A DNA stretch of 64,000 bases from Pseudomonas sp. P8_229 (GTDB taxonomy: Bacteria > Pseudomonadota > Gammaproteobacteria > Pseudomonadales > Pseudomonadaceae): the NCBI RefSeq assembly GCF_034008635.1, contig NZ_CP125378.1, positions 5,952,501 through 6,016,500 of the forward strand. The letters are read 5' to 3'. Positions 1 through 64,000 of this stretch are shown one piece after another; the stretch's first letter is position 1, and every line of letters starts with the position of its first letter. Below the pieces are notes generated by a model, which was not told the origin of the DNA, did no database searches, and worked only from the letters and a program-made list of their open reading frames with translations. The translations under genes and the position numbers were made by a program.

Positions 1-2
1 GG

Positions 3-512
3 CTAGGAGCATTACTTTTAATCCCTCTGTCTGTTATCGCAAACCTGTTGAATATTTTCAATCTGCTGCCGTACCTGCGCAAAGCATGGAGCAAAGTTGC
101 GCCAGCCAGGCTCAGCTTTATCGATGCACAGGGGCATTCGGTAGGCGCACTGTTGAGCGGAGTCATTCTGATTAATTTATATGGAGCGCTCGTTTCTGAT
201 GCTCGGCCGTGGATTTACTCCTCGGTCAGATTGATAGCTGTCCTCAGTGATTTTCAGCCTGCCGTTAACTATCCCGGCGTGCAAGCGGGTGAACGTGCCC
301 ATCCGTTAGATAACGGTTTTGTTGCCATAGCCAAGGAATTGGCTGATAAGAGTATTGAAATCGAAGTGAAAAAACAGATTGAAGACTTTGAGCATCCGCA
401 AAGTCACCCTGTCATCACTCCCATCCCTTCGATGAAACAGCTGACCGATCCACTTATCCAACGCATGGATGACTATTTAACTACGTTGCCCAGGCACGGA
501 CGGCCCGGCTGA
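3..512 (+). CDS. 3' part of an unknown membrane-associated protein
   Basis: The reading frame is already open at the left edge, so the gene starts outside the window. What is visible is about 169 residues. It has two hydrophobic stretches, one at the very edge and one around LLSGVILINLYGALVS, followed by a hydrophilic C-terminal tail rich in Glu/Lys (ADKSIEIEVKKQIEDFE) and a Pro-rich end. A TTG at 48 could be read as a start but has no clear ribosome site, and the upstream codons are equally hydrophobic, so I treat it as internal. I do not recognise the family. It could be a small integral membrane protein with a cytoplasmic tail. Confidence 0.6.
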   Translation, partial: LGALLLIPLSVIANLLNIFNLLPYLRKAWSKVAPARLSFIDAQGHSVGALLSGVILINLYGALVSDARPWIYSSVRLIAVLSDFQPAVNYPGVQAGERAHPLDNGFVAIAKELADKSIEIEVKKQIEDFEHPQSHPVITPIPSMKQLTDPLIQRMDDYLTTLPRHGRPG

Positions 513-515
513 CTG

Positions 516-960
516 TTAGACGGCATTAAAGCCGGTGCGGATCTTGTCTGCCGGCACTATCGACGGGCCGGCGTAACACGTCGCGACGGCGTCGATCGGC
601 TGCGGGGTAGACAAGCTGATATTCAAAATATGGCTCTGGTAATTGCAAATGCCGAGTGGGGTTGAAATATCCACGACTTTTGGCCTGCCAGGATGCTGTG
701 CATTGAGTTTGGAAAAGATTCTGCTGGAAACCTTGGAAGATCTTGAGACGGTTGGAGCGTGGACGGAGGCCACTCTTTGGCTTGGGCTGGAGTGATTTCA
801 TGAGCGGATTCTTGGGTATAGGGCTGGGGGCATCCTTTTCAAACCATCCAAAGCATGCCCTCAGATATGCCCCCAATGTAGCGATGCACCGTAAGTGAAT
901 GGAGTTCCATGGTTTGTGGAAAGGCAGAAATGATGAGATGAAAACCCTGCCAGAAGACGC
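516..960. other. 445-bp stretch without a convincing gene
   Basis: This stretch lies between the partial gene and mexT. A minus-strand frame from a GTG at 773 to 516 (85 codons) stops 3 bp from the end of the upstream gene. Its C-terminal half looks protein-like (VVDISTPLGICNYQ), but it has no good ribosome site and competes with another overlapping minus frame (876-526). It may be the remnant of a decayed small gene. No mexEF-oprN genes follow mexT here. Confidence 0.35.
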
Positions 961-1875
961 TTAGAGACTCTCAGGGTCCCCAAAGAACATCTGAATCCGC
1001 GACCGCAACCAACGCTCCCCCGGATCATTATCCTGCGACCCACGCCACGCCATGTGCAGCTCAAACGTGCGCGTCGGCAACGGTGGATCCTCCGCCCGCA
1101 CGCCGCCCGCAGCCGTCAACGCGTCAGCGGTGTAATCCGGCACGGTCGCGACGATATCGGTGCCTGCGAGCAACGTACTCAAGCCATTGAACTGCGGCAC
1201 GGCCAGCACCACGTGGCGCTTGCGCCCGAGTTTTTCCAGCTCTTCATCGATGAAGCCACTGAGGTCGCCGGCGAACGACACCAGCGCATGCGGACGCGCA
1301 CAATAGTCATCCAGGCTGAGCGGGCCGGGTACAGTGTCGGCGCGCAGCAGTTTCGGTTGGCTGCGACGCAGCACCTTGCGTTTGGCGTTGGCCGGCAGGT
1401 CGGTGGTGTAGCTGACGCCGATGGAGATTTCCCCCGAAGCCAGCAGGCCCGGCATCAATATGTAGTTGACGCGGCGCACCACCAGGACGATGCCCGGTGC
1501 CTCGGCGCGCAGGCGTTTGAGCAGCATCGGCAGCAGGGCGAATTCGACGTCGTCGGACAGGCCGATGCGGAACACCGAAGTGCTGGTGGCCGGGTCGAAC
1601 TCCGCCGCACGGCTGACCGCCGTGGAAATGGAGTCGAGGGCAGGCGAGAGCAGGGCGAAGATTTCCACCGCTCGGGCGGACGGTTCCATGCTGCGTCCGG
1701 TGCGCACGAACAGGGGGTCATCGAACAGGCCGCGCAGGCGCGAGAGCGCCGCACTGATCGCCGGTTGGCCGAGAAACAGTTTCTCGGCGGCGCGGGTCAC
1801 GCTGCGTTCGTGCATCAATGTTTCGAACACGATCAGCAGGTTCAGGTCGACACGACGCAGGTCATTACGATTCAT
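961..1875 (-). CDS. mexT: LysR-type regulator MexT
   Basis: A 304-residue LysR regulator. The N-terminal winged helix-turn-helix (about residues 8-65, with TRAAEKLFLGQPAISAALSR) is followed by a LysR substrate-binding domain. The sequence matches my memory of P. aeruginosa MexT very closely (DLNLLIVFETLMHERSV, FRIGLSDDVEF, ARPHALVSFAGDLSGF). MexT activates the mexEF-oprN efflux operon and mexS in response to disulfide or electrophile stress. I chose the ATG at 1875, preceded by AGGACTCC, over the upstream start at 1938, which adds 21 unconserved residues. It is divergent from the mexS-like gene, as in P. aeruginosa, but the efflux operon that normally follows it is absent on the downstream side. 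Confidence 0.88.
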   Translation of the reverse strand: MNRNDLRRVDLNLLIVFETLMHERSVTRAAEKLFLGQPAISAALSRLRGLFDDPLFVRTGRSMEPSARAVEIFALLSPALDSISTAVSRAAEFDPATSTSVFRIGLSDDVEFALLPMLLKRLRAEAPGIVLVVRRVNYILMPGLLASGEISIGVSYTTDLPANAKRKVLRRSQPKLLRADTVPGPLSLDDYCARPHALVSFAGDLSGFIDEELEKLGRKRHVVLAVPQFNGLSTLLAGTDIVATVPDYTADALTAAGGVRAEDPPLPTRTFELHMAWRGSQDNDPGERWLRSRIQMFFGDPESL

Positions 1876-2044
1876 CTGGAGTCCTGGCAGAGTCATCAAG
1901 CTTGACGAGAGCGGCCATATGAGAACAATGGCCGGCATGAATATTACGGGGAAAGGCTGGTACTCTGCACCGGTAAATTCAGCTTTAGCCAGCCGTTTAC
2001 CGCGATTTTTTCATGGATTTTGCCGATGCCGCCCATACTGCGGA

Positions 2045-2068
2045 ATCAATGACAGGCATGTCGACTAT
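2045..2068 (+). promoter_or_regulatory. Candidate MexT operator (nod-box-like)
   Basis: In the 270-bp mexT-mexS intergenic region the pattern ATCA-N5-AGGCAT-N4-ACTAT keeps both outer blocks and the spacing of the MexT box I recall (ATCA-N5-GTCGAT-N4-ACYAT). The middle block agrees only at its last two bases. It lies about 80 bp before the mexS start, a plausible activator position. This is an assignment by consensus and position only. Confidence 0.45.
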
Positions 2069-2145
2069 TAATAGCCACTGATAGTCTTGGGTCAAAAGCC
2101 CAGATAGAGTTCAGGGCATTAGAGGTTACTTTGACGAGGTTTGCG

Positions 2146-3168
2146 ATGTCCCGCACGATCCGTTTTCACAAGTTTGGTCCGGCCGAGGTGCTCAAATGCG
2201 AAGAGCATGCGGCCGCTCAGCCAGGTCCTGGCGAAGTGCAGGTGCGTGTCGAAGCGATCGGCATCAGCTGGTACGACATTCTCTGGCGTCAGAATCTGGC
2301 CTCGTCGCAGGCACGTCTGCCTTCCGGCCTCGGCCATGAAATGGCTGGTGTGGTGACCGCCGTCGGCGAAGGCGTCGACGATCTGTCGGTTGGCGACAAA
2401 GTCGCCAGTTTTCCGGCCCAGAGCCCGAACGACTATCCGGTGTATGGCGAGCAAATCGTTCTGCCACGTACCGCGTTGACCCGTTATCCAGATGTGCTCA
2501 GCCCGATCGAAGCCAGCGTGCATTACACACCGTTGTTGATCGCTTATTTTGCCTACGCCGATCTGGCACGGGTCAAACCCGGGCAGTTTGCCCTGGTCAC
2601 GGATGCCAGCCATTGCGCTGGTCCGTCCTTTGTCCAGTTGGGCAAGGCCATGGGCGTGCGGGTGATTGCGGCGACGAAAACCGCCGATGAGCGTGAATAC
2701 CTGCTGTCCCTGGGGGCGGAGAAAGTCATCGTCACCGAGGAAGAAGATCTGTTGATGCGCATCAACAAGATCACTGACAACCGTGGCGTCGACGTGGTGT
2801 TCGACGGTCTTGGCGGCCCACAGATGTCATTGCTCGGCGATGTGCTCGCACCGCGTGGCAGCCTGGTCCTGTACGGACTTCAGGGGGGCAACCAGACACC
2901 GTTCCCGGCCTGCGCGGCGTTCCAGAAGAATATCCAGTTCTTTGTGCATTGCATCGGCAATTTCACTGGCAAGCCCGAGCTGGGCATTACTCAAGACCAC
3001 GTCGCGCTGCAACGTGCACTGCGTGACATCAACCAGCTGACTGCCGACCGCGTGTTGCTGCCACTCAAGACGCGCGTCTTTGCGTTCAGCGAGTTCGTTG
3101 AAGCACATCGCTACATGGACGAATGCCCGTGCCGCGAACGGGTCGCCCTTCAGGTCGAACCCGCGTAA
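2146..3168 (+). CDS. mexS: MexS-like zinc-independent alcohol dehydrogenase/quinone oxidoreductase
   Basis: A 340-residue medium-chain dehydrogenase of the quinone oxidoreductase class. An N-terminal GroES-like domain carries GHEMAGVVTAVGEGV and a C-terminal Rossmann domain carries the nucleotide-binding region around residues 150-215. The sequence and its divergent position beside mexT match P. aeruginosa MexS (PA2491), whose loss leads to MexT activation through build-up of an electrophilic metabolite. I start at the ATG at 2146 (GACGAGG eight bases upstream) rather than the TTG at 2131. The true substrate is not known from sequence. Confidence 0.82.
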   Translation: MSRTIRFHKFGPAEVLKCEEHAAAQPGPGEVQVRVEAIGISWYDILWRQNLASSQARLPSGLGHEMAGVVTAVGEGVDDLSVGDKVASFPAQSPNDYPVYGEQIVLPRTALTRYPDVLSPIEASVHYTPLLIAYFAYADLARVKPGQFALVTDASHCAGPSFVQLGKAMGVRVIAATKTADEREYLLSLGAEKVIVTEEEDLLMRINKITDNRGVDVVFDGLGGPQMSLLGDVLAPRGSLVLYGLQGGNQTPFPACAAFQKNIQFFVHCIGNFTGKPELGITQDHVALQRALRDINQLTADRVLLPLKTRVFAFSEFVEAHRYMDECPCRERVALQVEPA

Positions 3169-3180
3169 CTCCCTCCCATC

Positions 3181-3204
3181 AGAGTCCGTGGCCCCACGGA
3201 CTCT
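3181..3204 (+). terminator. Hairpin after mexS
   Basis: A perfect 11-bp stem (AGAGTCCGTGG / CCACGGACTCT) with a two-base spacer sits 13 bp after the mexS stop and is followed by TGTGTTGT. The T-run is poor, so it is a likely but imperfect intrinsic terminator. Confidence 0.6.
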
Positions 3205-3354
3205 TGTGTTGTACTCCCTGCGAATCACGAGACATGCCAGACCCGGCGCCTGGCCCGTGTGCATCTGAACCGGTTTTTGCCCGCTATCTGTATCTTCTAA
3301 TCGCCCTATAAGCCCTGATAATTGAATGATTACTTTCATCTCAAGGAATGAGCC

Positions 3355-3630
3355 ATGTCTGTGCATTCTATTTTTTTAGCGCTGTTTAAAGAAACCTTCA
3401 ATGAACGGAACAACTATTTCTGTTTAAGAGTTGTAGGGGGTTTCCTATTCTCGTTCTGCTTTTCTTGTACTCAATATTCGTGGGACGTTGTAAGAAGTTT
3501 CCTCAGATATTTTTCAACAAGAAAAAAACCAATGAATACAATGTGTTGTGTTGTATTTTGTGGTGGGATTGGCGGCTTCGTCGCATCATGTGTTTCAAAT
3601 AACTTCAAAAACATAAGTGTTAGTATTTGA
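3355..3630 (+). CDS. Possible small Cys-rich hydrophobic protein in AT-rich leader
   Basis: A 91-codon frame starts at an ATG preceded by AAGGAATGAGCC, a fair ribosome site. The product is hydrophobic and has seven cysteines (FSCTQYS, MCCVVFCGG). It lies in a distinctly AT-rich stretch (about 3280-3715) unlike the surrounding GC-rich genes. I recognise no family. The base composition means this could equally be non-coding leader or recently acquired DNA. Confidence 0.3.
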   Translation: MSVHSIFLALFKETFNERNNYFCLRVVGGFLFSFCFSCTQYSWDVVRSFLRYFSTRKKPMNTMCCVVFCGGIGGFVASCVSNNFKNISVSI

Positions 3631-3685
3631 GCGTCTATTACTTATTGATGAATTTATTGCGCCTGCCTCACCGCTGGAGCGCGAT

Positions 3686-3715
3686 ATGAATTTTTTACGC
3701 CGGGTAAAGTACTGA
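3686..3715 (+). CDS. Candidate nine-codon upstream ORF
   Basis: A nine-codon frame (MNFLRRVKY then TGA) starts at 3686 behind CTGGAGCGCGAT. Its stop overlaps the start of the next gene as TGATG. The next gene has no good ribosome site of its own, so this short frame may feed ribosomes to it by translational coupling. Its existence is inferred from layout only. Confidence 0.35.
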   Translation: MNFLRRVKY

Positions 3716-5190
3716 TGAGCACGATCCATGATCAGGCAATGAACTATGTCTACCAGCAAGTGTTGCAGCGATTGCTGAGTTTCTTTTCCAGAGCCGAGCG
3801 CACGGCGCTGCAGTTGCTGATTCAGCGGCTGGTGGTCGCCGCCGGGGGAATGGAGCGCATCGGTGACTACAAGGTAATGGTGACACCGTCCGGCACCCGT
3901 GACAGTTGCTATACGCTGGCGTTGCTGCGAGCCGCGCAGCTGAGTATTGCCGGTCGCGCACCTGCTACCTTCCAGTTGCGTGTCGCCACATTGCGCTGGA
4001 GCGGGACGGGGTCGGCGGCGCTGGACAACCTGCATCGCAGCTTCGGCGCCCTGTTTCTTTACGATGACCCCAGGGTCGAGTTGCTGATGGTGGATCATCG
4101 TCAAGTATTGCCGTTCAATCATCTGGCACCCCTCGACAAGGACAGCGCAGATGCCAATCGCACCAACCTTCTGATGATGGGGCATCGAAGGATCGGGGAC
4201 GAGAAGCTCGCGTTGTCGGCTGACGCCTGTCTGGCCTGGGCCGAGTTTTGCGGCCAGATTGCACGCTGGGGCAATGGGGTCGATGCCTGGGTGGCCAGCG
4301 AGTCGCCGCGTCGCCAGCAACAATTCATCGACGACCTTGATCGGGCCGTGCAGAAAGCTGGTTTGGGCGCGCTGCCGGCCAATGCCGGGACCTTTGACGA
4401 GTTGTTTGCTTTGCTCGATGAGTTGGGAGGGGATTTGTATCGCGGTTTCTATGCCGAATGCGAATGGCTGTGCTGGCGCCCGGAAGGCGGGTTCGAAGCG
4501 TGCCGTCGCACGACGTTTGTCGACATCCACGACATGGCTGTGGGCAAGCTGGAAGAGCGCTGGCCGCTGCTCAGCGAGTTTCTTGGGTTTCAGGCAGAGG
4601 AATGGGCATTCCATCAGGGTGAAGGTGAATACGCCGACCCTTTGGTCGAGGCCCATTTACGTGGCCTTGAGGCTGAGTTCATTGACGGTCGCAGCTATGA
4701 CACCGGGTTCTCGGAACATGTTCAGCGCGTGCTGGCGAACATGCAGCAAAAACGCGTGCCGGACCCGGTTTGCGAACAAATGATTGCAAGGCTGGGGGAT
4801 CAACAGAGGCTCGAAGTACTGCGCGAAACGGCGGCCAGTTGCCTGCAGAAGACTTACGGTCTCAATGAAGCGCAATGGGTCTGTCTGTTGTTCACGCCGT
4901 TCATTGAGCGGGGCGCTGGTCTGGAGCGTTTTCTGCGCAGCTGTCATCCTGGCATGCTGGTGGCGATGCCCGAATTGCATCGGGCCATGCAGGGGCTGCA
5001 CGGCCCGGAACAAGTGCTGCAATGGATGATGGATGTCAGTGGGTTGCCGGTCAGGCTGATAAGCCGTCTCTATGCCATGGAGCCCTTGCCAATGCGTCGG
5101 ACTGCCCTGCATGTATTGGAAACTGCACTCGACACGGCGGGTCTCGATGGCCTCGATGCCGGCGCGGGTGACCGGTCAGCGGAACGCTGA
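3715..5190 (+). CDS. Conserved protein of unknown function, 491 aa
   Basis: A soluble, leucine- and acidic-rich protein with no signal peptide or membrane segment. I do not recognise a catalytic motif. Visible landmarks are an aromatic acidic segment around residues 245-275 (LYRGFYAECEWLCW) and a helical C-terminal third ending in a low-complexity tail (LDGLDAGAGDRSAER). The start follows a weak ribosome site but overlaps the stop of a nine-codon upstream ORF. The gene is followed after 48 bp by a MocR-type regulator on the same strand, and the two are probably co-transcribed. I infer a linked physiological role but cannot name it. Confidence 0.8.
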   Translation: MSTIHDQAMNYVYQQVLQRLLSFFSRAERTALQLLIQRLVVAAGGMERIGDYKVMVTPSGTRDSCYTLALLRAAQLSIAGRAPATFQLRVATLRWSGTGSAALDNLHRSFGALFLYDDPRVELLMVDHRQVLPFNHLAPLDKDSADANRTNLLMMGHRRIGDEKLALSADACLAWAEFCGQIARWGNGVDAWVASESPRRQQQFIDDLDRAVQKAGLGALPANAGTFDELFALLDELGGDLYRGFYAECEWLCWRPEGGFEACRRTTFVDIHDMAVGKLEERWPLLSEFLGFQAEEWAFHQGEGEYADPLVEAHLRGLEAEFIDGRSYDTGFSEHVQRVLANMQQKRVPDPVCEQMIARLGDQQRLEVLRETAASCLQKTYGLNEAQWVCLLFTPFIERGAGLERFLRSCHPGMLVAMPELHRAMQGLHGPEQVLQWMMDVSGLPVRLISRLYAMEPLPMRRTALHVLETALDTAGLDGLDAGAGDRSAER

Positions 5191-5238
5191 GGTGAGTGAT
5201 CCATCCTTCGGTGCATCTGTATCCATGGTCGCCGGTTC

Positions 5239-6639
5239 ATGAAGGCTGTAAAGGAACCGGGGTTTGCTTACCAGGCGGTCTATCGCTACTTGATGCGATT
5301 GATTGCAGAACCGGCCGGTGATGGCAATGTAAGGCTGCCGTCGTTGCGCCAGCTGGCAGATCGTCTGAACGTATCGATCTCGACCATTCAATACGCTTAT
5401 TCGTTGCTGGAGAAGGAAGGGCGGATCTATTCAGTCGCCAAGTCCGGGTACTACGTCCGGGCGGTTGTGGCGCTGGCGCCTCCAGCCGTTGGCAATGATC
5501 TGCTCGAAACGGTCTACGTCAATGCGCGGCGCCCGGGCATGCGATTATTGAGCGCCGAAGATCCGGTTTCGGTGCAATCGCTGGACAGCCCTTTGTTGTT
5601 GCTGGAGCGGGAATTGTTGCGTCAGTACCCCCGCCAGCCAGCGTTGCTCGACCAACCCTGCGGTGAACTGGAATTGCGCGCTGTACTGGCGGCGCGCTAC
5701 ACCACCTCGCCAAGTCAATGCTGGCACGCCGAAGATGTCTACATCGGTGCGGACTTGCGTGGGGTGCTGGAAATCCTGGTTGCCGTTCTACAGCTCAAGC
5801 ATGCAACCGTTCTGGTCGAGTCGCCCTGCGACTGGGTGATATTGCGGATGCTGCAGGCTGCAGAGGTGCGCGTGATCGAACTGCCGTTGCAGGCCTGTGG
5901 CGGGCTGGAGCCGCAATGGCTGGAAACACAGCTCAACATCGGGAATGTGCGGCTGGTGCTCCTGTCTTCGGGCCTGTGCATGCCGCGCGGTACGCAGGTT
6001 CCGGCAGATAACCGCAACGCCATCGCCAGACTGCTTCACGAGCATGGCACTTGGGTTCTGGAAAACGATTGTTACGGCGAACTTGGCGAAACAACGGATG
6101 GCGAGCGCTTGCGTGATCGGCTCGACCCCGACCGGCTGTTGGTTTTCTCCACATTCGAGAAAATCATTGGCATTGAAGCGCCTTACGGTTTCGTCTTGTC
6201 GCGACAATGGAAGAACGAGATGCTGCGGCATTTTCTGATGCGATCATTCCGACTGTCGCCCATCCGCCAGAAGGCCATTGCCCGACTGTATCGAAACGGT
6301 CGGATCGACCAGCATCTGCATGTGCTTCGTCGGCTTCTCAAGGAGCGGCGAACGCCAATGATCCACTTGCTGCGCGAGCGTTTGGGCGATGCGTTGCAGG
6401 TTGTCGAACCGCAAGGCGGGGCGACTGTCTGGGTGCGTTCAGTGCGTCCGGTGGACATGCGCGATGTGTTTCAGCGCATGCTCAGGCAGCAGGTCCTGAT
6501 TGCGCCGGGTGAACTGTTCAGCCTGCAGGGATTACACGGCCATCATCTGCGTTTGAGCCTGCTGGAGCAGGGTGAACACGGCCTGGTCGGGATAATCGGA
6601 ATGTTGGGTGATGCGTTGCGGCTGGCACCTCTGGAATGA
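5239..6639 (+). CDS. MocR-type GntR regulator with aminotransferase-like domain
   Basis: A 466-residue fusion of an N-terminal GntR winged helix (about 10-75, with LPSLRQLADRLNVSISTIQ) and a fold-type I aminotransferase-like effector domain. The domain keeps ENDCYGEL and a Lys in FSTFEKIIGIEAPYG where the pyridoxal phosphate Schiff base forms in MocR proteins. Such regulators (GabR, PdxR, TauR and others) sense PLP or PLP-amine adducts. The effector here is unknown. It lies directly behind the 491-residue unknown gene. The ATG at 5239 has a weak ribosome site, which suggests coupling to the gene before it. Confidence 0.85.
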   Translation: MKAVKEPGFAYQAVYRYLMRLIAEPAGDGNVRLPSLRQLADRLNVSISTIQYAYSLLEKEGRIYSVAKSGYYVRAVVALAPPAVGNDLLETVYVNARRPGMRLLSAEDPVSVQSLDSPLLLLERELLRQYPRQPALLDQPCGELELRAVLAARYTTSPSQCWHAEDVYIGADLRGVLEILVAVLQLKHATVLVESPCDWVILRMLQAAEVRVIELPLQACGGLEPQWLETQLNIGNVRLVLLSSGLCMPRGTQVPADNRNAIARLLHEHGTWVLENDCYGELGETTDGERLRDRLDPDRLLVFSTFEKIIGIEAPYGFVLSRQWKNEMLRHFLMRSFRLSPIRQKAIARLYRNGRIDQHLHVLRRLLKERRTPMIHLLRERLGDALQVVEPQGGATVWVRSVRPVDMRDVFQRMLRQQVLIAPGELFSLQGLHGHHLRLSLLEQGEHGLVGIIGMLGDALRLAPLE

Positions 6640-6735
6640 ACGTTGAAAACTGTCGGATAGATCCCGTCGCGCTGTGGTCAAACTGCCAGTAAACTGCGCT
6701 GTATTTCCTGAACCACTCTATTTCAGAGGTTTTGC

Positions 6736-8382
6736 ATGACTATCAGTCCTTTTGCGGGCAAACCGGCACCGGCAGAATTGTTGGTCGACATCCCGCGACT
6801 GGTAACGGCTTATTACACTGGCCAACCGGATGCTTCGATTTCCACCCAGCGCGTGGCGTTTGGTACGTCCGGGCACCGCGGCAGCTCCTTCGACTTGAGT
6901 TTCAATGAATGGCACGTACTGGCGATCAGCCAGGCGATCTGCCTGTACCGCGAAGCACAGGGCATCACTGGCCCGCTGTTCGTCGGCATCGATACCCATG
7001 CGCTGTCGACTCCGGCCGGAGCAAGTGCGCTGGAAGTGCTGGCGGCCAATGGCGTGACCGTGATGATCGCCGAAGGTGACGAGTACACGCCGACGCCGGC
7101 GATCTCGCATGCCATCCTCTGCTACAACCGTGGCCGCACTTCGGGACTGGCCGATGGCATCGTCATCACGCCGTCGCACAACCCGCCGCAAAGCGGTGGC
7201 TACAAATACAACCCTACCAACGGCGGTCCGGCCGATACCCACATCACCAAGTGGATCGAAGCCAAGGCCAACGAACTGCTGCTCAACAAACTGGCGGGCG
7301 TCAAACGCATCAGCTATGAGCAGGCGCTCAAGGCCAACACCACACACCGTCATGACTACCTCAACACCTACGTTGCCGACCTGATCAACGTGATCGACTT
7401 CGATGCCATTCGTGACGCCAAACTGCGTCTGGGTGTCGATCCGCTCGGCGGAGCAGGGGTGCGCTACTGGTCGGCCATTGCCGAGCACTATCGTCTGGAC
7501 CTGGACGTGGTGAATAAGCAAGTCGATTCGACGTTCCGTTTCATGACGGTCGACTGGGACGGTCAGATTCGCATGGACCCATCGTCCAGCCACGCGATGC
7601 AGGGTTTGATCGGCCTCAAGGAACGTTACGACGTGGCTTTCGCTTGCGATCCGGACCATGACCGTCACGGTATCGTGACGCCTTCGGGCGGTCTGCTGGC
7701 GCCGAACAACTACCTGGCGGTGTCGATCGACTATCTGTTCCAGAATCGTGCGCAATGGCGCGCTGATGCTGCCGTGGGTAAAACCGTGGTCAGCAGCGGC
7801 CTGATTGATCGTGTGGCCAAGCGCCTGGGTCGTCGTCTGTACGAAGTGCCAGTGGGCTTCAAATGGTTTGCCGATGGTCTGTTCGACGGATCGCTGGGTT
7901 TTGGTGGCGAGGAGAGTGCTGGTGCCTCGTTCCTGCGCAAGGACGGTGGCGTGTGGAGCACCGACAAGGACGGCTTGATTCCAGCCCTGCTGGCGGCTGA
8001 AATGACCGCCCGTACCGGCCGCGACCCAAGCCAAGCTTATCGCGCACTGACCGATGAGCTGGGCGAACCGTTCTCGGTACGCGTCGATGCCAAGGCCAAC
8101 CCTGAGCAGAAGGCCCTGCTGAGCAAGCTGTCGCCGGCGCAAGTGACATCGACCGAACTGGCGGGCGAGAAGATTCAGAGCATTCTCAGCCATGCCCCGG
8201 GCAACGATCAGGCCATTGGCGGCTTGAAAGTGATGACCGAAAACGGCTGGTTCGCTGCGCGTCCTTCGGGCACCGAAGACATCTACAAGATCTACGCCGA
8301 AAGCTTCATTGGCGACGACCACCTCAAGCAACTGGTGGCTGAAGCGCAAACTCTGGTGGATGGCGCTATCTCCACCAAGTGA
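6736..8382 (+). CDS. pgm: Phosphoglucomutase (alpha-D-glucose phosphate-specific)
   Basis: A 548-residue enzyme interconverting glucose 1-phosphate and glucose 6-phosphate in glycogen/trehalose and envelope sugar metabolism. It is the normal length for bacterial Pgm. The phosphoserine loop is [13 protein letters not shown] (about residue 145), the metal-binding loop is CDPDHDRHG (about 305), the sugar-binding loop is GFGGEESAG (about 390) and the phosphate-binding loop is ARPSGTED near the C-terminus. The N-terminal [10 protein letters not shown] is also typical. It starts at an ATG with CAGAGG upstream, is monocistronic, and is convergent with the pirin gene across a strong bidirectional terminator. 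Confidence 0.95.
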
Positions 8383-8411
8383 CTTTCAGGTAAGTGAGGG
8401 GGCTTTCTGTG

Positions 8412-8503
8412 GTGAGGGGATTCATCCCCGATGGACTGTGTAGCAGTCCGTTCAACGGTAAATAATGGCCGCTTCGCGGCCAATCGGGGATGAATTCCCT
8501 CAC
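8412..8503. repeat. Palindromic repeat, GAGGGGATTCATCCCC family
   Basis: A 21-base outer arm (8412-8432) is complementary to 8483-8503 and encloses a smaller inverted segment GGCCGCTTCGCGGCC. This forms a large imperfect hairpin between convergent pgm and pirin. Related copies occur at 23584 and 26669. It differs in sequence from the GTGGGAGC REP family that is common elsewhere in the window. Confidence 0.75.
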
Positions 8504-8513
8504 TACAAGATTA

Positions 8514-8551
8514 CAAAAAAAGGGGGCGACCACTATGGTCGCCCATTTTTT
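8514..8551. terminator. Bidirectional intrinsic terminator between pgm and pirin
   Basis: Stem GGGCGACC / GGTCGCCC with loop ACTAT, preceded by seven A and followed by ATTTTTT. It can therefore stop transcription arriving from either side of this convergent pair. Confidence 0.88.
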
Positions 8552-8568
8552 GCCAGCAATTCAAGCCA

Positions 8569-9264
8569 TCAAGCCAGATCCACCAGCACGATTTCGCTGT
8601 CTTCGAGTGCGGTCACACTCAGTACCGCCTCATGCTCCACCGCAACACCGTCTCGAGCTTGTGCACGCAAGCCATTGACTTCAATCACCCCGGTGGCAGG
8701 CACCAGGTACGCACGTCGCCCTGCATCCAGACGATACTCCGCCGTTTCCTCAGCCCTGATATTCGCCGCCACCAACCGCGCATCGGCGCGAATGCGCAGG
8801 CTCTGGTCATCGCCGTCCTTGCCGCTGGCCAGGGTCACGAAACCTTCGCGCTGACCTTTGGGGAATGGTTTTGCACCCCAGGATGGCGGCGCGCCGGTTT
8901 CAGTCGGCAGAATCCAGATCTGAAAGATCCGGGTTTCCTGTGCTTCCAGGTTGTACTCGCTGTGCGCGATACCCGTACCAGCGCTCATGACCTGCACATC
9001 GCCAGCCTCGGTGCGGCCCTTGTTGCCCAGATTGTCCTGATGGGTAATCGCGCCCTCACGCACGTAAGTGATGATTTCCATGTCTCGGTGCGGGTGCTGC
9101 GGGAACCCGGTGCCTGCAGCAATCACGTCATCGTTCCAGACCCGCAGATTGCCCCAGTTCATGCGCTGCGGATCGTAGTACTCGGCGAACGAAAAGTGGT
9201 GATGGGCATCCAGCCAGCCGTGATGAGCGCCGCCCAGCGTGTTGAAAGGTCTGAGTTCAAGCAT
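8569..9264 (-). CDS. Pirin family protein (YhhW-like)
   Basis: A 231-residue bicupin. The metal ligands expected for the YhhW/pirin family are present: His57 and His59 (QHPHRDME), His101 and Glu103 (GIAHSEYN). E. coli YhhW shows quercetin 2,3-dioxygenase activity in vitro, while other bacterial pirins bind metabolic enzymes, so the physiological job is open. The start ATG at 9264 has a GGAGACG ribosome site. The gene stands alone, convergent with pgm. Confidence 0.88.
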   Translation of the reverse strand: MLELRPFNTLGGAHHGWLDAHHHFSFAEYYDPQRMNWGNLRVWNDDVIAAGTGFPQHPHRDMEIITYVREGAITHQDNLGNKGRTEAGDVQVMSAGTGIAHSEYNLEAQETRIFQIWILPTETGAPPSWGAKPFPKGQREGFVTLASGKDGDDQSLRIRADARLVAANIRAEETAEYRLDAGRRAYLVPATGVIEVNGLRAQARDGVAVEHEAVLSVTALEDSEIVLVDLA

Positions 9265-9542
9265 GATCGTCTCCTCAAAAGGCTCGTCATGGGGCGCAAC
9301 GCCTGAGCCACGAAGCGAGACCGTCGGTTAATGACGGGCATCATCCGTCAGTCAACAATCGGAAAAAAGCGTAAAAAGTGCGGCATTCTCATCGAATCAG
9401 TTGATGGTAAGCAGGCTCGAAACGCTCCCGTCCGACTTTCAGTTCATCGCCTAAACCAATGACCTGTAAGCATTTCGCTAGAACTCATGGGCAAATACGG
9501 CCACCATAGCCGCAACAGCCTCACACACTGGAGCCCCTCAGC

Positions 9543-12017
9543 GTGGCGCAACACACTCCCGATCTTCCTCCCGAACTCCGTCCTCTGGCCGAGATGCCAT
9601 GGTTCAAGCGCCTGGCTGCGCGTTTTTTCGGCCATGGCCTGACACGCTTGCGCGCGCAGCACCGTGCCTCTTGGCTACACGGCCAGGCCGATGGCTTTCG
9701 CAGCGGTCACACTGCAGGTGTGGAGTACGGTTTCAAAGAAGGGAAGCTTGAGGGACTGGAGGAAGGCCGACAGGTTCTGTTGATCCGTGACAGCCGCAGC
9801 ACCGAGCATCGTCCGCCGAATGTCGACAATCATCTGTTCGACGACTGGCGACTGCCGCTCAGTGCCGAGCTGAAGAAACGCATGAAGGCCGATGTGGCGC
9901 GCCTGCTGCCCGAGCACGCTCAGCCAAGTGCGGCGCAATGGAAAATGATCTTCAGTGATACACCTTCAACGTCGGTGATTGCCGGTGCCGGTGCCGGCAA
10001 GTCGACGACGCTGGTGCTGCGTATTCTATTGCTCACGCACTACCTGGGGTTTGAACTCGACTCGATGACCGTGGTGACCTTCACCCGCGAGTCACGCAAG
10101 GACTTCATCAACAAGCTGATCGAGTTGTTCGCGCTCTGGGGTCAGGCATTGAGCCTCAAACAGGCACGAGAACTGGTGCGCACCTTTCACTCGCGCATTC
10201 TGCCCATGGTTCGCAGCCTGCCGGGATTCGAGCGCTTGCAGGCGTTCGAGAATCTCGGCGACCGGCCACAAGGCGCTGACGAAGAGGTCGACAGCAGTCC
10301 GTTCGATCTGCGGATCAACGACGCCCAGCGCCGGCAACTCAACGCCTGTTACCACCGTTTGTTTACCGAAGACGAACGTTTCCGTCAGTTGATTCAGCCG
10401 TTGGCCAAGGCCGGTTTGCAGCTCAAGGAGCTGGAGCGCGATCACCCGGACGTGCAAAAGCGTATGGCAGTGACCGAGTTGGCGGCTAAGCGCGATGAAG
10501 AACTGTGTGATGCCATCGAAGATCTTTGGTTTCGCGCCGGCGCATGGCCGATCAAGGGCATTGAGCCCAGCCGGCAGACCTTCGAGATCAACGGTTCGAC
10601 CTTCCATTGCCATGGTTACATCCCCAGCCTTGATGCCTGGGTGGTGCTCGGTTTCGATCCCCGGGAAAACCCGCAGGTTTGCCGGCCAAACGCCAGGCTC
10701 AGCGTGCGCGCCGAGTGGGCTGTAAAGCGCACATTGTTTCAAGCTTTCTGTCGTAAGCCATTGATTTGGATTGATAGTTACGAGTCATCGAAGCGAGTTC
10801 TGGCGACGCTGGCGGCGGATGCGAGCGCCGGTCCAGGCTTCGATTACAAGGTCAAAGGTGAGCTCACATCGGCACCGCTGCTGGACTGTTTTGTCGCGGC
10901 GGCCGGCTTCATCGAAAACCTCGGGCTGGATGTGCCGGACGCGGTCGGCCGTATGAGTTTTGCCAAGGACGACCCGGACCGATTCTTCTTCGAGGCGTTG
11001 AGCCTGTTCTGGCGCGCATTGGAAGATCATCTGCTCGATCAGAAACCACCGGTGATGACCTACAACCGAATGTTCGCGCTGTTCAGCGAGCATTCACCGG
11101 AGAACCTCAAGTTGTTGGGCGATGAGCTGCTACGGCCGATGTCGCACTTGATGATCGATGAGTTTCAAGACGTATCACCGCAGATTGTCTCGTGGATCCG
11201 CGCCAGTCTCGTGGAAATCCGCAGCCGTGGCCCGGCCATGCATGTCGGGCGGGGTGCCCAGCGTTCATCGCTGCTGTGTGTGGGCGACGACTGGCAGTCG
11301 ATCTACGGCTGGCGCGGCAGTTCGCCGAGTTACTTCATGGAATTCAACAAGGAATTCCCGTCGCCGAGCACCACGCGGGTGATGCTCAGCGACAACTACC
11401 GCAGTCATCAGCACATCATCGATGCTGCCGAGCACATCGTCCGTGCCGCGCCGGCAATTGCGGGCAAGAAGGCCAAGGCCAGCGGCGCACCCAAGCCGGT
11501 GCAGCCGGTCAATGTGCTGGAGCGCGATGATCAAGCCATGGGGCAGCGCTTGGCCGAACATTACAATCGTGGTGATTCAATCTTGATGCTTTATCGAAAA
11601 AGCAGTGATAAATCATTGATAGAACAGCATATTCAGCCTATACTTAATGTTGATTCTAGCTTGCCGTACGAAGCGCGACGCTTGAAACAGCTGACTTACC
11701 ACAGCGCCAAGGGCCTGCAGGCGGACGCGGTTTTCCTGCTTGGCGATTGCCAGCATCTGACCAGTTCACCTTACAAGAATCAGGTGTATCGCATGGCCGG
11801 CCTGGGCAAGGCTGGCGACAGCGAGCCTTATGACACGGCGCAAAAAGACGAGATCCTGCGGCTGGCGTACGTCGGCATTACACGTGCCGTCAGCCATTGT
11901 TACTGGTACGTCGAACCGCAGGACACCCAGGCCGTGAACATGCCGAGGGCGTCCGACCGGGTTGCCCAAGGCAAGGCGTTCTTTGCCGATCACCGCACCA
12001 AGGTGACAACCGCGTAA
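9543..12017 (+). CDS. UvrD/helicase IV-like SF1 DNA helicase with GX3 N-terminal segment
   Basis: An 824-residue superfamily 1A helicase. Walker A is GAGAGKSTT (148-156), motif Ia is VVTFTRES, motif II is IDEFQDVSP (about 537-545), motif III is GDDWQSIYGWRG and motif VI is YVGITRAVSH. ATP-driven 3'-5' unwinding in repair or recombination is the expected role. The insert between motifs Ia and II is long. The first 145 residues are unusual: glycines occur exactly every fourth residue at 47, 51, 55, 59, 63, 67, 71 and 75. The start is GTG at 9543 with GGAG upstream. The gene is followed by a strong terminator. Confidence 0.88.
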   Translation: MAQHTPDLPPELRPLAEMPWFKRLAARFFGHGLTRLRAQHRASWLHGQADGFRSGHTAGVEYGFKEGKLEGLEEGRQVLLIRDSRSTEHRPPNVDNHLFDDWRLPLSAELKKRMKADVARLLPEHAQPSAAQWKMIFSDTPSTSVIAGAGAGKSTTLVLRILLLTHYLGFELDSMTVVTFTRESRKDFINKLIELFALWGQALSLKQARELVRTFHSRILPMVRSLPGFERLQAFENLGDRPQGADEEVDSSPFDLRINDAQRRQLNACYHRLFTEDERFRQLIQPLAKAGLQLKELERDHPDVQKRMAVTELAAKRDEELCDAIEDLWFRAGAWPIKGIEPSRQTFEINGSTFHCHGYIPSLDAWVVLGFDPRENPQVCRPNARLSVRAEWAVKRTLFQAFCRKPLIWIDSYESSKRVLATLAADASAGPGFDYKVKGELTSAPLLDCFVAAAGFIENLGLDVPDAVGRMSFAKDDPDRFFFEALSLFWRALEDHLLDQKPPVMTYNRMFALFSEHSPENLKLLGDELLRPMSHLMIDEFQDVSPQIVSWIRASLVEIRSRGPAMHVGRGAQRSSLLCVGDDWQSIYGWRGSSPSYFMEFNKEFPSPSTTRVMLSDNYRSHQHIIDAAEHIVRAAPAIAGKKAKASGAPKPVQPVNVLERDDQAMGQRLAEHYNRGDSILMLYRKSSDKSLIEQHIQPILNVDSSLPYEARRLKQLTYHSAKGLQADAVFLLGDCQHLTSSPYKNQVYRMAGLGKAGDSEPYDTAQKDEILRLAYVGITRAVSHCYWYVEPQDTQAVNMPRASDRVAQGKAFFADHRTKVTTA

Positions 12018-12027
12018 CAGTCAGGCA

Positions 12028-12062
12028 CAAAAAAGCCCGCCATCATTGGCGGGCATTTTTTA
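12028..12062. terminator. Bidirectional intrinsic terminator after the helicase gene
   Basis: Stem GCCCGCCA / TGGCGGGC with loop TCAT, an upstream A-run and a downstream ATTTTTTT. It lies between the helicase gene and the convergent small gene. Confidence 0.9.
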
Positions 12063-12076
12063 AACAAAACAAAAGC

Positions 12077-12349
12077 TCAGGCATAACTCTTGAGAGATTC
12101 TGGAGGAATGAAAGCCTCCAGTTCGTCTTCCACGGCCTCGATAATTCGTTCGACATCGGCCGCGTTCATCACCGTGGCACAAGGAATGCCGGCAATGGCG
12201 ATCACGGTTTCACCGCTGGCACGATCGAACAGGCGGGCAATCATGCTGCCCGGTGCGTCCATCGTCGCCTCGAAACCCATGGGATGAAAGTGCCAGCGCA
12301 TCAGTTGGCACGCGTTGGGGAACGTGACTTTACTGGAACCTTTATTCAT
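12077..12349 (-). CDS. Small DUF1652-like protein
   Basis: A 90-residue soluble protein. The pattern of a short N-terminal helix, then FEATMDAPGSMIARLFDRASGETVIAI as a beta hairpin, then a C-terminal acidic helix, resembles the Pseudomonas DUF1652 family as I recall it. No function is known for that family. It reads from an ATG at 12349 and is convergent with the helicase gene. The upstream 263 bp to the next gene holds no other frame I would call. Confidence 0.65.
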   Translation of the reverse strand: MNKGSSKVTFPNACQLMRWHFHPMGFEATMDAPGSMIARLFDRASGETVIAIAGIPCATVMNAADVERIIEAVEDELEAFIPPESLKSYA

Positions 12350-12612
12350 GTGTTGCCCGCCTTCTTCATCGAGCGCTTCCTTTTGCTCATGTTAGGTGGG
12401 AAGAGCCTTCAATGGCTCAACCGGTCAGTGACGTTAAAAGTAGCATCTGGATGTGAATTTTCCGTGAGATTTTTCAGTTCATTTTGCGATTGCTGCGCAT
12501 TTTTTGATGTAAGTCACGTCAGGATCAATCATCGCCAAGAGGCCATCAGGGTTTAGCCGTTGATCGCTGTGCCGAACTTGGGCAAGCTCGATTCTTTTGC
12601 AGCGAGCCCTTT

Positions 12613-13428
12613 ATGCAAGCCGACGATGACGGCCCGGAACAGACTCCGGCCACGGCCGCCACGGTCATGCGCTATCACCTGAGCTGGAAACACCGCGATC
12701 TGGACAGCGTCATGGCGCTGTATCACCCGGACGTCCAGTACAACGATTTTTTCCAGAACCGCGTCCTCGGCCTCGACGAATTGCGCGAGTACGTGCGCGT
12801 GAGCATGCCGCGAGAATCCGACGAAGCGCTCGAGCATTGCGACCGGATTCGCGTGGATGGCAACACCGCGTTCATTCAATACGAAGTGACTTTGCGCGGT
12901 GGCGACGGGCTGGTGTCGTTCCGATCCAGCGAAGCGATCACGGTCAAGGACGGCTTGATCTGGCGGGTGAATGAATACGCCTCGCTGGTGCGTGCGCAAT
13001 CCCAAAGCGCCGCCGCGCCCAGTCAGCGACCGGCTGTCAGTCGTCTGGGCTTGTCGCCGCGCCAGTTGAGCTTCATGGCCCAAGACCTGCAGCAATACTT
13101 CGAACGGCAGCAGCCGTACCTCGATCCGGAGCTGGACCTGCAGCGGGTGGCAAAGGAGTGCGGGTACAGCCGCAATCAGATTTCCTACCTGCTCAACCAG
13201 GTGCTGGGGCAGAGCTTCTACCGTTACGTCAACCAGGCGCGCCTGCAACATTTACTTAACTCGCTGGACCACGCCACGCCACCGCTGCGCATCGACGAAC
13301 TGGCGTTTGCCGCTGGCTTCAACTCGTTGTCGGCGTTCTACAGCTGTTTCCGCCAGCACACCGGCCAGTCACCGAAGGCCTACGCCAAACAAATTTCTTT
13401 GCGGGCACGCGCGCAAGACAGTGATTGA
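12613..13428 (+). CDS. SnoaL-like domain fused to AraC-type regulator
   Basis: A 271-residue protein in two parts. Residues about 15-130 look like an NTF2/SnoaL-type small-molecule pocket (MRYHLSWKHRDLDSVMALYH, VQYNDFF). Residues about 165-260 are an AraC/XylS DNA-binding domain with two helix-turn-helix units (LQRVAKECGYSRNQISYLLN and IDELAFAAGFNSLSAFYSCF). The usual cupin sensor of AraC proteins is replaced by a SnoaL-type fold. It lies 52 bp before an FAD oxidase, cupin and polyamine-binding protein set on the same strand and is the obvious candidate to control it. The ligand is unknown. Confidence 0.82.
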   Translation: MQADDDGPEQTPATAATVMRYHLSWKHRDLDSVMALYHPDVQYNDFFQNRVLGLDELREYVRVSMPRESDEALEHCDRIRVDGNTAFIQYEVTLRGGDGLVSFRSSEAITVKDGLIWRVNEYASLVRAQSQSAAAPSQRPAVSRLGLSPRQLSFMAQDLQQYFERQQPYLDPELDLQRVAKECGYSRNQISYLLNQVLGQSFYRYVNQARLQHLLNSLDHATPPLRIDELAFAAGFNSLSAFYSCFRQHTGQSPKAYAKQISLRARAQDSD

Positions 13429-13480
13429 AGTCACGCACTAGGATCGACGCCATCGAAGGTTTTCAGTGGCGGAGTCTTGC

Positions 13481-14887
13481 ATGCCGGCGTGGCGCACTAT
13501 CAGTTTGTGGATGGATCAACTCGACGAGCCGCTGATTGCGCGGCCGGCGCTGGAGCAGGATCTGGATGTCGACGTGGCGATCATCGGCGCCGGTTATACC
13601 GGGCTGTGGACCGCGTACTACCTGAAAAAAAACGCACCGGGTCTGGATATCGCCATCGTCGAGGCGCAAACCGCCGGTTTCGGTGCGTCCGGGCGCAATG
13701 GCGGCTGGCTGATGGGCAACCTGCTGGGCGAGGATCGGCTGCTCGCCGGCCTGTCGCCACAACAGCGCCGCACTTCGTTTGATCTGCTGCACAGCATCCC
13801 CGATGAAGTGGAAGTCGTCCTCGAACGTGAAGGCATCCACTGCGATTACCGCAAAGGCGGGGTGTTGTATTGCGCTGCCCGCTACCCGGAGCAGGAAGCC
13901 AGCCTGCGCGAATACCTCGACAAATTGCACGCCCAAGGCCTGACCGACGACGATTACCGCTGGCTGAGCCCCGAGCAATTGGCGCAACAGATTCGCGTCG
14001 CCAAGCCTTATGGCGGCATCTATGCGCCGCACGTGGCAACCATTCACCCGGCGAAGCTGGTGCGCGGTCTGGCGCGTACCGTGCAAAACATGGGCGTGAA
14101 AATCTACGAAAACAGCCCGGTCACGCACTGGCAGTCCGGCAGCTTGCGCACGGCCAAGGCCAGCGTGCGCAGTCGCTGGATCGTGCCGGCCGTCGAAGGG
14201 TATTCGGTCACATTGCCGCCGCTGGGTCGCTATCAGTTGCCGGTGCAAAGCCTGATTGTTGCCACCGAGCCATTGTCGGCCGCCACCTGGGATGAAATCG
14301 GCCTCAATCGCGGCCAGGCGTTCAGCGAGTTCAGTCGTCAGGTCACCTACGGTCAGCGCAGTGCTGACAACCGGTTGATCTTCGGCGCTCGCGGCGGTTA
14401 TCAGTTCGCCGGCAAGTTGCGCCACAACTTCGATCTGACCCGCGATGAAGTCGAGCTGCGCCGCTATCTGTTCGGTGAACTGTTCCCACAGTTGAAAAAC
14501 GTACAGATCACCCACGCCTGGGGCGGCAACCTCGGCATGTCCCGACACTTCAAGCCGCACATGCTCTGCGATCGCGCCAACGGTATTGCATTGTCCGGTG
14601 GTTATGGCGGGGAGGGTGTAGGTGCCAGCAACCTGGGCGGTCGCACACTGGCCGATCTGATTCTGGAGCGTGATACCGAGCTGGTGCACCAGCCGTGGGT
14701 ACTGCCGGACGGCGGGATTCATGCGCTGCGCGCCTGGGAGCCGGAGCCGTGCCGTTGGCTTGGCTACAACGCGATCATCAAAAGCTTCGTCCACGAAGAC
14801 CAGACCCTGGCCAATCCGGCCACCGCACCGTGGCGGCGCAAGCTTGCCAGTCAGGTGGCGGGCTTCATGGAAGGTTTCATGCACTAA
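13481..14887 (+). CDS. FAD-dependent amine/amino-acid oxidase (DAO family)
   Basis: A 468-residue flavoprotein of the DAO fold. The dinucleotide-binding motif is VAIIGAGYTGLWTAYYL near residue 29, followed by GFGASGRNGGWL, which is typical of PuuB/glycine-oxidase-like enzymes. The C-terminal ALSGGYGGEGVGASNLGGR closes the FAD site. Oxidative deamination of an amine, perhaps a polyamine derivative, is inferred from the neighbouring polyamine-binding protein gene. I choose the ATG at 13481, with GGAG six bases upstream, over the GTG at 13466. It is probably first in an operon with the cupin and binding protein. Confidence 0.82.
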   Translation: MPAWRTISLWMDQLDEPLIARPALEQDLDVDVAIIGAGYTGLWTAYYLKKNAPGLDIAIVEAQTAGFGASGRNGGWLMGNLLGEDRLLAGLSPQQRRTSFDLLHSIPDEVEVVLEREGIHCDYRKGGVLYCAARYPEQEASLREYLDKLHAQGLTDDDYRWLSPEQLAQQIRVAKPYGGIYAPHVATIHPAKLVRGLARTVQNMGVKIYENSPVTHWQSGSLRTAKASVRSRWIVPAVEGYSVTLPPLGRYQLPVQSLIVATEPLSAATWDEIGLNRGQAFSEFSRQVTYGQRSADNRLIFGARGGYQFAGKLRHNFDLTRDEVELRRYLFGELFPQLKNVQITHAWGGNLGMSRHFKPHMLCDRANGIALSGGYGGEGVGASNLGGRTLADLILERDTELVHQPWVLPDGGIHALRAWEPEPCRWLGYNAIIKSFVHEDQTLANPATAPWRRKLASQVAGFMEGFMH

Positions 14888-14918
14888 CCGCCGTTTTCCT
14901 CAAAAGACAGGTCCCACC

Positions 14919-15263
14919 ATGAGCATTACGCAGTTCAAACACACCGCCACCCTGCCACTGGACGAATCCAGCCCGGTCGCCGTGCCACTTGGCGAGCCGA
15001 TCGCCATTGCCTCGACCACCAGCGTCGAGCGCGACGACGGCGTCGAAACCGGCGTCTGGGAATGCACCCCGGGGCGCTGGCGCCGGCAGATCACCGCGCA
15101 GGAGTTCTGCCACTTCATCTCCGGCCGTTGCACATTCACCCCGGACAATGGCGGCGAAACCCTGCACATACAAGGTGGCGACGCATTGATGTTGCCGGCC
15201 AACACGCTCGGCATCTGGGATATCCAGGAGACCGTGCGCAAGACCTACGTGCTGATTTTCTGA
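14919..15263 (+). CDS. Small cupin (Cupin_3/DUF861-like)
   Basis: A single-domain cupin of 114 residues. GVWECTPGRWRRQI and EFCHFISGRCTFTP correspond to the first cupin motif region, and the GGDALMLPANTLGIWDI stretch to the second. The family includes (S)-ureidoglyoxylate/ureidoglycine-type proteins and many unassigned ones. It lies 31 bp after the FAD oxidase and 55 bp before the polyamine-binding protein, so it probably acts on the product or toxicity of the same pathway. The ATG at 14919 starts the conserved part. Confidence 0.78.
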   Translation: MSITQFKHTATLPLDESSPVAVPLGEPIAIASTTSVERDDGVETGVWECTPGRWRRQITAQEFCHFISGRCTFTPDNGGETLHIQGGDALMLPANTLGIWDIQETVRKTYVLIF

Positions 15264-15318
15264 TTGTTTGATCCTTTGATTGCCTGCCAACAAAAATAGC
15301 CACTACAGGAATCACCTC

Positions 15319-16404
15319 ATGATCCAGAAAACCCTCGCCCTGGCGCCGCTGCTGCTGGCCGCCTCGATCAGCCATGCCGCCGAAACGGTCAAGGTTTACA
15401 ACTGGTCCGACTACATCGCGCCGGACACCACGAAAAACTTCGAAAAAGACACCGGCATCGGCGTCACCTATGACGTCTACGACAGCAACGAAACCCTCGA
15501 CGGCAAGTTGATGACCGGCAAATCCGGTTATGACGTGGTGTTCCCGTCCAACCACTTCATGGCCCGGCAAATCCAGGGCGGGGCGCTGAAAAAGCTCGAC
15601 AAGGGCCAGTTGCCGAACTGGAAGAACCTCAACCCGGTGTTGCTCAAGGCCTTGCAGGTCAACGACCCGAACAACGAACACGGCTTCCCGTACCTGTGGG
15701 GCAGCACCGGGATCGGCTACAACATCGCCAAGGTCAAAGCGGTGCTGGGCGACAACGCGCCGGTGGACTCCTGGGACCTGATCTTCAAACCCGAGTACAT
15801 GGAAAAACTGCAGAAATGCGGCGTAGCGATCCTCGACAATGGCCCGGAATTGCTGCCGGCGGCGCTCAACTATCTGGGCTTGCCGCCGCACAGCAAGAAT
15901 CCCGAGGACTACAAGAAGGCTGAAGCGCTGCTGATGAAAGTGCGGCCCTACGTCAGTTACTTCCATTCCTCGAAGTACACCAGCGACCTGGCCAATGGCG
16001 ATATCTGCGTGGCGGTCGGTTTTTCCGGCGACATCCTGCAGGCGGAAAATCGCGCCAAGGAAGCGAAGAACGGCATCGACATCGGTTACGCGATTCCCAA
16101 AGAAGGCGCGGCAATCTGGTTCGACATGGTCGCCATGCCAGCCGATGCGCCGGACGAGAAGGCCGGTTACGCGTTCATGAACAACCTGCTGCGCCCGGAC
16201 GTGATGGCCGGCATCAGCAATTACGTGCACTACGCCAACGGCAACCAACAAGCTGACGGTCTGATCGACCCGGCGATCAAGGGCGACACCAAGGTCTATC
16301 CGAGCCCGGAGATGATGGGCAAGCTGTTTGCGCTGGAGGCGATGCCACTGAACATTGACCGGATTCGTACGCGGGTGTGGAACAAGATCCGCACCGGTAG
16401 CTGA
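15319..16404 (+). CDS. Periplasmic polyamine-binding protein (PotF/SpuD-like)
   Basis: 361 residues with a cleavable signal peptide (MIQKTLALAPLLLAASISHA). The family signatures VKVYNWSDYIAPDT and GYDVVFPSNHFMARQI and the GSTGIGYN stretch match PotF/SpuD/SpuE proteins that capture putrescine or spermidine. No permease or ATPase gene is adjacent, so the protein must share a transporter encoded elsewhere or act as a sensor. The ATG at 15319 is chosen because it begins the signal peptide. It is the last gene of the oxidase-cupin-binding protein group. Confidence 0.87.
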   Translation: MIQKTLALAPLLLAASISHAAETVKVYNWSDYIAPDTTKNFEKDTGIGVTYDVYDSNETLDGKLMTGKSGYDVVFPSNHFMARQIQGGALKKLDKGQLPNWKNLNPVLLKALQVNDPNNEHGFPYLWGSTGIGYNIAKVKAVLGDNAPVDSWDLIFKPEYMEKLQKCGVAILDNGPELLPAALNYLGLPPHSKNPEDYKKAEALLMKVRPYVSYFHSSKYTSDLANGDICVAVGFSGDILQAENRAKEAKNGIDIGYAIPKEGAAIWFDMVAMPADAPDEKAGYAFMNNLLRPDVMAGISNYVHYANGNQQADGLIDPAIKGDTKVYPSPEMMGKLFALEAMPLNIDRIRTRVWNKIRTGS

Positions 16405-16427
16405 AATTTCCAACACACACAAAACCT

Positions 16428-16513
16428 GTGGGAGCGAGCCTGCTCGCGAAGCGTTTAGTCATTCAACAGATTGTTGTCTGGGCGGACGTCTTCGCGAACA
16501 GGCTCGCTCCCAC
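16428..16513. repeat. REP pair (GAGCCTGCTC subtype)
   Basis: A head element GTGGGAGCGAGCCTGCTCG and its inverted partner ending GGCTCGCTCCCAC are separated by a short unique spacer. This is the REPIN/BIME arrangement typical of P. fluorescens-group genomes. Confidence 0.9.
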
Positions 16514-16865
16514 ATGAGTCATGCAGTCGTCCGAAATTACTTTAATTGATTGATATCAATACACTGGCATTGCACTAATAGAGTGCAGGAAAGTGAGACG
16601 CGTCTAACAAAAAACAACTTACCGATATTTAATATTTAAATAGAAAATCGTCAGACAGTTGCACCTGGCGTGACCCGCTAAAACATTCTTCCGATCCCAC
16701 AGGCTTTGTTTACGGCAGTTTGCCGGAACAGTTCAATTTGATCTAAAAAAAACGCTAGACGACAGATTTCAAATTGTGTCAGGTTTCTGATGCCTTCATT
16801 GGGCGAGTGATAGGACGATCTCGCCAGGGATTGTCGCTATCTGACAAAAACTGTTCCATTGCTAA

Positions 16866-16875
16866 ACAAGGAAGT
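16866..16875 (+). promoter_or_regulatory. Candidate RsmA/CsrA binding site at aprA start
   Basis: ACAAGGAAGT overlaps the ribosome site 6-15 bases before the aprA ATG and fits the CANGGANG core bound by RsmA/RsmE. AprA is a classic Gac/Rsm-controlled exoproduct in fluorescent pseudomonads. Confidence 0.6.
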
Positions 16876-16881
16876 GTGTTT

Positions 16882-18345
16882 ATGTCGAAAGTTAAAGCTA
16901 ACGCTATTGATACCGCCGCCGAGACATTTGTGCCTGTAGGCGCAGTGCAGTCTCTGGCTGCAACCAGTTCCGCCTGGAACCAGATCAATAGCTTCAGTCA
17001 TCAGTACGACCGTGGCGGCAACCTCACGGTCAATGGCAAACCCTCCTTCTCGGTGGATCAAGCCGCCACACAACTGCTGCGAGACGGTGCCTCCTGGCAC
17101 GACCTCGACAACAGCGGCAAGATCGAACTGACCTACACCTTTCTGACCGCCAAAACCGCTAACTTCAGCGGCCTGGGTGTCACCGGTTTCAGTCAGTTCA
17201 GTGCCCTGCAAAAAGCCCAGTCCGTGCTCGCCATGCAATCCTGGGCGGATGTCGCCAACGTTACGTTCACCGAAGCTGCCCGTGGCGGCGATGGTCACAT
17301 GACGTTCGGTAACTATAGCGGCGGCCAGGAAGGCGCAGCGGCGTTTGCGTTCCTGCCAGGCACCGAGCCAGGCTATGACGGTCAGTCCTGGTACCTGACC
17401 GGCAGTGGCTATGACGTCAATAAAACCCCGGGGCTGAGCAATTACGGGCGTCAAACCCTGACGCACGAAATCGGTCACACCCTGGGCCTGTCTCACCCTG
17501 GCGACTACAACGCCGGCGAAGGCAACCCGACCTACAAGGATGCTTCCTACGGGCAAGACACCCGTGGTTACAGCCTCATGAGTTACTGGAGCGAAAGCAA
17601 CACCGCCCAGAACTTCAGCAAAGGCGGCGTGGAAGCCTATTCCTCCGGCCCGCTGATGGATGATATTGCGGCGATCCAGAAACTCTACGGCGCCAACATG
17701 AACACCCGTACCGGTGACACCACCTACGGCTTCAACTCCAACGCCGGTCGCGATTTCCTCAGCGCCTCGTCGTCGAGCGACAAGCTGGTGTTTTCGGTGT
17801 GGGATGCGGGCGGCAAGGATACCTTCGACTTCTCGGGTTTCACCCAGAACCAGAAGATCAACCTCAATGAGGCCTCGTTCTCCGACGTCGGCGGCATGAT
17901 CGGCAACGTTTCCATTGCCAAGGGCGTCACCATCGAGAACGCCATCGGTGGTTCGGGTAACGACCTGCTGATCGGCAACAGTGCGTCCAACGAGCTGAAA
18001 GGCGGTGCCGGCAACGACATCATCTACGGCGCCGGTGGTGCGGACAAACTGTGGGGCGGCTCGGGTTCGGACACGTTTGTGTTCGCAGCCAGTTCCGACT
18101 CCAAGCCGGGTGCGATCGATCAGATCCTCGATTTCGTCAGCGGTCTGGACAAAATCGATCTGAGCGCCATCACCAACGGCGCAGGCCTGCACTTCGTCAA
18201 CAGCTTCACCGGTGCAGCCGGCGACGCGATCCTGACGTCGTCGGGCGGCAACAGCCTGTTGTCGGTGGACTTCTCCGGGCACGGCGTGGCGGACTTCCAG
18301 GTCAGCACCGTTGGCCAGGCAGCGACCAGCGACATCGTGGCGTGA
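16882..18345 (+). CDS. aprA: Alkaline metalloprotease (serralysin)
   Basis: A 487-residue secreted zinc protease. The HEXXHXXGXXH zinc motif is [11 protein letters not shown] (195-205) and the Met-turn is SLMSYW (231-236) with the zinc-ligand Tyr235. RTX calcium repeats lie at about 356-395 ([24 protein letters not shown]). The C-terminus ends DIVA, the hydrophobic end typical of type I secretion signals. The protein has no cysteine and no N-terminal signal peptide, as expected. I place the start at the ATG at 16882 behind AAGGAAG. Its inhibitor and exporter genes follow. It degrades extracellular proteins and is a known milk-spoilage and virulence factor in this group. Confidence 0.95.
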
Positions 18346-18360
18346 TGTGAAACGGGAAAG

Positions 18361-18384
18361 CGGCGCGTGATGCGCCGTTTTCTT
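18361..18384 (+). terminator. Hairpin with T-run between aprA and inh
   Basis: Stem CGGCGC / GCGCCG with loop GTGAT followed by TTTTCTTT, 15 bp after the aprA stop. It probably stops a share of transcripts so that protease mRNA exceeds inhibitor and exporter mRNA. Confidence 0.65.
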
Positions 18385-18438
18385 TACTTGCATCCATTCG
18401 ACCACTGGGCAAGGCTACGGGCCGGAGCGAATTTTCTC

Positions 18439-18867
18439 ATGATCTGTAAAGCTTTTACCTACAAGGCAGTGGCGTGGCTTTCGGCGGCGTTCATCATGAT
18501 TTCTGGAGAAACAACCATGGCAAGCAGCCTCAGACTCGAAGATCCATCCGTTTTCGCCGGACAGTGGCAAGCCATTCTGACCGCACCTGATGACGCCCCA
18601 GAGGCGCAGGCGTTGCAGGACAAACCATCGAACACCTGCCTGATCGATCTTGAACCCGACCAGACGCTGGGCAAGGGTGCCGACTGCCTGGGTGCGTGGC
18701 TTGAGCAGACGCCGATCGGCTGGTTTCCCGAGCCGGACGGCCTGTCGATTACCGGCAAGGAAGGTTCAAGAATCCAGTTTTTCAGCCGACAACGTGATGG
18801 GCTTTATCTGAGTACTTTGAAGTCGGGTCTGGTGATTACACTCAAGCGCAACGCGCTACAGCCGTGA
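18439..18867 (+). CDS. inh: Periplasmic alkaline protease inhibitor
   Basis: 142 residues including a signal peptide that ends near TTMA before SSLRLED. The mature part (GQWQAILTAPDD, CLIDLEP, GADCLGAWLEQTP, WFPEPDGLSI) has the eight-stranded barrel pattern and the single disulfide Cys pair of Inh/AprI. In the family the mature N-terminal Ser-Ser-Leu segment enters the serralysin active site and protects the periplasm from escaped enzyme. The gene follows aprA and precedes aprD, the usual order. Confidence 0.9.
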   Translation: MICKAFTYKAVAWLSAAFIMISGETTMASSLRLEDPSVFAGQWQAILTAPDDAPEAQALQDKPSNTCLIDLEPDQTLGKGADCLGAWLEQTPIGWFPEPDGLSITGKEGSRIQFFSRQRDGLYLSTLKSGLVITLKRNALQP

Positions 18868-19053
18868 GTATCAGTAACGACTGACAGTTGAATATAAGGT
18901 GCCACGTCGCAGTTATAAGCGTCACGCCAATACAACGAATGACCGGTTGTATGACGGAAGTTGTGATTGAAGTGTCAGTGCAAAGTTGCAAGAAGTATTC
19001 CGGCATGCGCACGGATAATTAACAGAGACGTCTCGCCAAAGAATGGCGGGGAA

Positions 19054-19070
19054 ATTATTTCAGGAATAAT
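19054..19070 (+). promoter_or_regulatory. Candidate RsmA hairpin masking the aprD ribosome site
   Basis: ATTATT (19054-19059) pairs with AATAAT (19065-19070) and presents TCAGG with the next A at the loop edge. This puts the ribosome-site GGA at the top of a short hairpin just before the aprD ATG, the geometry preferred by CsrA/RsmA proteins. Confidence 0.45.
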
Positions 19071-19072
19071 CA

Positions 19073-20848
19073 ATGAAGATGGCGAAGGCCCCAGCCACCG
19101 CTCCCTTGTTCAAGGCTTTGGGTGACTATAAAAGCATTCTGATCAGCGTCGGCTGCTTTACCGCGCTGATTAACGTGCTGATGCTGGTGCCCTCCATTTA
19201 TATGCTGCAGGTCTACGACCGCGTGCTGTCTTCGCAGAACGAAACCACCTTGGCGATGCTGTCGTTGATGGTCGTCGGGTTCTTTGCGTTCATCGGCATG
19301 CTGGAAGTGATCCGCAGCTTCATCGTGATTCGCATCGGCAGCCAACTGGAGCGCCGCTTCAACCTGCGGGTGTATCAGGCGGCGTTCGAACGTAACCTGT
19401 TCAAGGGCGAGGGCAATGCCGGGCAGTCGCTGGGCGATCTGACCCACATTCGTCAGTTCGTCACCGGGCCGGCACTGTTCGCGTTCTTCGATGCGCCGTG
19501 GTTTCCGGTCTATCTGTTCGTTATCTATCTGTTCAACGTCTGGCTGGGCGTGCTGGCCACCGCCGGCGCGCTGCTGCTGATTGCGCTGGCGTGCCTCAAC
19601 GAATACATGACCAAGAAGCCGTTGGGCGAAGCCGCCGGTTTCTCGCAGAAGTCCAGCCAACTGGCGACCAGCCACCTGCATAACGCCGAAACCATTCAAG
19701 CGATGGGCATGCTCGGTGCGCTGCGCAAGCGTTGGTTTGGCGTACATTCGCGCTTCCTCGGCCTGCAGAACCAGGCCAGCGACACCGGTGCGGTGATCAG
19801 TTCGATCAGTAAAACCCTGCGTCTGTGCCTGCAATCGCTGGTGCTGGGCCTCGGTGCCTTGCTGGTGATCAAGGGCGACATGACCGCCGGGATGATGATC
19901 GCGGGTTCGATCCTGATGGGCCGCGTGCTGAGCCCGATCGACCAGTTGATCGCAGTGTGGAAACAGTGGAGCGGGGCGAAGCTGGCCTACCGTCGTCTGG
20001 ACTCGCTGCTGCAGGCGTTCCCGCCGAGTGACGACGCCATGGCGCTGCCGGCGCCGAAAGGCCAGATCACCTTCGAGCAAGTCAGTGCCGGCCCTCCGGG
20101 GCAACGCGCGGCGACTTTGCAGATGATCAATTTCAATCTGGGCGCGGGCGAAGTGCTCGGTGTGCTCGGTGCCTCCGGTTCTGGCAAGTCGACCCTGGCC
20201 CGGGTGCTGGTCGGCGTGTGGCCGACCCTCGGTGGCACGGTGCGCCTGGACGGTGCCGACATCCATCGCTGGAACCGCGACGAACTCGGCCCGTACATTG
20301 GCTATCTGCCGCAAGACATCGAGCTGTTCAGCGGCAGCATCGCCGAGAACATCGCCCGTTTCAGCGAGGCCAACCCGGAAAAAGTCGTGGCCGCCGCGCA
20401 ACAGGCCGGCGTACACGAGATGATCCTGCGCCTGCCACAAGGTTACGACACGCAACTGGGCGAGGACGGCAGTGGCCTGTCCGGTGGTCAGAAGCAGCGC
20501 GTGGCCCTGGCCCGTGCAATGTATGGCGAGCCGAGCCTGGTCGTGCTCGATGAGCCGAACTCCAACCTCGACACCGTCGGTGAAGCCGCGCTGGCCAGTG
20601 CCATCGCCCAGCTCAAGGCCCAAGGCACCACGGTGGTGCTGGTGACGCATCGCTCTTCGGTATTGGCCCAGGCGGACAAGTTGCTGGTGCTCAACGACGG
20701 TCGCTTGCAGGCGTTTGGCGCCAGTCAGGAAGTCCTCAAGGCGCTGTCCGGCGCCCAGGAACAACAACGGGAAAAATCTGCGCAGGCACCGGGCGGGCTC
20801 AGCATGAGCCGGCAGTACCAGCCCACGACAAGGAATTCGGGTGTATGA
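19073..20848 (+). CDS. aprD: Type I secretion ABC transporter
   Basis: A 591-residue inner-membrane exporter subunit of the PrtD/AprD kind. An N-terminal membrane domain (about 20-300, several helices) is followed by an ABC domain with Walker A GASGSGKST (about 364-372), signature LSGGQKQR (about 468) and Walker B LVVLDEPNSNLD. It drives one-step export of AprA and, by analogy with P. fluorescens, the RTX lipases encoded downstream. The gene overlaps aprE by ATGA. Confidence 0.93.
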   Translation: MKMAKAPATAPLFKALGDYKSILISVGCFTALINVLMLVPSIYMLQVYDRVLSSQNETTLAMLSLMVVGFFAFIGMLEVIRSFIVIRIGSQLERRFNLRVYQAAFERNLFKGEGNAGQSLGDLTHIRQFVTGPALFAFFDAPWFPVYLFVIYLFNVWLGVLATAGALLLIALACLNEYMTKKPLGEAAGFSQKSSQLATSHLHNAETIQAMGMLGALRKRWFGVHSRFLGLQNQASDTGAVISSISKTLRLCLQSLVLGLGALLVIKGDMTAGMMIAGSILMGRVLSPIDQLIAVWKQWSGAKLAYRRLDSLLQAFPPSDDAMALPAPKGQITFEQVSAGPPGQRAATLQMINFNLGAGEVLGVLGASGSGKSTLARVLVGVWPTLGGTVRLDGADIHRWNRDELGPYIGYLPQDIELFSGSIAENIARFSEANPEKVVAAAQQAGVHEMILRLPQGYDTQLGEDGSGLSGGQKQRVALARAMYGEPSLVVLDEPNSNLDTVGEAALASAIAQLKAQGTTVVLVTHRSSVLAQADKLLVLNDGRLQAFGASQEVLKALSGAQEQQREKSAQAPGGLSMSRQYQPTTRNSGV

Positions 20849-22194
20849 GCAGCGCCAGCATGAACACTGAAAACGAAGCGAGCATGGAACACACCTACAT
20901 CACCGAGCGCCCGGAGCGCGATGCGAAATTTTTCGCACGCATGGGCTGGATTCTGGCCATTGTCGGCGCCGGCAGCTTTTTCACCTGGGCCGCACTGGCG
21001 CCGCTGGATCAAGGCATTCCAGTGCAGGGCACCGTGGTGGTCTCGGGCAAACGCAAGGCCGTGCAGTCGATGAGCAGCGGCGTGGTCAGCCGGATCCTCG
21101 TGCGCGAAGGCGAGATCGTCAAACAGGGCCAACCGCTGTTCCGTCTCGACCAGACGCAAGTCGCTGCCGATGTGCAATCGCTGCAGGCGCAATACCGCAT
21201 GGCCTGGGCCAGCCTCGCGCGTTGGCAGGCCGAGCGTGACAACCTCAAAGAGATAACCTTTCCCGCCGAGCTGAGCAACGATCCGGACCCGCGCCTGGCG
21301 CTGGTGCTTGAAGGCCAGCGGCAACTGTTCAGCAGCCGCCGCGAAGCGTTCTACCGCGAACAGGCCGGCTTGCGCGCAAGCATCGAAGGCGCCACGTCGC
21401 AACTGGCCGGCATGCGTCGTGCCCGCACCGACCTCAATGCCCAGGCCGATTCCCTGCAACAGCAATTGAGCAACCTGCAGCCGCTGGCGGACAACGGCTA
21501 CATCCCGCGCAATCGCTTGATGGAATACCAGCGTCAGCTGTCGCAAGTGCAACAGCAACTGGCCGAGAACACCGGTGAAAGCGGCCGCGTGGAGCAGGGC
21601 ATCCTCGAATCGCGCCTGAAGCTGCAACAGCATGGCGAGGAATATCAGAAGGAGGTGCGCACGCAACTGGCGGACGCGCAGCTCAAAAGCGTGACTCTGT
21701 CCGAGCAACTGACCTCGGCCGGTTTCGACCTGCAGCACAGCGAGATTCTCGCCACCGCCGACGGCGTGGCGGTCAACCTTGGCGTGCACACCGAAGGCGC
21801 CGTGGTGCGGCAGGGCGAAACCCTGCTGGAGATCGTCCCGCAAGGCACCACGCTGGAAGTGGAAGGGCACTTGCCGATCAACCTGATCGACAAGGTCGGC
21901 ACACATTTGCCGGTGGACATCCTCTTTACCGCGTTCAACCAGAGCAAGACCCCGCGGGTGCCGGGTGAGGTCAGCCTGATTTCCGCCGACCAGATGGTCG
22001 ATGAGAAAACCGGTGTGCCGTACTACGTGTTGCGCAGCAGCGTCAGTGATCAGGCGATGGAGAAACTCCATGGCCTGGTCATCAAGCCCGGTATGCCGGC
22101 GGAAATGTTCGTGCGCACTGGCGAACGTTCACTGCTCAACTACCTGTTCAAACCGCTGCTCGATCGGGCCGGCTCCGCGTTGACCGAAGAATAA
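20845..22194 (+). CDS. aprE: Type I secretion membrane fusion protein
   Basis: A 449-residue HlyD-family adaptor. It has one N-terminal transmembrane helix (MGWILAIVGAGSFFTWAAL, about 33-51), a lipoyl/barrel-sandwich part (GTVVVSGKRKAVQS, IVKQGQPLFRLDQT), a long coiled-coil hairpin (about 130-300, Gln/Leu-rich) and a C-terminal beta part with MPAEMFVRTGERSLLNYL. It bridges AprD to AprF. Start codon and aprD stop share ATGA, and translational coupling is likely. Confidence 0.93.
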   Translation: MSSASMNTENEASMEHTYITERPERDAKFFARMGWILAIVGAGSFFTWAALAPLDQGIPVQGTVVVSGKRKAVQSMSSGVVSRILVREGEIVKQGQPLFRLDQTQVAADVQSLQAQYRMAWASLARWQAERDNLKEITFPAELSNDPDPRLALVLEGQRQLFSSRREAFYREQAGLRASIEGATSQLAGMRRARTDLNAQADSLQQQLSNLQPLADNGYIPRNRLMEYQRQLSQVQQQLAENTGESGRVEQGILESRLKLQQHGEEYQKEVRTQLADAQLKSVTLSEQLTSAGFDLQHSEILATADGVAVNLGVHTEGAVVRQGETLLEIVPQGTTLEVEGHLPINLIDKVGTHLPVDILFTAFNQSKTPRVPGEVSLISADQMVDEKTGVPYYVLRSSVSDQAMEKLHGLVIKPGMPAEMFVRTGERSLLNYLFKPLLDRAGSALTEE

Positions 22195-22208
22195 GGATGT
22201 TCGGCTGT

Positions 22209-23570
22209 ATGAATAAGCTTTCGATGTTGGGAGCAGCGTTCGCGCTGCTCGCAGGAAACAGCGCGCTGGCGGCCATGGGGCCATTCGAGGTCTACGAACA
22301 GGCATTGCGCAACGACCCGGTGTTCCTCGGTGCGATCAAGGAGCGCGACGCGGGTCTGGAAAACCGCATCATCGGCCGCGCAGGACTGTTGCCCAAGGTC
22401 GGTTACAACTACAACAAGGGCCGCAACTCGTCGAAGGCCACTTCACTTGACGAGCGTGCGCGCAATCGCACCGAGGACCGCAACTACAACAGCTACGGTT
22501 CGACCCTGACGGTGCAGCAACCGCTGCTCGACTACGAAGCCTACGCGGCGTATCGCAAAGGCGTGGCGCAGTCGCTGTTTGCTGACGAGGCGTTTCGCGG
22601 CAAGAGCCAGGAGCTGCTGGTGCGGGTGCTGGACAACTACACCAAGGCCTTGTTCGCCCAGGATCAGATCGACATCGCCCAGGCCAAAAAGAAGGCCTAC
22701 GAGCAGCAGTTCCAGCAGAACGAGCACATGTTCAAGCAGGGCGAGGGCACGCGCACCGACATCCTTGAAGCCGAATCGCGCTATGAACTGGCGACCGCCG
22801 AAGAGATCGAGGCGCGCAACGAGCAAGACGCCGCCCTGCGTGAGCTGGGCGCGTTGATCGGCGTACCGGCGGTGGACATCGGCGATCTGGTGCCGCTGGA
22901 TCAGAATTTCCAGACGTTCGCCCTGATGCCGGCCAACTATGACACCTGGCATGAGCTGGCAATCAGCAACAACCCTAACCTGGCGTCGCAGCGGCAGGCG
23001 GTGGAAGTGGCGAAATATGAAGTCGAGCGCAATCGCGCCGGGCATCTGCCCAAGGTCAACGCCTATGCCTCGATGCGCCAGAACGAATCCGAGAGCGGCA
23101 ACACCTATAACCAGCGCTACGAGACCAACACCATCGGTTTCGAAGTCAGCGTGCCGTTGTACGCCGGGGGCGGGGTGTCGGCCTCGACCCGTCAGGCCAG
23201 CCGCACCATGGAGCAGGCCGAATACGAACTCGACGGCAAGACTCGCGAGACATTGATCGAGCTGCGTCGTCAGTTCAGCGCCTGCCTGTCGGGCGTCAAC
23301 AAACTGCGCGCCTACCAGAAGGCACTGTCTTCGGCCGAAGCGCTGGTGGTGTCGACCAAGCAAAGCATTCTTGGCGGTGAGCGAACCAATCTGGATGCGC
23401 TGAACGCCGAACAACAACTATTTACCACCCGCCGCGATCTGGCTCAGGCACGCTACGACTACTTGATGGCCTGGACCAAGCTGCATTACTACGCAGGGAC
23501 ATTGAACGAACAGGATCTGGCGCGGGTGGATGAGGCCTTCGGACAAGGCCCGAAAAGCAACACGAACTAA
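22209..23570 (+). CDS. aprF: Type I secretion outer-membrane channel (TolC family)
   Basis: A 453-residue TolC-like protein with a signal peptide (MNKLSMLGAAFALLAGNSALA). It contains the two repeated outer-membrane-efflux halves, with PFEVYEQALRNDP at the N-terminus and the heptad-rich helices expected for the periplasmic tunnel. I prefer the ATG at 22209, ten bases after AAGGATG, over the ATG at 22197, which leaves no room for the ribosome site. It is the third exporter component after aprD and aprE. Confidence 0.92.
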   Translation: MNKLSMLGAAFALLAGNSALAAMGPFEVYEQALRNDPVFLGAIKERDAGLENRIIGRAGLLPKVGYNYNKGRNSSKATSLDERARNRTEDRNYNSYGSTLTVQQPLLDYEAYAAYRKGVAQSLFADEAFRGKSQELLVRVLDNYTKALFAQDQIDIAQAKKKAYEQQFQQNEHMFKQGEGTRTDILEAESRYELATAEEIEARNEQDAALRELGALIGVPAVDIGDLVPLDQNFQTFALMPANYDTWHELAISNNPNLASQRQAVEVAKYEVERNRAGHLPKVNAYASMRQNESESGNTYNQRYETNTIGFEVSVPLYAGGGVSASTRQASRTMEQAEYELDGKTRETLIELRRQFSACLSGVNKLRAYQKALSSAEALVVSTKQSILGGERTNLDALNAEQQLFTTRRDLAQARYDYLMAWTKLHYYAGTLNEQDLARVDEAFGQGPKSNTN

Positions 23571-23583
23571 GGTCTTGCACTGA

Positions 23584-23614
23584 CCTGTGGTGAGGGGATT
23601 CAGCGAAACGTCGC
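23584..23614 (+). repeat. Half element of the GAGGGGATT repeat family
   Basis: TGTGGTGAGGGGATTCAGCG and the following bases are the reverse complement, with a few changes, of 26773-26803. The two halves thus flank the first autotransporter gene in inverted orientation. Confidence 0.6.
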
Positions 23615-23686
23615 CACAGCAATCGTGTTGATTGCTGGGTGATCGGCATAACAACTCTAAAAAAACAAAGAAAGTGAGTGGTGAAC

Positions 23687-26638
23687 ATGGAAGTACGCAT
23701 CAAGCCGGCAGCGGTCGGCACCCTGTTGCTCGCAGTTTCCATCGCGCAAGCCAATGCGCAGTACCTTGAAACCGGCAAACCCGGCGATCCGGCCAGTTGG
23801 CGCAGTGCCGAATTCCAGCGCGACTGGGGCCTTGCGCGGATGCAGGCCGATCAGGCCTACGCCGCCGGGATCACCGGCAAAGGCGTGGAGATCGGCGCCC
23901 TCGACTCCGGCTTCGATGCCACCCACCCCGAGTTCGCCACCGACCGCTATCACCCGGTGCTGGCGTCAGGCAGTTACGTCGACGGTTCGCTGTTCAGCGT
24001 CAACGGCACCCTCAACCCCAACAACGACTCCCACGGCACTCACGTGGTCGGCACCATGGGCGCGAGCCGTGACGGCAACGGCATGCACGGCGTGGCGTAC
24101 AACGCGCAGATCTTCGTCGGCAACACCAACAAGAACGACAGCTTCCTGTTCGGCCCCAAACCCGATCCGCGTTATTTCAAAGCGGCGTACGACGCCCTGG
24201 CCGATGCCGGCGTGCGCGCAATCAACAACAGTTGGGGCAGCCAGCCGCCGGATGTCAGCTATCGCACCCTGGCTGATCTGCACGCAGCGTACGCCCAGCA
24301 CTGGAATCAGGGCACCTGGCTCGACGCGGCAGCGGACGTCTCGCGCCGCGGCGTGATCAACGTGTTCAGCGCCGGCAACAGCGGCTACCCGAACGCCAGC
24401 GTGCGCTCGGCGTTGCCGTACTTTCAGCCGGATCTCGAGGGGCACTGGCTGGCGGTCTCCGGGCTCGACCAAAGCAATCAGCAGAAGTACAACCAGTGCG
24501 GCATCGCCAAGTATTGGTGCATCACCACGCCTGGGGCGAGGATTGATAGCACCATTCCGGGGGCCGGGTACGCGATCAAGTCCGGCACTTCGATGGCCGC
24601 GCCGCACGCCACCGGGGCACTGGCGCTGGTGATGCAACGTTATCCGTACATGAACAATCAGCAGGCGCTCGAAGTGCTGCTGACCACCGCCACGCAACTC
24701 GACGGCTCGGTCACCGATGCACCGACCGAGCGGGTCGGCTGGGGCGTGGCCAACCTGAACCGGGCGATGCACGGGCCGGGACAATTGTTGGGGGCATTCA
24801 ATGCCAATCTGGCCGCCGGGCAAAGCGATGTCTGGAGCAATGACATCTCCGACAAGGCCTTGCTTCAGCGTCAGGGCGAAGACCTCGTCGAGCACAGCGC
24901 CTGGCAGCAAACCCTGCAGGACAAGGGCTGGCAGAACGGTATTGCGCCCGGTGCCAGCCAACAGGATCAGACCGACTACGCGGTGGGCATGGCCCGTGAT
25001 GCCGCCGCGGCGACGCGGGTCTATCAGGGCAGCCTGATCAAGTCCGGAGCAGGGCGCTTGCTGCTGAGCGGCGACAACACCTTCCGTGGGCCGACCACGG
25101 TCAATGGCGGCGTGCTCAGCGTCAACGGTTCGCTGGCCTCGGCGGTGACCGTCAATGACAGCGGCACCGTGGGCGGGTCCGGGCGGATCGGCTCGCTGAC
25201 CGCCAACAGCGGCGGCCGCGTGGCGCCGGGCAATTCCATCGGCACCTTGAATGTGGCCGGTGACGTGACCTTTGCCCCGGGCTCGACCTACGCGGTCGAG
25301 CTGTCGCCGAGCAGCAGCGACCGCATCGTCGCCGGCGGTGCCGCGAGCATCAGCGGCGCCACCGTCAGCCTGTCGCTGGAAAACAGCCCGACCTTGCTCA
25401 GCACCACTGAAACCCGCAGCCTGCTCGGTCATTCGTACGACATACTGCAAGCGGCCGGTGGTATTCAGGGCCAGTTCGGCGCGGTGTTGCCGGAGTACCT
25501 GTTCATCGGTGGCAGCCTCGACTACGCGGCCAACGCCATTCAGCTCGACATCCAGCGCAACGCCACCTCGTTCGCCAGCGTCGGACAAACCCCGAATCAG
25601 CGCGCGGTGGCGGCGGCCGTCGAAGGGCTGGGCGCCGGCAACTCGGTGTACGAAAGCCTGCTGCTGTCGGCAGACGCCGCTTCCGCGCAACAGGCATTCC
25701 AGCAGCTGAGCGGGGAAATCTACCCCGCGCTCGGCTCTATGCTGATCAATGACAGCCGCCAGTTGCGCGACGCCGTCGGCGAACGTCTGCGCGATGCAAG
25801 CGCCACGCAAAGCAACGGCTGGATCAAGGCACTCGGCGCCTGGGGCACGACTGACTCCGGTCGTGACACCTCGCGCTACAGCACCTCGATCGGTGGCTTG
25901 CTGGCCGGCGTCGACGGCGCGCTGGACGAGCAGACCCGCATCGGTCTGGTCACCGGGTACAGCGACAGTTCGCTGAACATGGGCTCGGGCACGCATTCAC
26001 AGGCTTCAGTCGACAGCTATCACTTGGGCGCTTACGCCGGTCACGACATCGGCGCCTGGCGCCTGAGTACGGGCGCGGCCTACAGCTGGCACCGCGCCGA
26101 CGTCAAACGCGATCTGCAGTACGGCGACGTCAGCGCCAAACAGAAAACCAAGGTCGACGCGGCCACCACTCAGGTCTTCGGTGAAGCGGCTTATCGCCTG
26201 AACCTGCAACCGGTTGCGCTGGAGCCGTTCGCCAACCTCGCTTACGTGCATCTGGATACTGAAGGCTTCACCGAAAAGGGCGACGCGGCGGCGCTGAAAA
26301 GCTCCGGCGAGCAGCGTGATGCGGTGCTCAGCACCCTCGGTGTGCGCGCGGTCAAGACGTTCAATCTGTCGGCTCAACAATCACTCGATGTCAGCGGCCA
26401 CCTTGGCTGGCAGCACAGCTTGAGCGATATCGACGCCGAACAGCATCTGCGTTTTGCCAGTGGCAGCACACCGTACGCGGTCGAGAGTTCGGCACTGGTG
26501 CGCGATGCGGCGCTGGTCGGCGTGCAAGCCAGCCTGGCGGTGAGCAAGGACGTACGGGTCAACCTCGATTACAACGGCCAACTGGCCAACCGCGAGAAGA
26601 GCCATGGCGTGGGGTTGAGCCTGAACTGGCAGTTCTGA
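23687..26638 (+). CDS. prtA: Subtilisin-like autotransporter serine protease (first copy)
   Basis: 983 residues. A signal peptide (about 1-24) is followed by an S8 protease with Asp73 (GALDSGFD), His116 (DSHGTHVVG) and Ser302 ([12 protein letters not shown]). Passenger-associated repeat segments ([20 protein letters not shown]) then lead to a 12-strand autotransporter barrel over the last 280 residues, ending in Trp-Gln-Phe. It belongs with PrtA/PrtB-type proteins of the P. fluorescens apr-lip operon; the product exports itself through the outer membrane. The ATG at 23687 is preferred, and GTG at 23678 or 23681 is possible. The second copy follows 240 bp later. Confidence 0.9.
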
Positions 26639-26668
26639 GCGCCTGCAGGTCAGATGAACACACACACT

Positions 26669-26803
26669 TGTGGTGAGGGGATTTATCCCCGATCGACTGC
26701 GCAGCAGTCGCACACCCAGACGACTCGGTTTACGGAAGAGACTGTTCGGGGCCGCTTCGCAACCATCGGGGGTGCGACGTTTCGCTAAATCCCCTCAACA
26801 CAA
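26669..26803. repeat. Palindromic repeat of the GAGGGGATT family
   Basis: This 135-bp element begins GTGGTGAGGGGATTTATCCC and ends with the inverted arm AAATCCCCTCAACACA. Internal GCCGCTTCGC matches the core of the copy at 8412. It fills most of the gap between the two autotransporter genes. Confidence 0.7.
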
Positions 26804-26875
26804 GCGTTAACTCCCAGGCCCAGGTGTGGGGCTGGTAAACGGATTTTTCGCAACAACACTAAGGAAGGTCGCTGG

Positions 26876-29800
26876 ATGAATAAGAATAATACCCCCGCGC
26901 AAACGGGTGGTCGCTTCGCCATGAAAACCCTTAATTGCGCCGTGCTCTGCGCACTGGCCACCTGGGGCACCGCCCACGCGGCGCCTTACGTGGAAAGTGG
27001 ACGCACAGGCGATCCCGCCAGTTGGCGCAGTGCCGAGTTCCAGGCGGAATGGGGCCTGGGCGCCATTGGTGCCGATCACGCTTACGCTGCCGGTTACACC
27101 GGCAAGGGTGTGAAGCTGGGGATTTTCGACCAGCCGGTGTACGCCGCGCACCCGGAGTTTTCCGGCACCAATAAAGTCGTGACGCTGGTCACCAGCGGGA
27201 TCCGCGAATACACCGACCCGTACATCCCGGTCAAAGCCGGCGATGCGTTCCGCTATGACGGTTCGCCCTCGGTCGGTTCCGACGGCAAGCTCGGTGCTCA
27301 CGGCACCCACGTCGGCGGTATTGCCGCCGGCAGCCGTGACGGCGGACCGATGCACGGTGTGGCGTTCGGTGCGCAGATCATCAGTGCCGACAACGGTGAC
27401 CCGGGTCCGGAAGACGGCATCGTCCGTGGCAACGATGGCGCGGTGTACAAGGCCGGTTGGGATGCGCTGATCGCCAGCGGTGCGCGGATCATCAACAACA
27501 GCTGGGGCATCGGCATCACCGACCGTTTCGACCTCGGTGGCCGCGACCCGGCGTATCCGCACTTCACCGTCAACGACGCGCAATTGCAGTTCAATGAAAT
27601 TCGCACGCTGCTCGGCACCAAGCCCGGCGGTGCCTACGACGGCGCCATCGCTGCCGCCCGCAGCGGGATCGTGACGATTTTCGCCGCCGGTAACGATTAC
27701 AACCTGAACAACCCCGACGCGATCGCCGGCCTCGGCTACTTCGTGCCGGACATCGCGCCGAACTGGATCACCGTCGCCGCGTTGCAGAAGAACCCGGACC
27801 AGGCCAGCGCCAACCCGTACATCATGAGTACGTTCTCCTCGCGCTGTGGCTACACCGCGAGCTTCTGCGTCTCGGCGCCGGGCACGAAAATCTACAGCTC
27901 GATCATTGAGGGCACCAACGCCGACAACCTGACCACCGGCTATAAAAACTACAACGGCACCTCGATGGCCGCGCCGCATGTGGCCGGTTCCATGGCGGTG
28001 CTGATGGAGCGCTTCCCGTACATGACCGGCGATCAGGTCGCCACGGTACTGCGCACCACCGCCACCGACCTCGGCGCACCGGGCATCGACGCCCTGTACG
28101 GCTGGGGCATGATCAACCTGCGCAAGGGCATCGATGGCCCGGCGATGTTCGTCACCGAGCAGGACATTCCCGAAGAGTTCCGCATCCAGGGGGCTTACGG
28201 CTCAGGCCAGTTTGTTGCAGACCTGCCGGGCATCGGCGCGATCATCGACAAGGGCAAGCCGACCGAGCGTGTGTGCAACGACATCACCTGCGGCCTCGAC
28301 ACCTGGCGCAACGACATTTCCGGTCACGGTGGCCTGACCAAACAGGGCATCGGCACGCTGGTGCTGACCGGCAACAACACCTACAGCGGCCCGACCCTGG
28401 TCAATCAGGGGCGTCTGGCGATCAACGGTTCGCTGGCGTCGGCGGTCACCGTGAATGAGAACGGCATCCTCGGCGGTAACGGCCACATCGGCGCGTTGAC
28501 CGCGAAAAGCGGCGGTACCGTCGCGCCGGGCAACTCCATCGGCACGCTGAACGTGGCCGGTGACGTGACCTTCGAGCGCGGTTCGACCTACGCGGTGGAA
28601 GTGTCGCCGACCAGCAGTGACAAGATCGTCGCCGGTGGCAAAGCGCTGATTGATGGCGCTACCGTCAGTCTGTCGCTGGAAAACAGCCCGACGCTGCTGA
28701 CCACCGCCGAAGTGAAAAGCCTGCAGGGCGCCCAGTTCAACATTCTGCAAGCGGCCGGTGGCATTCAAGGCCAGTTCGGGCAAGTGCTACCGAACTACGC
28801 GTTCCTCGGTGGCACCCTGGCGTACTCGGCGAACGGCGTGCAACTGGACGTCGGGCGCAACGGTGCGTCGTTCGCCAGTGTCGGCCTGACGCCGAACCAG
28901 CGTGCAGTCGGTGCGGCTGCCGAGCGTCTGGGCGCGGGCAATGCACTGTTCGAAACTCTGCTGCTGTCGCCGAACGCGGCCTCGGCGCAACAGGCGTTCC
29001 AGCAACTGTCCGGGGAAATTCACCCGGCGATTGGCACGATGCTGATCAACGACAGCCGTTACCTGCGTGAAGCGGTGGGTGAGCGTCTGCGCGAGCGTGA
29101 TCTGTTCAATGCCAATGCACCGACCGACGATCGCAGCAATGCCTGGGTCAAGGTCCTCGGTTCGTGGGGCAAAAGCGATGGCGGGCATGAAAACGCCGAT
29201 TCCAACAGCTCTATCGGCGGCTTGCTGGCCGGTGTCGACGGCTTGATTGCTGAAGATACCCGTCTGGGTTTCGTTACTGGTTATAGCGACAGTTCGTTGA
29301 ACATGGGGGGCGGCACGCATTCGTCGGCCTCGGTCGACAGCTACCACCTCGGTGCGTACCTGGGGCACCAGATCGATGCACTGCGTCTGACTGCCGGTGC
29401 GGCTTACAGCTGGCATCGCGTGGACGTGAAACGTGATCTGCAGTTCGCTGGCGTCAGTGGCAAAGAGAAAACCAAGCACGATGCCGCAACCACCCAACTG
29501 TTCACTGAAGCGGCTTACGATCTGCGCCTGCAACCGATGAACCTGGAGCCGTTCGCCAATCTGTCGTACGTGCACCTGAACACCGAAAGCTTCACCGAGA
29601 AGGGTGATGCCGCGGCGCTCAAGGGCGGCGAAGACAATCGCGATGTGGTGCTGTCGACCCTTGGTGTGCGCGCCAAGCGCACCTTCGCGCTGTCGGAGAA
29701 ACATCAGCTGGAATTGGGCGCAACCCTCGGCTGGCAGCACAACCTGAGCAGCGTCGATGCTGACAGCCACCTGGCGTTCGCCAATGGCAACAGCGCGTTC

Positions 29801-29962
29801 ACTGTGCAGAGTGTGTCGATGGATCGTGATGCCGCAGTGGTCGGCGTGCGTGCCGGTCTGGCGCTCAATCGCGATGTCCGGGTCAACCTGGATTACAACG
29901 GACTGATCGGTAACAACGAGAAGGACCACGGTGTGGGTCTGACCCTCGACTGGCAGTTCTGA
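26876..29962 (+). CDS. prtB: Subtilisin-like autotransporter serine protease (second copy)
   Basis: 1028 residues, paralogous to the gene before it. It has an extended signal peptide ending near GTAHAA, an S8 triad at Asp85 (GIFDQPVYAAHPEF), His142 (GAHGTHVGG) and Ser363 ([12 protein letters not shown]), then a repeat linker and a C-terminal barrel ending Trp-Gln-Phe. The protease domain carries extra loops compared with the first copy, but the linker and barrel are nearly the same (VTPGNS-like [17 protein letters not shown] in both). That pattern suggests duplication or gene conversion of the export half. It starts at ATG 26876 with AAGGAAGG upstream. Confidence 0.9.
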   Translation: MNKNNTPAQTGGRFAMKTLNCAVLCALATWGTAHAAPYVESGRTGDPASWRSAEFQAEWGLGAIGADHAYAAGYTGKGVKLGIFDQPVYAAHPEFSGTNKVVTLVTSGIREYTDPYIPVKAGDAFRYDGSPSVGSDGKLGAHGTHVGGIAAGSRDGGPMHGVAFGAQIISADNGDPGPEDGIVRGNDGAVYKAGWDALIASGARIINNSWGIGITDRFDLGGRDPAYPHFTVNDAQLQFNEIRTLLGTKPGGAYDGAIAAARSGIVTIFAAGNDYNLNNPDAIAGLGYFVPDIAPNWITVAALQKNPDQASANPYIMSTFSSRCGYTASFCVSAPGTKIYSSIIEGTNADNLTTGYKNYNGTSMAAPHVAGSMAVLMERFPYMTGDQVATVLRTTATDLGAPGIDALYGWGMINLRKGIDGPAMFVTEQDIPEEFRIQGAYGSGQFVADLPGIGAIIDKGKPTERVCNDITCGLDTWRNDISGHGGLTKQGIGTLVLTGNNTYSGPTLVNQGRLAINGSLASAVTVNENGILGGNGHIGALTAKSGGTVAPGNSIGTLNVAGDVTFERGSTYAVEVSPTSSDKIVAGGKALIDGATVSLSLENSPTLLTTAEVKSLQGAQFNILQAAGGIQGQFGQVLPNYAFLGGTLAYSANGVQLDVGRNGASFASVGLTPNQRAVGAAAERLGAGNALFETLLLSPNAASAQQAFQQLSGEIHPAIGTMLINDSRYLREAVGERLRERDLFNANAPTDDRSNAWVKVLGSWGKSDGGHENADSNSSIGGLLAGVDGLIAEDTRLGFVTGYSDSSLNMGGGTHSSASVDSYHLGAYLGHQIDALRLTAGAAYSWHRVDVKRDLQFAGVSGKEKTKHDAATTQLFTEAAYDLRLQPMNLEPFANLSYVHLNTESFTEKGDAAALKGGEDNRDVVLSTLGVRAKRTFALSEKHQLELGATLGWQHNLSSVDADSHLAFANGNSAFTVQSVSMDRDAAVVGVRAGLALNRDVRVNLDYNGLIGNNEKDHGVGLTLDWQF

Positions 29963-29971
29963 AGGAGTACT

Positions 29972-29999
29972 GGCAGTCCCGCAGGGGACTGCCGTTTTT
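29972..29999 (+). terminator. Hairpin with T-run before the first lipase
   Basis: A nine-base stem GGCAGTCCC / GGGACTGCC with loop GCAG is followed by GTTTTT. It lies between the second autotransporter stop and the lipase ribosome site GAAGGAAGAGAG, so some transcripts of the long operon probably end here. Confidence 0.7.
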
Positions 30000-30019
30000 G
30001 AAGGAAGAGAGAGCACAAC

Positions 30020-31708
30020 ATGGGATTGTTCGATTACAAAAATGCCGATGGCAAAGCGTTGTACAGCGACGCCATCGCGCTGACGCTGTATGCCTACACC
30101 CCGACCGGTCAGCCTTTGCCGGCCACCGCCTGGAAGCCGGTTTTCGCGACGGCGCTGGGTTATCAGGGCAAGGTCGGGGCGCAAGGCACGTTCTTCGGCG
30201 AGAAGGACGGCTTCACCAGCGCCGAGGCCGAAGTGCTCGGCAAGTACGATGCGGCCGGCAAGCTGGTCGGTATCGGCGTGGCCTTTCGTGGCACCGGCGG
30301 GCTGGGTTACAGCGACACTTTCGGCGACATGAAGAACAACCTGCTAGCCGCCATCGGGCCATCGGATTACGCGAGTCAATACGCGAAAAACGCCTTCGAC
30401 AACCTGCTCAAGGCTGTCGCTGCGTTCGCCATTGCCAATGGTATTGCGGCCAAGGACGTGCTGTTCAGCGGCCACAGCCTCGGCGGTCTCGGGGTCAACA
30501 GCGTGGCTGAGTTGAGCACCAGCAACTGGGGCGGGTTCTTCAAGGACGCCAACTACATTGCATTCGCTTCGCCGACCCAGAGCAGCACCGGCAACAACGT
30601 GCTGAACATCGGTTACGAAAACGATCCGGTGTTCCGCGCCCTGGACGGCACCACGTTCAGCAGCGGGTCGCTGGGCAAACACGACGGGCCGCATGAGTCG
30701 ACCACCGACAACATCGTCAACTTCAACGACAACTACGCGTCCACCGCGCAGAACCTGGTGCCGTTCAGTATCGTCAATCCGCTGAACTGGTCGGCCCATG
30801 GCTCGCTGGGGTATGCCGATGGCTTGAACCGGGTGATCGACTCGACGTTCTACCACCTGACGCACAAGGACTCGACCATCATCGTCTCCAACCTGGAGCA
30901 AGCGTCCCGGGGCAAGACCTGGGTCGAGGATCTGGGGCGCAGCGGCGAGCCGCACACCGGCAGCACCTTCATCATCGGCACCCAGAGCAACGACTGGCTC
31001 AAGGGCGGGGCGGGCAACGACTTCCTCGAAGGGCTGGGCGGCGATGACCGTTTCCGCGATGACGGTGGTTTTAACATCCTCCTCGGTGGCCAGGGCCACA
31101 ACACCTTGGAACTGCAGAAACCATTGCAGAACTTCAGCTTCGCCAACGACGGTGACGGCACCCTGTACGTACGCGATGCCTATGGCGGCATCAGCATGAC
31201 CCGCGACATCGGCGCGCTGGTGAGCAAGGAGTCGGGATCGTGGTGGGGCAGCAAGGAGATCACCTGGGGCGTGACGGCCAAGGGACTGACCAATGGCAGC
31301 GAACTGACCCAGTACAGCCATTCGCTCAACGGCGATGCTTACGGCAACGCGCTGCACGCCAGCGCCGACGGTGACTGGCTGTTCGGTCTGGGTGGCGATG
31401 ACCAACTGATCAGCGACAAGGGCCACGTGACCTTCGTCGGTGGTGCCGGCAACGACGTGATGACGGCGGTGGGTGGCAACAACACCTTCCTGTTCAGCGG
31501 CGCGTTCGGTTTCGACGCGATCAATGGCTACCAGGGCAGCGACAAACTGGTGTTCATGGGCGTCGAAGGCGCGGGGCAGGGTTACGACTACAAGCAGCAT
31601 GCTGCGCAGTCTGGCGCTGATACGGTGCTGAAGATTGGCGAATATGCCGTGACCCTGGTCGGGGTTGGAGTGGCTAACCTGTCGGACTCGGCGTTCGTCT
31701 TCGCCTAG
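30020..31708 (+). CDS. pueB: RTX lipase/polyurethanase, short form (PueB-like)
   Basis: A 562-residue family I.3 lipase. The catalytic Ser153 sits in SGHSLGGL, with Asp202 (YENDPVF) and His260 (WSAHGSL) as triad partners by alignment to the longer paralogue. Calcium-binding RTX repeats follow (GGAGNDFLEGLGGDDRF, GGAGNDVM) and the C-terminus ends AFVFA, so AprDEF is the likely exporter. Relative to the next gene it lacks 54 residues after position 30, a span that includes lid 1 of P. MIS38-type lipases. Length and order match PueB of P. chlororaphis/protegens. Esterase activity on polyester-polyurethane is known for that family. Confidence 0.88.
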   Translation: MGLFDYKNADGKALYSDAIALTLYAYTPTGQPLPATAWKPVFATALGYQGKVGAQGTFFGEKDGFTSAEAEVLGKYDAAGKLVGIGVAFRGTGGLGYSDTFGDMKNNLLAAIGPSDYASQYAKNAFDNLLKAVAAFAIANGIAAKDVLFSGHSLGGLGVNSVAELSTSNWGGFFKDANYIAFASPTQSSTGNNVLNIGYENDPVFRALDGTTFSSGSLGKHDGPHESTTDNIVNFNDNYASTAQNLVPFSIVNPLNWSAHGSLGYADGLNRVIDSTFYHLTHKDSTIIVSNLEQASRGKTWVEDLGRSGEPHTGSTFIIGTQSNDWLKGGAGNDFLEGLGGDDRFRDDGGFNILLGGQGHNTLELQKPLQNFSFANDGDGTLYVRDAYGGISMTRDIGALVSKESGSWWGSKEITWGVTAKGLTNGSELTQYSHSLNGDAYGNALHASADGDWLFGLGGDDQLISDKGHVTFVGGAGNDVMTAVGGNNTFLFSGAFGFDAINGYQGSDKLVFMGVEGAGQGYDYKQHAAQSGADTVLKIGEYAVTLVGVGVANLSDSAFVFA

Positions 31709-31715
31709 CTCCAAA

Positions 31716-31801
31716 GTGGGAGCGGGCTTGCTCGCGAAGGGGCGTGTCAGTCAACATTGCTGTCGCTGATACGCCGCTTTCGCGAGCAAGCCCGCTCCCA
31801 C
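31716..31801. repeat. REP pair (GGGCTTGCTC subtype)
   Basis: GTGGGAGCGGGCTTGCTCG and its inverted partner GCAAGCCCGCTCCCAC lie between the two lipase genes. The paired palindromes may also protect or end the upstream mRNA. Confidence 0.9.
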
Positions 31802-31910
31802 AGGGGAAGATCTGCAACAAGTAGTACTGAAATGCTCCGGGGCGTGCCCGTGAGGGGCGCCCTGGCTGTGAGCTATCTCTGACAATTCCAACAAAAGAGA
31901 GGCAATGGCA

Positions 31911-33764
31911 ATGGGTGTGTATGACTACAAGAACTTCGGCACAGCCGATTCCAAGGCGTTGTTCAGCGATGCCATGGCGATCACGCTGTATTCCTACCAC
32001 AACCTCGATAATGGCTTTGCCGCCGGCTATCAGCACAATGGCTTCGGTCTCGGTCTGCCCGCCACTCTGGTCACGGCGCTGCTCGGCGGCACCGATTCGC
32101 AAGGGGTGATTCCCGGCATTCCGTGGAACCCCGACTCGGAAAAACTCGCCCTCGACGCGGTGAAAAAGGCGGGCTGGACACCCATCACTGCTTCGCAGCT
32201 GGGTTACGACGGCAAGACTGACGCCCGGGGAACCTTCTTCGGCGAAAAGGCCGGTTACACCACGGCGCAGGTCGAGATCCTCGGCAAGTACGACGCTCAG
32301 GGCCATCTCACGGAAATCGGCGTGGCCTTTCGCGGCACCAGCGGCCCGCGGGAAAACCTGATCCTCGACTCCATCGGCGACGTGATCAACGACCTGCTGG
32401 CGGCCTTCGGTCCCAAGGATTACGCCAAGAACTACGTCGGCGAAGCGTTCGGCAATCTGCTCAACGATGTGGTGGCGTTCGCCAAGGCCAACGGCCTCAC
32501 CGGCAAGGACGTGCTGGTCAGCGGCCACAGCCTTGGCGGGCTGGCAGTCAACAGCATGGCCGACCTGAGCGGCGGCAAGTGGGGCGGGTTCTTCGCCGAC
32601 TCCAACTACATCGCCTACGCCTCGCCGACCCAGAGCAGCACTGACAAGGTGCTCAACGTCGGTTACGAAAACGATCCGGTATTCCGCGCCCTCGACGGCT
32701 CGACCTTCACCGGCGCCTCGGTCGGCGTGCACGATGCGCCCAAGGAATCGGCCACCGACAACATTGTCAGCTTCAACGATCATTACGCCTCGACCGCGTG
32801 GAATCTGCTGCCGTTCTCCATCCTCAACATCCCGACCTGGATCTCGCACCTGCCGACTGCGTACGGCGACGGCATGAACCGGATCATCGAGTCGAAGTTC
32901 TACGACCTGACCAGCAAGGACTCGACGATCATCGTCGCCAACCTGTCGGACCCGGCGCGGGCCAACACCTGGGTGCAGGACTTGAACCGCAACGCCGAAA
33001 CCCACAAGGGCAGCACCTTCATCATCGGCAGCGACAGCAACGACCTGATCCAGGGCGGCAGCGGCAACGACTACCTCGAAGGTCGCGCCGGCAACGACAC
33101 CTTCCGTGATGGTGGCGGCTACAACGTCATCCTCGGCGGCGCCGGCAACAACACCCTCGACTTGCAGCAATCGGTGAACAAGTTCGACTTCGCCAACGAC
33201 GGCGCCGGTAACCTGTACATCCGCGACGCCAACGGCGGAATCAGCATCACCCGCGACATCGGCAGCATCGTCACCAAGGAGCCGGGCTTTCTCTGGGGCC
33301 TGTTCAAGGATGACGTAACCCACAGCGTCACGGCCAGCGGCCTGAAGGTCGGCAACAACGTCACCCAGTATGAATCCAGCGTCAAAGGCACCAGCGGCGC
33401 CGACACGCTCAAGGCGCATGCCACGGGTGACTGGCTGTTCGGTCTGGACGGCAATGACCACCTGATCGGCGGTGCCGGCAACGATGTGTTTGTCGGTGGC
33501 GCCGGCAATGACCTGATGGAGTCGGGGGGCGGTGCGGACACGTTCCTCTTCAACGGCGCGTTTGGTCAGGACCGGGTGGTCGGTTTTACGTCCAACGACA
33601 AACTGGTGTTCCTTGGCGTGCAGGGTGTATTGCCCGCCGACGACTTCCGCGCCCATGCCACGACGGTGGGGCAGGACACGGTGCTGACGTTTGGCAATGA
33701 CTCGGTGACGCTGGTCGGGGTGGCGCTCAACAGTCTGCACGCCGATGGCATTGTGATCGCCTGA
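31911..33764 (+). CDS. lipA: RTX lipase, family I.3 (LipA/PueA)
   Basis: 617 residues, exactly the usual length of the LipA/PML/PueA lipases. The triad is at the family positions Ser207 (SGHSLGG), Asp255 (GYENDPVF) and His313 (WISHLP). The full lid 1 region (about 46-74) is present. RTX repeats occur in two blocks (GGSGNDYLEGRAGNDTF and GGAGNDVFVGGAGNDLM) and the C-terminus ends GIVIA, a type I secretion signal. The ATG at 31911 gives the MGVYDYKN start with AGAGG eight bases upstream, and is preferred to ATG 31905. As in P. fluorescens B52, it ends the operon that begins with aprA. Confidence 0.93.
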   Translation: MGVYDYKNFGTADSKALFSDAMAITLYSYHNLDNGFAAGYQHNGFGLGLPATLVTALLGGTDSQGVIPGIPWNPDSEKLALDAVKKAGWTPITASQLGYDGKTDARGTFFGEKAGYTTAQVEILGKYDAQGHLTEIGVAFRGTSGPRENLILDSIGDVINDLLAAFGPKDYAKNYVGEAFGNLLNDVVAFAKANGLTGKDVLVSGHSLGGLAVNSMADLSGGKWGGFFADSNYIAYASPTQSSTDKVLNVGYENDPVFRALDGSTFTGASVGVHDAPKESATDNIVSFNDHYASTAWNLLPFSILNIPTWISHLPTAYGDGMNRIIESKFYDLTSKDSTIIVANLSDPARANTWVQDLNRNAETHKGSTFIIGSDSNDLIQGGSGNDYLEGRAGNDTFRDGGGYNVILGGAGNNTLDLQQSVNKFDFANDGAGNLYIRDANGGISITRDIGSIVTKEPGFLWGLFKDDVTHSVTASGLKVGNNVTQYESSVKGTSGADTLKAHATGDWLFGLDGNDHLIGGAGNDVFVGGAGNDLMESGGGADTFLFNGAFGQDRVVGFTSNDKLVFLGVQGVLPADDFRAHATTVGQDTVLTFGNDSVTLVGVALNSLHADGIVIA

Positions 33765-33786
33765 GGTTGAGGTGGCGCCGGTAAGG

Positions 33787-33868
33787 GCCTCTTCGCGAGC
33801 AGGCTCGCTCCCACACTGGATCTGTGTCGTTTACATAGACCTTGTGGGAGCGAGCCTGCTCGCGAAGG
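33787..33868. repeat. REP pair, reversed order
   Basis: The two palindromes are arranged with their GTGGGAGC ends facing inward, CTTCGCGAGCAGGCTCGCTC then GTGGGAGCGAGCCTGCTCG, opposite to the other pairs in the window. It follows the lipase operon. Confidence 0.85.
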
Positions 33869-34003
33869 ATTTAACTCGGTATTGGAAGTGACTCGATAGC
33901 CACACCCTGACTCAAAAGCTCTGCAAACAGTAAAAGCGGCCTAAAGCCAGCACGTGCACACACGTTCTATAGCTAGCCGCCATTGAGTACAGGAGATGCA
34001 CAC

Positions 34004-34378
34004 GTGAGAAGGTTCAAGGGGTATGTCGCGATTATCGGATTGGCGCTGTTATCGGCCAATGCCTGGGCCGATCTGCCGCCAACCTCGATTCTCAGCCGTT
34101 ACGGGGTCAGTACCGATCAACTGCCCAAGCCTGCGAAGACCGAAGCGGTCGAACCGGTCGAAGAGAAAAGTTTGTTTCAGATTCAGCCCGAACAGCCGTT
34201 CGTGACGTTTCGGCAGGGTGACAGCAAACAAGCGCAAGCCACCGGTAACCTGAGCATTGACCGCATGACCCAACGGGATCTGGAACGCTGCCGACGCCTG
34301 CAAGCCGAACTGGCGCGCCGGGGTGAACAGTATTTCAGCTGCGATAACAGCATTTTGGGCCTGACGATGCCCGAGTAA
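34004..34378 (+). CDS. Small periplasmic protein of unknown function
   Basis: 124 residues from a GTG at 34004 with GGAGATG upstream. The signal peptide (FKGYVAIIGLALLSANAWA) is clear. The mature part is Pro/Glu-rich and then forms a charged helix (RMTQRDLERCRRLQAELARR) with two cysteines near the end. I do not recognise the family. It stands alone between the lipase operon and a convergent lipoprotein gene. Confidence 0.75.
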   Translation: MRRFKGYVAIIGLALLSANAWADLPPTSILSRYGVSTDQLPKPAKTEAVEPVEEKSLFQIQPEQPFVTFRQGDSKQAQATGNLSIDRMTQRDLERCRRLQAELARRGEQYFSCDNSILGLTMPE

Positions 34379-34390
34379 ACACCGGATTCA

Positions 34391-34413
34391 GGAGCTGCCA
34401 TGGCGGCAGCTCC
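34391..34413. terminator. Hairpin between convergent small genes
   Basis: GGAGCTGCC pairs with GGCAGCTCC around ATGGC. There is no T-run, so intrinsic termination is possible but not certain. Confidence 0.4.
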
Positions 34414-34424
34414 ACACGCACCGG

Positions 34425-34649
34425 TCAGTCTTCCTTGCGCACCGTGGCCACTTCATCGGAGCGCACCTTCACCTTGGCCCCGGAAATATCCTCGAACTCA
34501 TAGAAGCCGTCCTTGTTTTTGGTTTTCGGCATGTCCTTGGTCAAATACTGAGTGCCGTTCTGCAAGGTCACCACGGTCGGTGTCGAGCAGCCGGCCAATG
34601 CCAGCAGGGCCACTGCCACCAGGGGAAGACCCAGAGTCTTGATGTTCAT
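34425..34649 (-). CDS. YgdI/YgdR-type small lipoprotein
   Basis: 74 residues with a lipobox (LLALAGC) after a short signal peptide. The mature part has the DUF903/SH3-like pattern (VVTLQNGTQYLTKDMPK, GFYEFEDISGAKVKVRSDEV) of YgdI/YgdR lipoproteins. No function is firmly known. ATG 34649 is preceded by AGAGGTGGG. A longer frame to 34865 runs through the intergenic region and is not supported. Confidence 0.85.
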   Translation of the reverse strand: MNIKTLGLPLVAVALLALAGCSTPTVVTLQNGTQYLTKDMPKTKNKDGFYEFEDISGAKVKVRSDEVATVRKED

Positions 34650-34854
34650 ACCCACCTCTAATACCTCATTCCATATCAATTGACCGTTGTCGGTCTCTAA
34701 CGCGGTTGGTGCCATCAAGCCGCGAAAAGTTCGATGGCACCCTGAAAAAATCCCGATTGCCGCCGCCATTGATCTATTTCCGTTTGCACGCCACAGGGCA
34801 GAGCTGGTATCTGTACGCATAACCAGTATTCGCCCGCCATGGCCCAGAATTCCC

Positions 34855-36507
34855 GTGACAGCCAACCCCCTCGACGATCCGTTCTATTACCTCAACAACT
34901 TCCGGCAAGTGCTTGATTGGCTTGAACTTCGCTATGCCGACGTGATGAGTGAATCCGAGCACGGATTTATCCGCGACTTCAAGTCACTGCCCCGTGCCTC
35001 GCAGGGTTTGCTGGTGCGGATGGTCATGCGCAAGGGTGTGCATTTTCGCCTCGGCAAACTCAACTACACAGAAATCGGTGACATCAGCGACGCCGCGCAA
35101 CCATTGCTGAGTCACGGCTGGCTCGACGATCAGGCTCGGTTGACGGTGACGGAGGTGTTCGACGTGTTGCTCAAGGCCGAACTCCTGCAGACGTTCGGCA
35201 GTTTCATCGAGCAACCCAAGGGCCGCAAGGACGACTGGCTGCCGACGCTGGCCGAGCAGTTCACTGAATCGCGCAGTCTGTCCGACTGGGCGCCGACGCT
35301 CGCCGAACGTTTGCTCAGCCTGACCATCATGGACCTGTGCGACCGCCTGCGCCTGATGTTCTTCGGCAATCTTTATCAGGACTGGTCGGAATTCGTCCTT
35401 GCCGACCTCGGCATCTTCACCTACGAAAAAGTCGAGTTCTGCGCCGACTTCCGCGGCCTGCGCAGCCGTGAAGACGTCGATGCCTGCCTGTTCCTGCATC
35501 ACTGCCAGCTGCGCTTCGAAGCCGGTGAGCCGCTGCAAACCATTGTTGAACAGGTCAGCGCGCTGCAGTTTGCCAACCCGTGGCTGCAACGCCGGCGCGG
35601 CAAGCTGCTCTTCCAGATCGGCCAGTACTGCGAGCGCATCAGCGAGTTTGCCCTGGCCCTGAGTATTTACCGCGAGTGCGCGTACCCCGGTGCCCGCCAG
35701 CGAGTGATCCGGGTGCTGGAGCGCAGCGGCGAATACGCACTGGCGCTGGAGCTCGCCACCTTCGCCGAACAGGCGCCGGAAAGCGCCGCCGAACAGCAGA
35801 GCCTGCAACGGATGCTGCCGCGACTGCGGCGCAAACTCGGCGGGCCACCGCTTAAACGACAAGCGCCACGACCGGTTGAACGCCTCGACCTGCAATTGCC
35901 GCGCACCGACCCGGCACTGTCGGTGGAGTGCTACGTTCAGGCGCACCTGCACGAAGACGCCGGCCCGGTGCATTACGTCGAAAACAGTCTGATCAACTCG
36001 CTGTTTGGCCTGTTGTGCTGGCCGGCGATCTTTGCGCCGCTGCCGGGGGCGTTCTTTCATCCGTTTCAACGCGGGCCGGTGGACCTGCTCAATGAAGACT
36101 TCCAGCAACGCCGCGCCGAACTGTTCCAGGCCTGTCTGGACGAGCTCGACGACGGCCGGTATGCCGCGACCATTCGCGAGCGCTTCGTGACCAAATGGGG
36201 CGTGCAGTCGCCGTTCGTGTTCTGGGGCGCTTTGAATGAAGAGCTGCTTGAGCAAGCGCTGGCCTGTCTGCCGGCCGAACACCTCAAGCACTGGTTCAAT
36301 CGCCTGCTGCTCGACATCAAGGCCAACCGCGCCGGCATGCCGGACCTGATCCAGTTCTGGCCGCAGCACAGGACCTACCGGATGATTGAAGTCAAAGGTC
36401 CCGGTGACCGCTTGCAGGACAATCAACTGCGCTGGCTGGAGTTCTGCCACGAACACCAGATGCCGGTCGCCGTGTGTTACGTGCAATGGGCGGAGCAGAG
36501 CGTTTGA
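34855..36507 (+). CDS. FAN1-type VRR-NUC nuclease
   Basis: About 550 residues from GTG 34855 (TANPLDDPFYYLNNF). The VRR-NUC domain is at the C-terminus, with MPDLIQFW and MIEVKGPGDRLQDNQLRWL giving the Asp and Glu-x-Lys catalytic set at about 497-530, and helical repeats precede it. Bacterial FAN1 homologues, including one studied from P. aeruginosa, are structure-specific nucleases able to incise DNA interstrand cross-links. The stop overlaps the start of the nuclease-helicase gene that follows. An in-frame ATG-like start at 34687 would add 56 unlikely residues that overlap the lipoprotein promoter. Confidence 0.87.
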   Translation: MTANPLDDPFYYLNNFRQVLDWLELRYADVMSESEHGFIRDFKSLPRASQGLLVRMVMRKGVHFRLGKLNYTEIGDISDAAQPLLSHGWLDDQARLTVTEVFDVLLKAELLQTFGSFIEQPKGRKDDWLPTLAEQFTESRSLSDWAPTLAERLLSLTIMDLCDRLRLMFFGNLYQDWSEFVLADLGIFTYEKVEFCADFRGLRSREDVDACLFLHHCQLRFEAGEPLQTIVEQVSALQFANPWLQRRRGKLLFQIGQYCERISEFALALSIYRECAYPGARQRVIRVLERSGEYALALELATFAEQAPESAAEQQSLQRMLPRLRRKLGGPPLKRQAPRPVERLDLQLPRTDPALSVECYVQAHLHEDAGPVHYVENSLINSLFGLLCWPAIFAPLPGAFFHPFQRGPVDLLNEDFQQRRAELFQACLDELDDGRYAATIRERFVTKWGVQSPFVFWGALNEELLEQALACLPAEHLKHWFNRLLLDIKANRAGMPDLIQFWPQHRTYRMIEVKGPGDRLQDNQLRWLEFCHEHQMPVAVCYVQWAEQSV

Positions 36508-38789
36508 GCTACAACATTGCGGTGCGCGCGTTGTGTGAGTTCACTGCCAAGACCGGCGACCTTGACCTGCGTTTTACCCCGTCGCCGACAGCGCTCGAAG
36601 GCATGCTCGGGCACCGCACTGTGGCCTCGCGGCGTAGCGACAAATACCAGAGCGAAGTGGCGCTCGAAGGCGAGTTTCTGCAACTGAAGGTCAAGGGCAG
36701 GGCAGACGGCTATGACCCGGCGCAAAACTGCCTGGAAGAAGTCAAAACCTATCGCGGCGACCTGAGCAAGCAACCGGCCAACCATCGCCTGCTGCACTGG
36801 GCGCAGGCGAGAATCTACGGCTGGCTGATGTGTCGCAAGCTCGCGCTTGAGCAGATCAATCTGGCGCTGGTGTATTTCGACATCGTCAGCGAGAAGGAAA
36901 CCTGCCTGGTCGAGGCTTTCAGCGCCTCAGACTTGCAGGTTTTTTTCGAGGCGCAGTGCCGGTTGTTCCTCGACTGGGCCGAGCAGGAAATGGCCCATCG
37001 CGAAGCGCGGAATCGGGCGGCGCAGGCGTTGGCCTTTCCCCACGCGGACTTTCGCCCCGGCCAGCGGCATTTGGCCGAATCGGTGTTCAAAGCGGTCAGC
37101 ACCGGCCGCTGCCTGATGGCTCAGGCGCCCACCGGAATCGGCAAGACCCTCGGTACGCTGTTCCCGATGCTCAAGGCGCTGGCGCCGCAGCAACTGGACA
37201 AGGTGTTCTTCCTGACCGCCAAGACCCCGGGGCGCAAACTGGCACTGGATGCCAGTCAGGTGTTGTTCGAACAGGGTGAAAGCCTGCCCTTGCGAGTGCT
37301 GGAGATGGTCGCCCGGGACAAGGCCTGCGAACACCCGGACAAGGCCTGTCACGGCGAGTCCTGCCCGTTGGCCCAGGGCTTTTATGATCGCCTGCCCGCC
37401 GCCCGTGAAGCGGCGAGCCGGATCAATCTGCTCGATCAGGCGGCGATGCGCGAAGTGGCCCGCCAGCACACGGTGTGCCCGTATTACTTGAGCCAGGAAA
37501 TGGCCCGCTGGGCCGACGTGGTGGTGGCGGACTACAACTACTACTTCGATTTCAGCGCGCTGCTGTTCGGCCTCGCCCAGCTCAATCAATGGAAAGTCGC
37601 GGTCCTGGCCGATGAGGCGCACAACCTGGTCGAACGCGGGCGGTCGATGTACAGCGCCAGTCTCGATCAGGCCGCGCTGGCCAGCGTGCGCAAGTCTGCC
37701 CCTGAAGCCTTGAAGAAATCCCTGCAACGGCTCAACCGTGAATGGAACGCGCTGCATCAGCCGCAACTGGCGCCGTACCAGGCTTACGACAAGGCTCCGG
37801 AGAAACTGCTGCAAGCGGTGTCCCTGTGCAGCGCTGCCATTGGCGATTACCTCAACGATCATCCGCAGGGACTCGACAGCGCCCTGCAGGCCTTCTATTT
37901 CGACATGTTGCAGTTCGGTCGGGTGGCGGAACTGTTCGACGAGCATTACCTGTTCGACATCAGCAAGCGCGACCTCGAGCGCAAACGGCCGCTGTCGCAG
38001 CTGTACCTGCGCAATGTGGTGCCGGCCGCGTTCATCGGTCCACGGCTGAAAGCGGCGCGCAGCAGCGTGCTGTTCTCGGCGACGCTGAGCCCACGGCACT
38101 ATTACGCCGATTTGCTGGGTACACCTGCCGACACGGTATGGATCGACGTGGAATCACCTTTCAGCGCTGAACAATTACAGGTGCAGATCGTCAGCCGGAT
38201 CTCCACGCGCTTCAACCACCGTCAGGCGTCGCTGGAACCGATTGTCGAACTGATCGCCCGCCAGTTCAGTGAGCGCCCGGGCAATTATCTGGCGTTCTTC
38301 AGCAGCTTCGATTACCTGCAACAGGTGCTGACGCTGCTCGCCGAACGCCATCCGCAGATCAATCTGTGGCAGCAGTCGCGGGGCATGGCGGAAGGGCAGC
38401 GACAGGCGTTTCTCGACCAATTCACCGCCGAGAGCCAGGGCGTCGGCTTCGCCGTGTTGGGTGGTGCATTCGGCGAGGGCATCGATTTGCCCGGGGCCCG
38501 TCTGATCGGAGCGTTCATTGCGACGTTGGGTCTGGCCCAGCTCAACCCGGTCAACGAGCAGTTGAAGCGGCGCATGGCGGCGATTTTCGGTGCCGGTTAC
38601 GACTACACCTATTTGTATCCCGGCGTGCAGAAAGTGGTGCAGGCCGCCGGACGGGTAATCCGCACGCGACAGGATCGCGGCGTGGTGATGCTGATCGACG
38701 ACCGCTTTGCCGAACCGCGTATTCAGCAACTGTTGCCACGCTGGTGGTCCCTCGGCACAGACGAAAACGCAACGATCCAGGCAGGATGA
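36504..38789 (+). CDS. PD-(D/E)XK nuclease fused to XPD/DinG-like helicase
   Basis: 761 residues from a TTG at 36504 (GGAG nine bases upstream). It overlaps the preceding stop as TTGA; ATG 36486 is an alternative. The N-terminal part has GRADGYD and LEEVKTYRG, a Cas4/RecB-like nuclease core at about 65-85. The helicase has Walker A APTGIGKTLG (about 208-217) and DEAH in LADEAHNLVERG (about 370). Four cysteines between about 275 and 330 (ACEHPDKACHGESC ... VCPYY) are placed like the XPD/DinG iron-sulfur cluster. QAAGRVIRTRQDRG is motif VI. Coupling with FAN1 suggests a cross-link or fork repair pair. Confidence 0.87.
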   Translation: MSYNIAVRALCEFTAKTGDLDLRFTPSPTALEGMLGHRTVASRRSDKYQSEVALEGEFLQLKVKGRADGYDPAQNCLEEVKTYRGDLSKQPANHRLLHWAQARIYGWLMCRKLALEQINLALVYFDIVSEKETCLVEAFSASDLQVFFEAQCRLFLDWAEQEMAHREARNRAAQALAFPHADFRPGQRHLAESVFKAVSTGRCLMAQAPTGIGKTLGTLFPMLKALAPQQLDKVFFLTAKTPGRKLALDASQVLFEQGESLPLRVLEMVARDKACEHPDKACHGESCPLAQGFYDRLPAAREAASRINLLDQAAMREVARQHTVCPYYLSQEMARWADVVVADYNYYFDFSALLFGLAQLNQWKVAVLADEAHNLVERGRSMYSASLDQAALASVRKSAPEALKKSLQRLNREWNALHQPQLAPYQAYDKAPEKLLQAVSLCSAAIGDYLNDHPQGLDSALQAFYFDMLQFGRVAELFDEHYLFDISKRDLERKRPLSQLYLRNVVPAAFIGPRLKAARSSVLFSATLSPRHYYADLLGTPADTVWIDVESPFSAEQLQVQIVSRISTRFNHRQASLEPIVELIARQFSERPGNYLAFFSSFDYLQQVLTLLAERHPQINLWQQSRGMAEGQRQAFLDQFTAESQGVGFAVLGGAFGEGIDLPGARLIGAFIATLGLAQLNPVNEQLKRRMAAIFGAGYDYTYLYPGVQKVVQAAGRVIRTRQDRGVVMLIDDRFAEPRIQQLLPRWWSLGTDENATIQAG

Positions 38790-38977
38790 AGCGGTACATT
38801 CTGTCCGTTTATAGCCCAGGAGAGGTGGGTCTTTTTCGATGCTGGCGTAGGAAAACTCATCATAAAATCAGTGACATATCTTGTCGTGATACGCTCTTTG
38901 CGCAACGTCCGCAATCAGGCTTTATTGAGAAGGCAGACCTGAATCTGCCCTCGATATTTTGATAAGGACATCAAAAC

Positions 38978-39886
38978 ATGACCGTCACCACCGCTTACAC
39001 CTACAGCCCCGCCGACGTCATCCAGGCCTTCAACAAGATCAGCGCCACACTGTTCTCCGGCAAAACCGCCGAGACCATCCCGCGAATGCTGATTACCGCT
39101 GGCGTCCAGGCCTCAGGCAAAACCTATCTGCTGGAAAAGAGTCTGCTGACGTCGGGCCAATACGCCAACTATGTGCGCCTGTACAAACCGGAATATCGCG
39201 AAGAGCACCCTCAATACGCGCAAATGGTCAAGCTGGGCAAACTGCATGCCTATGAACACAGTGAGGACTTTGTGAGAGAGGTGTGCGGCAAACTTTTCGA
39301 GGAAGCTTTCCGGCGCAAACTCGACATCATCATCGAGTGTGCCTTCGACAGCATCGAATTTGCCGTGCTGCCGAGCGCTGCCACGGCAAGCGGTTATCAG
39401 CTGGAAGCTCACATTGTTGCGTGCGGGCATGCCTTTGCTTTTCTGTCGAATGTCAAGCGCGGGTTGAAAAGCCTGGAGAAGTCGGAACTGGAACGGTTTG
39501 TCAGGTCTTCGGATCTGAAAACCAGCATGAACAACGCCCATGCAGTGATCTGCCAACTCGAGGACGCGGCAAAAACCGTTGAGGGATCGCAGATCTACCT
39601 CTATGAGCGCGGACTGGGTGCGTTGAAGGAACGCGTGCTGCGCGGGCACAGCACCTGCACACGAAACGCGCAGGGTGCTCTGGAGCTGACTTCGACCGGA
39701 CAACCGTACAGCTACGATACTTATGAAAGCATTGCGAGCAACACCGTCAACAGCCTTGCCGAGCGTGACGAGATGATCAAGGAGTGCCATCTGGCCCTGC
39801 AAAAAACCGCTCAATATGCCGAGCAGATTCCCGAATTTGTTTACAACGCCTTGTACTCTCGCATTGTCAAATACGTAAATCGTTGA
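38978..39886 (+). CDS. Zeta-toxin-like kinase, orphan
   Basis: 302 residues. The P-loop GVQASGKT (42-49) follows LIT as in zeta toxins and related UDP-sugar or polynucleotide kinases. VRLYKPEYREEHPQY matches the region just after the zeta P-loop and strand. DIIIECAFDS fits the conserved strand that follows. The start has AAGGACATCAAAAC upstream. No epsilon-like antitoxin frame is seen within the 188 bp before it or after it, and the flanking genes are chromosomal housekeeping types. It may be a stand-alone toxin, a phosphotransferase, or half of a pair encoded elsewhere. Confidence 0.72.
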   Translation: MTVTTAYTYSPADVIQAFNKISATLFSGKTAETIPRMLITAGVQASGKTYLLEKSLLTSGQYANYVRLYKPEYREEHPQYAQMVKLGKLHAYEHSEDFVREVCGKLFEEAFRRKLDIIIECAFDSIEFAVLPSAATASGYQLEAHIVACGHAFAFLSNVKRGLKSLEKSELERFVRSSDLKTSMNNAHAVICQLEDAAKTVEGSQIYLYERGLGALKERVLRGHSTCTRNAQGALELTSTGQPYSYDTYESIASNTVNSLAERDEMIKECHLALQKTAQYAEQIPEFVYNALYSRIVKYVNR

Positions 39887-39982
39887 AGATCGAACCCGTG
39901 GCCATCGATTGAAGCGTGTTTGCACTTCCCAAGGTGTCGCTTTACCGCATACTTGGGCTAACAAAAACCAGCGGTGAACCTG

Positions 39983-41905
39983 ATGAGTGAGAACCCGAGC
40001 AAAACCGCCGCGATCGAGGAGATGCGTTTTCGTCTGCTGATCGATGCGGTGGTTGATTATGCGATTTACATGATCGACCCGGACGGCATCATCACCAGCT
40101 GGAACTCCGGCGCCAAACGCTTCAAGGGCTACGAAAAGGAAGAGATTCTCGGCGAGCACTTCTCTCGTTTCTACACCGCGCCGGATCGCGCTGCCGGCTT
40201 ACCGCAACGCGCACTGGACACGGCGATCCGCGAAGGGCGATTCGAAGGCGAGGGCTGGCGGGTACGCAAGGACGGCACACACTTCTGGTGCCATGTGGTG
40301 ATCGATCCGATCATCGATCCGGACGGGACGCTGCTGGGCTTTGCCAAGATCACCCGCGATCTGACCGACCGCAAGATGGCCGAAGAAACCCTCAAGCGAA
40401 GCGAGCAGCAGTTCCGTCTGCTGGTGCAGGGGGTGACCGACTACGCGCTGTACATGCTCAGCCCTGACGGTCGGGTGTCGAACTGGAATCAGGGCGCGCA
40501 GCGGATCAAGGGCTATCGGCCGGAAGAGATCATCGGCGAGCATTTTTCGATTTTCTACACCGCTGAGGACCGTGAGCACGGCGAGCCGCAACGGGCGCTG
40601 GAGACCGCAGCGCGGGAAGGGCGTTTCGAAAACAAGAGCTGGCGGGTGCGCAAGGATGGCAGCCGGTTTTTCGCGCATGTAGTGGTCGATGCCATCCGCG
40701 GCGATACCGGGACGCTGCTCGGCTTCGCCAAGATTACCCGCGACGTGACGGAGGTACATCAGTCGCAGCAGGCGCTGGAAAAAACTCGTGAAGCATTGTT
40801 CCAGGCACAGAAGATGCAGGCCATCGGCCAACTCAGTGGCGGCATCGCCCATGACTTCAACAACCTGCTGACCGTGATCCTCGGCAACCTCGAGATCCTG
40901 CGCAAGCGCGTCGGTGATGACCCGAAAATCAACCGTCTGCTGGAAAACGCCACCCAGGGTGCATTGCGCGGCGTGTCGCTGACCCAGCGCATGCTGGCCT
41001 TTGCCCGGCGTCAGGAACTCAAGACCGAGCCGGTCGACGTCGCACAACTGGTACAAGGCATCACCGGGCTGTTGCGCAGTTCGCTGGGCCCGGGGATCAG
41101 CATCGAAACGTCGCTGCCCGAAGGGCTGGAGCCGGTGCTGGCCGATACCAACCAACTGGAACTGGCGGTGCTCAATCTGGCGACCAATGCCCGGGATGCC
41201 ATGCCCGATGGCGGCAGCGTGGTGATCAGTGCACGACCGGAAGTCGTCCTTGAACAAAACCATTCCAGCCTGGCCGCGGGGCGTTATGTCTGCCTGAGTC
41301 TGGTCGACACCGGTGAAGGCATGGACGAGCACACGCTGGCGTCGGCCCGGGACCCGTTTTTCACCACCAAGGGCCTGGGCAAGGGCACCGGGCTGGGGTT
41401 GTCGATGGTGCACGGATTCATCGAACAGCTCGGTGGCTGCTTCATTCTCAAGAGCCAGAAGGGGCACGGCACGGTGGCGGAACTCTGGCTGCCGGTCGCG
41501 GCGGGCGGCGTAACCAGGTCATCGGTGTATCCGGGCACTGAACCGGCGGCGGTGCCGCGACTCAGTGTGCTGGTGGTGGACGATGACTCGCTGGTGTTGA
41601 CCAGCACCACGTTGCTGCTCGAAGACCTCGGGCATCGCGTGGTCAGTGCCACCTCTGGAGCCAATGCGCTGATGCTGTTCGATCAGGGAGAAGTCATCGA
41701 CCTGCTGATCACTGACATGGCCATGCCGCAGATGAGTGGTGCGCAACTGGCCCATGCGGTGCGTCTGCTCAAACCGGACCTGCCGATCATTCTGGCCACC
41801 GGATACGCCGAACGCCTGGAAGGCTTTGCGGCTCAACTGCCGCGTCTGCCCAAGCCGTTCACCCAACTCAATCTTGTGGAAATCATTGCCCAGTCGATGA
41901 AATGA
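39983..41905 (+). CDS. PAS-PAS hybrid histidine kinase with receiver domain
   Basis: 640 residues, cytoplasmic, no membrane helix. Two closely similar PAS domains (about 12-125 and 140-250; both contain the RVRKDG and [10 protein letters not shown] blocks) are followed by HisKA with His290 ([12 protein letters not shown]), HATPase ([10 protein letters not shown] as G box) and a C-terminal receiver with Asp578 ([13 protein letters not shown]). The layout resembles soluble blue-light or redox sensory hybrid kinases, but I see no NCRFLQ LOV motif. The output partner is not evident. GTG 39974 is an alternative start. Confidence 0.88.
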
Positions 41906-41973
41906 CCGGGCGACAGATCCGGCTGAACTAGTGCGTGAGGGGGCGCTTCTAAACACTTTCCCTGCCCCGGAGC

Positions 41974-42519
41974 GTGCGTCCCTTGCCTCGCATACTGACC
42001 CAGCCCACCGCCGAAGAAGTGCTGACCGAACACAACGCGAAAATGTTCGGTTCCCCCAAGGAACGGCTGGATTTTTATCGCAAGGAAATCCAGTACGAAA
42101 CCAGCATCCTCGCCAATCGCACCGATGCCTATCTGGCGGCGCAATCATTTCTGGTGATTGCTTTTGCGTCGTGCATGGCCAATCTCAACCCGGAATGGGG
42201 CAAGCTGTTCACCCTGGTGGTGCCGCCGTTTCTGGCGCTGCTCGGGTTGCTCAGTTCGCTCAACGCCTGGCCCGGCATTCGTGCTGCTTACGACATCATC
42301 GACCACTGGCACTACAAACAAAGCGAGTTGTTGCGCAGCGAGCCGATCATGGGCCTGGCCTACGACGAGTCGCCGCTGTTCAGTGAAATGGAGTCGAGCC
42401 ACAAGGGCTATCGCAAGTCGCTGTTGTTTTCGGTGCGCACACCGTGGATTTTTGCCACGTTCTGGATGCTGCTGGGGACTTATGCGGTGTTTATTCAGGT
42501 GACCAATCCCGGGACCTGA
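41974..42519 (+). CDS. Predicted two-helix membrane protein of unknown function
   Basis: 181 residues if GTG 41974 is used, 178 if TTG 41983 is used; the latter has GGAG ten bases upstream and is more likely. An acidic N-terminal helix (TAEEVLTEHNAKMF) precedes two membrane segments near 60-100 (FLVIAFASCMANL, LFTLVVPPFLALLGLLSSL), with a further hydrophobic segment at the C-terminus (IFATFWMLLGTYAVFI). I do not recognise it as a characterised family. It lies 68 bp after the hybrid kinase gene and may be co-transcribed with it. Confidence 0.75.
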   Translation: MRPLPRILTQPTAEEVLTEHNAKMFGSPKERLDFYRKEIQYETSILANRTDAYLAAQSFLVIAFASCMANLNPEWGKLFTLVVPPFLALLGLLSSLNAWPGIRAAYDIIDHWHYKQSELLRSEPIMGLAYDESPLFSEMESSHKGYRKSLLFSVRTPWIFATFWMLLGTYAVFIQVTNPGT

Positions 42520-42531
42520 TCGCCGCCCAAA

Positions 42532-42565
42532 GAAAAAGCCCGGACTTCACAGCCGGGCTTTTTTT
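42532..42565. terminator. Intrinsic terminator after the membrane protein gene
   Basis: Stem AGCCCGG / CCGGGCT around ACTTCACAG with an A-run before and seven T after. It serves the convergent genes on either side. Confidence 0.9.
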
Positions 42566-42572
42566 GTGCGGT

Positions 42573-42869
42573 TTATTCGACGGTTTCAAGCTGCCGCCGC
42601 AGTTCCTGCGAGTGATGCGGCGACATCGGAATCGGTGGAAAGTCCTCGTTGAGGACACACAAATGGTCGATGGCTTCCTCGAACTTCGCATCGGCTTTGC
42701 GGCGCAATGCTCGATAACGCTCAAATTGTTCGATATCCAGGTTGTCCGCTTCCAGCAGCTCGTGAGCCGTTCGGTTGAGGGCGTGGGCGTCTTCGAACAA
42801 TTGACGATTGCGTTCCAGGGCCAAAGCCCTGCAAGCCTTGATTTGTGCAGGAGTCGAGCATTCTTTCAT
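42573..42869 (-). CDS. Small helical protein of unknown function
   Basis: 98 residues, almost all helix with charged heptads (ALALERNRQLFEDAHAL, EQFERYRALRRKADAKFEEA) and a Pro-rich C-terminal tail (DFPPIPMSPHHS). I do not recognise the family. The ATG at 42869 with AAGG eight bases before it is preferred to the TTG at 42890. A possible regulator or coiled-coil adaptor, but this is a guess. Confidence 0.7.
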   Translation of the reverse strand: MKECSTPAQIKACRALALERNRQLFEDAHALNRTAHELLEADNLDIEQFERYRALRRKADAKFEEAIDHLCVLNEDFPPIPMSPHHSQELRRQLETVE

Positions 42870-43055
42870 GACCGTAACCTTGTTATTCAAAGATTCCTTT
42901 TCATGGGCTGCGAGCCGCAGGGGAACCGAACCTGCCGGACCCCGCCGAGTGCATCCAGCGAGGGGTTATGGTTGTGACTGCCAGGATCTGCAGGCGGATC
43001 CATTTATTTTTAGAAGAAAGTTCGATGGATTAACCCGAGAACACGCGCGGAAAAA

Positions 43056-44399
43056 TCAGGCTTTTCGTTTTTGCCGTTGTTCGTAGCGGGCGAGGAGCGG
43101 CTGAGTACTGATGCCGTGCAGCAAAATGCTCAGTGCCACCACCGACAGCGTAATGTCGGTGCACAGTGTGGTGAGCGGGGCGCTGAGGCCATGGTTCAAG
43201 GCATAAAACAGGTAGAACAGGCTGCCGATCCCGCGAATGCCGAACCAGCCGATCAAGAGCCGCTGACGCGCGTCGAGCAATGCGCCCCACGGCATCAGCG
43301 CCACGCAGGCTGGACGCACTACGCAGAACAGCACCGCGCCCACCAGCAGCGCCCGCCAGTCCCAATGTGCCACCAACACCACGCCGAGCAGGGTCACCAG
43401 AAACACTTCCATTGCCCGTTCCACCAGGCTGCCAAACGACAGCATGTCGCCCATCATGATCCCGGCGGCGACCTGACTGCTCTCCAACCGTTCGGTATTG
43501 CCGTGCACCGCATGTTGCGGCTCGATGTTCTGATGACCGACCACCGGCTGCACCAGGTGTTCAGCGGGTGGCTGGCTGGCGCCAGTGGATTTCACTTCTT
43601 CCTGACGCAAGCCCAGGCCAGCGGCGAACACCGCCAGAAAACCATAACCGCCGATGGCGTCTGCGCCGACGTAAGCCAGCGCTATCAGCGACAGCGCCAG
43701 GTAATCATTCGGGCTCAGCGTACTGTCGTCGTTACGGATGCGTAGCGAAAGTGTCACCCGCCCAATGCCGCGCCCCATCCAGTACCCGGTCAGCAGTCCT
43801 GCGGGAACCGCCCATAACAGACTGCGCAACAACCAGTCCTGCCACTCGCCGGAACTGCCTTCGCCATGAATCAGCAGCAGCCCGAGAATCACGAACGGAA
43901 AGGCAATCCCGTCGTTCAATCCAGCCTCACCGGAAAGGCCAAAACGCACACTGTCGACATCCCGCGCATCGTTGACCTGCACCAGCGCGGCGAGCACCGG
44001 ATCGGTCGGTGCCAGGATCGCGCCGATCAGCAGCGACGATCCCCAAGCCAATTGCAAACCCCAATGCAGCAACAGGCTGACCCCGGCGATGGTCAATACC
44101 ATCACCGGTCCCGCCAGCCCGAATGCGATCCGCCAGCGCTTGCCGTGCAACGGCAGACGCAGCTTCAGTCCGCAAACAAACAGCGAAAACAATACCGCGA
44201 CTTCCGTCAGGTGTTCCATCCAGACCGAGGCGTTTTCCACCGACAGCTTCAACAGGCCGAGGCCGCTCGGACCAATGCCGATGCCCAACAAGAGGCACAC
44301 GGCCGACGTGGTGACCGGCATCCAGCGCAGATACGAAGAGGTCAGCGCGAGGGTCAGCAAAACGGCACCGAGCACCGCGATCCAGATGACAAAGCTCAT
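43056..44399 (-). CDS. CPA1-type cation/proton antiporter
   Basis: 447 residues with about a dozen membrane helices. The family signature around GAILAPTDPVLAALVQV and the SGEAGLNDGIAFPFV segment, which carries the Asp expected in the CPA1 core, identify it as a Na+(K+)/H+ antiporter of the NhaP type. It moves cations out in exchange for protons at the inner membrane. The C-terminus is short (ARYEQRQKRKA), with no RCK domain. It is followed on the same strand, upstream in transcription, by an SDR gene 6 bp away, so the two form an operon. Confidence 0.88.
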   Translation of the reverse strand: MSFVIWIAVLGAVLLTLALTSSYLRWMPVTTSAVCLLLGIGIGPSGLGLLKLSVENASVWMEHLTEVAVLFSLFVCGLKLRLPLHGKRWRIAFGLAGPVMVLTIAGVSLLLHWGLQLAWGSSLLIGAILAPTDPVLAALVQVNDARDVDSVRFGLSGEAGLNDGIAFPFVILGLLLIHGEGSSGEWQDWLLRSLLWAVPAGLLTGYWMGRGIGRVTLSLRIRNDDSTLSPNDYLALSLIALAYVGADAIGGYGFLAVFAAGLGLRQEEVKSTGASQPPAEHLVQPVVGHQNIEPQHAVHGNTERLESSQVAAGIMMGDMLSFGSLVERAMEVFLVTLLGVVLVAHWDWRALLVGAVLFCVVRPACVALMPWGALLDARQRLLIGWFGIRGIGSLFYLFYALNHGLSAPLTTLCTDITLSVVALSILLHGISTQPLLARYEQRQKRKA

Positions 44400-44405
44400 G
44401 AATGC

Positions 44406-45263
44406 TTACAGCATCGGCTTGCCGCCCGTCACGCCATAGCGCTGACCGGTGATGTAACTGGCTTCATCCGAGGCCAACAGCACATAGATCGGCGCCACTT
44501 CCACCGGTTGCCCGGGGCGGCCTAGCGGGGTATTGCCACCGAAGTTCTGCACTTCGTCATCCGGCATGGTCGAGACGATCAGCGGTGTCCAGATCGGGCC
44601 GGGGGCGACGCAGTTCACGCGGATTTCCTTTGGGCCGAGCATCTGTGCGAGGCCGCCGGTGAAGTTGGCAATCGCGCCTTTGGTGGTCGCATAGGCCAGC
44701 AGGGTCGGCTTGGGCAGGTCGGAGTTGACCGAGCTGGTGTTGATGATCGACGCACCGGGGCGCATGTGTTTGATCGCCGCCTGGCACAGACGGAAAATCG
44801 CCGTGATGTTGACGTCGAAGGTCATCACCCATTCTTCGTCGGGGATTTCTTCAAAGGTTTCGTGGGTCATCTGGAACGCGGCGTTATTGACCAACACGTC
44901 GATGCGCCCGAAGCGTTCGACGGTCTTGTCCACCAGCGCCTGGCAATGAGCTTTTTGCGCGATGTCGCCGGGCAGCAGCAGGCACTGACGACCGGCCTGT
45001 TCGACCCAGCGCGCGGTCTCTTTGGCGTCGTCATGTTCATCAAGGTAGGCCACGGCAACGTCCGCGCCTTCACGGGCGAAGGCAATCGCCACGGCGCGAC
45101 CGATGCCGCTGTCGGCGCCGGTGATCAGTGCAATCTTGCCGGTCAGTCGTCCGGAACCGACGTAGCTTTGTTCACCACAATCGGGGTACGGCTCCATTTT
45201 TCGTTGCGCACCGGGAACGGCTTGGGCTTGGGCGGGAAAGGGTGGTTTTGGGTAGTCGGTCAT
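44406..45263 (-). CDS. SDR oxidoreductase (YhdG/GSP39-like)
   Basis: 285 residues. An N-terminal extension (YPKPPFPAQ) typical of the glucose-dehydrogenase-like stress SDRs is followed by TGADSGIGRA (cofactor glycine motif), NNAA, and catalytic Ser (NTSSVNS) with YATTK. Proteins of this group are often induced by osmotic or general stress, which fits its place in an operon with a cation antiporter. ATG 45263 with CGGAG upstream is the start; the longer frame to 45371 is intergenic. Confidence 0.87.
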   Translation of the reverse strand: MTDYPKPPFPAQAQAVPGAQRKMEPYPDCGEQSYVGSGRLTGKIALITGADSGIGRAVAIAFAREGADVAVAYLDEHDDAKETARWVEQAGRQCLLLPGDIAQKAHCQALVDKTVERFGRIDVLVNNAAFQMTHETFEEIPDEEWVMTFDVNITAIFRLCQAAIKHMRPGASIINTSSVNSDLPKPTLLAYATTKGAIANFTGGLAQMLGPKEIRVNCVAPGPIWTPLIVSTMPDDEVQNFGGNTPLGRPGQPVEVAPIYVLLASDEASYITGQRYGVTGGKPML

Positions 45264-45320
45264 CACAAATCTCCGGGGTCTCATGGCGGGTATGGATGGT
45301 TGACCCGGACGGTTTGCCGT

Positions 45321-46425
45321 GAGTTCGATCGGATTTGCGGCGCATTTCTTGCCATGGCAATGCAAAACCAACGTGGGAGCGGGCTTGCTCGCGAAGGCGG
45401 AGTGTCAGTCAGTATTCATGTCGCTGACACACCGCCTTCGCGAGCAAGCCCGTCCCACAGGGGATCTGCTGTGGCTTCAGGAATTGCGGTTAGTCAGGGC
45501 GCGCTCCTGCCTTCTTCGAGCAGCGAGCGCGGGCAGCCGAAGTTCAGGCGTACGAACTGTTGGTGCTGATCGCCGAAATCGAGACCGGGCGAGTTTGATC
45601 GGATGTTGGAGGCGTTTCTTGCGATGACAACGCGAAACCAACGTGGGAGCGGGCTTGCTCGCGAAGGCGGAGTGTCAGTCAGTATTCATGTCGCTGACAC
45701 ACCGCTTTCGCGAGCAAGCCCGCTCCCACAGGGGAGCTGCTGTGGCTTCAGGAATTGCGGTTAGTCAGGGCGCGCTGCATGCGGGCGATGCCTTCTTCGA
45801 GCAGCGAGCGCGGGCAGCCGAAGTTCAGGCGCACGTATTGCGGGTGTTGATCACCGAAGTCGAGACCGGGCGAGTTTGATCGGATGTTGGAGGCGTTTCT
45901 TGCGATGACAACGCGAAACCAATGTGGGAGCGGGCTTGCTCGCGAAGGCGGAGTGTCAGTCAGTATTCATGTCGCTGACACACCGCCTTCGCGAGCAAGC
46001 CCGCTCCCACAGGGGAGCTGCTGTGGGTTCAGGAATTGCGGTAAGTCAGGGCGCGCTCCATGCGGGCGATGCCTTCTTCGAGCAGCGAGCGCGGGCAGCC
46101 GAAGTTCAGGCGTACGTATTGCTGGTGTTGATCACCGAAGTCGAGACCGGGCGAGTTTGATCGGATGTTGGAGGCATTTCTTGCGATGACAACGCGAAAC
46201 CAACGTGGGAGCGGGCTTGCTCGCGAAGGCGGAGTGTCAGTCAGTATTCATGTCGCTGACACACCGCCTTCGCGAGCAAGCCCGCTCCCACAGGGGAGCT
46301 GCTGTGGCTTCAGGAATTGCGGTTAGTCAGGGCGCGCTCCATGCGGGCGATGCCTTCTTCGAGCAGCGAGCGCGGGCAGCCGAAGTTCAGGCGTACGAAC
46401 TGTTGGTGCTGATCGCCGAAATCCA
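45321..46425. repeat. Tandem array of four 270/281-bp units: patB 3' end plus REP pair
   Basis: Units begin at 45321, 45591, 45872 and 46153, giving spacings of 270, 281 and 281. Each holds a GATCGGAT spacer, a REP pair (GTGGGAGCGGGCTTGCTCG and inverse, starting at 45373, 45643, 45924 and 46205) and a copy of the last 38 or so codons of patB read on the minus strand, the fourth being the gene itself. Unit 1 lacks 11 bp. Units 1-3 end (minus sense: begin) with a Ser-Pro-Gly-Leu-Asp-Phe-Gly reading not found in the intact gene. The plus-strand frames inside are artefacts. Confidence 0.93.
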
Positions 46426-47464
46426 CACCGGCGCTGAGGCCGACCTTGGCTTGCTCAAGGAAGAACTGCTGCGGATTGTCCAGCCCCAGCGCCGAACAAT
46501 CGAGCCACGCCAGGTATGTGCCTTGCGGCACATTAATGGTCAGGCCCGGCAAGCGGCTGCGCACGGCGTCCACCAGCCAGTCACGGTTGGCTTGCAGGTA
46601 GGTTTTCAATTCGGCGAGCCACGGTGCGCCTTCGCTGTAGGCGACGCGGGTCGCTTCCATGCCCAGCGGGTTGACGCTGTCGACCATGCCGCAGCGGGCG
46701 TGGTTGACGCGTTCGCGCAGGGCTGTGTCCTGGATGATCATGAACGATGTCTTGAGGCCGGCGATGTTGTAAGCCTTGCTGGCCGACATCAGGGTGATGG
46801 TGCGGCCGGCGATTTTCGGGCTCAGGGAGGCGGTCGGAATGTGCACGCGGCCATCGAAGCACAGCTCGGCATGGATCTCGTCGGAGATGATCCAGGCGTC
46901 CTGTGCCGCGCAGATATCGGCCACGGCTTGCAGCTCTTCACGGCCGAACACCTTGCCGATCGGGTTGTGCGGGTTGCTCAGGAGCAGGGCGCCGCCACCG
47001 TTCAGCGCGTCACGCAAGGTGTCGAGCGGGGTGGCGTAGGTGCCGTCAGCCTGGGCGACGAATTCCAGTTCGACCTTGTTCAGCCCCCAATGGCCCGGCG
47101 CATGCCGCAGCGGCGGGTAGTTCGGCACTTGCACCACGACGTTCTGTTGCGGTTGCACCAAGGCTTTCAAAGCCATGTTGAAGCCGGACTCAACGCCCGG
47201 CAGGAAGATCAGCTCCTGCGGTTTGACCTTCCAGGCGAACTTGTTCCACAGGTCGGCGACGATGGCTTCACGCAGGTTGTCCTGGGCCACGCTGTAACCC
47301 ACCAGCGGATGCAGCAGACGCTGTTGCAAGGCCTCGATGATCACCGGCGGCGCGGCGAAATCCATATCAGCGACCCACATCGGCAAAACATCGGCCGGGT
47401 AGCGGCTCCACTTGGTGCTGCCGGTGTTGTGGCGGTCGAATACCTGATCAAAATCGAAAGTCAT
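46310..47464 (-). CDS. patB: PatB/MalY-like cystathionine beta-lyase (PLP C-S lyase)
   Basis: 384 residues of aminotransferase fold-type I. The PLP Lys is in SASKAYNIAG (about 233), NPHNPIG and DEIHAEL form the cofactor site, and NFGCPRSLLEEGIARM is the family C-terminus. These enzymes cleave C-S bonds in cystathionine or cysteine conjugates and are often placed under MalY/PatB. ATG 47464 starts MTFDFDQVFD. Its last 38 codons are repeated three times in the array immediately downstream. Confidence 0.88.
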   Translation of the reverse strand: MTFDFDQVFDRHNTGSTKWSRYPADVLPMWVADMDFAAPPVIIEALQQRLLHPLVGYSVAQDNLREAIVADLWNKFAWKVKPQELIFLPGVESGFNMALKALVQPQQNVVVQVPNYPPLRHAPGHWGLNKVELEFVAQADGTYATPLDTLRDALNGGGALLLSNPHNPIGKVFGREELQAVADICAAQDAWIISDEIHAELCFDGRVHIPTASLSPKIAGRTITLMSASKAYNIAGLKTSFMIIQDTALRERVNHARCGMVDSVNPLGMEATRVAYSEGAPWLAELKTYLQANRDWLVDAVRSRLPGLTINVPQGTYLAWLDCSALGLDNPQQFFLEQAKVGLSAGVDFGDQHQQFVRLNFGCPRSLLEEGIARMERALTNRNS

Positions 47465-47539
47465 GCGCGGTCTCGTGAAGGCGGGATGGGTCCTGCCGGG
47501 CATTCTAAGCCCATGGCCCGGTGGGAGCACACAAAACCT

Positions 47540-47627
47540 GTGGGAGCGAGCCTGCTCGCGAAGGCGGTGTGTCAGTCAATATTTGTCTCAACTGACAGGG
47601 CCTCTTCGCGAGCAGGCTCGCTCCCAC
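47540..47627. repeat. REP pair (GAGCCTGCTC subtype)
   Basis: GTGGGAGCGAGCCTGCTCG and inverse partner in the patB-fdnG divergent gap. The rest of this 325-bp gap (47628-47789) shows a hairpin ACCCGG / CCGGGT before the fdnG ribosome site GATCAGGAG but no Anr/Fnr box that I can support. Confidence 0.9.
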
Positions 47628-47789
47628 AGGTTTCTCAGCGCATGACCGATTGTCGCCGACGGTCGGTTTTCACACAGAGTGTGTGGTCTTTGTCTACAGT
47701 GAAAAAGTCGGCAGCCATTCTGCCGCAACCGTGATTGTCCAGATAAAACCCGGCACCAGTACCGGGTTCCACCTGATCAGGAGTGCACG

Positions 47790-50700
47790 ATGGATCTCAG
47801 CCGTCGTCAATTCTTCAAGGTCGCCGGTATCGGCCTTGCAGGCTCTAGCCTGGGCGCGTTGGGCATGGCCCCGACGCTGGCCTTCGCCGAGCAGGTGCGC
47901 CACTTCAAGCTTGCCCACACCCATGAAACCCGCAACACCTGTCCGTATTGCTCGGTCGGTTGCGGGTTGATCATGTACAGCCAGGGCGATGCCGCGAAGA
48001 ACGTCGCGCAAAATATCATTCACATCGAGGGCGACGCCGATCACCCGGTCAACCGCGGCACCCTGTGTCCAAAAGGCGCGGGCCTGCTGGACTTCATTCA
48101 TAGCCCGGGCCGCCTGCAATACCCGCAGGTGCGCAAGCCCGGCAGCAGCGAATGGACCCGCGTCAGTTGGGATGAAGCGCTGGATCGCATCGCCGATCTG
48201 ATGAAGACCGACCGTGACGCCAACTTCATCGAGAAGAATGCCACCGGGCAAACGGTGAACCGCTGGCTCACCACCGGGTTCCTCGCCGCGTCGGCAGCGT
48301 CCAACGAGGCGGGCTACATCACCCAGAAGGTGATTCGCAGTCTCGGCATGCTGGGGTTCGATAACCAGGCGCGTGTCTGACACGGCCCGACGGTGGCAAG
48401 TCTTGCCCCGACGTACGGCCGTGGTGCCATGACCAATACCTGGACCGATATCGCTAACGCGAATCTGATCCTGGTGATGGGTGGCAACGCAGCAGAAGCG
48501 CATCCGTGCGGCTTCAAATGGGTGACCGAGGCCAAGGCGCACAACGCCGCCCGGCTGATCGTGGTCGATCCGCGTTTTACCCGTACCGCGTCCGTGGCCG
48601 ACTATTACGCGCCGATCCGCACCGGCACCGACATCGCCTTCATGGGCGGGCTGATCAATTACCTGCTGTCCGAGGACAAGATCCAGCACGAATACGTGCG
48701 CAACTACACCGACGTCTCGTTTATCGTCAAAGAAGGCTATGGCTTTGAAGACGGTATCTTCAGCGGTTACGACGTGGCCAAGCGCACTTATACCGACAAG
48801 TCCGGCTGGGGTTACGAGCTGGGTGAGGATGGGTTTGCCAAGGTCGACCCGACCCTGCAGGATCCGCGCTGCGTCTATCAACTGATGAAGCAGCATTACA
48901 GCCGTTACAACATCGACCTCGCGAGCCAGATCTGCGGGATGCCGGTCGATGCCATGCAGAAAATCTGGGATGAGATTGCCACGTGCTCCACGCCGGGCAA
49001 GACCATGACCATTCTCTATGCGCTCGGCTGGACGCAGCACTCGATTGGCGCGCAGATCATCCGCAGTGCGGCGATGGTGCAATTGCTGCTGGGCAACGTC
49101 GGCATGCCGGGCGGGGGCGTCAATGCTCTGCGCGGACACTCGAACATTCAGGGCCTGACCGACCTCGGGTTGTTGTCCAACTCGTTGCCGGGCTATCTGA
49201 CCCTGGGTGGCGATGCCGAACAGGAGTACACCGCCTTCATCAAAAAACGCACGCAAATGCCGCTGCGTCCGGGTCAGTTGTCCTACTGGCAGAACTACAG
49301 CAAATTCCACGTCAGCCTGATGAAGTCGTGGTACGGCGCCAACGCCACCGTCGAGAACAACTGGAATTACGACTATCTGCCGAAACTCGACATTCCCAAC
49401 TACGACGTCCTGAAGATGTTCGACCTGATGAGCCAGGGCAAGGTCAACGGCTACATGTGCCAAGGCTTCAACCCCATCGCCGCGCTGCCGGACAAGAACC
49501 GGGTGATGGGCGCGCTGGCCAAGCTCAAGTGGCTGGTGGTGATGGACCCGCTGGCGACCGAAACCTCGGAGTTCTGGCAAAACGTCGGGCCGTACAACGA
49601 CGTGAAAAGCGCCGAGATCCAGACCGAAGTCATTCGCCTGCCGACCACCTGCTTTGCCGAGGAGGACGGTTCGCTGGTCAACAGCAGTCGCTGGCTGCAA
49701 TGGCACTGGAAAGGCGCCGACGGCCCTGGCGAAGCGCAGACCGATATTCGTATCATGAGCGAACTGTTCCTGCGCCTGCGCAAGCGTTATCAGGCCGAGG
49801 GCGGCAAATTCGCCGATCCGCTGCTGAAACTGTCGTGGCCGTACAAGATCCCCGACGAGCCATCGCCGGAGGAACTGGCGAAGGAAATCAACGGCAGCGC
49901 CATGGTCGACTTCACCGATGCCAGTGGCGCGATGGTCAAGGCCGGCTCGCAACTGGCGGCGTTCGCTCAGCTCAAGGACGATGGCAGCACCGCGTCCGGT
50001 TGCTGGATCTTCGCCGGCAGCTGGACCGAGGCCGGTAACCAGATGGCCCGGCGCGACAATGCCGACCCGTATGGCATGCACCAGCATCTGGGCTGGGCCT
50101 GGGCGTGGCCGGCCAATCGGCGGATCCTCTACAACCGTGCATCGGCGGATGTCTCGGGCAAACCGTGGGATCCGAAAAAACGCCTCGTATGGTGGAACGG
50201 CAAGGCCTGGGGCGGCACCGACGTGCCGGACTACAAGGCCGATGTGCCGCCGGAAGCCGGGATGAACCCGTTCATCATGAACCCCGAAGGCGTGGCGCGG
50301 TTCTTCGCCGTCGACAAGATGAACGAAGGGCCATTCCCCGAGCACTACGAGCCGTTCGAAACGCCGATCGGCATCAACCCGCTGCACCCGCAAAACAAGA
50401 AAGCCACCAGCAACCCGGCGGCGCGGATCTTCGACTCGGTCTGGGAAAGCCTCGGCGAAGCCAAGGACTTTCCGTACGCCGGCACCAGTTACCGGCTCAC
50501 CGAGCACTTCCATTTCTGGAGCAAGCATTGCAAGTTGAATGCGATTGCCCAGCCCGAGCAGTTCGTCGAAATCGGCGAAGTGCTGGCGAAGGAGAAGGGC
50601 ATCGCCGCCGGGGATCGGGTGCGGGTCAGCTGCAAACGCGGGTTCATCGAGGCGGTTGCGGTGGTGACCAAACGGATCCGGCCGCTGCAGGTCAACGGCC

Positions 50701-50855
50701 AGGTGGTGCATCAGATCGGCATCCCGCTGCACTGGGGTTTCACCGGTCAGACGCGTCACGGTTACCTGACCAACACCCTGGTGCCGTTCCTCGGCGACGG
50801 CAACACACAGACCCCGGAATCCAAGTCATTCCTGGTCAACGTGGAGAAACTATAA
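47790..50855 (+). CDS. fdnG: Formate dehydrogenase-N major subunit, selenocysteine enzyme
   Basis: One gene of 1022 codons in which the in-frame TGA at 48378-48380 (codon 197) is read as selenocysteine. The sequence across it, VDNQARV-like NQARV then HGPTVASLAP, is that of E. coli FdnG/FdoG at Sec196. The N-terminus has a Tat signal (SRRQFFK) and a [4Fe-4S] motif CPYCSVGCG, followed by bis-MGD molybdopterin domains. It oxidises formate on the periplasmic side and passes electrons to FdnH and FdnI. Length, order and the nearby sel genes all support recoding. Whether it is the FdnG (nitrate-linked) or FdoG (aerobic) type cannot be told from sequence. Confidence 0.95.
48378..48423 (+). promoter_or_regulatory. 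Selenocysteine UGA and bacterial SECIS hairpin
   Basis: TGA at 48378 is followed by an outer stem CACGGCC (48381-48387) / GGCCGTG (48417-48423) and an inner stem GGCAA / TTGCC whose tip holds AAGTCTT. This is the GUCU-type apical loop that SelB binds immediately 3' of the Sec codon. Confidence 0.88.
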
Positions 50856-51791
50856 ATGGCCAGCCAAGACATCATTGCCCGCTCGGCCACCACCACGGTG
50901 CCGCCCTCGGTGAGGAATCAGCAGGAAGTCGCCAAGCTGATCGACACCACCAAATGCATAGGCTGCAAGGCCTGCCAGGTCGCCTGCTCGGAATGGAACG
51001 AGCTGCGCGACGAGGTCGGCCACAACCACGGCACCTACGACAACCCGCAGGACCTCAGCGCAGAAACCTGGACCTTGATGCGCTTCACCGAACACGAAAC
51101 CGACGCCGGCAACCTTGAATGGCTGATCCGCAAGGACGGCTGCATGCACTGCGCCGAACCGGGGTGCCTGGCGGCCTGCCCGAGTCCCGGGGCGATCATC
51201 AAGCATGCCAACGGCATCGTCGATTTCGATCAGGACCACTGCATCGGCTGCGGCTATTGCATCACCGGTTGTCCGTTCAATATTCCGCGGATTTCGCAGA
51301 AGGACCACAAGGCCTACAAATGCACCTTGTGTTCGGACCGGGTAGCGGTGGGGCTGGAACCGGCCTGCGTGAAAACCTGCCCGACCGGCGCGATCGTCTT
51401 CGGCAGCAAGGAAGACATGAAGGAACACGCCGCCGAGCGCATCGTCGATTTGAAAAGCCGTGGCTTCGACAACGCCGGTCTGTACGACCCGGCAGGCGTC
51501 GGCGGGACTCATGTGATGTACGTGTTGCACCACGCCGATACGCCAAAGATCTACGCCGGGTTGCCGGATGCGCCGGCCATCAGTCCGCTCGTGGGCCTGT
51601 GGAAAGGCATCAGCAAACCGCTAGGCCTGCTGGCGATGGGTGTGGCGGTGCTGGCCGGGTTCTTCCACTACGTGCGTATCGGGCCGAACCGCACCGAAGA
51701 GGATGAGCAGCCGACGCCACCGGACACTTCGGTGCATGTCGTTGACCCGGCGGTGCACACCTTCGATCCACGCGGGGAGGACCGGCCATGA
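50856..51791 (+). CDS. fdnH: Formate dehydrogenase iron-sulfur (beta) subunit
   Basis: 311 residues with four cysteine clusters for 4Fe-4S centres ([42 protein letters not shown] plus [10 protein letters not shown]). A C-terminal transmembrane helix ([20 protein letters not shown], about 250-270) anchors it. It starts directly after the fdnG stop. It carries electrons from FdnG to the cytochrome b subunit. Confidence 0.95.
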
Positions 51792-52453
51792 GCAACAAGA
51801 CGATCCTGCGCTACACCGCCAACCAGCGCACCAATCACTGGCTGGTGGCGATTCTGTTTTTCATGGCCGGGCTGTCCGGACTGGCGTTGTTTCATCCGTC
51901 GCTCTTCTGGCTGAGCAACCTGTTCGGCGGCGGGCCGTGGACGCGGATTCTGCATCCGTTCATGGGTGTGGCGATGTTTGTGTTGTTCCTCGGCCTGGTG
52001 TTTCGTTTCTGGCGTGCGAACTTCTTTATCGACAATGACTGGAAATGGATGCGCCGCATTGATCGGGTGTTGGTCAACGATGAAGAAAGCGTGCCACCGG
52101 TGGGCAAGTACAACGCCGGGCAGAAGATGCTGTTCTGGACTTTACTGCTGTGCATGCTCGGTTTGCTGTTCACCGGGCTGGTGATCTGGCGCGTGTATTT
52201 CAGCGCATATTTCGGCATCACCGTGATCCGCTGGGCGATGCTCCTGCATGCGCTGGCCGGGTTTGTGCTGATCCTGAGCATCATCATTCACATCTACGCC
52301 GGTCTGTGGATCAAGGGTTCGGTGGACGCGATGCTGCATGGTTGGGTCAGCCGCGCCTGGGCGAAGAAACACCACGAACTCTGGTACCGCGACATCACCA
52401 GCGATGAACATCGTCCGGACGTGCCGGAGCGACCGATCACCAAAAAGGGCTGA
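51788..52453 (+). CDS. fdnI: Formate dehydrogenase cytochrome b556 (gamma) subunit
   Basis: 221 residues with four predicted membrane helices and His residues suited to two b hemes ([37 protein letters not shown]). It overlaps fdnH by ATGA. It anchors the complex and reduces quinone in the inner membrane. Length is close to E. coli FdnI/FdoI (about 215). Confidence 0.93.
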
Positions 52454-52456
52454 CCT

Positions 52457-53383
52457 TTGGCAACCATTCTTGAACCCGGGGAAATCGAAGCGGCGGCCAG
52501 TTCGCCGCCGTTTCTGCACCTGCCACCGCACAATCTGTTCACCTTGCGCGCGCAACGCCTGGAACACCTGGCCGAAGGGCATCCGCTGGTCGAGTACCTG
52601 CGTCTGATCGCCGGGTTGTGCCGGGCTCAGCAGCAGGTTTTCGACGATCCACCGCTGACGGCACCGTTTGATCAGCAAAGGATTGAAGCCTGTCAGCAAC
52701 ACGGTTTGCCGCCGTTCGCTGCCGACACGCTGGTGCGCGAAGAGGGTTGGCAGGCGTATCTCGGCGCCCTGCTAAAACGCTATGAGCCGGTTGAACAGCC
52801 CGCCGTTGTTGAGGCGGTCAATGCTCTGCAGGGCGCAAGTTCGGGCCAGTTGCGCGCGTGGGCCGTGGCCTTGGTCAGCGGCCAGTACTCGATGGTGCCG
52901 GCGCAACTGGTGCCGTTTCTCGGCGCCGGGCTGCAAGCGGCATGGAGCCACTGGCTGCTCAGCGCACCCAACCTGCAACTGAAACCCGGCGACAGCCTCA
53001 GCCAGTGCCCGGGTTGCGGTTCACCGGCGATGGCCGGGGTGATCCGCCATCGCGGTAAACATAACGGTCTGCGTTATCTGGTGTGCTCGCTGTGTGCCTG
53101 CGAATGGCATGTGGTGCGGGTCAAGTGCGTGTATTGCGAGTCGAGCAAAGGCCTGGATTACCTGAGCCTTGAAGACGATCGCCATGCGGCCAATCAGGCG
53201 CCGATTCGGGCGGAGGTCTGCCCGGGCTGCAACAGCTATTTGAAACTGGTCTATTTGGAAAACGATGCCGAAGGCGAAGCGCTGTCAGCGGATCTCACCA
53301 GCCTGTTGCTCGACATGCGTCTTGCGCAGGATGGTTATCAGCGTCTGGCACCGAATCTGTTGCTGGCGCCGGGAGACGAATGA
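52457..53383 (+). CDS. fdhE: Formate dehydrogenase maturation factor FdhE
   Basis: 308 residues with the four CXXC knuckles of FdhE (CPGCGSP, CSLCACEW, CVYCESS, CPGCNSY) that bind iron as a rubredoxin-like fold. FdhE is needed for formation of active respiratory formate dehydrogenase. It starts at TTG 52457 with AAGGG eight bases upstream, three bp after fdnI, so it is cotranscribed with the structural genes. Confidence 0.92.
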   Translation: MATILEPGEIEAAASSPPFLHLPPHNLFTLRAQRLEHLAEGHPLVEYLRLIAGLCRAQQQVFDDPPLTAPFDQQRIEACQQHGLPPFAADTLVREEGWQAYLGALLKRYEPVEQPAVVEAVNALQGASSGQLRAWAVALVSGQYSMVPAQLVPFLGAGLQAAWSHWLLSAPNLQLKPGDSLSQCPGCGSPAMAGVIRHRGKHNGLRYLVCSLCACEWHVVRVKCVYCESSKGLDYLSLEDDRHAANQAPIRAEVCPGCNSYLKLVYLENDAEGEALSADLTSLLLDMRLAQDGYQRLAPNLLLAPGDE

Positions 53384-53495
53384 CCAGAGCGTCTACACTC
53401 CTGAAAAACATCCCACAATTGGGGGGCCGGTGTGCTGTGTTTAGACGCGTTGCGTCAGGTCATGCCGGAAAGACTTTTGTTTTCGGGAGTGGCTG

Positions 53496-54908
53496 ATGTC
53501 CGCAAGTGTTGCCCCGCGTTTACCGTCCATTGATGGTTTGTTGCGTCATCCGGCCTGTGTGCCGCTGCTTGAGCGTTACGGTCGTGAGGCGTTGCTGAGC
53601 CGTTTGCGCCAGTTGCTGGATGAACTGCGTGCAGACGTGTTGAACGGGCAATTGTCGGCGATTGAAATCAGCCCCGAAGTGCTCGCCGGCCGCGTCGGCG
53701 AGCGTCTGGCCCAGCAACAGCGCAGCAACGTACGCCGGGTATTCAACCTGACCGGCACGGTGCTGCACACCAACCTCGGCCGCGCCTTGTTGCCTGAAGA
53801 AGCCATCGACGCGGTGCAGATGGCCGCACGTTATCCGCTCAATCTCGAGTTCGATCTGGCCAGCGGCAAGCGTGGTGATCGCGATGATTTGATCGAAGGC
53901 CTGATCCGCGAGTTGACCGGCGCCGACGCGGTCACCGTGGTCAACAACAATGCCGCTGCGGTGCTGCTGACGCTCAACAGCCTCGGCGCGCGCAAGGAAG
54001 GCATCATCTCACGCGGCGAGCTGATCGAAATCGGCGGCGCGTTCCGCATCCCCGACATCATGGCCCGCGCCGGGGTGCGTCTGCATGAAGTCGGCACGAC
54101 CAATCGCACCCATGCCAAAGACTACGAAGCGGCGATCAACCCGCGCAGCGGCTTGATCATGCGCGTGCATGCGAGCAACTACAGCATCGAAGGCTTTACC
54201 GCCCGGGTGCCGACCGCCGAGCTGGCCGAGTTGGCTCATCGCCATGGCTTGCCATTGCTGGAGGACCTGGGCAGCGGCAGCCTGCTGGACCTGACCCGCT
54301 GGGGCTTGCCGGCCGAGCCGACGGTGCGGCAGGCGCTGCTCGACGGCGCGGATATCGTCACCTTCAGCGGCGATAAATTGCTTGGCGGGCCGCAGGCCGG
54401 GTTGATTGTCGGACGCAAAGAATTGATCGCGAAGATCAAGAAAAATCCGCTGAAACGCGCGCTGCGGGTGGACAAGTTGACCCTGGCGGCGCTGGAAGCG
54501 GTGCTCGGCCTGTATCGCGATCCGGATCGCCTCGCCGAGCGCCTGCCGAGTCTGCGTTTGTTGACTCGTCCGCAAGCGGACATTTTCGCCCAGGCCGAGC
54601 GCCTGCAACCGGCGCTGGCACACGTCATCGGCGAGCCTTGGCATGTCAGCGCGGTGAAAGCCTTGGGCATGATCGGCAGCGGCAGCCAACCGGTGGCGCG
54701 TCTGCCGAGTGCCGCGTTGTGCCTGCGCCCGCAAGTGTCGAAACGCTTGCGCGGGCGCTGTCTGCTCAATCTGGAGGCGGCGTTGCGCGCACTGCCAATT
54801 CCAGTGCTCGGGCGCATCGATGACGACGCACTGTGGCTGGATCTGCGCCAACTCGACGATGAACCCGCATGGCTCGCGCAATTGCCGCAGTTGCAGGTCG
54901 ACCCGTGA
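53496..54908 (+). CDS. selA: Selenocysteine synthase
   Basis: 470 residues. SelA converts seryl-tRNA(Sec) to selenocysteyl-tRNA(Sec) using selenophosphate and PLP. The PLP Lys294 lies in [14 protein letters not shown]. The N-terminal domain ([12 protein letters not shown]) is typical for tRNA(Sec) contact, and the length matches bacterial SelA (about 463). It follows fdhE by 112 bp and is overlapped by selB (GTGA). Confidence 0.95.
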
Positions 54909-56821
54909 TTGTCGGCACTGCGGGGCACATCGATCACGGCAAAACCTCGCTGCTGCAGGCCCTGACCGGACAATCCGGCGACCGCCGCCCGCAGGAACGC
55001 GAACGCGGGATGACCATCGACCTCGGTTATCTGTATGCCGAACTTGCGCCCGGTGCCGGGCTGACCGGGTTCATCGATGTGCCGGGCCACGAGAAATTCA
55101 CTCACAACATGCTCGCCGGGGCGCAGGGTATCGATCTGGTGTTGCTGGTGGTTGCCGCAGATGACGGGGTGATGCCGCAGACCCGCGAGCATCTGGCGAT
55201 TGTCCAGCTGCTGGGCATCCGCCGGGCGCTGGTGGCGATCACCAAGTGTGACCGGGCCGAGACGGGCAGGGTGGAGCAGGTGCAGCGGCAGATTCTGGAT
55301 TTGCTCGAATCCGGGCCGTTTGCCGCAGCGCCGATTCTGACCGTGTCGAGCGTGACCGGGCAGGGCATCGATGAATTGCGTCAGAGCTTGCTACAGATTC
55401 ACGGCGAAGCGCATGAACGCAGCCGCGAAGGCGGTTTTCGCCTGGCCATCGACCGCGCTTTCAGCGTTGCCGGCGCCGGGATCGTGGTCACCGGTACGGC
55501 GTTGTCGGGCACGGTTTCAGTCGGGGACAAACTGGCGCTCGGGCCGTCCGGCAAATCGGTCAGGGTGCGTGGCTTGCATGCGCAGAATCAACCCGCCGAA
55601 AAGGCCTTCGCCGGGCAACGCGTGGCGCTGAATATCAGTGGCGATCGGCTGACGTTGGAGCAGATCCATCGCGGCCAGTGGCTGTTGGCCGAGTGGCTGC
55701 ACGCACCGACGCAACGGGTCGACATCGAGTTTCAGCTGCTGCCGGGTGAGCGTACGTTCGAACACTTTCACCCGGTGCACGTGCACCTCGGTACTCAAGA
55801 TGTCATCGCCCGCGTGGCTTTGCTCGAAGGCCCGCGCTTGAGTCCTGGCCAGCGCATGTTCGCGCAATTGCTGATCAACGCCCCGGTGCATGCGGTAAAG
55901 GGTGATCGGGTGATCTTGCGTGACCAGAGCGCGCAACGCACCCTCGGCGGCGGCCAGGTGCTCGACCCGTTCGCCCCGGCCAGGCAACGCCGCAGCCCGG
56001 AACGGCTGGCGCAACTGCAAGCCCTGGCGCGCAGCGAAAGTCTAGAGCACGCGCTGCCGGTGCTGCTCAATCACGGCACCGGTGGACTTGATCCGCAGCG
56101 GCTGGAGCGCCAGTTCAATCGTCCGCGTGGCGACTGGTCGCTGGCGGCGAATGTGCGCCTGATCGACACCCGCCAAGGCCCGGTGCTGTTCAACGTGCAG
56201 CGTTGGGGGCAGCTGAAGTTCACCCTGTTGGAGCAACTGGCGAAATTCCATGAGCTGGAGCCCGACCAGATGGGGCCTGATCGCGACCGTCTGCGACGCT
56301 TCAGCGGTCTGGCGCTGGAGCGCTCGACCTTTGCCAGCCTGCTGGAAGAACTGCGCGCCGCCGGATCGATCAACGCCAGCGGGCCGTGGCTGCACCTGCC
56401 GGATCATCAGGTGCGTTTGAATGCCGAAGACGAAACCCTGTGGCAGCGCATGCAGCCGCTGTTCGAACAGGCCGGGTCTGATCCGCCGTGGGTGCGCGAT
56501 GTCGCGAAAATGCTCGGTGAGGACGACGCGGTGGTGCGCTTGCTGCTGCGCAAACTGGCGCGCCTGGGGCTGATGCATCAGGTGGTGCGCGACCTGTTTC
56601 TGACCGACGTGCAACTGCGGCGCATGGCCGGTGCGTTGCTGCAACTGGAACAGGAAAATCCGCCGATCCAGGTGACAACTTTTCGTGATGCGCTAGGCTT
56701 GGGACGCAAACGCTGTATTCAGTACCTGGAATACTTCGACCGCCTCGGCCTGACCCGACGCATCGGCGAGTCCCGCGTGATCCGCCACGACAACGCGCTG
56801 GCCAGCACCGACGTACCCTGA
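54905..56821 (+). CDS. selB: Selenocysteine-specific elongation factor
   Basis: 638 residues from GTG 54905, which overlaps the selA stop. The GTPase motifs are [26 protein letters not shown] and TKCD. The EF-Tu-like domains 2 and 3 follow, then four winged-helix modules (last about 280 residues) that bind the SECIS loop. It delivers Sec-tRNA to UGA in fdnG. An in-frame ATG at 54869 would add a 12-residue N-terminus not seen in SelB. Confidence 0.95.
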
Positions 56822-56828
56822 GTTCAAA

Positions 56829-56924
56829 GGAAGGCAATCGCGCCCGGTGGCGCGGCCGGGCTTCAAACCCGGTTGGGGACGGCATCCGTTCCCGGGCAGG
56901 TTCGACTCCGGCTGCCTTCCGCCA
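56829..56924 (+). tRNA. selC: Selenocysteine tRNA (anticodon TCA)
   Basis: A 96-base tRNA with an eight-base acceptor stem (GGAAGGCA / TGCCTTCC) and encoded GCCA end. The D stem is six bases (CGCGCC / GGCGCG) with a four-base loop and the anticodon stem is CCGGG / CCCGG around CTTCAAA. A long extra arm (GGGGACGG / CCGTTCCC) is also typical of tRNA(Sec). The T stem GCAGG / CCGGC holds one A-G mismatch. It lies 7 bp after selB. Confidence 0.97.
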
Positions 56925-56932
56925 ATCCCCTT

Positions 56933-57541
56933 GTAGGAATGAGCCTGCTCGCGATAGCGGTGGGTCATTCAATGCTGATGTTGCCTGACTTGGCGCCTTC
57001 GCGAGCAAGCCCGCTCCCACAGGGAGCTGTGTTCCAGGCAGTTCCTGCACGTTGCTGTGAGGCTGTGAGAGACCCCCGTCGATCTCTGACACCCCACAAA
57101 ACCAAGGTGGGAGTGGGCTTGCTCACGAAAGCGGTGTGACATTCAACGCTGATGTTGCCTGACACGCCGCCTTCGCGAGCAAGCCCGCTCCCACTGGGGA
57201 CTGTGTTCCAGGCAGTTCCTGCACTTTTGCTGTGAGGCGGTGAGATACCTGTCGATCTCTGACACCCCACAAAACCAAGGTGGGAGTGGGTTTGCTCACG
57301 AAAGCGGTGTGACATTCAATGCTGATGTTGCCTGACTTGGCGCCTTCGCGAGCAAGCCCGCTCCCACAGGGAGCTGTGTTCCAGGCAGTTCCTGCACTTT
57401 TGCTGTGAGGCGGTGAGATACCTGTCGATCTCTGACACCCCACAAAACCAAGGTGGGAGTGGGCTTGCTCACGAAAGCGGTGTGACATTCAACGCTGATG
57501 TTGCCTGACACGCCGCCTTCGCGAGCAGGCTCACTCCTACA
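56933..57541. repeat. Tandem array of four 173-bp REP-containing units
   Basis: Units start at 56933, 57107, 57280 and 57453 (spacings 174, 173, 173). Each has an outer palindrome pair (GTGGGAGTGGGCTTGCTCAC and GCGAGCAAGCCCGCTCCCAC in the inner units) with a GATGTTGCCTGAC spacer, then a unique block of about 80 bp (GTTCCAGGCAGTTCCTGCAC, GATCTCTGACACC). The last unit ends after its palindrome pair. The array fills the gap between tRNA(Sec) and the aminotransferase gene. Confidence 0.93.
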
Positions 57542-57550
57542 GGGTATGGG

Positions 57551-58933
57551 TTACAGGCGCCCGTATTCGCGGGCCGTGCGATCGACGGCGATGCGGGTTT
57601 TGTCGACCAACTCATCGAGTTCGGCCCGGGTGGCGATCAGGGCCGGGGCCATGATCATCCGGCCGAGGGTTGAGCGAATGATCAAGCCTTCCTCAAACCC
57701 GATGGTGCGGCAGCGCCAGGCGATGTCGTTTTCGTTGGCGAAACGCTTGCGGGTGGCTTTGTCTTCGGCGAATTGCAGCGCGGCGACCAGACCGACGCCC
57801 TGAATTTCACCCACCAGCGGGTGGTTGCCGAACACTTCGCGCAGGCAATTCTGCAGGTACGGGCCGGTGTCGTTTTTCACCTGTTTGACCACGCCTTCGT
57901 CGCGCAGGGCCTTGAGGTTGGCAATCGCCACCGCAGCAGCCACCGGATGCCCGGAGTAGGTCAGACCGTGGGCGAACACGCCGCCTTTTTCTACAAGCGC
58001 CTCGGCCATGCGTCGCGACAGGATCAACCCGCCCATGGGGATGTAACCGGAGGTCAGGCCTTTGGCGATGGACAGGGTATCCGGTTCGAAGCCAAAGGCC
58101 TGGTGCGCAAACCACTCGCCGGTACGGCCGAAACCGCCAATCACTTCGTCGGCGCACAGCAGTACGTCGTACTTGCGGCAGATGCGCTGGATTTCCGGCC
58201 AGTAAGTGGCGGGCGGAATGATCATGCCGCCGGCGCCCTGGAAGGGTTCGGCGACGAACGCGGCGACTTTGTCGGCGCCCAGTTCGAGAATCTTGTCTTC
58301 CAGTTGTTTCGCCGCGCGCAGGCCGAATTCTTCGGGGCTGAGGTCACCTTCATGGGCGAACCAGTACGGCTCGTCGATGTGCGCCACGTCAGGGATGGTG
58401 CCGCCCATTTCGTGCATGAACTTCATGCCGCCCAGCGCCGTCGCAGCGAGGGTCGAGCCGTGATAGCCGTTCCAGCGGCCGATCATGATTTTCTTCTCGG
58501 GCTGGCCCATGACCTGCCAGAACTTGCGCACGGTGCGGATCAGCACCTCGTTGGCTTCGGAGCCGGAGTTGGTGTAGATCGCGTGGCTGTAGTGCTTGGG
58601 CAACAGGCTGAAGAGCAGCTCGGACAGCTCGATCACCTGCGGGTGAGTGGTGTGGAAGAACATGTTGTAGTAGGGCAGTTGTTCCAGCTGCGCCGTCGCG
58701 GCGGCGGCCAAGTCCCTGCGCCCGTAACCGAGGTTGGTGCACCACAGGCCGGACATGCCGTCCAGGTAACGATTGCCGTCGTTGTCCCACAACGCCAGGC
58801 GATCACCGCTGACCATCACCCGCGGGCCTTCCTCGTTGAGGGCCTTCTGGTCGACGAACGCGTGTATGTGGTGGGCGGCGTCGGCGGCCTGGTAATCGCG
58901 GGTACTGCGAGTCGGATCGAATTCGGCGGACAT
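57551..58933 (-). CDS. Class III aminotransferase (omega-amino acid/polyamine:pyruvate type)
   Basis: 460 residues with the PLP Lys in SIAKGLTSGY (about 281), the cofactor-binding loop NSGSEANE and DEVIGGFGRTG. Sequence features (AADAAHHIHAF, GRMIMAPALI) match the beta-alanine/polyamine:pyruvate branch (SpuC-like). The exact amine donor is unknown. ATG 58933 with GGAG upstream is chosen over ATG 58972. The gene is divergent from a TetR regulator. Confidence 0.87.
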   Translation of the reverse strand: MSAEFDPTRSTRDYQAADAAHHIHAFVDQKALNEEGPRVMVSGDRLALWDNDGNRYLDGMSGLWCTNLGYGRRDLAAAATAQLEQLPYYNMFFHTTHPQVIELSELLFSLLPKHYSHAIYTNSGSEANEVLIRTVRKFWQVMGQPEKKIMIGRWNGYHGSTLAATALGGMKFMHEMGGTIPDVAHIDEPYWFAHEGDLSPEEFGLRAAKQLEDKILELGADKVAAFVAEPFQGAGGMIIPPATYWPEIQRICRKYDVLLCADEVIGGFGRTGEWFAHQAFGFEPDTLSIAKGLTSGYIPMGGLILSRRMAEALVEKGGVFAHGLTYSGHPVAAAVAIANLKALRDEGVVKQVKNDTGPYLQNCLREVFGNHPLVGEIQGVGLVAALQFAEDKATRKRFANENDIAWRCRTIGFEEGLIIRSTLGRMIMAPALIATRAELDELVDKTRIAVDRTAREYGRL

Positions 58934-58989
58934 GGCTGATCTCCAGAGAATGGGGCGGGTAAGTGCGTTCATTCCAGCGCTGCACGGCT

Positions 58990-59033
58990 AATATTTGTCA
59001 CTTAAAAATATTTTTGTAAAGAAAATATTTGTC
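58990..59033. promoter_or_regulatory. Candidate operator between aminotransferase and TetR genes
   Basis: Two AATATTTGTC direct repeats (58990-58999 and 59024-59033) with a further TAAAAATATTTTTG inverted stretch between them lie in an AT-rich promoter region shared by the divergent pair. They are 34 bp apart, near three helical turns. Confidence 0.5.
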
Positions 59034-59089
59034 GGTGAAAAAAGATATCCGTAGGCTGAGTCGCATTGGCAAGGATCATCAGAGGCAAC

Positions 59090-59719
59090 ATGAGCGGACT
59101 CAGAGAGCGGCAGAAGGAACAGCGCCGGCAGGTGATCGCCGAGGCGGCACTTGAGCTGTTCAAGACCAACGGCTTTGCAGCCACTACGCTGGACCAGATC
59201 GCGGTGCAGGCCGGGGTGTCCGCGCCAACGGTGGTGAATTACTTCGGCGGCAAGCAGGAAATTCTGCTGGCCTTGCTCAAGCAGCCGGACGAGCAGGCCA
59301 TGCGTGATGCGCGGGCCAATCTGGATGACGACAGCGATCCGCTTGAAGCGCTGTGTGAGTTCGAAGGGCTGATGACCGATTACCAGCTGCAAGCAATGCC
59401 GGCGTCGCTGTGGCGCGAACTGGCGCCGTTTCTGCTGACTGGCGAACTGGCGCAGGCCTTGAGCCCGTGGAATGCGGCGGTGATCGAAGAAACCAAGGCG
59501 CTGCTCGGGCATTTTCAGGCGCGGGGCAAGGTGCGTGCATCGGTCGATCTGGACGTGGCGGCGACGCTGTTCAACCAGTACGCGAACATGGCGTTCATCC
59601 GCCTGGCGACCGAGGCCACGCCGGATAGAGACGCGCACGCTGAGCATATGCGCGGTGTACTGAACTTGTTGTGCCACGGCATGTTGACGGGTGAGGAGAA
59701 GCCTGCAGTCCCGATCTGA
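59090..59719 (+). CDS. TetR-type regulator
   Basis: 209 residues. The N-terminal helix-turn-helix (about 5-55: ALELFKTNGFAATTLDQIAV, GVSAPTVVNYFGGK) is followed by a helical ligand-binding domain. ATG 59090 has AGAGGC upstream; the frame to 59066 is not needed. Divergence from the aminotransferase gene and the AT-rich repeats between suggest it represses that gene. Confidence 0.87.
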   Translation: MSGLRERQKEQRRQVIAEAALELFKTNGFAATTLDQIAVQAGVSAPTVVNYFGGKQEILLALLKQPDEQAMRDARANLDDDSDPLEALCEFEGLMTDYQLQAMPASLWRELAPFLLTGELAQALSPWNAAVIEETKALLGHFQARGKVRASVDLDVAATLFNQYANMAFIRLATEATPDRDAHAEHMRGVLNLLCHGMLTGEEKPAVPI

Positions 59720-59790
59720 CAACCGTTCATCGCTCAACTACGCTGCCTTACGTATCCCTTTCTGACACCCGGGCGTAAGGAATCACGCGC

Positions 59791-61404
59791 ATGCGAAGCA
59801 GGCTGCTGGCGGTATCGATGATGGTGTTCGCCGTGCTCTGGAGCGGGCCTGGCTGGGCACTGGAAGACGCGGTCAAACCGGCGGACGAGGCGGTGGAGCT
59901 GAAGGTCGCCAACCGCAGCATCATGCTGTTTCGCGCGACGCTGCTGGGCGAGTCGCCGGCGGCGCGGGTCAAGCGGGCGAAGATGGTCATCAGCGAGGCG
60001 CTGGATGAATCGGACAATCTGACGGTCTCGGTCGATCCGATCCAGAACAGCTACATGGTTCTGCTGGGGGATAAACGAGCGTTCATCGTTGCACCCAAGG
60101 ATGTTGACGGGGTCGAATACGCCTCGGTGCAGCAGGCCGCCGAAGGCGCCGCCGAGAAGCTGCGTCAGGTGGTCACTGAAACCGGCGAGGCACGCAGCCT
60201 GCACCTGATCCTGCGGTCGCTGGCGCTGGCTGCGGTGGCCACGGTGATCTACCTCGGCTTGCTCTGGTGCCTGGCGTATCTGCGTCGCAAGTTGCTGAGC
60301 AAACTGCCCGAACTGATGGATCGCCACACCCAGGCGCTGAAGGTCGGGCGGGTGCAGTTGATCGACGCCAATTTCCTTTATCCGCTGGTCAGTCGCCTGC
60401 TGTTGGTACTGCGCTGGCTGGTGATCCTGCTGCTGACCTATGAGTGGCTCGGGTTCGTCCTGTCGCGATTTCCCTACACCCGACCCTGGGGTGAACGTCT
60501 CAACAACTACCTGCTCGAACTGGCCGCTTATCTGCTGGACGGCATTGTCGGGGCGATTCCCGGCCTTGGCGTGGCGCTGGCGATATTCTTTATCGCCCGT
60601 GGTGTGACGGCGTTTACCCGGCGCATTTTGCGGCGTATGGCGACCCCGGGAACCTTCAGTTGGCTGAACCACGAAACCCTGCAACCGACCCAACGCCTGA
60701 CCGCGCTGGCGATCTGGCTGTTTGCCCTGGCGATGGCTTATCCGTATTTGCCGGGGGCGGGCACCGATGCGTTCAAGGGGTTGTCGGTGCTGATCGGCCT
60801 GATGATTTCCCTCGGCGCCACCAGCGTAGTGGGGCAGGCCGCTGCCGGGTTGATCCTGACGTACACCCGCACCTTGCGCCCCGGCGAGTTCGTGAAAATC
60901 GGCGAGTACGAAGGCACCGTCACCGAACTGGGCATGTTCACCACACGCATTCGTACAGGGCTGGGCGAAGTGCTGACACTGCCCAATTCGATGATCACCG
61001 GCACCGTCACCAAAAACTACTCGCGCACCGTGCAGGGCCCGGGTTACGTGGTCGATACCGTGGTCACCATCGGCTACGACACACCATGGCGCCAGGTCGA
61101 GGCGATGTTGCTGGAAGCGGCCAGGCGCACCCCGGGGGTTCTTGAAGACCCGGCGGCCCAGGTGTTCCAGACCGCGCTGTCGGACTTCTATCCCGAGTAT
61201 CGGCTGGTGGCGCAGGCGATTCCCAGCCAGCCACGCCCGAGGGCGGTGCTGCTGAGCATGCTGCACGCCAACATTCAGGACGTGTTCAACGAGTACAGCG
61301 TGCAGATCATGTCGCCGCACTATCTGGGCGACCCACAACACGAGAAGTGGGTGCCGAAGGACAAGTGGTACACCGCACCTGCGCAACCGCCGAAGGAGTC
61401 GTGA
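59791..61404 (+). CDS. MscS-type mechanosensitive channel
   Basis: 537 residues with a signal peptide, a periplasmic N-terminal domain (about 25-135), four or so membrane segments and the MscS core. LGLMISLGATSVVGQAAAGLI is the pore helix region and GEFVKIGEYEGTVTELGMFTTRI the beta domain. It releases osmolytes under hypo-osmotic shock. It is a larger MscS variant than E. coli MscS (286). It stands convergent with the cytochrome c gene, two bp from its stop. Confidence 0.85.
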   Translation: MRSRLLAVSMMVFAVLWSGPGWALEDAVKPADEAVELKVANRSIMLFRATLLGESPAARVKRAKMVISEALDESDNLTVSVDPIQNSYMVLLGDKRAFIVAPKDVDGVEYASVQQAAEGAAEKLRQVVTETGEARSLHLILRSLALAAVATVIYLGLLWCLAYLRRKLLSKLPELMDRHTQALKVGRVQLIDANFLYPLVSRLLLVLRWLVILLLTYEWLGFVLSRFPYTRPWGERLNNYLLELAAYLLDGIVGAIPGLGVALAIFFIARGVTAFTRRILRRMATPGTFSWLNHETLQPTQRLTALAIWLFALAMAYPYLPGAGTDAFKGLSVLIGLMISLGATSVVGQAAAGLILTYTRTLRPGEFVKIGEYEGTVTELGMFTTRIRTGLGEVLTLPNSMITGTVTKNYSRTVQGPGYVVDTVVTIGYDTPWRQVEAMLLEAARRTPGVLEDPAAQVFQTALSDFYPEYRLVAQAIPSQPRPRAVLLSMLHANIQDVFNEYSVQIMSPHYLGDPQHEKWVPKDKWYTAPAQPPKES

Positions 61405-61405
61405 A

Positions 61406-62032
61406 TCACTGTTGCAACACGAACGCCGCCAGTTTTTGCAGCTCATCGGCGCTCAACTGCGCAAACGCAGGCATCGGAACTTCACCCCATTTACCGGCGC
61501 TGCCATGCTCGATGCTGGCCATCAGTTTAGTCAGTGCCTGCGGGTCCCTGGCGTATTGGGCGGCAACATCGCGATAGGCCGGCCCGACCACTTTGTGATC
61601 GATGGCGTGGCACGACAGGCAAGCGTTGTTCTGCAGCAAGGTCGTGACGTCGGATGAGGCCTGGGCGGGCATCGCAATTGAGGCGGCTTGCACTTCGGGG
61701 TCGATGGCCTTGGCACTGCCGTAGGTCACGGCCAGATAGGCGCCAATGAGTTTCACGTCCTCATCGGTGATGGGCGCGCCGTAGGTGTGCTGCATCTTGC
61801 CGGCTTCTGCGGTCCATTGCGCCAGACTCATGCCCGGTGGCTGGAAGTTGATGTAGTCGGCGGAGTGGCAGGTGGAACATTTCTGTTGCGCCAAGTCGTA
61901 GCCCGGCAGCGTGGCGGATTTGAGTGTGGCGGTTTCTGCCGGCAGCTTGACGGTGACAGGCGCGGCGCTGGCCATCGCGGCAAGGAAACACAGCTGCACG
62001 GCGTACAGCGAACGGGTGCTTGAACGTTTCAT
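61406..62032 (-). CDS. Periplasmic diheme cytochrome c
   Basis: 208 residues with a signal peptide (MKRSSTRSLYAVQL) and two CXXCH heme sites (CSTCHSAD near residue 52, CLSCHAID near residue 138). It lies 10 bp after, and in the same direction as, the sulfite-oxidase-like gene, so it is the likely electron acceptor. ATG 62032 with GAGGAACC upstream. Confidence 0.88.
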   Translation of the reverse strand: MKRSSTRSLYAVQLCFLAAMASAAPVTVKLPAETATLKSATLPGYDLAQQKCSTCHSADYINFQPPGMSLAQWTAEAGKMQHTYGAPITDEDVKLIGAYLAVTYGSAKAIDPEVQAASIAMPAQASSDVTTLLQNNACLSCHAIDHKVVGPAYRDVAAQYARDPQALTKLMASIEHGSAGKWGEVPMPAFAQLSADELQKLAAFVLQQ

Positions 62033-62042
62033 GCAAGGTTCC

Positions 62043-63272
62043 TCAGGCGACGGTGACATGCAAGGTTTCAACGGCGTGGCGCCGGTAACCACCGGGGTTC
62101 CAGTCGGCTTGCAGCGGCTGAACCTCGCCGGCACGGTTGCTCGCCCGCACGCTCAAGGGCGTGACGCCCGGATCGCTGAAGGTCACGGTCAACGTCCATT
62201 CGCGGAACGAGTAGCGGCCCAGATCCTCGCCCAGCGTCGCGTCGCGCCAGCTGTTGCCGTTGTCCAGCGAGACCTGCACCTTGTCGATGCCGGCGCCGCC
62301 ATCGAACGCGATGCCCTTGAGCATCACGTCGGTGGCGCGCGGCAGTACGTCGCCGGGGGCGACGCTGGTGATGAAACTGCGCACCGGCAACGTCGAGATC
62401 GGCAGGGTTTTCGCTGCCGCCGTGCCGGGCGCCACGCAGAAACAGTCGTTGTCGGGCACGCGATAGCCCTTGCTCATGAAGAAGCCGTCGAAGGTCTGGT
62501 CGATCACCTCGATCTCGCTCAGGTGCTTGACCCAATAGGTGCCGAAATAGCCCGGCACCACCAGACGAATCGGGTAGCCGTTGAGGAAGGGCAGGTCACT
62601 GCCGTTCATTGACCAGGCAATCAGCGGCTCGCCGTCCGTGGCATGGCGGATGTCCAGCGCCTTGATGAACTCGGGCGTGCTCGGCAGCACCGGTTTGTCC
62701 AGCCCGCGAAAGGTTACCTGACGCGCCTCGGGCCTGACGCCGGCCTTGTCCAGCAGCGCCTTGAGCGGCACCCCGAGCCAGCGTGCATTGCCCATGGAGC
62801 CGTTGCCCAATTGCGCGCCGAACACCCGTGGCGTCGAGAAACCACGGCTGTTGCCCGAACATTGGTTGACTGCAACCACTTCCACCGGCGGGGCCAGAGC
62901 CTTGAGCTGCGCGAGCGACAGCGACAGCGGTGTGTCGACCGAGCCCTTGACCGTCAGCCGGTAAGTGTCCGGATCGATACTGAGCGGAAAGTTTGCCAAG
63001 TGGTAGCGGACGAAAAATGCATCGTTGGGCGTGAGCGGGCCTTCATTAAATACGCTGAAGGGTGTTTCAAGGTGCGGTGGGCGGGTGGTGACAAGAATCA
63101 GCGGTCGTTTCTGCGGATATTGCACCCGCGGACGCGGACCGGCGGCGAAGGTCACTTGCTCGGCATTCGGCTCCGCCGCGCTGGCGAGTCGGGCCAGCGG
63201 TGAGGCAGCCAGCGTCAGGGCCAGGGCGTCACGCATCAGGCGTCGACGGCTCGGGTTGCAGTCGTCCTTCAT
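62043..63272 (-). CDS. Sulfite-oxidase-like molybdenum enzyme (SorA type)
   Basis: 409 residues with a Tat-type signal (SRRRLMRD), the molybdopterin Cys138 (VNQCSGNSR) of the sulfite oxidase family and a C-terminal Mo-co dimerisation domain (SLDNGNSWRDATLGEDLGRY). It probably oxidises sulfite or a related substrate in the periplasm and passes electrons to the diheme cytochrome c encoded next. In known SorAB the partner has one heme; here it has two. No chaperone is linked. Confidence 0.86.
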   Translation of the reverse strand: MKDDCNPSRRRLMRDALALTLAASPLARLASAAEPNAEQVTFAAGPRPRVQYPQKRPLILVTTRPPHLETPFSVFNEGPLTPNDAFFVRYHLANFPLSIDPDTYRLTVKGSVDTPLSLSLAQLKALAPPVEVVAVNQCSGNSRGFSTPRVFGAQLGNGSMGNARWLGVPLKALLDKAGVRPEARQVTFRGLDKPVLPSTPEFIKALDIRHATDGEPLIAWSMNGSDLPFLNGYPIRLVVPGYFGTYWVKHLSEIEVIDQTFDGFFMSKGYRVPDNDCFCVAPGTAAAKTLPISTLPVRSFITSVAPGDVLPRATDVMLKGIAFDGGAGIDKVQVSLDNGNSWRDATLGEDLGRYSFREWTLTVTFSDPGVTPLSVRASNRAGEVQPLQADWNPGGYRRHAVETLHVTVA

Positions 63273-63528
63273 GGAGTTCTCTCTTGTTGTGGGTGATCGG
63301 TATCGATCCCCTCAACACTAGCCGCCTCGCGAAAGCTGTCGCTTTTCATTGCACGTCAGAGGCTTCGCATTTGACGACAGACCCGCCATCACTGGGCCTT
63401 GCCGCAAATTTGTCATGAAATGAAAAGTCATTGTCGTCTGATGCGAAGCGACCCGGCGGCGGCAGTCCTACAGTCCAGTCAACGCCCAACGAGGCAGCCC
63501 GCCAATCTTGCAGGGAGAATAAGAAAAC

Positions 63529-64000
63529 ATGGCCAAAGCCATACGCTTTCACGAAACCGGTGGTCCCGAAGTCCTTCGCCTGGAAGAGGTCGACGTCGGT
63601 GATCCAGGTCCGGGCCAGGTGCGCCTGCGTCATGTCGCGGTCGGTTTGAACTACGCCGACACCTACTTTCGCAACGGCACTTACCCGATTCCACTGCCTG
63701 CCGGCATGGGCGTCGAGGCGTCCGGCGTGGTCCAGGCCATCGGCGAGGGCGTGAGCAACGTCCGCGTCGGTGATCGGGTGACCTACACCGGGTTCCTCAA
63801 CACCCTGGGTGCCTATAGCACCGAACGCCTGATGCCTGCCGCACCGCTGATCAAACTGCCGGAAACCATCAGTTTCGAAACTGCAGCCGCGATGACCATG
63901 CGCGGCCTGACGTCGGCCTACCTGATGCGGCGTATCCACGACTTCAAGGAAGGTGACAGCATTCTGTTGCACGCGGCGGCGGGCGGCGTTGGCCTGATCG
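63529..64000 (+). CDS. qor: NADPH:quinone oxidoreductase, 5' part
   Basis: The visible 157 codons start at ATG 63529 (CAGGGAGAATAAGAAAAC upstream) and run off the right edge. MAKAIRFHETGGPEVL, the substrate-domain GMGVEASGVVQAIGEGV, and the nucleotide-binding HAAAGGVGLI match the Qor/YhdH type of quinone oxidoreductase (zeta-crystallin family). It is divergent from the molybdenum enzyme gene; the 256-bp gap between holds nothing I can assign. Confidence 0.9.
   Translation, partial: MAKAIRFHETGGPEVLRLEEVDVGDPGPGQVRLRHVAVGLNYADTYFRNGTYPIPLPAGMGVEASGVVQAIGEGVSNVRVGDRVTYTGFLNTLGAYSTERLMPAAPLIKLPETISFETAAAMTMRGLTSAYLMRRIHDFKEGDSILLHAAAGGVGLI

What the first reader, a model, noticed from the sequence alone, without database searches (positions are those of the whole stretch)
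45321..46425. Tandem amplification of a REP pair together with the 3' end of patB
Four units of 270, 281, 281 bp and the gene itself each carry one REP pair and the last 38 or so codons of patB. Units 1-3 are clear copies but differ at the same codons in two ways. Units 1 and 4 share the Phe-type reading around DQHQQ, while 2 and 3 read Tyr at that place. Units 1-3 share a different 5' border (Ser-Pro-Gly-Leu-Asp) from the intact gene. This looks like repeat expansion plus gene conversion driven by REP-associated events, with the gene's end acting as a seed. The extra copies are free of an open gene, so they could serve as donors of variant C-termini.
Basis: partly seen in the sequence, partly recalled or inferred. 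Interest (0 to 1): 0.72.

Follow-up and report, generated by a model that had tools for sequence, protein, structure and literature searches.

The report
Gene-end repeats spreading between REP palindromes
In this Pseudomonas, a common short palindromic repeat has been copied in tandem together with the end of the neighbouring gene patB, and one copy of that package, like copies of a second such package, is also found at distant sites in the chromosome; the tandem copies are ordinary, the spreading is less so.

Summary
In detail: window 45321-46431 holds four tandem units (spacing 270, 281, 281), each a REPIN plus the last 40 codons of patB. This is a known kind: tandem REPIN clusters with flanking DNA are described, and 4 of 12 REPIN arrays read here enter a gene by six codons or more. 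None of the relatives' patB loci examined has it. The mosaic is real: patB and unit 1 share a 24-bp block that units 2 and 3 lack. The donor-reservoir idea is not supported.

New: one patB unit lies 180 kb away beside sfnG, with the array's own junction. The gap there exceeds that of the three relatives with a single REPIN of the same arm type by 282-284 bp, about one unit. A second module, carrying the agmatinase end, sits at its native locus and three others: at one of these two relatives have the bare REPIN, at the window's second array the right edge is a hybrid REPIN, and at the third 0 of 16 relatives has a REP arm. I infer recombination between REPINs; RAYT action is not excluded. At the window's second array only the right flank is shared with relatives.

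The parts
45321..45372 (-). native spacer between REPIN of unit 1 and the SDR gene; its distal part (AATCCGATCGAACTC...) recurs downstream of patB in several relatives
45373..45458 (-). REPIN of unit 1 (1 bp lost)
45478..45587 (-). patB tail of unit 1, with a 10-bp frameshifting deletion and a patB-like block (alignment positions 13-36)
45588..45642 (-). internal spacer and duplication junction
45643..45729 (-). REPIN of unit 2
45748..45868 (-). patB tail of unit 2 (reads PGLDFGDQHPQYV...)
45869..45923 (-). internal spacer and junction
45924..46010 (-). REPIN of unit 3
46029..46149 (-). patB tail of unit 3 (reads PGLDFGDQHQQYV...)
46150..46204 (-). internal spacer and junction
46205..46291 (-). 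REPIN directly downstream of the intact patB (unit 4)
46310..47464 (-). intact patB (PatB family C-S lyase, TIGR04350)
56931..57556 (.). second REPIN array (period 173) carrying the agmatinase-end module; its rightmost REPIN is a hybrid whose right arm and flank match the single REPIN of relative G254; an ectopic copy of the module native at G000:C1:6235341-6236244

Best explanation
A REPIN downstream of patB was duplicated in tandem together with the last 40 codons of patB and about 50 bp of downstream spacer. Further copies arose and were partly homogenised by recombination within the array; later the start of patB's own tail, and then that of unit 1, took a different allele. Because the units are separated by REPINs, the array shares homology with the many other REPIN sites. 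Recombination between an array REPIN and a resident REPIN elsewhere then inserted units, gene end included, at the resident REPIN. Shown: the array, the mosaic, the shared junction, the size difference of about one unit at sfnG, single REPINs at the same place in relatives at sfnG and 5.69 Mb, and the hybrid right-hand REPIN of the window's second array. Inferred: that ordinary homologous recombination or gene conversion did it, the order of events, and which haplotype is older. No host function is needed.
For: patB to sfnG: L002 carries REPIN, spacer, patB tail, REPIN with the array's own duplication junction. The loop string GCGACATGAAT was found at 5 of 70 REPIN positions matched (at least three sites were fetched twice), all five in the patB array or at sfnG. 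The DUF1348-sfnG gap is 453 bp in G000 and 171, 169 and 171 bp in G162, G337 and G216, which have one REPIN of the same arm type; in G000 the first two arms lie at offsets 27 and 84, as in G162. 11 of 17 relatives with DUF1348 beside sfnG have a REPIN there of three related arm types; 0 of 20 relatives with an sfnG locus have the tail. Agmatinase module: native locus orthologous in G254, also in tandem; 15 of 16 relatives have no match, and 0 of 16 have it at the three ectopic loci. 5.69 Mb: G254 and G162 have the same REPIN, both flanks shared, without the module. Window locus: the rightmost REPIN has an array-type left arm and a right arm and flank matching G254's single REPIN; the leftmost has the G254-type left arm (30 of 31 bases) and an array-type right arm; 626 - 107 = 519 = 3 x 173.
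Against: At the window locus the left flank (tRNA-Sec side) matches none of 16 relatives; only the right flank does. So the left arm may come from another REPIN, the locus was also rearranged, and the 3 x 173 figure could be chance. At 635 kb, 0 of 16 relatives has a REP arm, so a REPIN arrived there first or the module moved with its own REPINs. At 5.69 Mb the gain is about 109 bp, a module and half a REP, not a whole unit. At sfnG resident and array arms are the same type, so hybrids cannot be told, and both REPINs carry the array-like loop. Five of the 17 relatives have another palindrome or none at sfnG, and G312 a 1430-bp gap. REPIN arms are short and divergent for RecA. One genome per species was available.
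Confidence: 0.6

Rival explanations
1. RAYT-mediated movement: two REPINs flanking a gene end are mobilised together like a composite element, or RAYT cuts and joins two REPINs site-specifically, so that cassettes move between REPIN sites.
For: Two genes match NF047646, REP-associated tyrosine transposase; one lies among REPIN arrays of related arm type, the other beside GAGCCTGC-type arms. TnpA-REP of E. coli cleaves and recombines single-stranded REPs in vitro (passages of PMC8266576). The 635 kb site lacks REP arms in 16 of 16 relatives. Both sfnG REPINs carry the array-like loop.
Against: The edge REPINs of the window's second array are of normal size, with no extra complete arms; at sfnG and 5.69 Mb a REPIN stands at about the same offset as in relatives.
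Confidence: 0.25
2. Purely local tandem slippage and unequal crossing-over explain the arrays, and the distant copies are unrelated events (for example larger rearrangements between REPINs).
For: Tandem REPIN clusters are common (16 in SBW25); a deletion of five of six tandem REPINs was seen in an E. coli mutation accumulation line (passage of PMC8049555). 6 of 8 passenger families searched gave no match elsewhere. The left flank of the window's second array was exchanged.
Against: The sfnG copy has the array's own junction, and the gain there is about one unit with both flanks shared.
Confidence: 0.12
3. The tail copies are a silent reservoir that feeds variant C-termini into patB by gene conversion.
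For: A conversion-like block is shared by patB and unit 1.
Against: Copies carry replacements and a frameshift; no unit-specific letter is seen in patB; patB's block resembles patB of other species such as G230.
Confidence: 0.03

Closest known systems
Tandem REPIN clusters of Pseudomonas fluorescens SBW25 (Bertels and Rainey 2011, PMC3116915; passages seen)
   [quoted passage not shown] several per genome; RAYT in the genome.
   Different: The passages seen do not mention a unit reaching 40 codons into a gene, nor units found again at other REPIN sites.
[quoted passage not shown] passages seen)
   Same: REPs reiterated in tandem with flanking DNA; amplification and clustering suggested to be correlated.
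   Different: The passages seen do not describe dispersal of the flanking DNA.
REP evolution by gene conversion (Higgins 1988; only the title seen, in reference lists)
   Same: Exchange between REP sites has been raised in print.
   Different: Here the exchange would carry a passenger, so that donor and length can be read.
REP-mediated chromosomal duplications in Salmonella (recalled, nothing seen)
   Same: Homologous recombination between REPs.
   Different: Those are large duplications; here a unit of about 280 bp appears at a distant REPIN site.

Membership tests
REPIN | Two REPs in inverted orientation forming a long hairpin | tested here: met
   (one of the four folded)
REPIN | High copy number | tested here: met
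   586 forward and 595 reverse REP matches (3 mismatches or fewer) against 0 and 0 for the control pattern read backwards
REPIN | RAYT in the genome with related REPs beside it | tested here: met
Tandem REPIN cluster | Nearly identical REPINs repeated head to tail with flanking sequence | tested here: met
   definition
Composite transposon | Passenger bounded by two mobile elements, inserted at a new site with target duplication | tested here: inconclusive
   Bounded at sfnG, but the left REPIN keeps the offset seen in G162; target duplications were not searched for
Silent donor cassette array (pilS or vls type, recalled) | Donor copies kept readable and transferred into the expression site | tested here: not met
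   Frameshift and replacements in copies; no unit-specific letter in this one genome's patB

The most novel reading that the evidence does not exclude
REPINs work as genome-wide exchange sockets: a RAYT or the recombination machinery swaps DNA between REPINs at matched positions, so that gene ends captured in tandem arrays circulate as cassettes, often in whole-unit steps, between hundreds of intergenic sites.
Probability: 0.14. Interest if true: 0.78.

Novelty: new variant of a known kind. Interest (0 to 1): 0.48.

Why it matters
Whether REPs are spread or homogenised by gene conversion was asked in print by 1988, but REPINs are too alike to show the donor. A passenger gene end, with its own junction and alleles, tags the donor. 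That makes REPIN-to-REPIN exchange testable by comparing strains: unit-length steps, hybrid arms, resident REPINs. It would also make REPINs a source of gene-end duplication and of ectopic homology across the chromosome.

Tried and rejected
Plasmid search with unit 3 gave matches over the REPIN part only in 3 Pseudomonas records, none covering 80% of the query. The 12 genomes with two matches were re-searched: the second matches were stretches of 24-48 bases, or 114 bases at 72% in G051 and G287; I did not read their surroundings. One search scored only 2 candidates per genome and missed the known sfnG copy in G000, so it cannot exclude distant copies in relatives; one search scored 40 of 642 candidates and 40 of 62, so further copies in G000 could be missed too. 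Sliding identity of patB gave no single donor; of 23 relatives compared G254 is nearest over the whole gene, 91.8%. Six other passenger families (pepN, sulfatase, spacers of L181, L183, L184, L185) gave no match outside their own arrays; short spacers are easily missed. Arrays B1 and B2 were not searched elsewhere. Of the 14 stretches, L189-L194 were left out of the array count: no REPIN tandem array in them (L191 has a repeat without REP spacing). Of the 80 loci only the 8 Pseudomonas ones were used. At 5.69 Mb could not delimit the gap in G231 and probably not in G396, G097 and G373. Paper searches touching dispersal of REPIN flanks: (one found nothing; two listed 15 of 392 and 10 of 7,501); none of the listed titles and abstract openings describes it, but the library lacks most subscription journals and I saw passages of four papers only.

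The re-check showed that the left flank of the window's second array is not shared with any of 16 relatives; I therefore withdrew the claim that this array is shown to lie inside one resident REPIN, lowered the best explanation from 0.68 to 0.6 and the novel case from 0.15 to 0.14, and raised the two main rivals (0.2 to 0.25; 0.08 to 0.12).

Full report
1. What is there. The window is G000:C1:5952501-6016500 of a 6,365,050-bp, one-contig Pseudomonas genome. Array 45321-46431 has period 281 and 4.0 copies. In patB's direction it runs: patB with tail 4, REPIN, spacer, tail 3, REPIN, spacer, tail 2, REPIN, spacer, tail 1, REPIN, native spacer, SDR gene. patB itself is open and matches TIGR04350.

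2. The mosaic. Over the 124-column tail alignment patB differs from unit 3 at 9 sites, 8 within 30 bp, from unit 2 at 11, 9 within 30 bp (permutation p about 0.001 each), and from the sfnG copy at 10, 8 within 30 bp (p 0.0035). Unit 1 follows units 2 and 3 at positions 8 and 10 and patB at 13, 19, 25, 31, 34 and 36, a block of 24 bp. The sfnG copy follows units 2 and 3 except at 36, where it has the Phe letter. The units' Pro-Gly-Leu-Asp, with Ser before it, is the reading of 4 of 29 relatives; patB's Ala-Gly-Val-Asp is shared with G230 and G207. I infer that the array formed from a Pro-Gly-Leu-Asp patB, that patB was later partly replaced by another allele, and that unit 1 then took a short tract from patB. 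The polarity is inferred: G254, nearest over the whole gene, carries some of the patB-type letters, which speaks for caution.

3. How ordinary is the array? Two arbitrarily placed 200-kb runs hold 2 REPIN arrays of period 60 or more, the window 2 more. With eight arrays chosen from REP spacing I read 12: patB, window 56946, L181-L188, B1 and B2. In four the unit enters a neighbouring gene by six codons or more: patB 40; pepN-like L187 about 23; sulfatase L188 about 15; agmatinase L186 six and stop. By eye L184 and B1 share about five codons. The eight were picked for their spacing, so 4 of 12 is no rate. Tandem clusters with flanks are described in SBW25, 16 of them, and REP clusters with flanking DNA of variable length in PMC3733652. 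So the array is a long-unit member of a known kind.

4. Relatives. 199 of 199 genus genomes matched the patB protein search, many only through weaker, probably paralogous hits. A second tail near patB was seen in 0 of 29 relatives (L090-L118) and 0 of 8 named loci with the flanks held; 29 loci, partly the same genomes, have one tail each (29 of 217 relatives with a match). Many carry a single REPIN or another palindrome there.

5. The copy at sfnG. G000:C1:6179580-6179951 carries REPIN, spacer, patB tail, REPIN between a DUF1348 gene and sfnG. The junction between spacer and tail is the array's, with one base different beside it. The loop string GCGACATGAAT occurs only there and in the patB array among 70 REPIN positions matched (unit 1's REPIN was missed by the pattern). 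Of 30 relatives searched, 20 have an sfnG locus; 17 of the 20 have DUF1348 next door, 16 with a gap of 97-171 bp and G312 with 1430 bp. Eleven of the 17 have a REPIN at offsets 25-27 and 82-85, six another palindrome or none. The tail is in 0 of 20. G000's gap is 453 bp: 282-284 more than in G162, G337 and G216, which have the same arm type, and 282-293 more than in the 11 with a REPIN as a whole (gaps 160-171); one unit is 281.

6. A second travelling module. The query of eight array spacers showed that the spacer of the window's other array and that of L186 are relatives, with further copies at 635 kb and 5.69 Mb. At L186 the module carries the last six codons and stop of an agmatinase gene. 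That locus is orthologous in G254, also with tandem copies, flanks at 89-92%. 15 of 16 relatives have no match to the module, and 0 of 16 have it at the three ectopic loci.

7. Into REPINs? At 5.69 Mb, G254 and G162 have the same REPIN at the same place without the module; G000 gained about 109 bp, a module plus half a REP. At the window locus (56931-57556) G254 has a single REPIN with GTAGGAGTGAGCCTGCTCGCGATAGC arms. In G000 the rightmost REPIN has an array-type left arm and a right arm and flank like G254's; the leftmost has the G254-type left arm, 30 of 31 bases, and an array-type right arm. The lengths differ by 519 = 3 x 173. But the sequence left of it, with tRNA-Sec, matches none of 16 relatives' loci. 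The hybrid right edge is therefore firm, the left edge is not, and a rearrangement ending at a REPIN has also happened. The two switch points differ (start of the loop; right arm), so a single crossover is not enough. At 635 kb 0 of 16 relatives has a REP arm; this site does not fit recombination into a resident REPIN without an earlier REPIN insertion.

8. Mechanism. A gain of about one unit at a resident REPIN with both flanks shared (sfnG), a bare REPIN in relatives at 5.69 Mb and a hybrid REPIN in the window point to recombination between REPINs (0.6). RAYT-driven exchange or composite movement is the main rival (0.25): two RAYTs are present, and E. coli TnpA-REP recombines REPs in vitro. 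A donor role for patB is not supported.

9. Frequency. Of eight passenger families searched in the own genome (patB; agmatinase, met in two of the queried arrays; pepN; sulfatase; L181, L183, L184, L185), two have matches at other loci (both searches scored only part of their candidates).

10. Novelty. The array: known kind. Dispersal of gene-end units between REPIN sites: not found in the paper searches listed under Tried and rejected, whose reach is limited.

Noticed in passing
window 56829-57556: tRNA-Sec is followed within a few bases by the second REPIN array; in 16 of 16 relatives the gene on the array's right has no tRNA-Sec within the flank held, so this junction at a REPIN is a rearrangement.
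   Followed up: partly
window 47790-50855: A gene that looks like formate dehydrogenase alpha (recalled) meets an in-frame TGA at 48378-48380 and continues in the same frame; with tRNA-Sec in the same window this looks like selenocysteine. Not read through or tested.
   Followed up: no
L181:1592-3353: A 13-copy 136-bp REPIN array whose variant units are interspersed in a patchy order, and whose period-271 reading scores slightly higher.
   Followed up: no
L183:1506-2426: REPINs in this array mix two REP arm types (GGGCTTGC on one side, GAGCCTGC on the other), suggesting that hybrid REPINs are common (by eye).
   Followed up: no
L179:900-2500: A RAYT gene lies between REPIN arrays, some of whose arms carry an inserted GTCGGAACGCCGCCCGG stretch.
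   Followed up: no
L187:958-1577: Three 210-bp units each carry a REPIN and about 23 codons of the end of an aminopeptidase N-like gene; the middle copy differs from the outer two in the tail, as in patB.
   Followed up: partly
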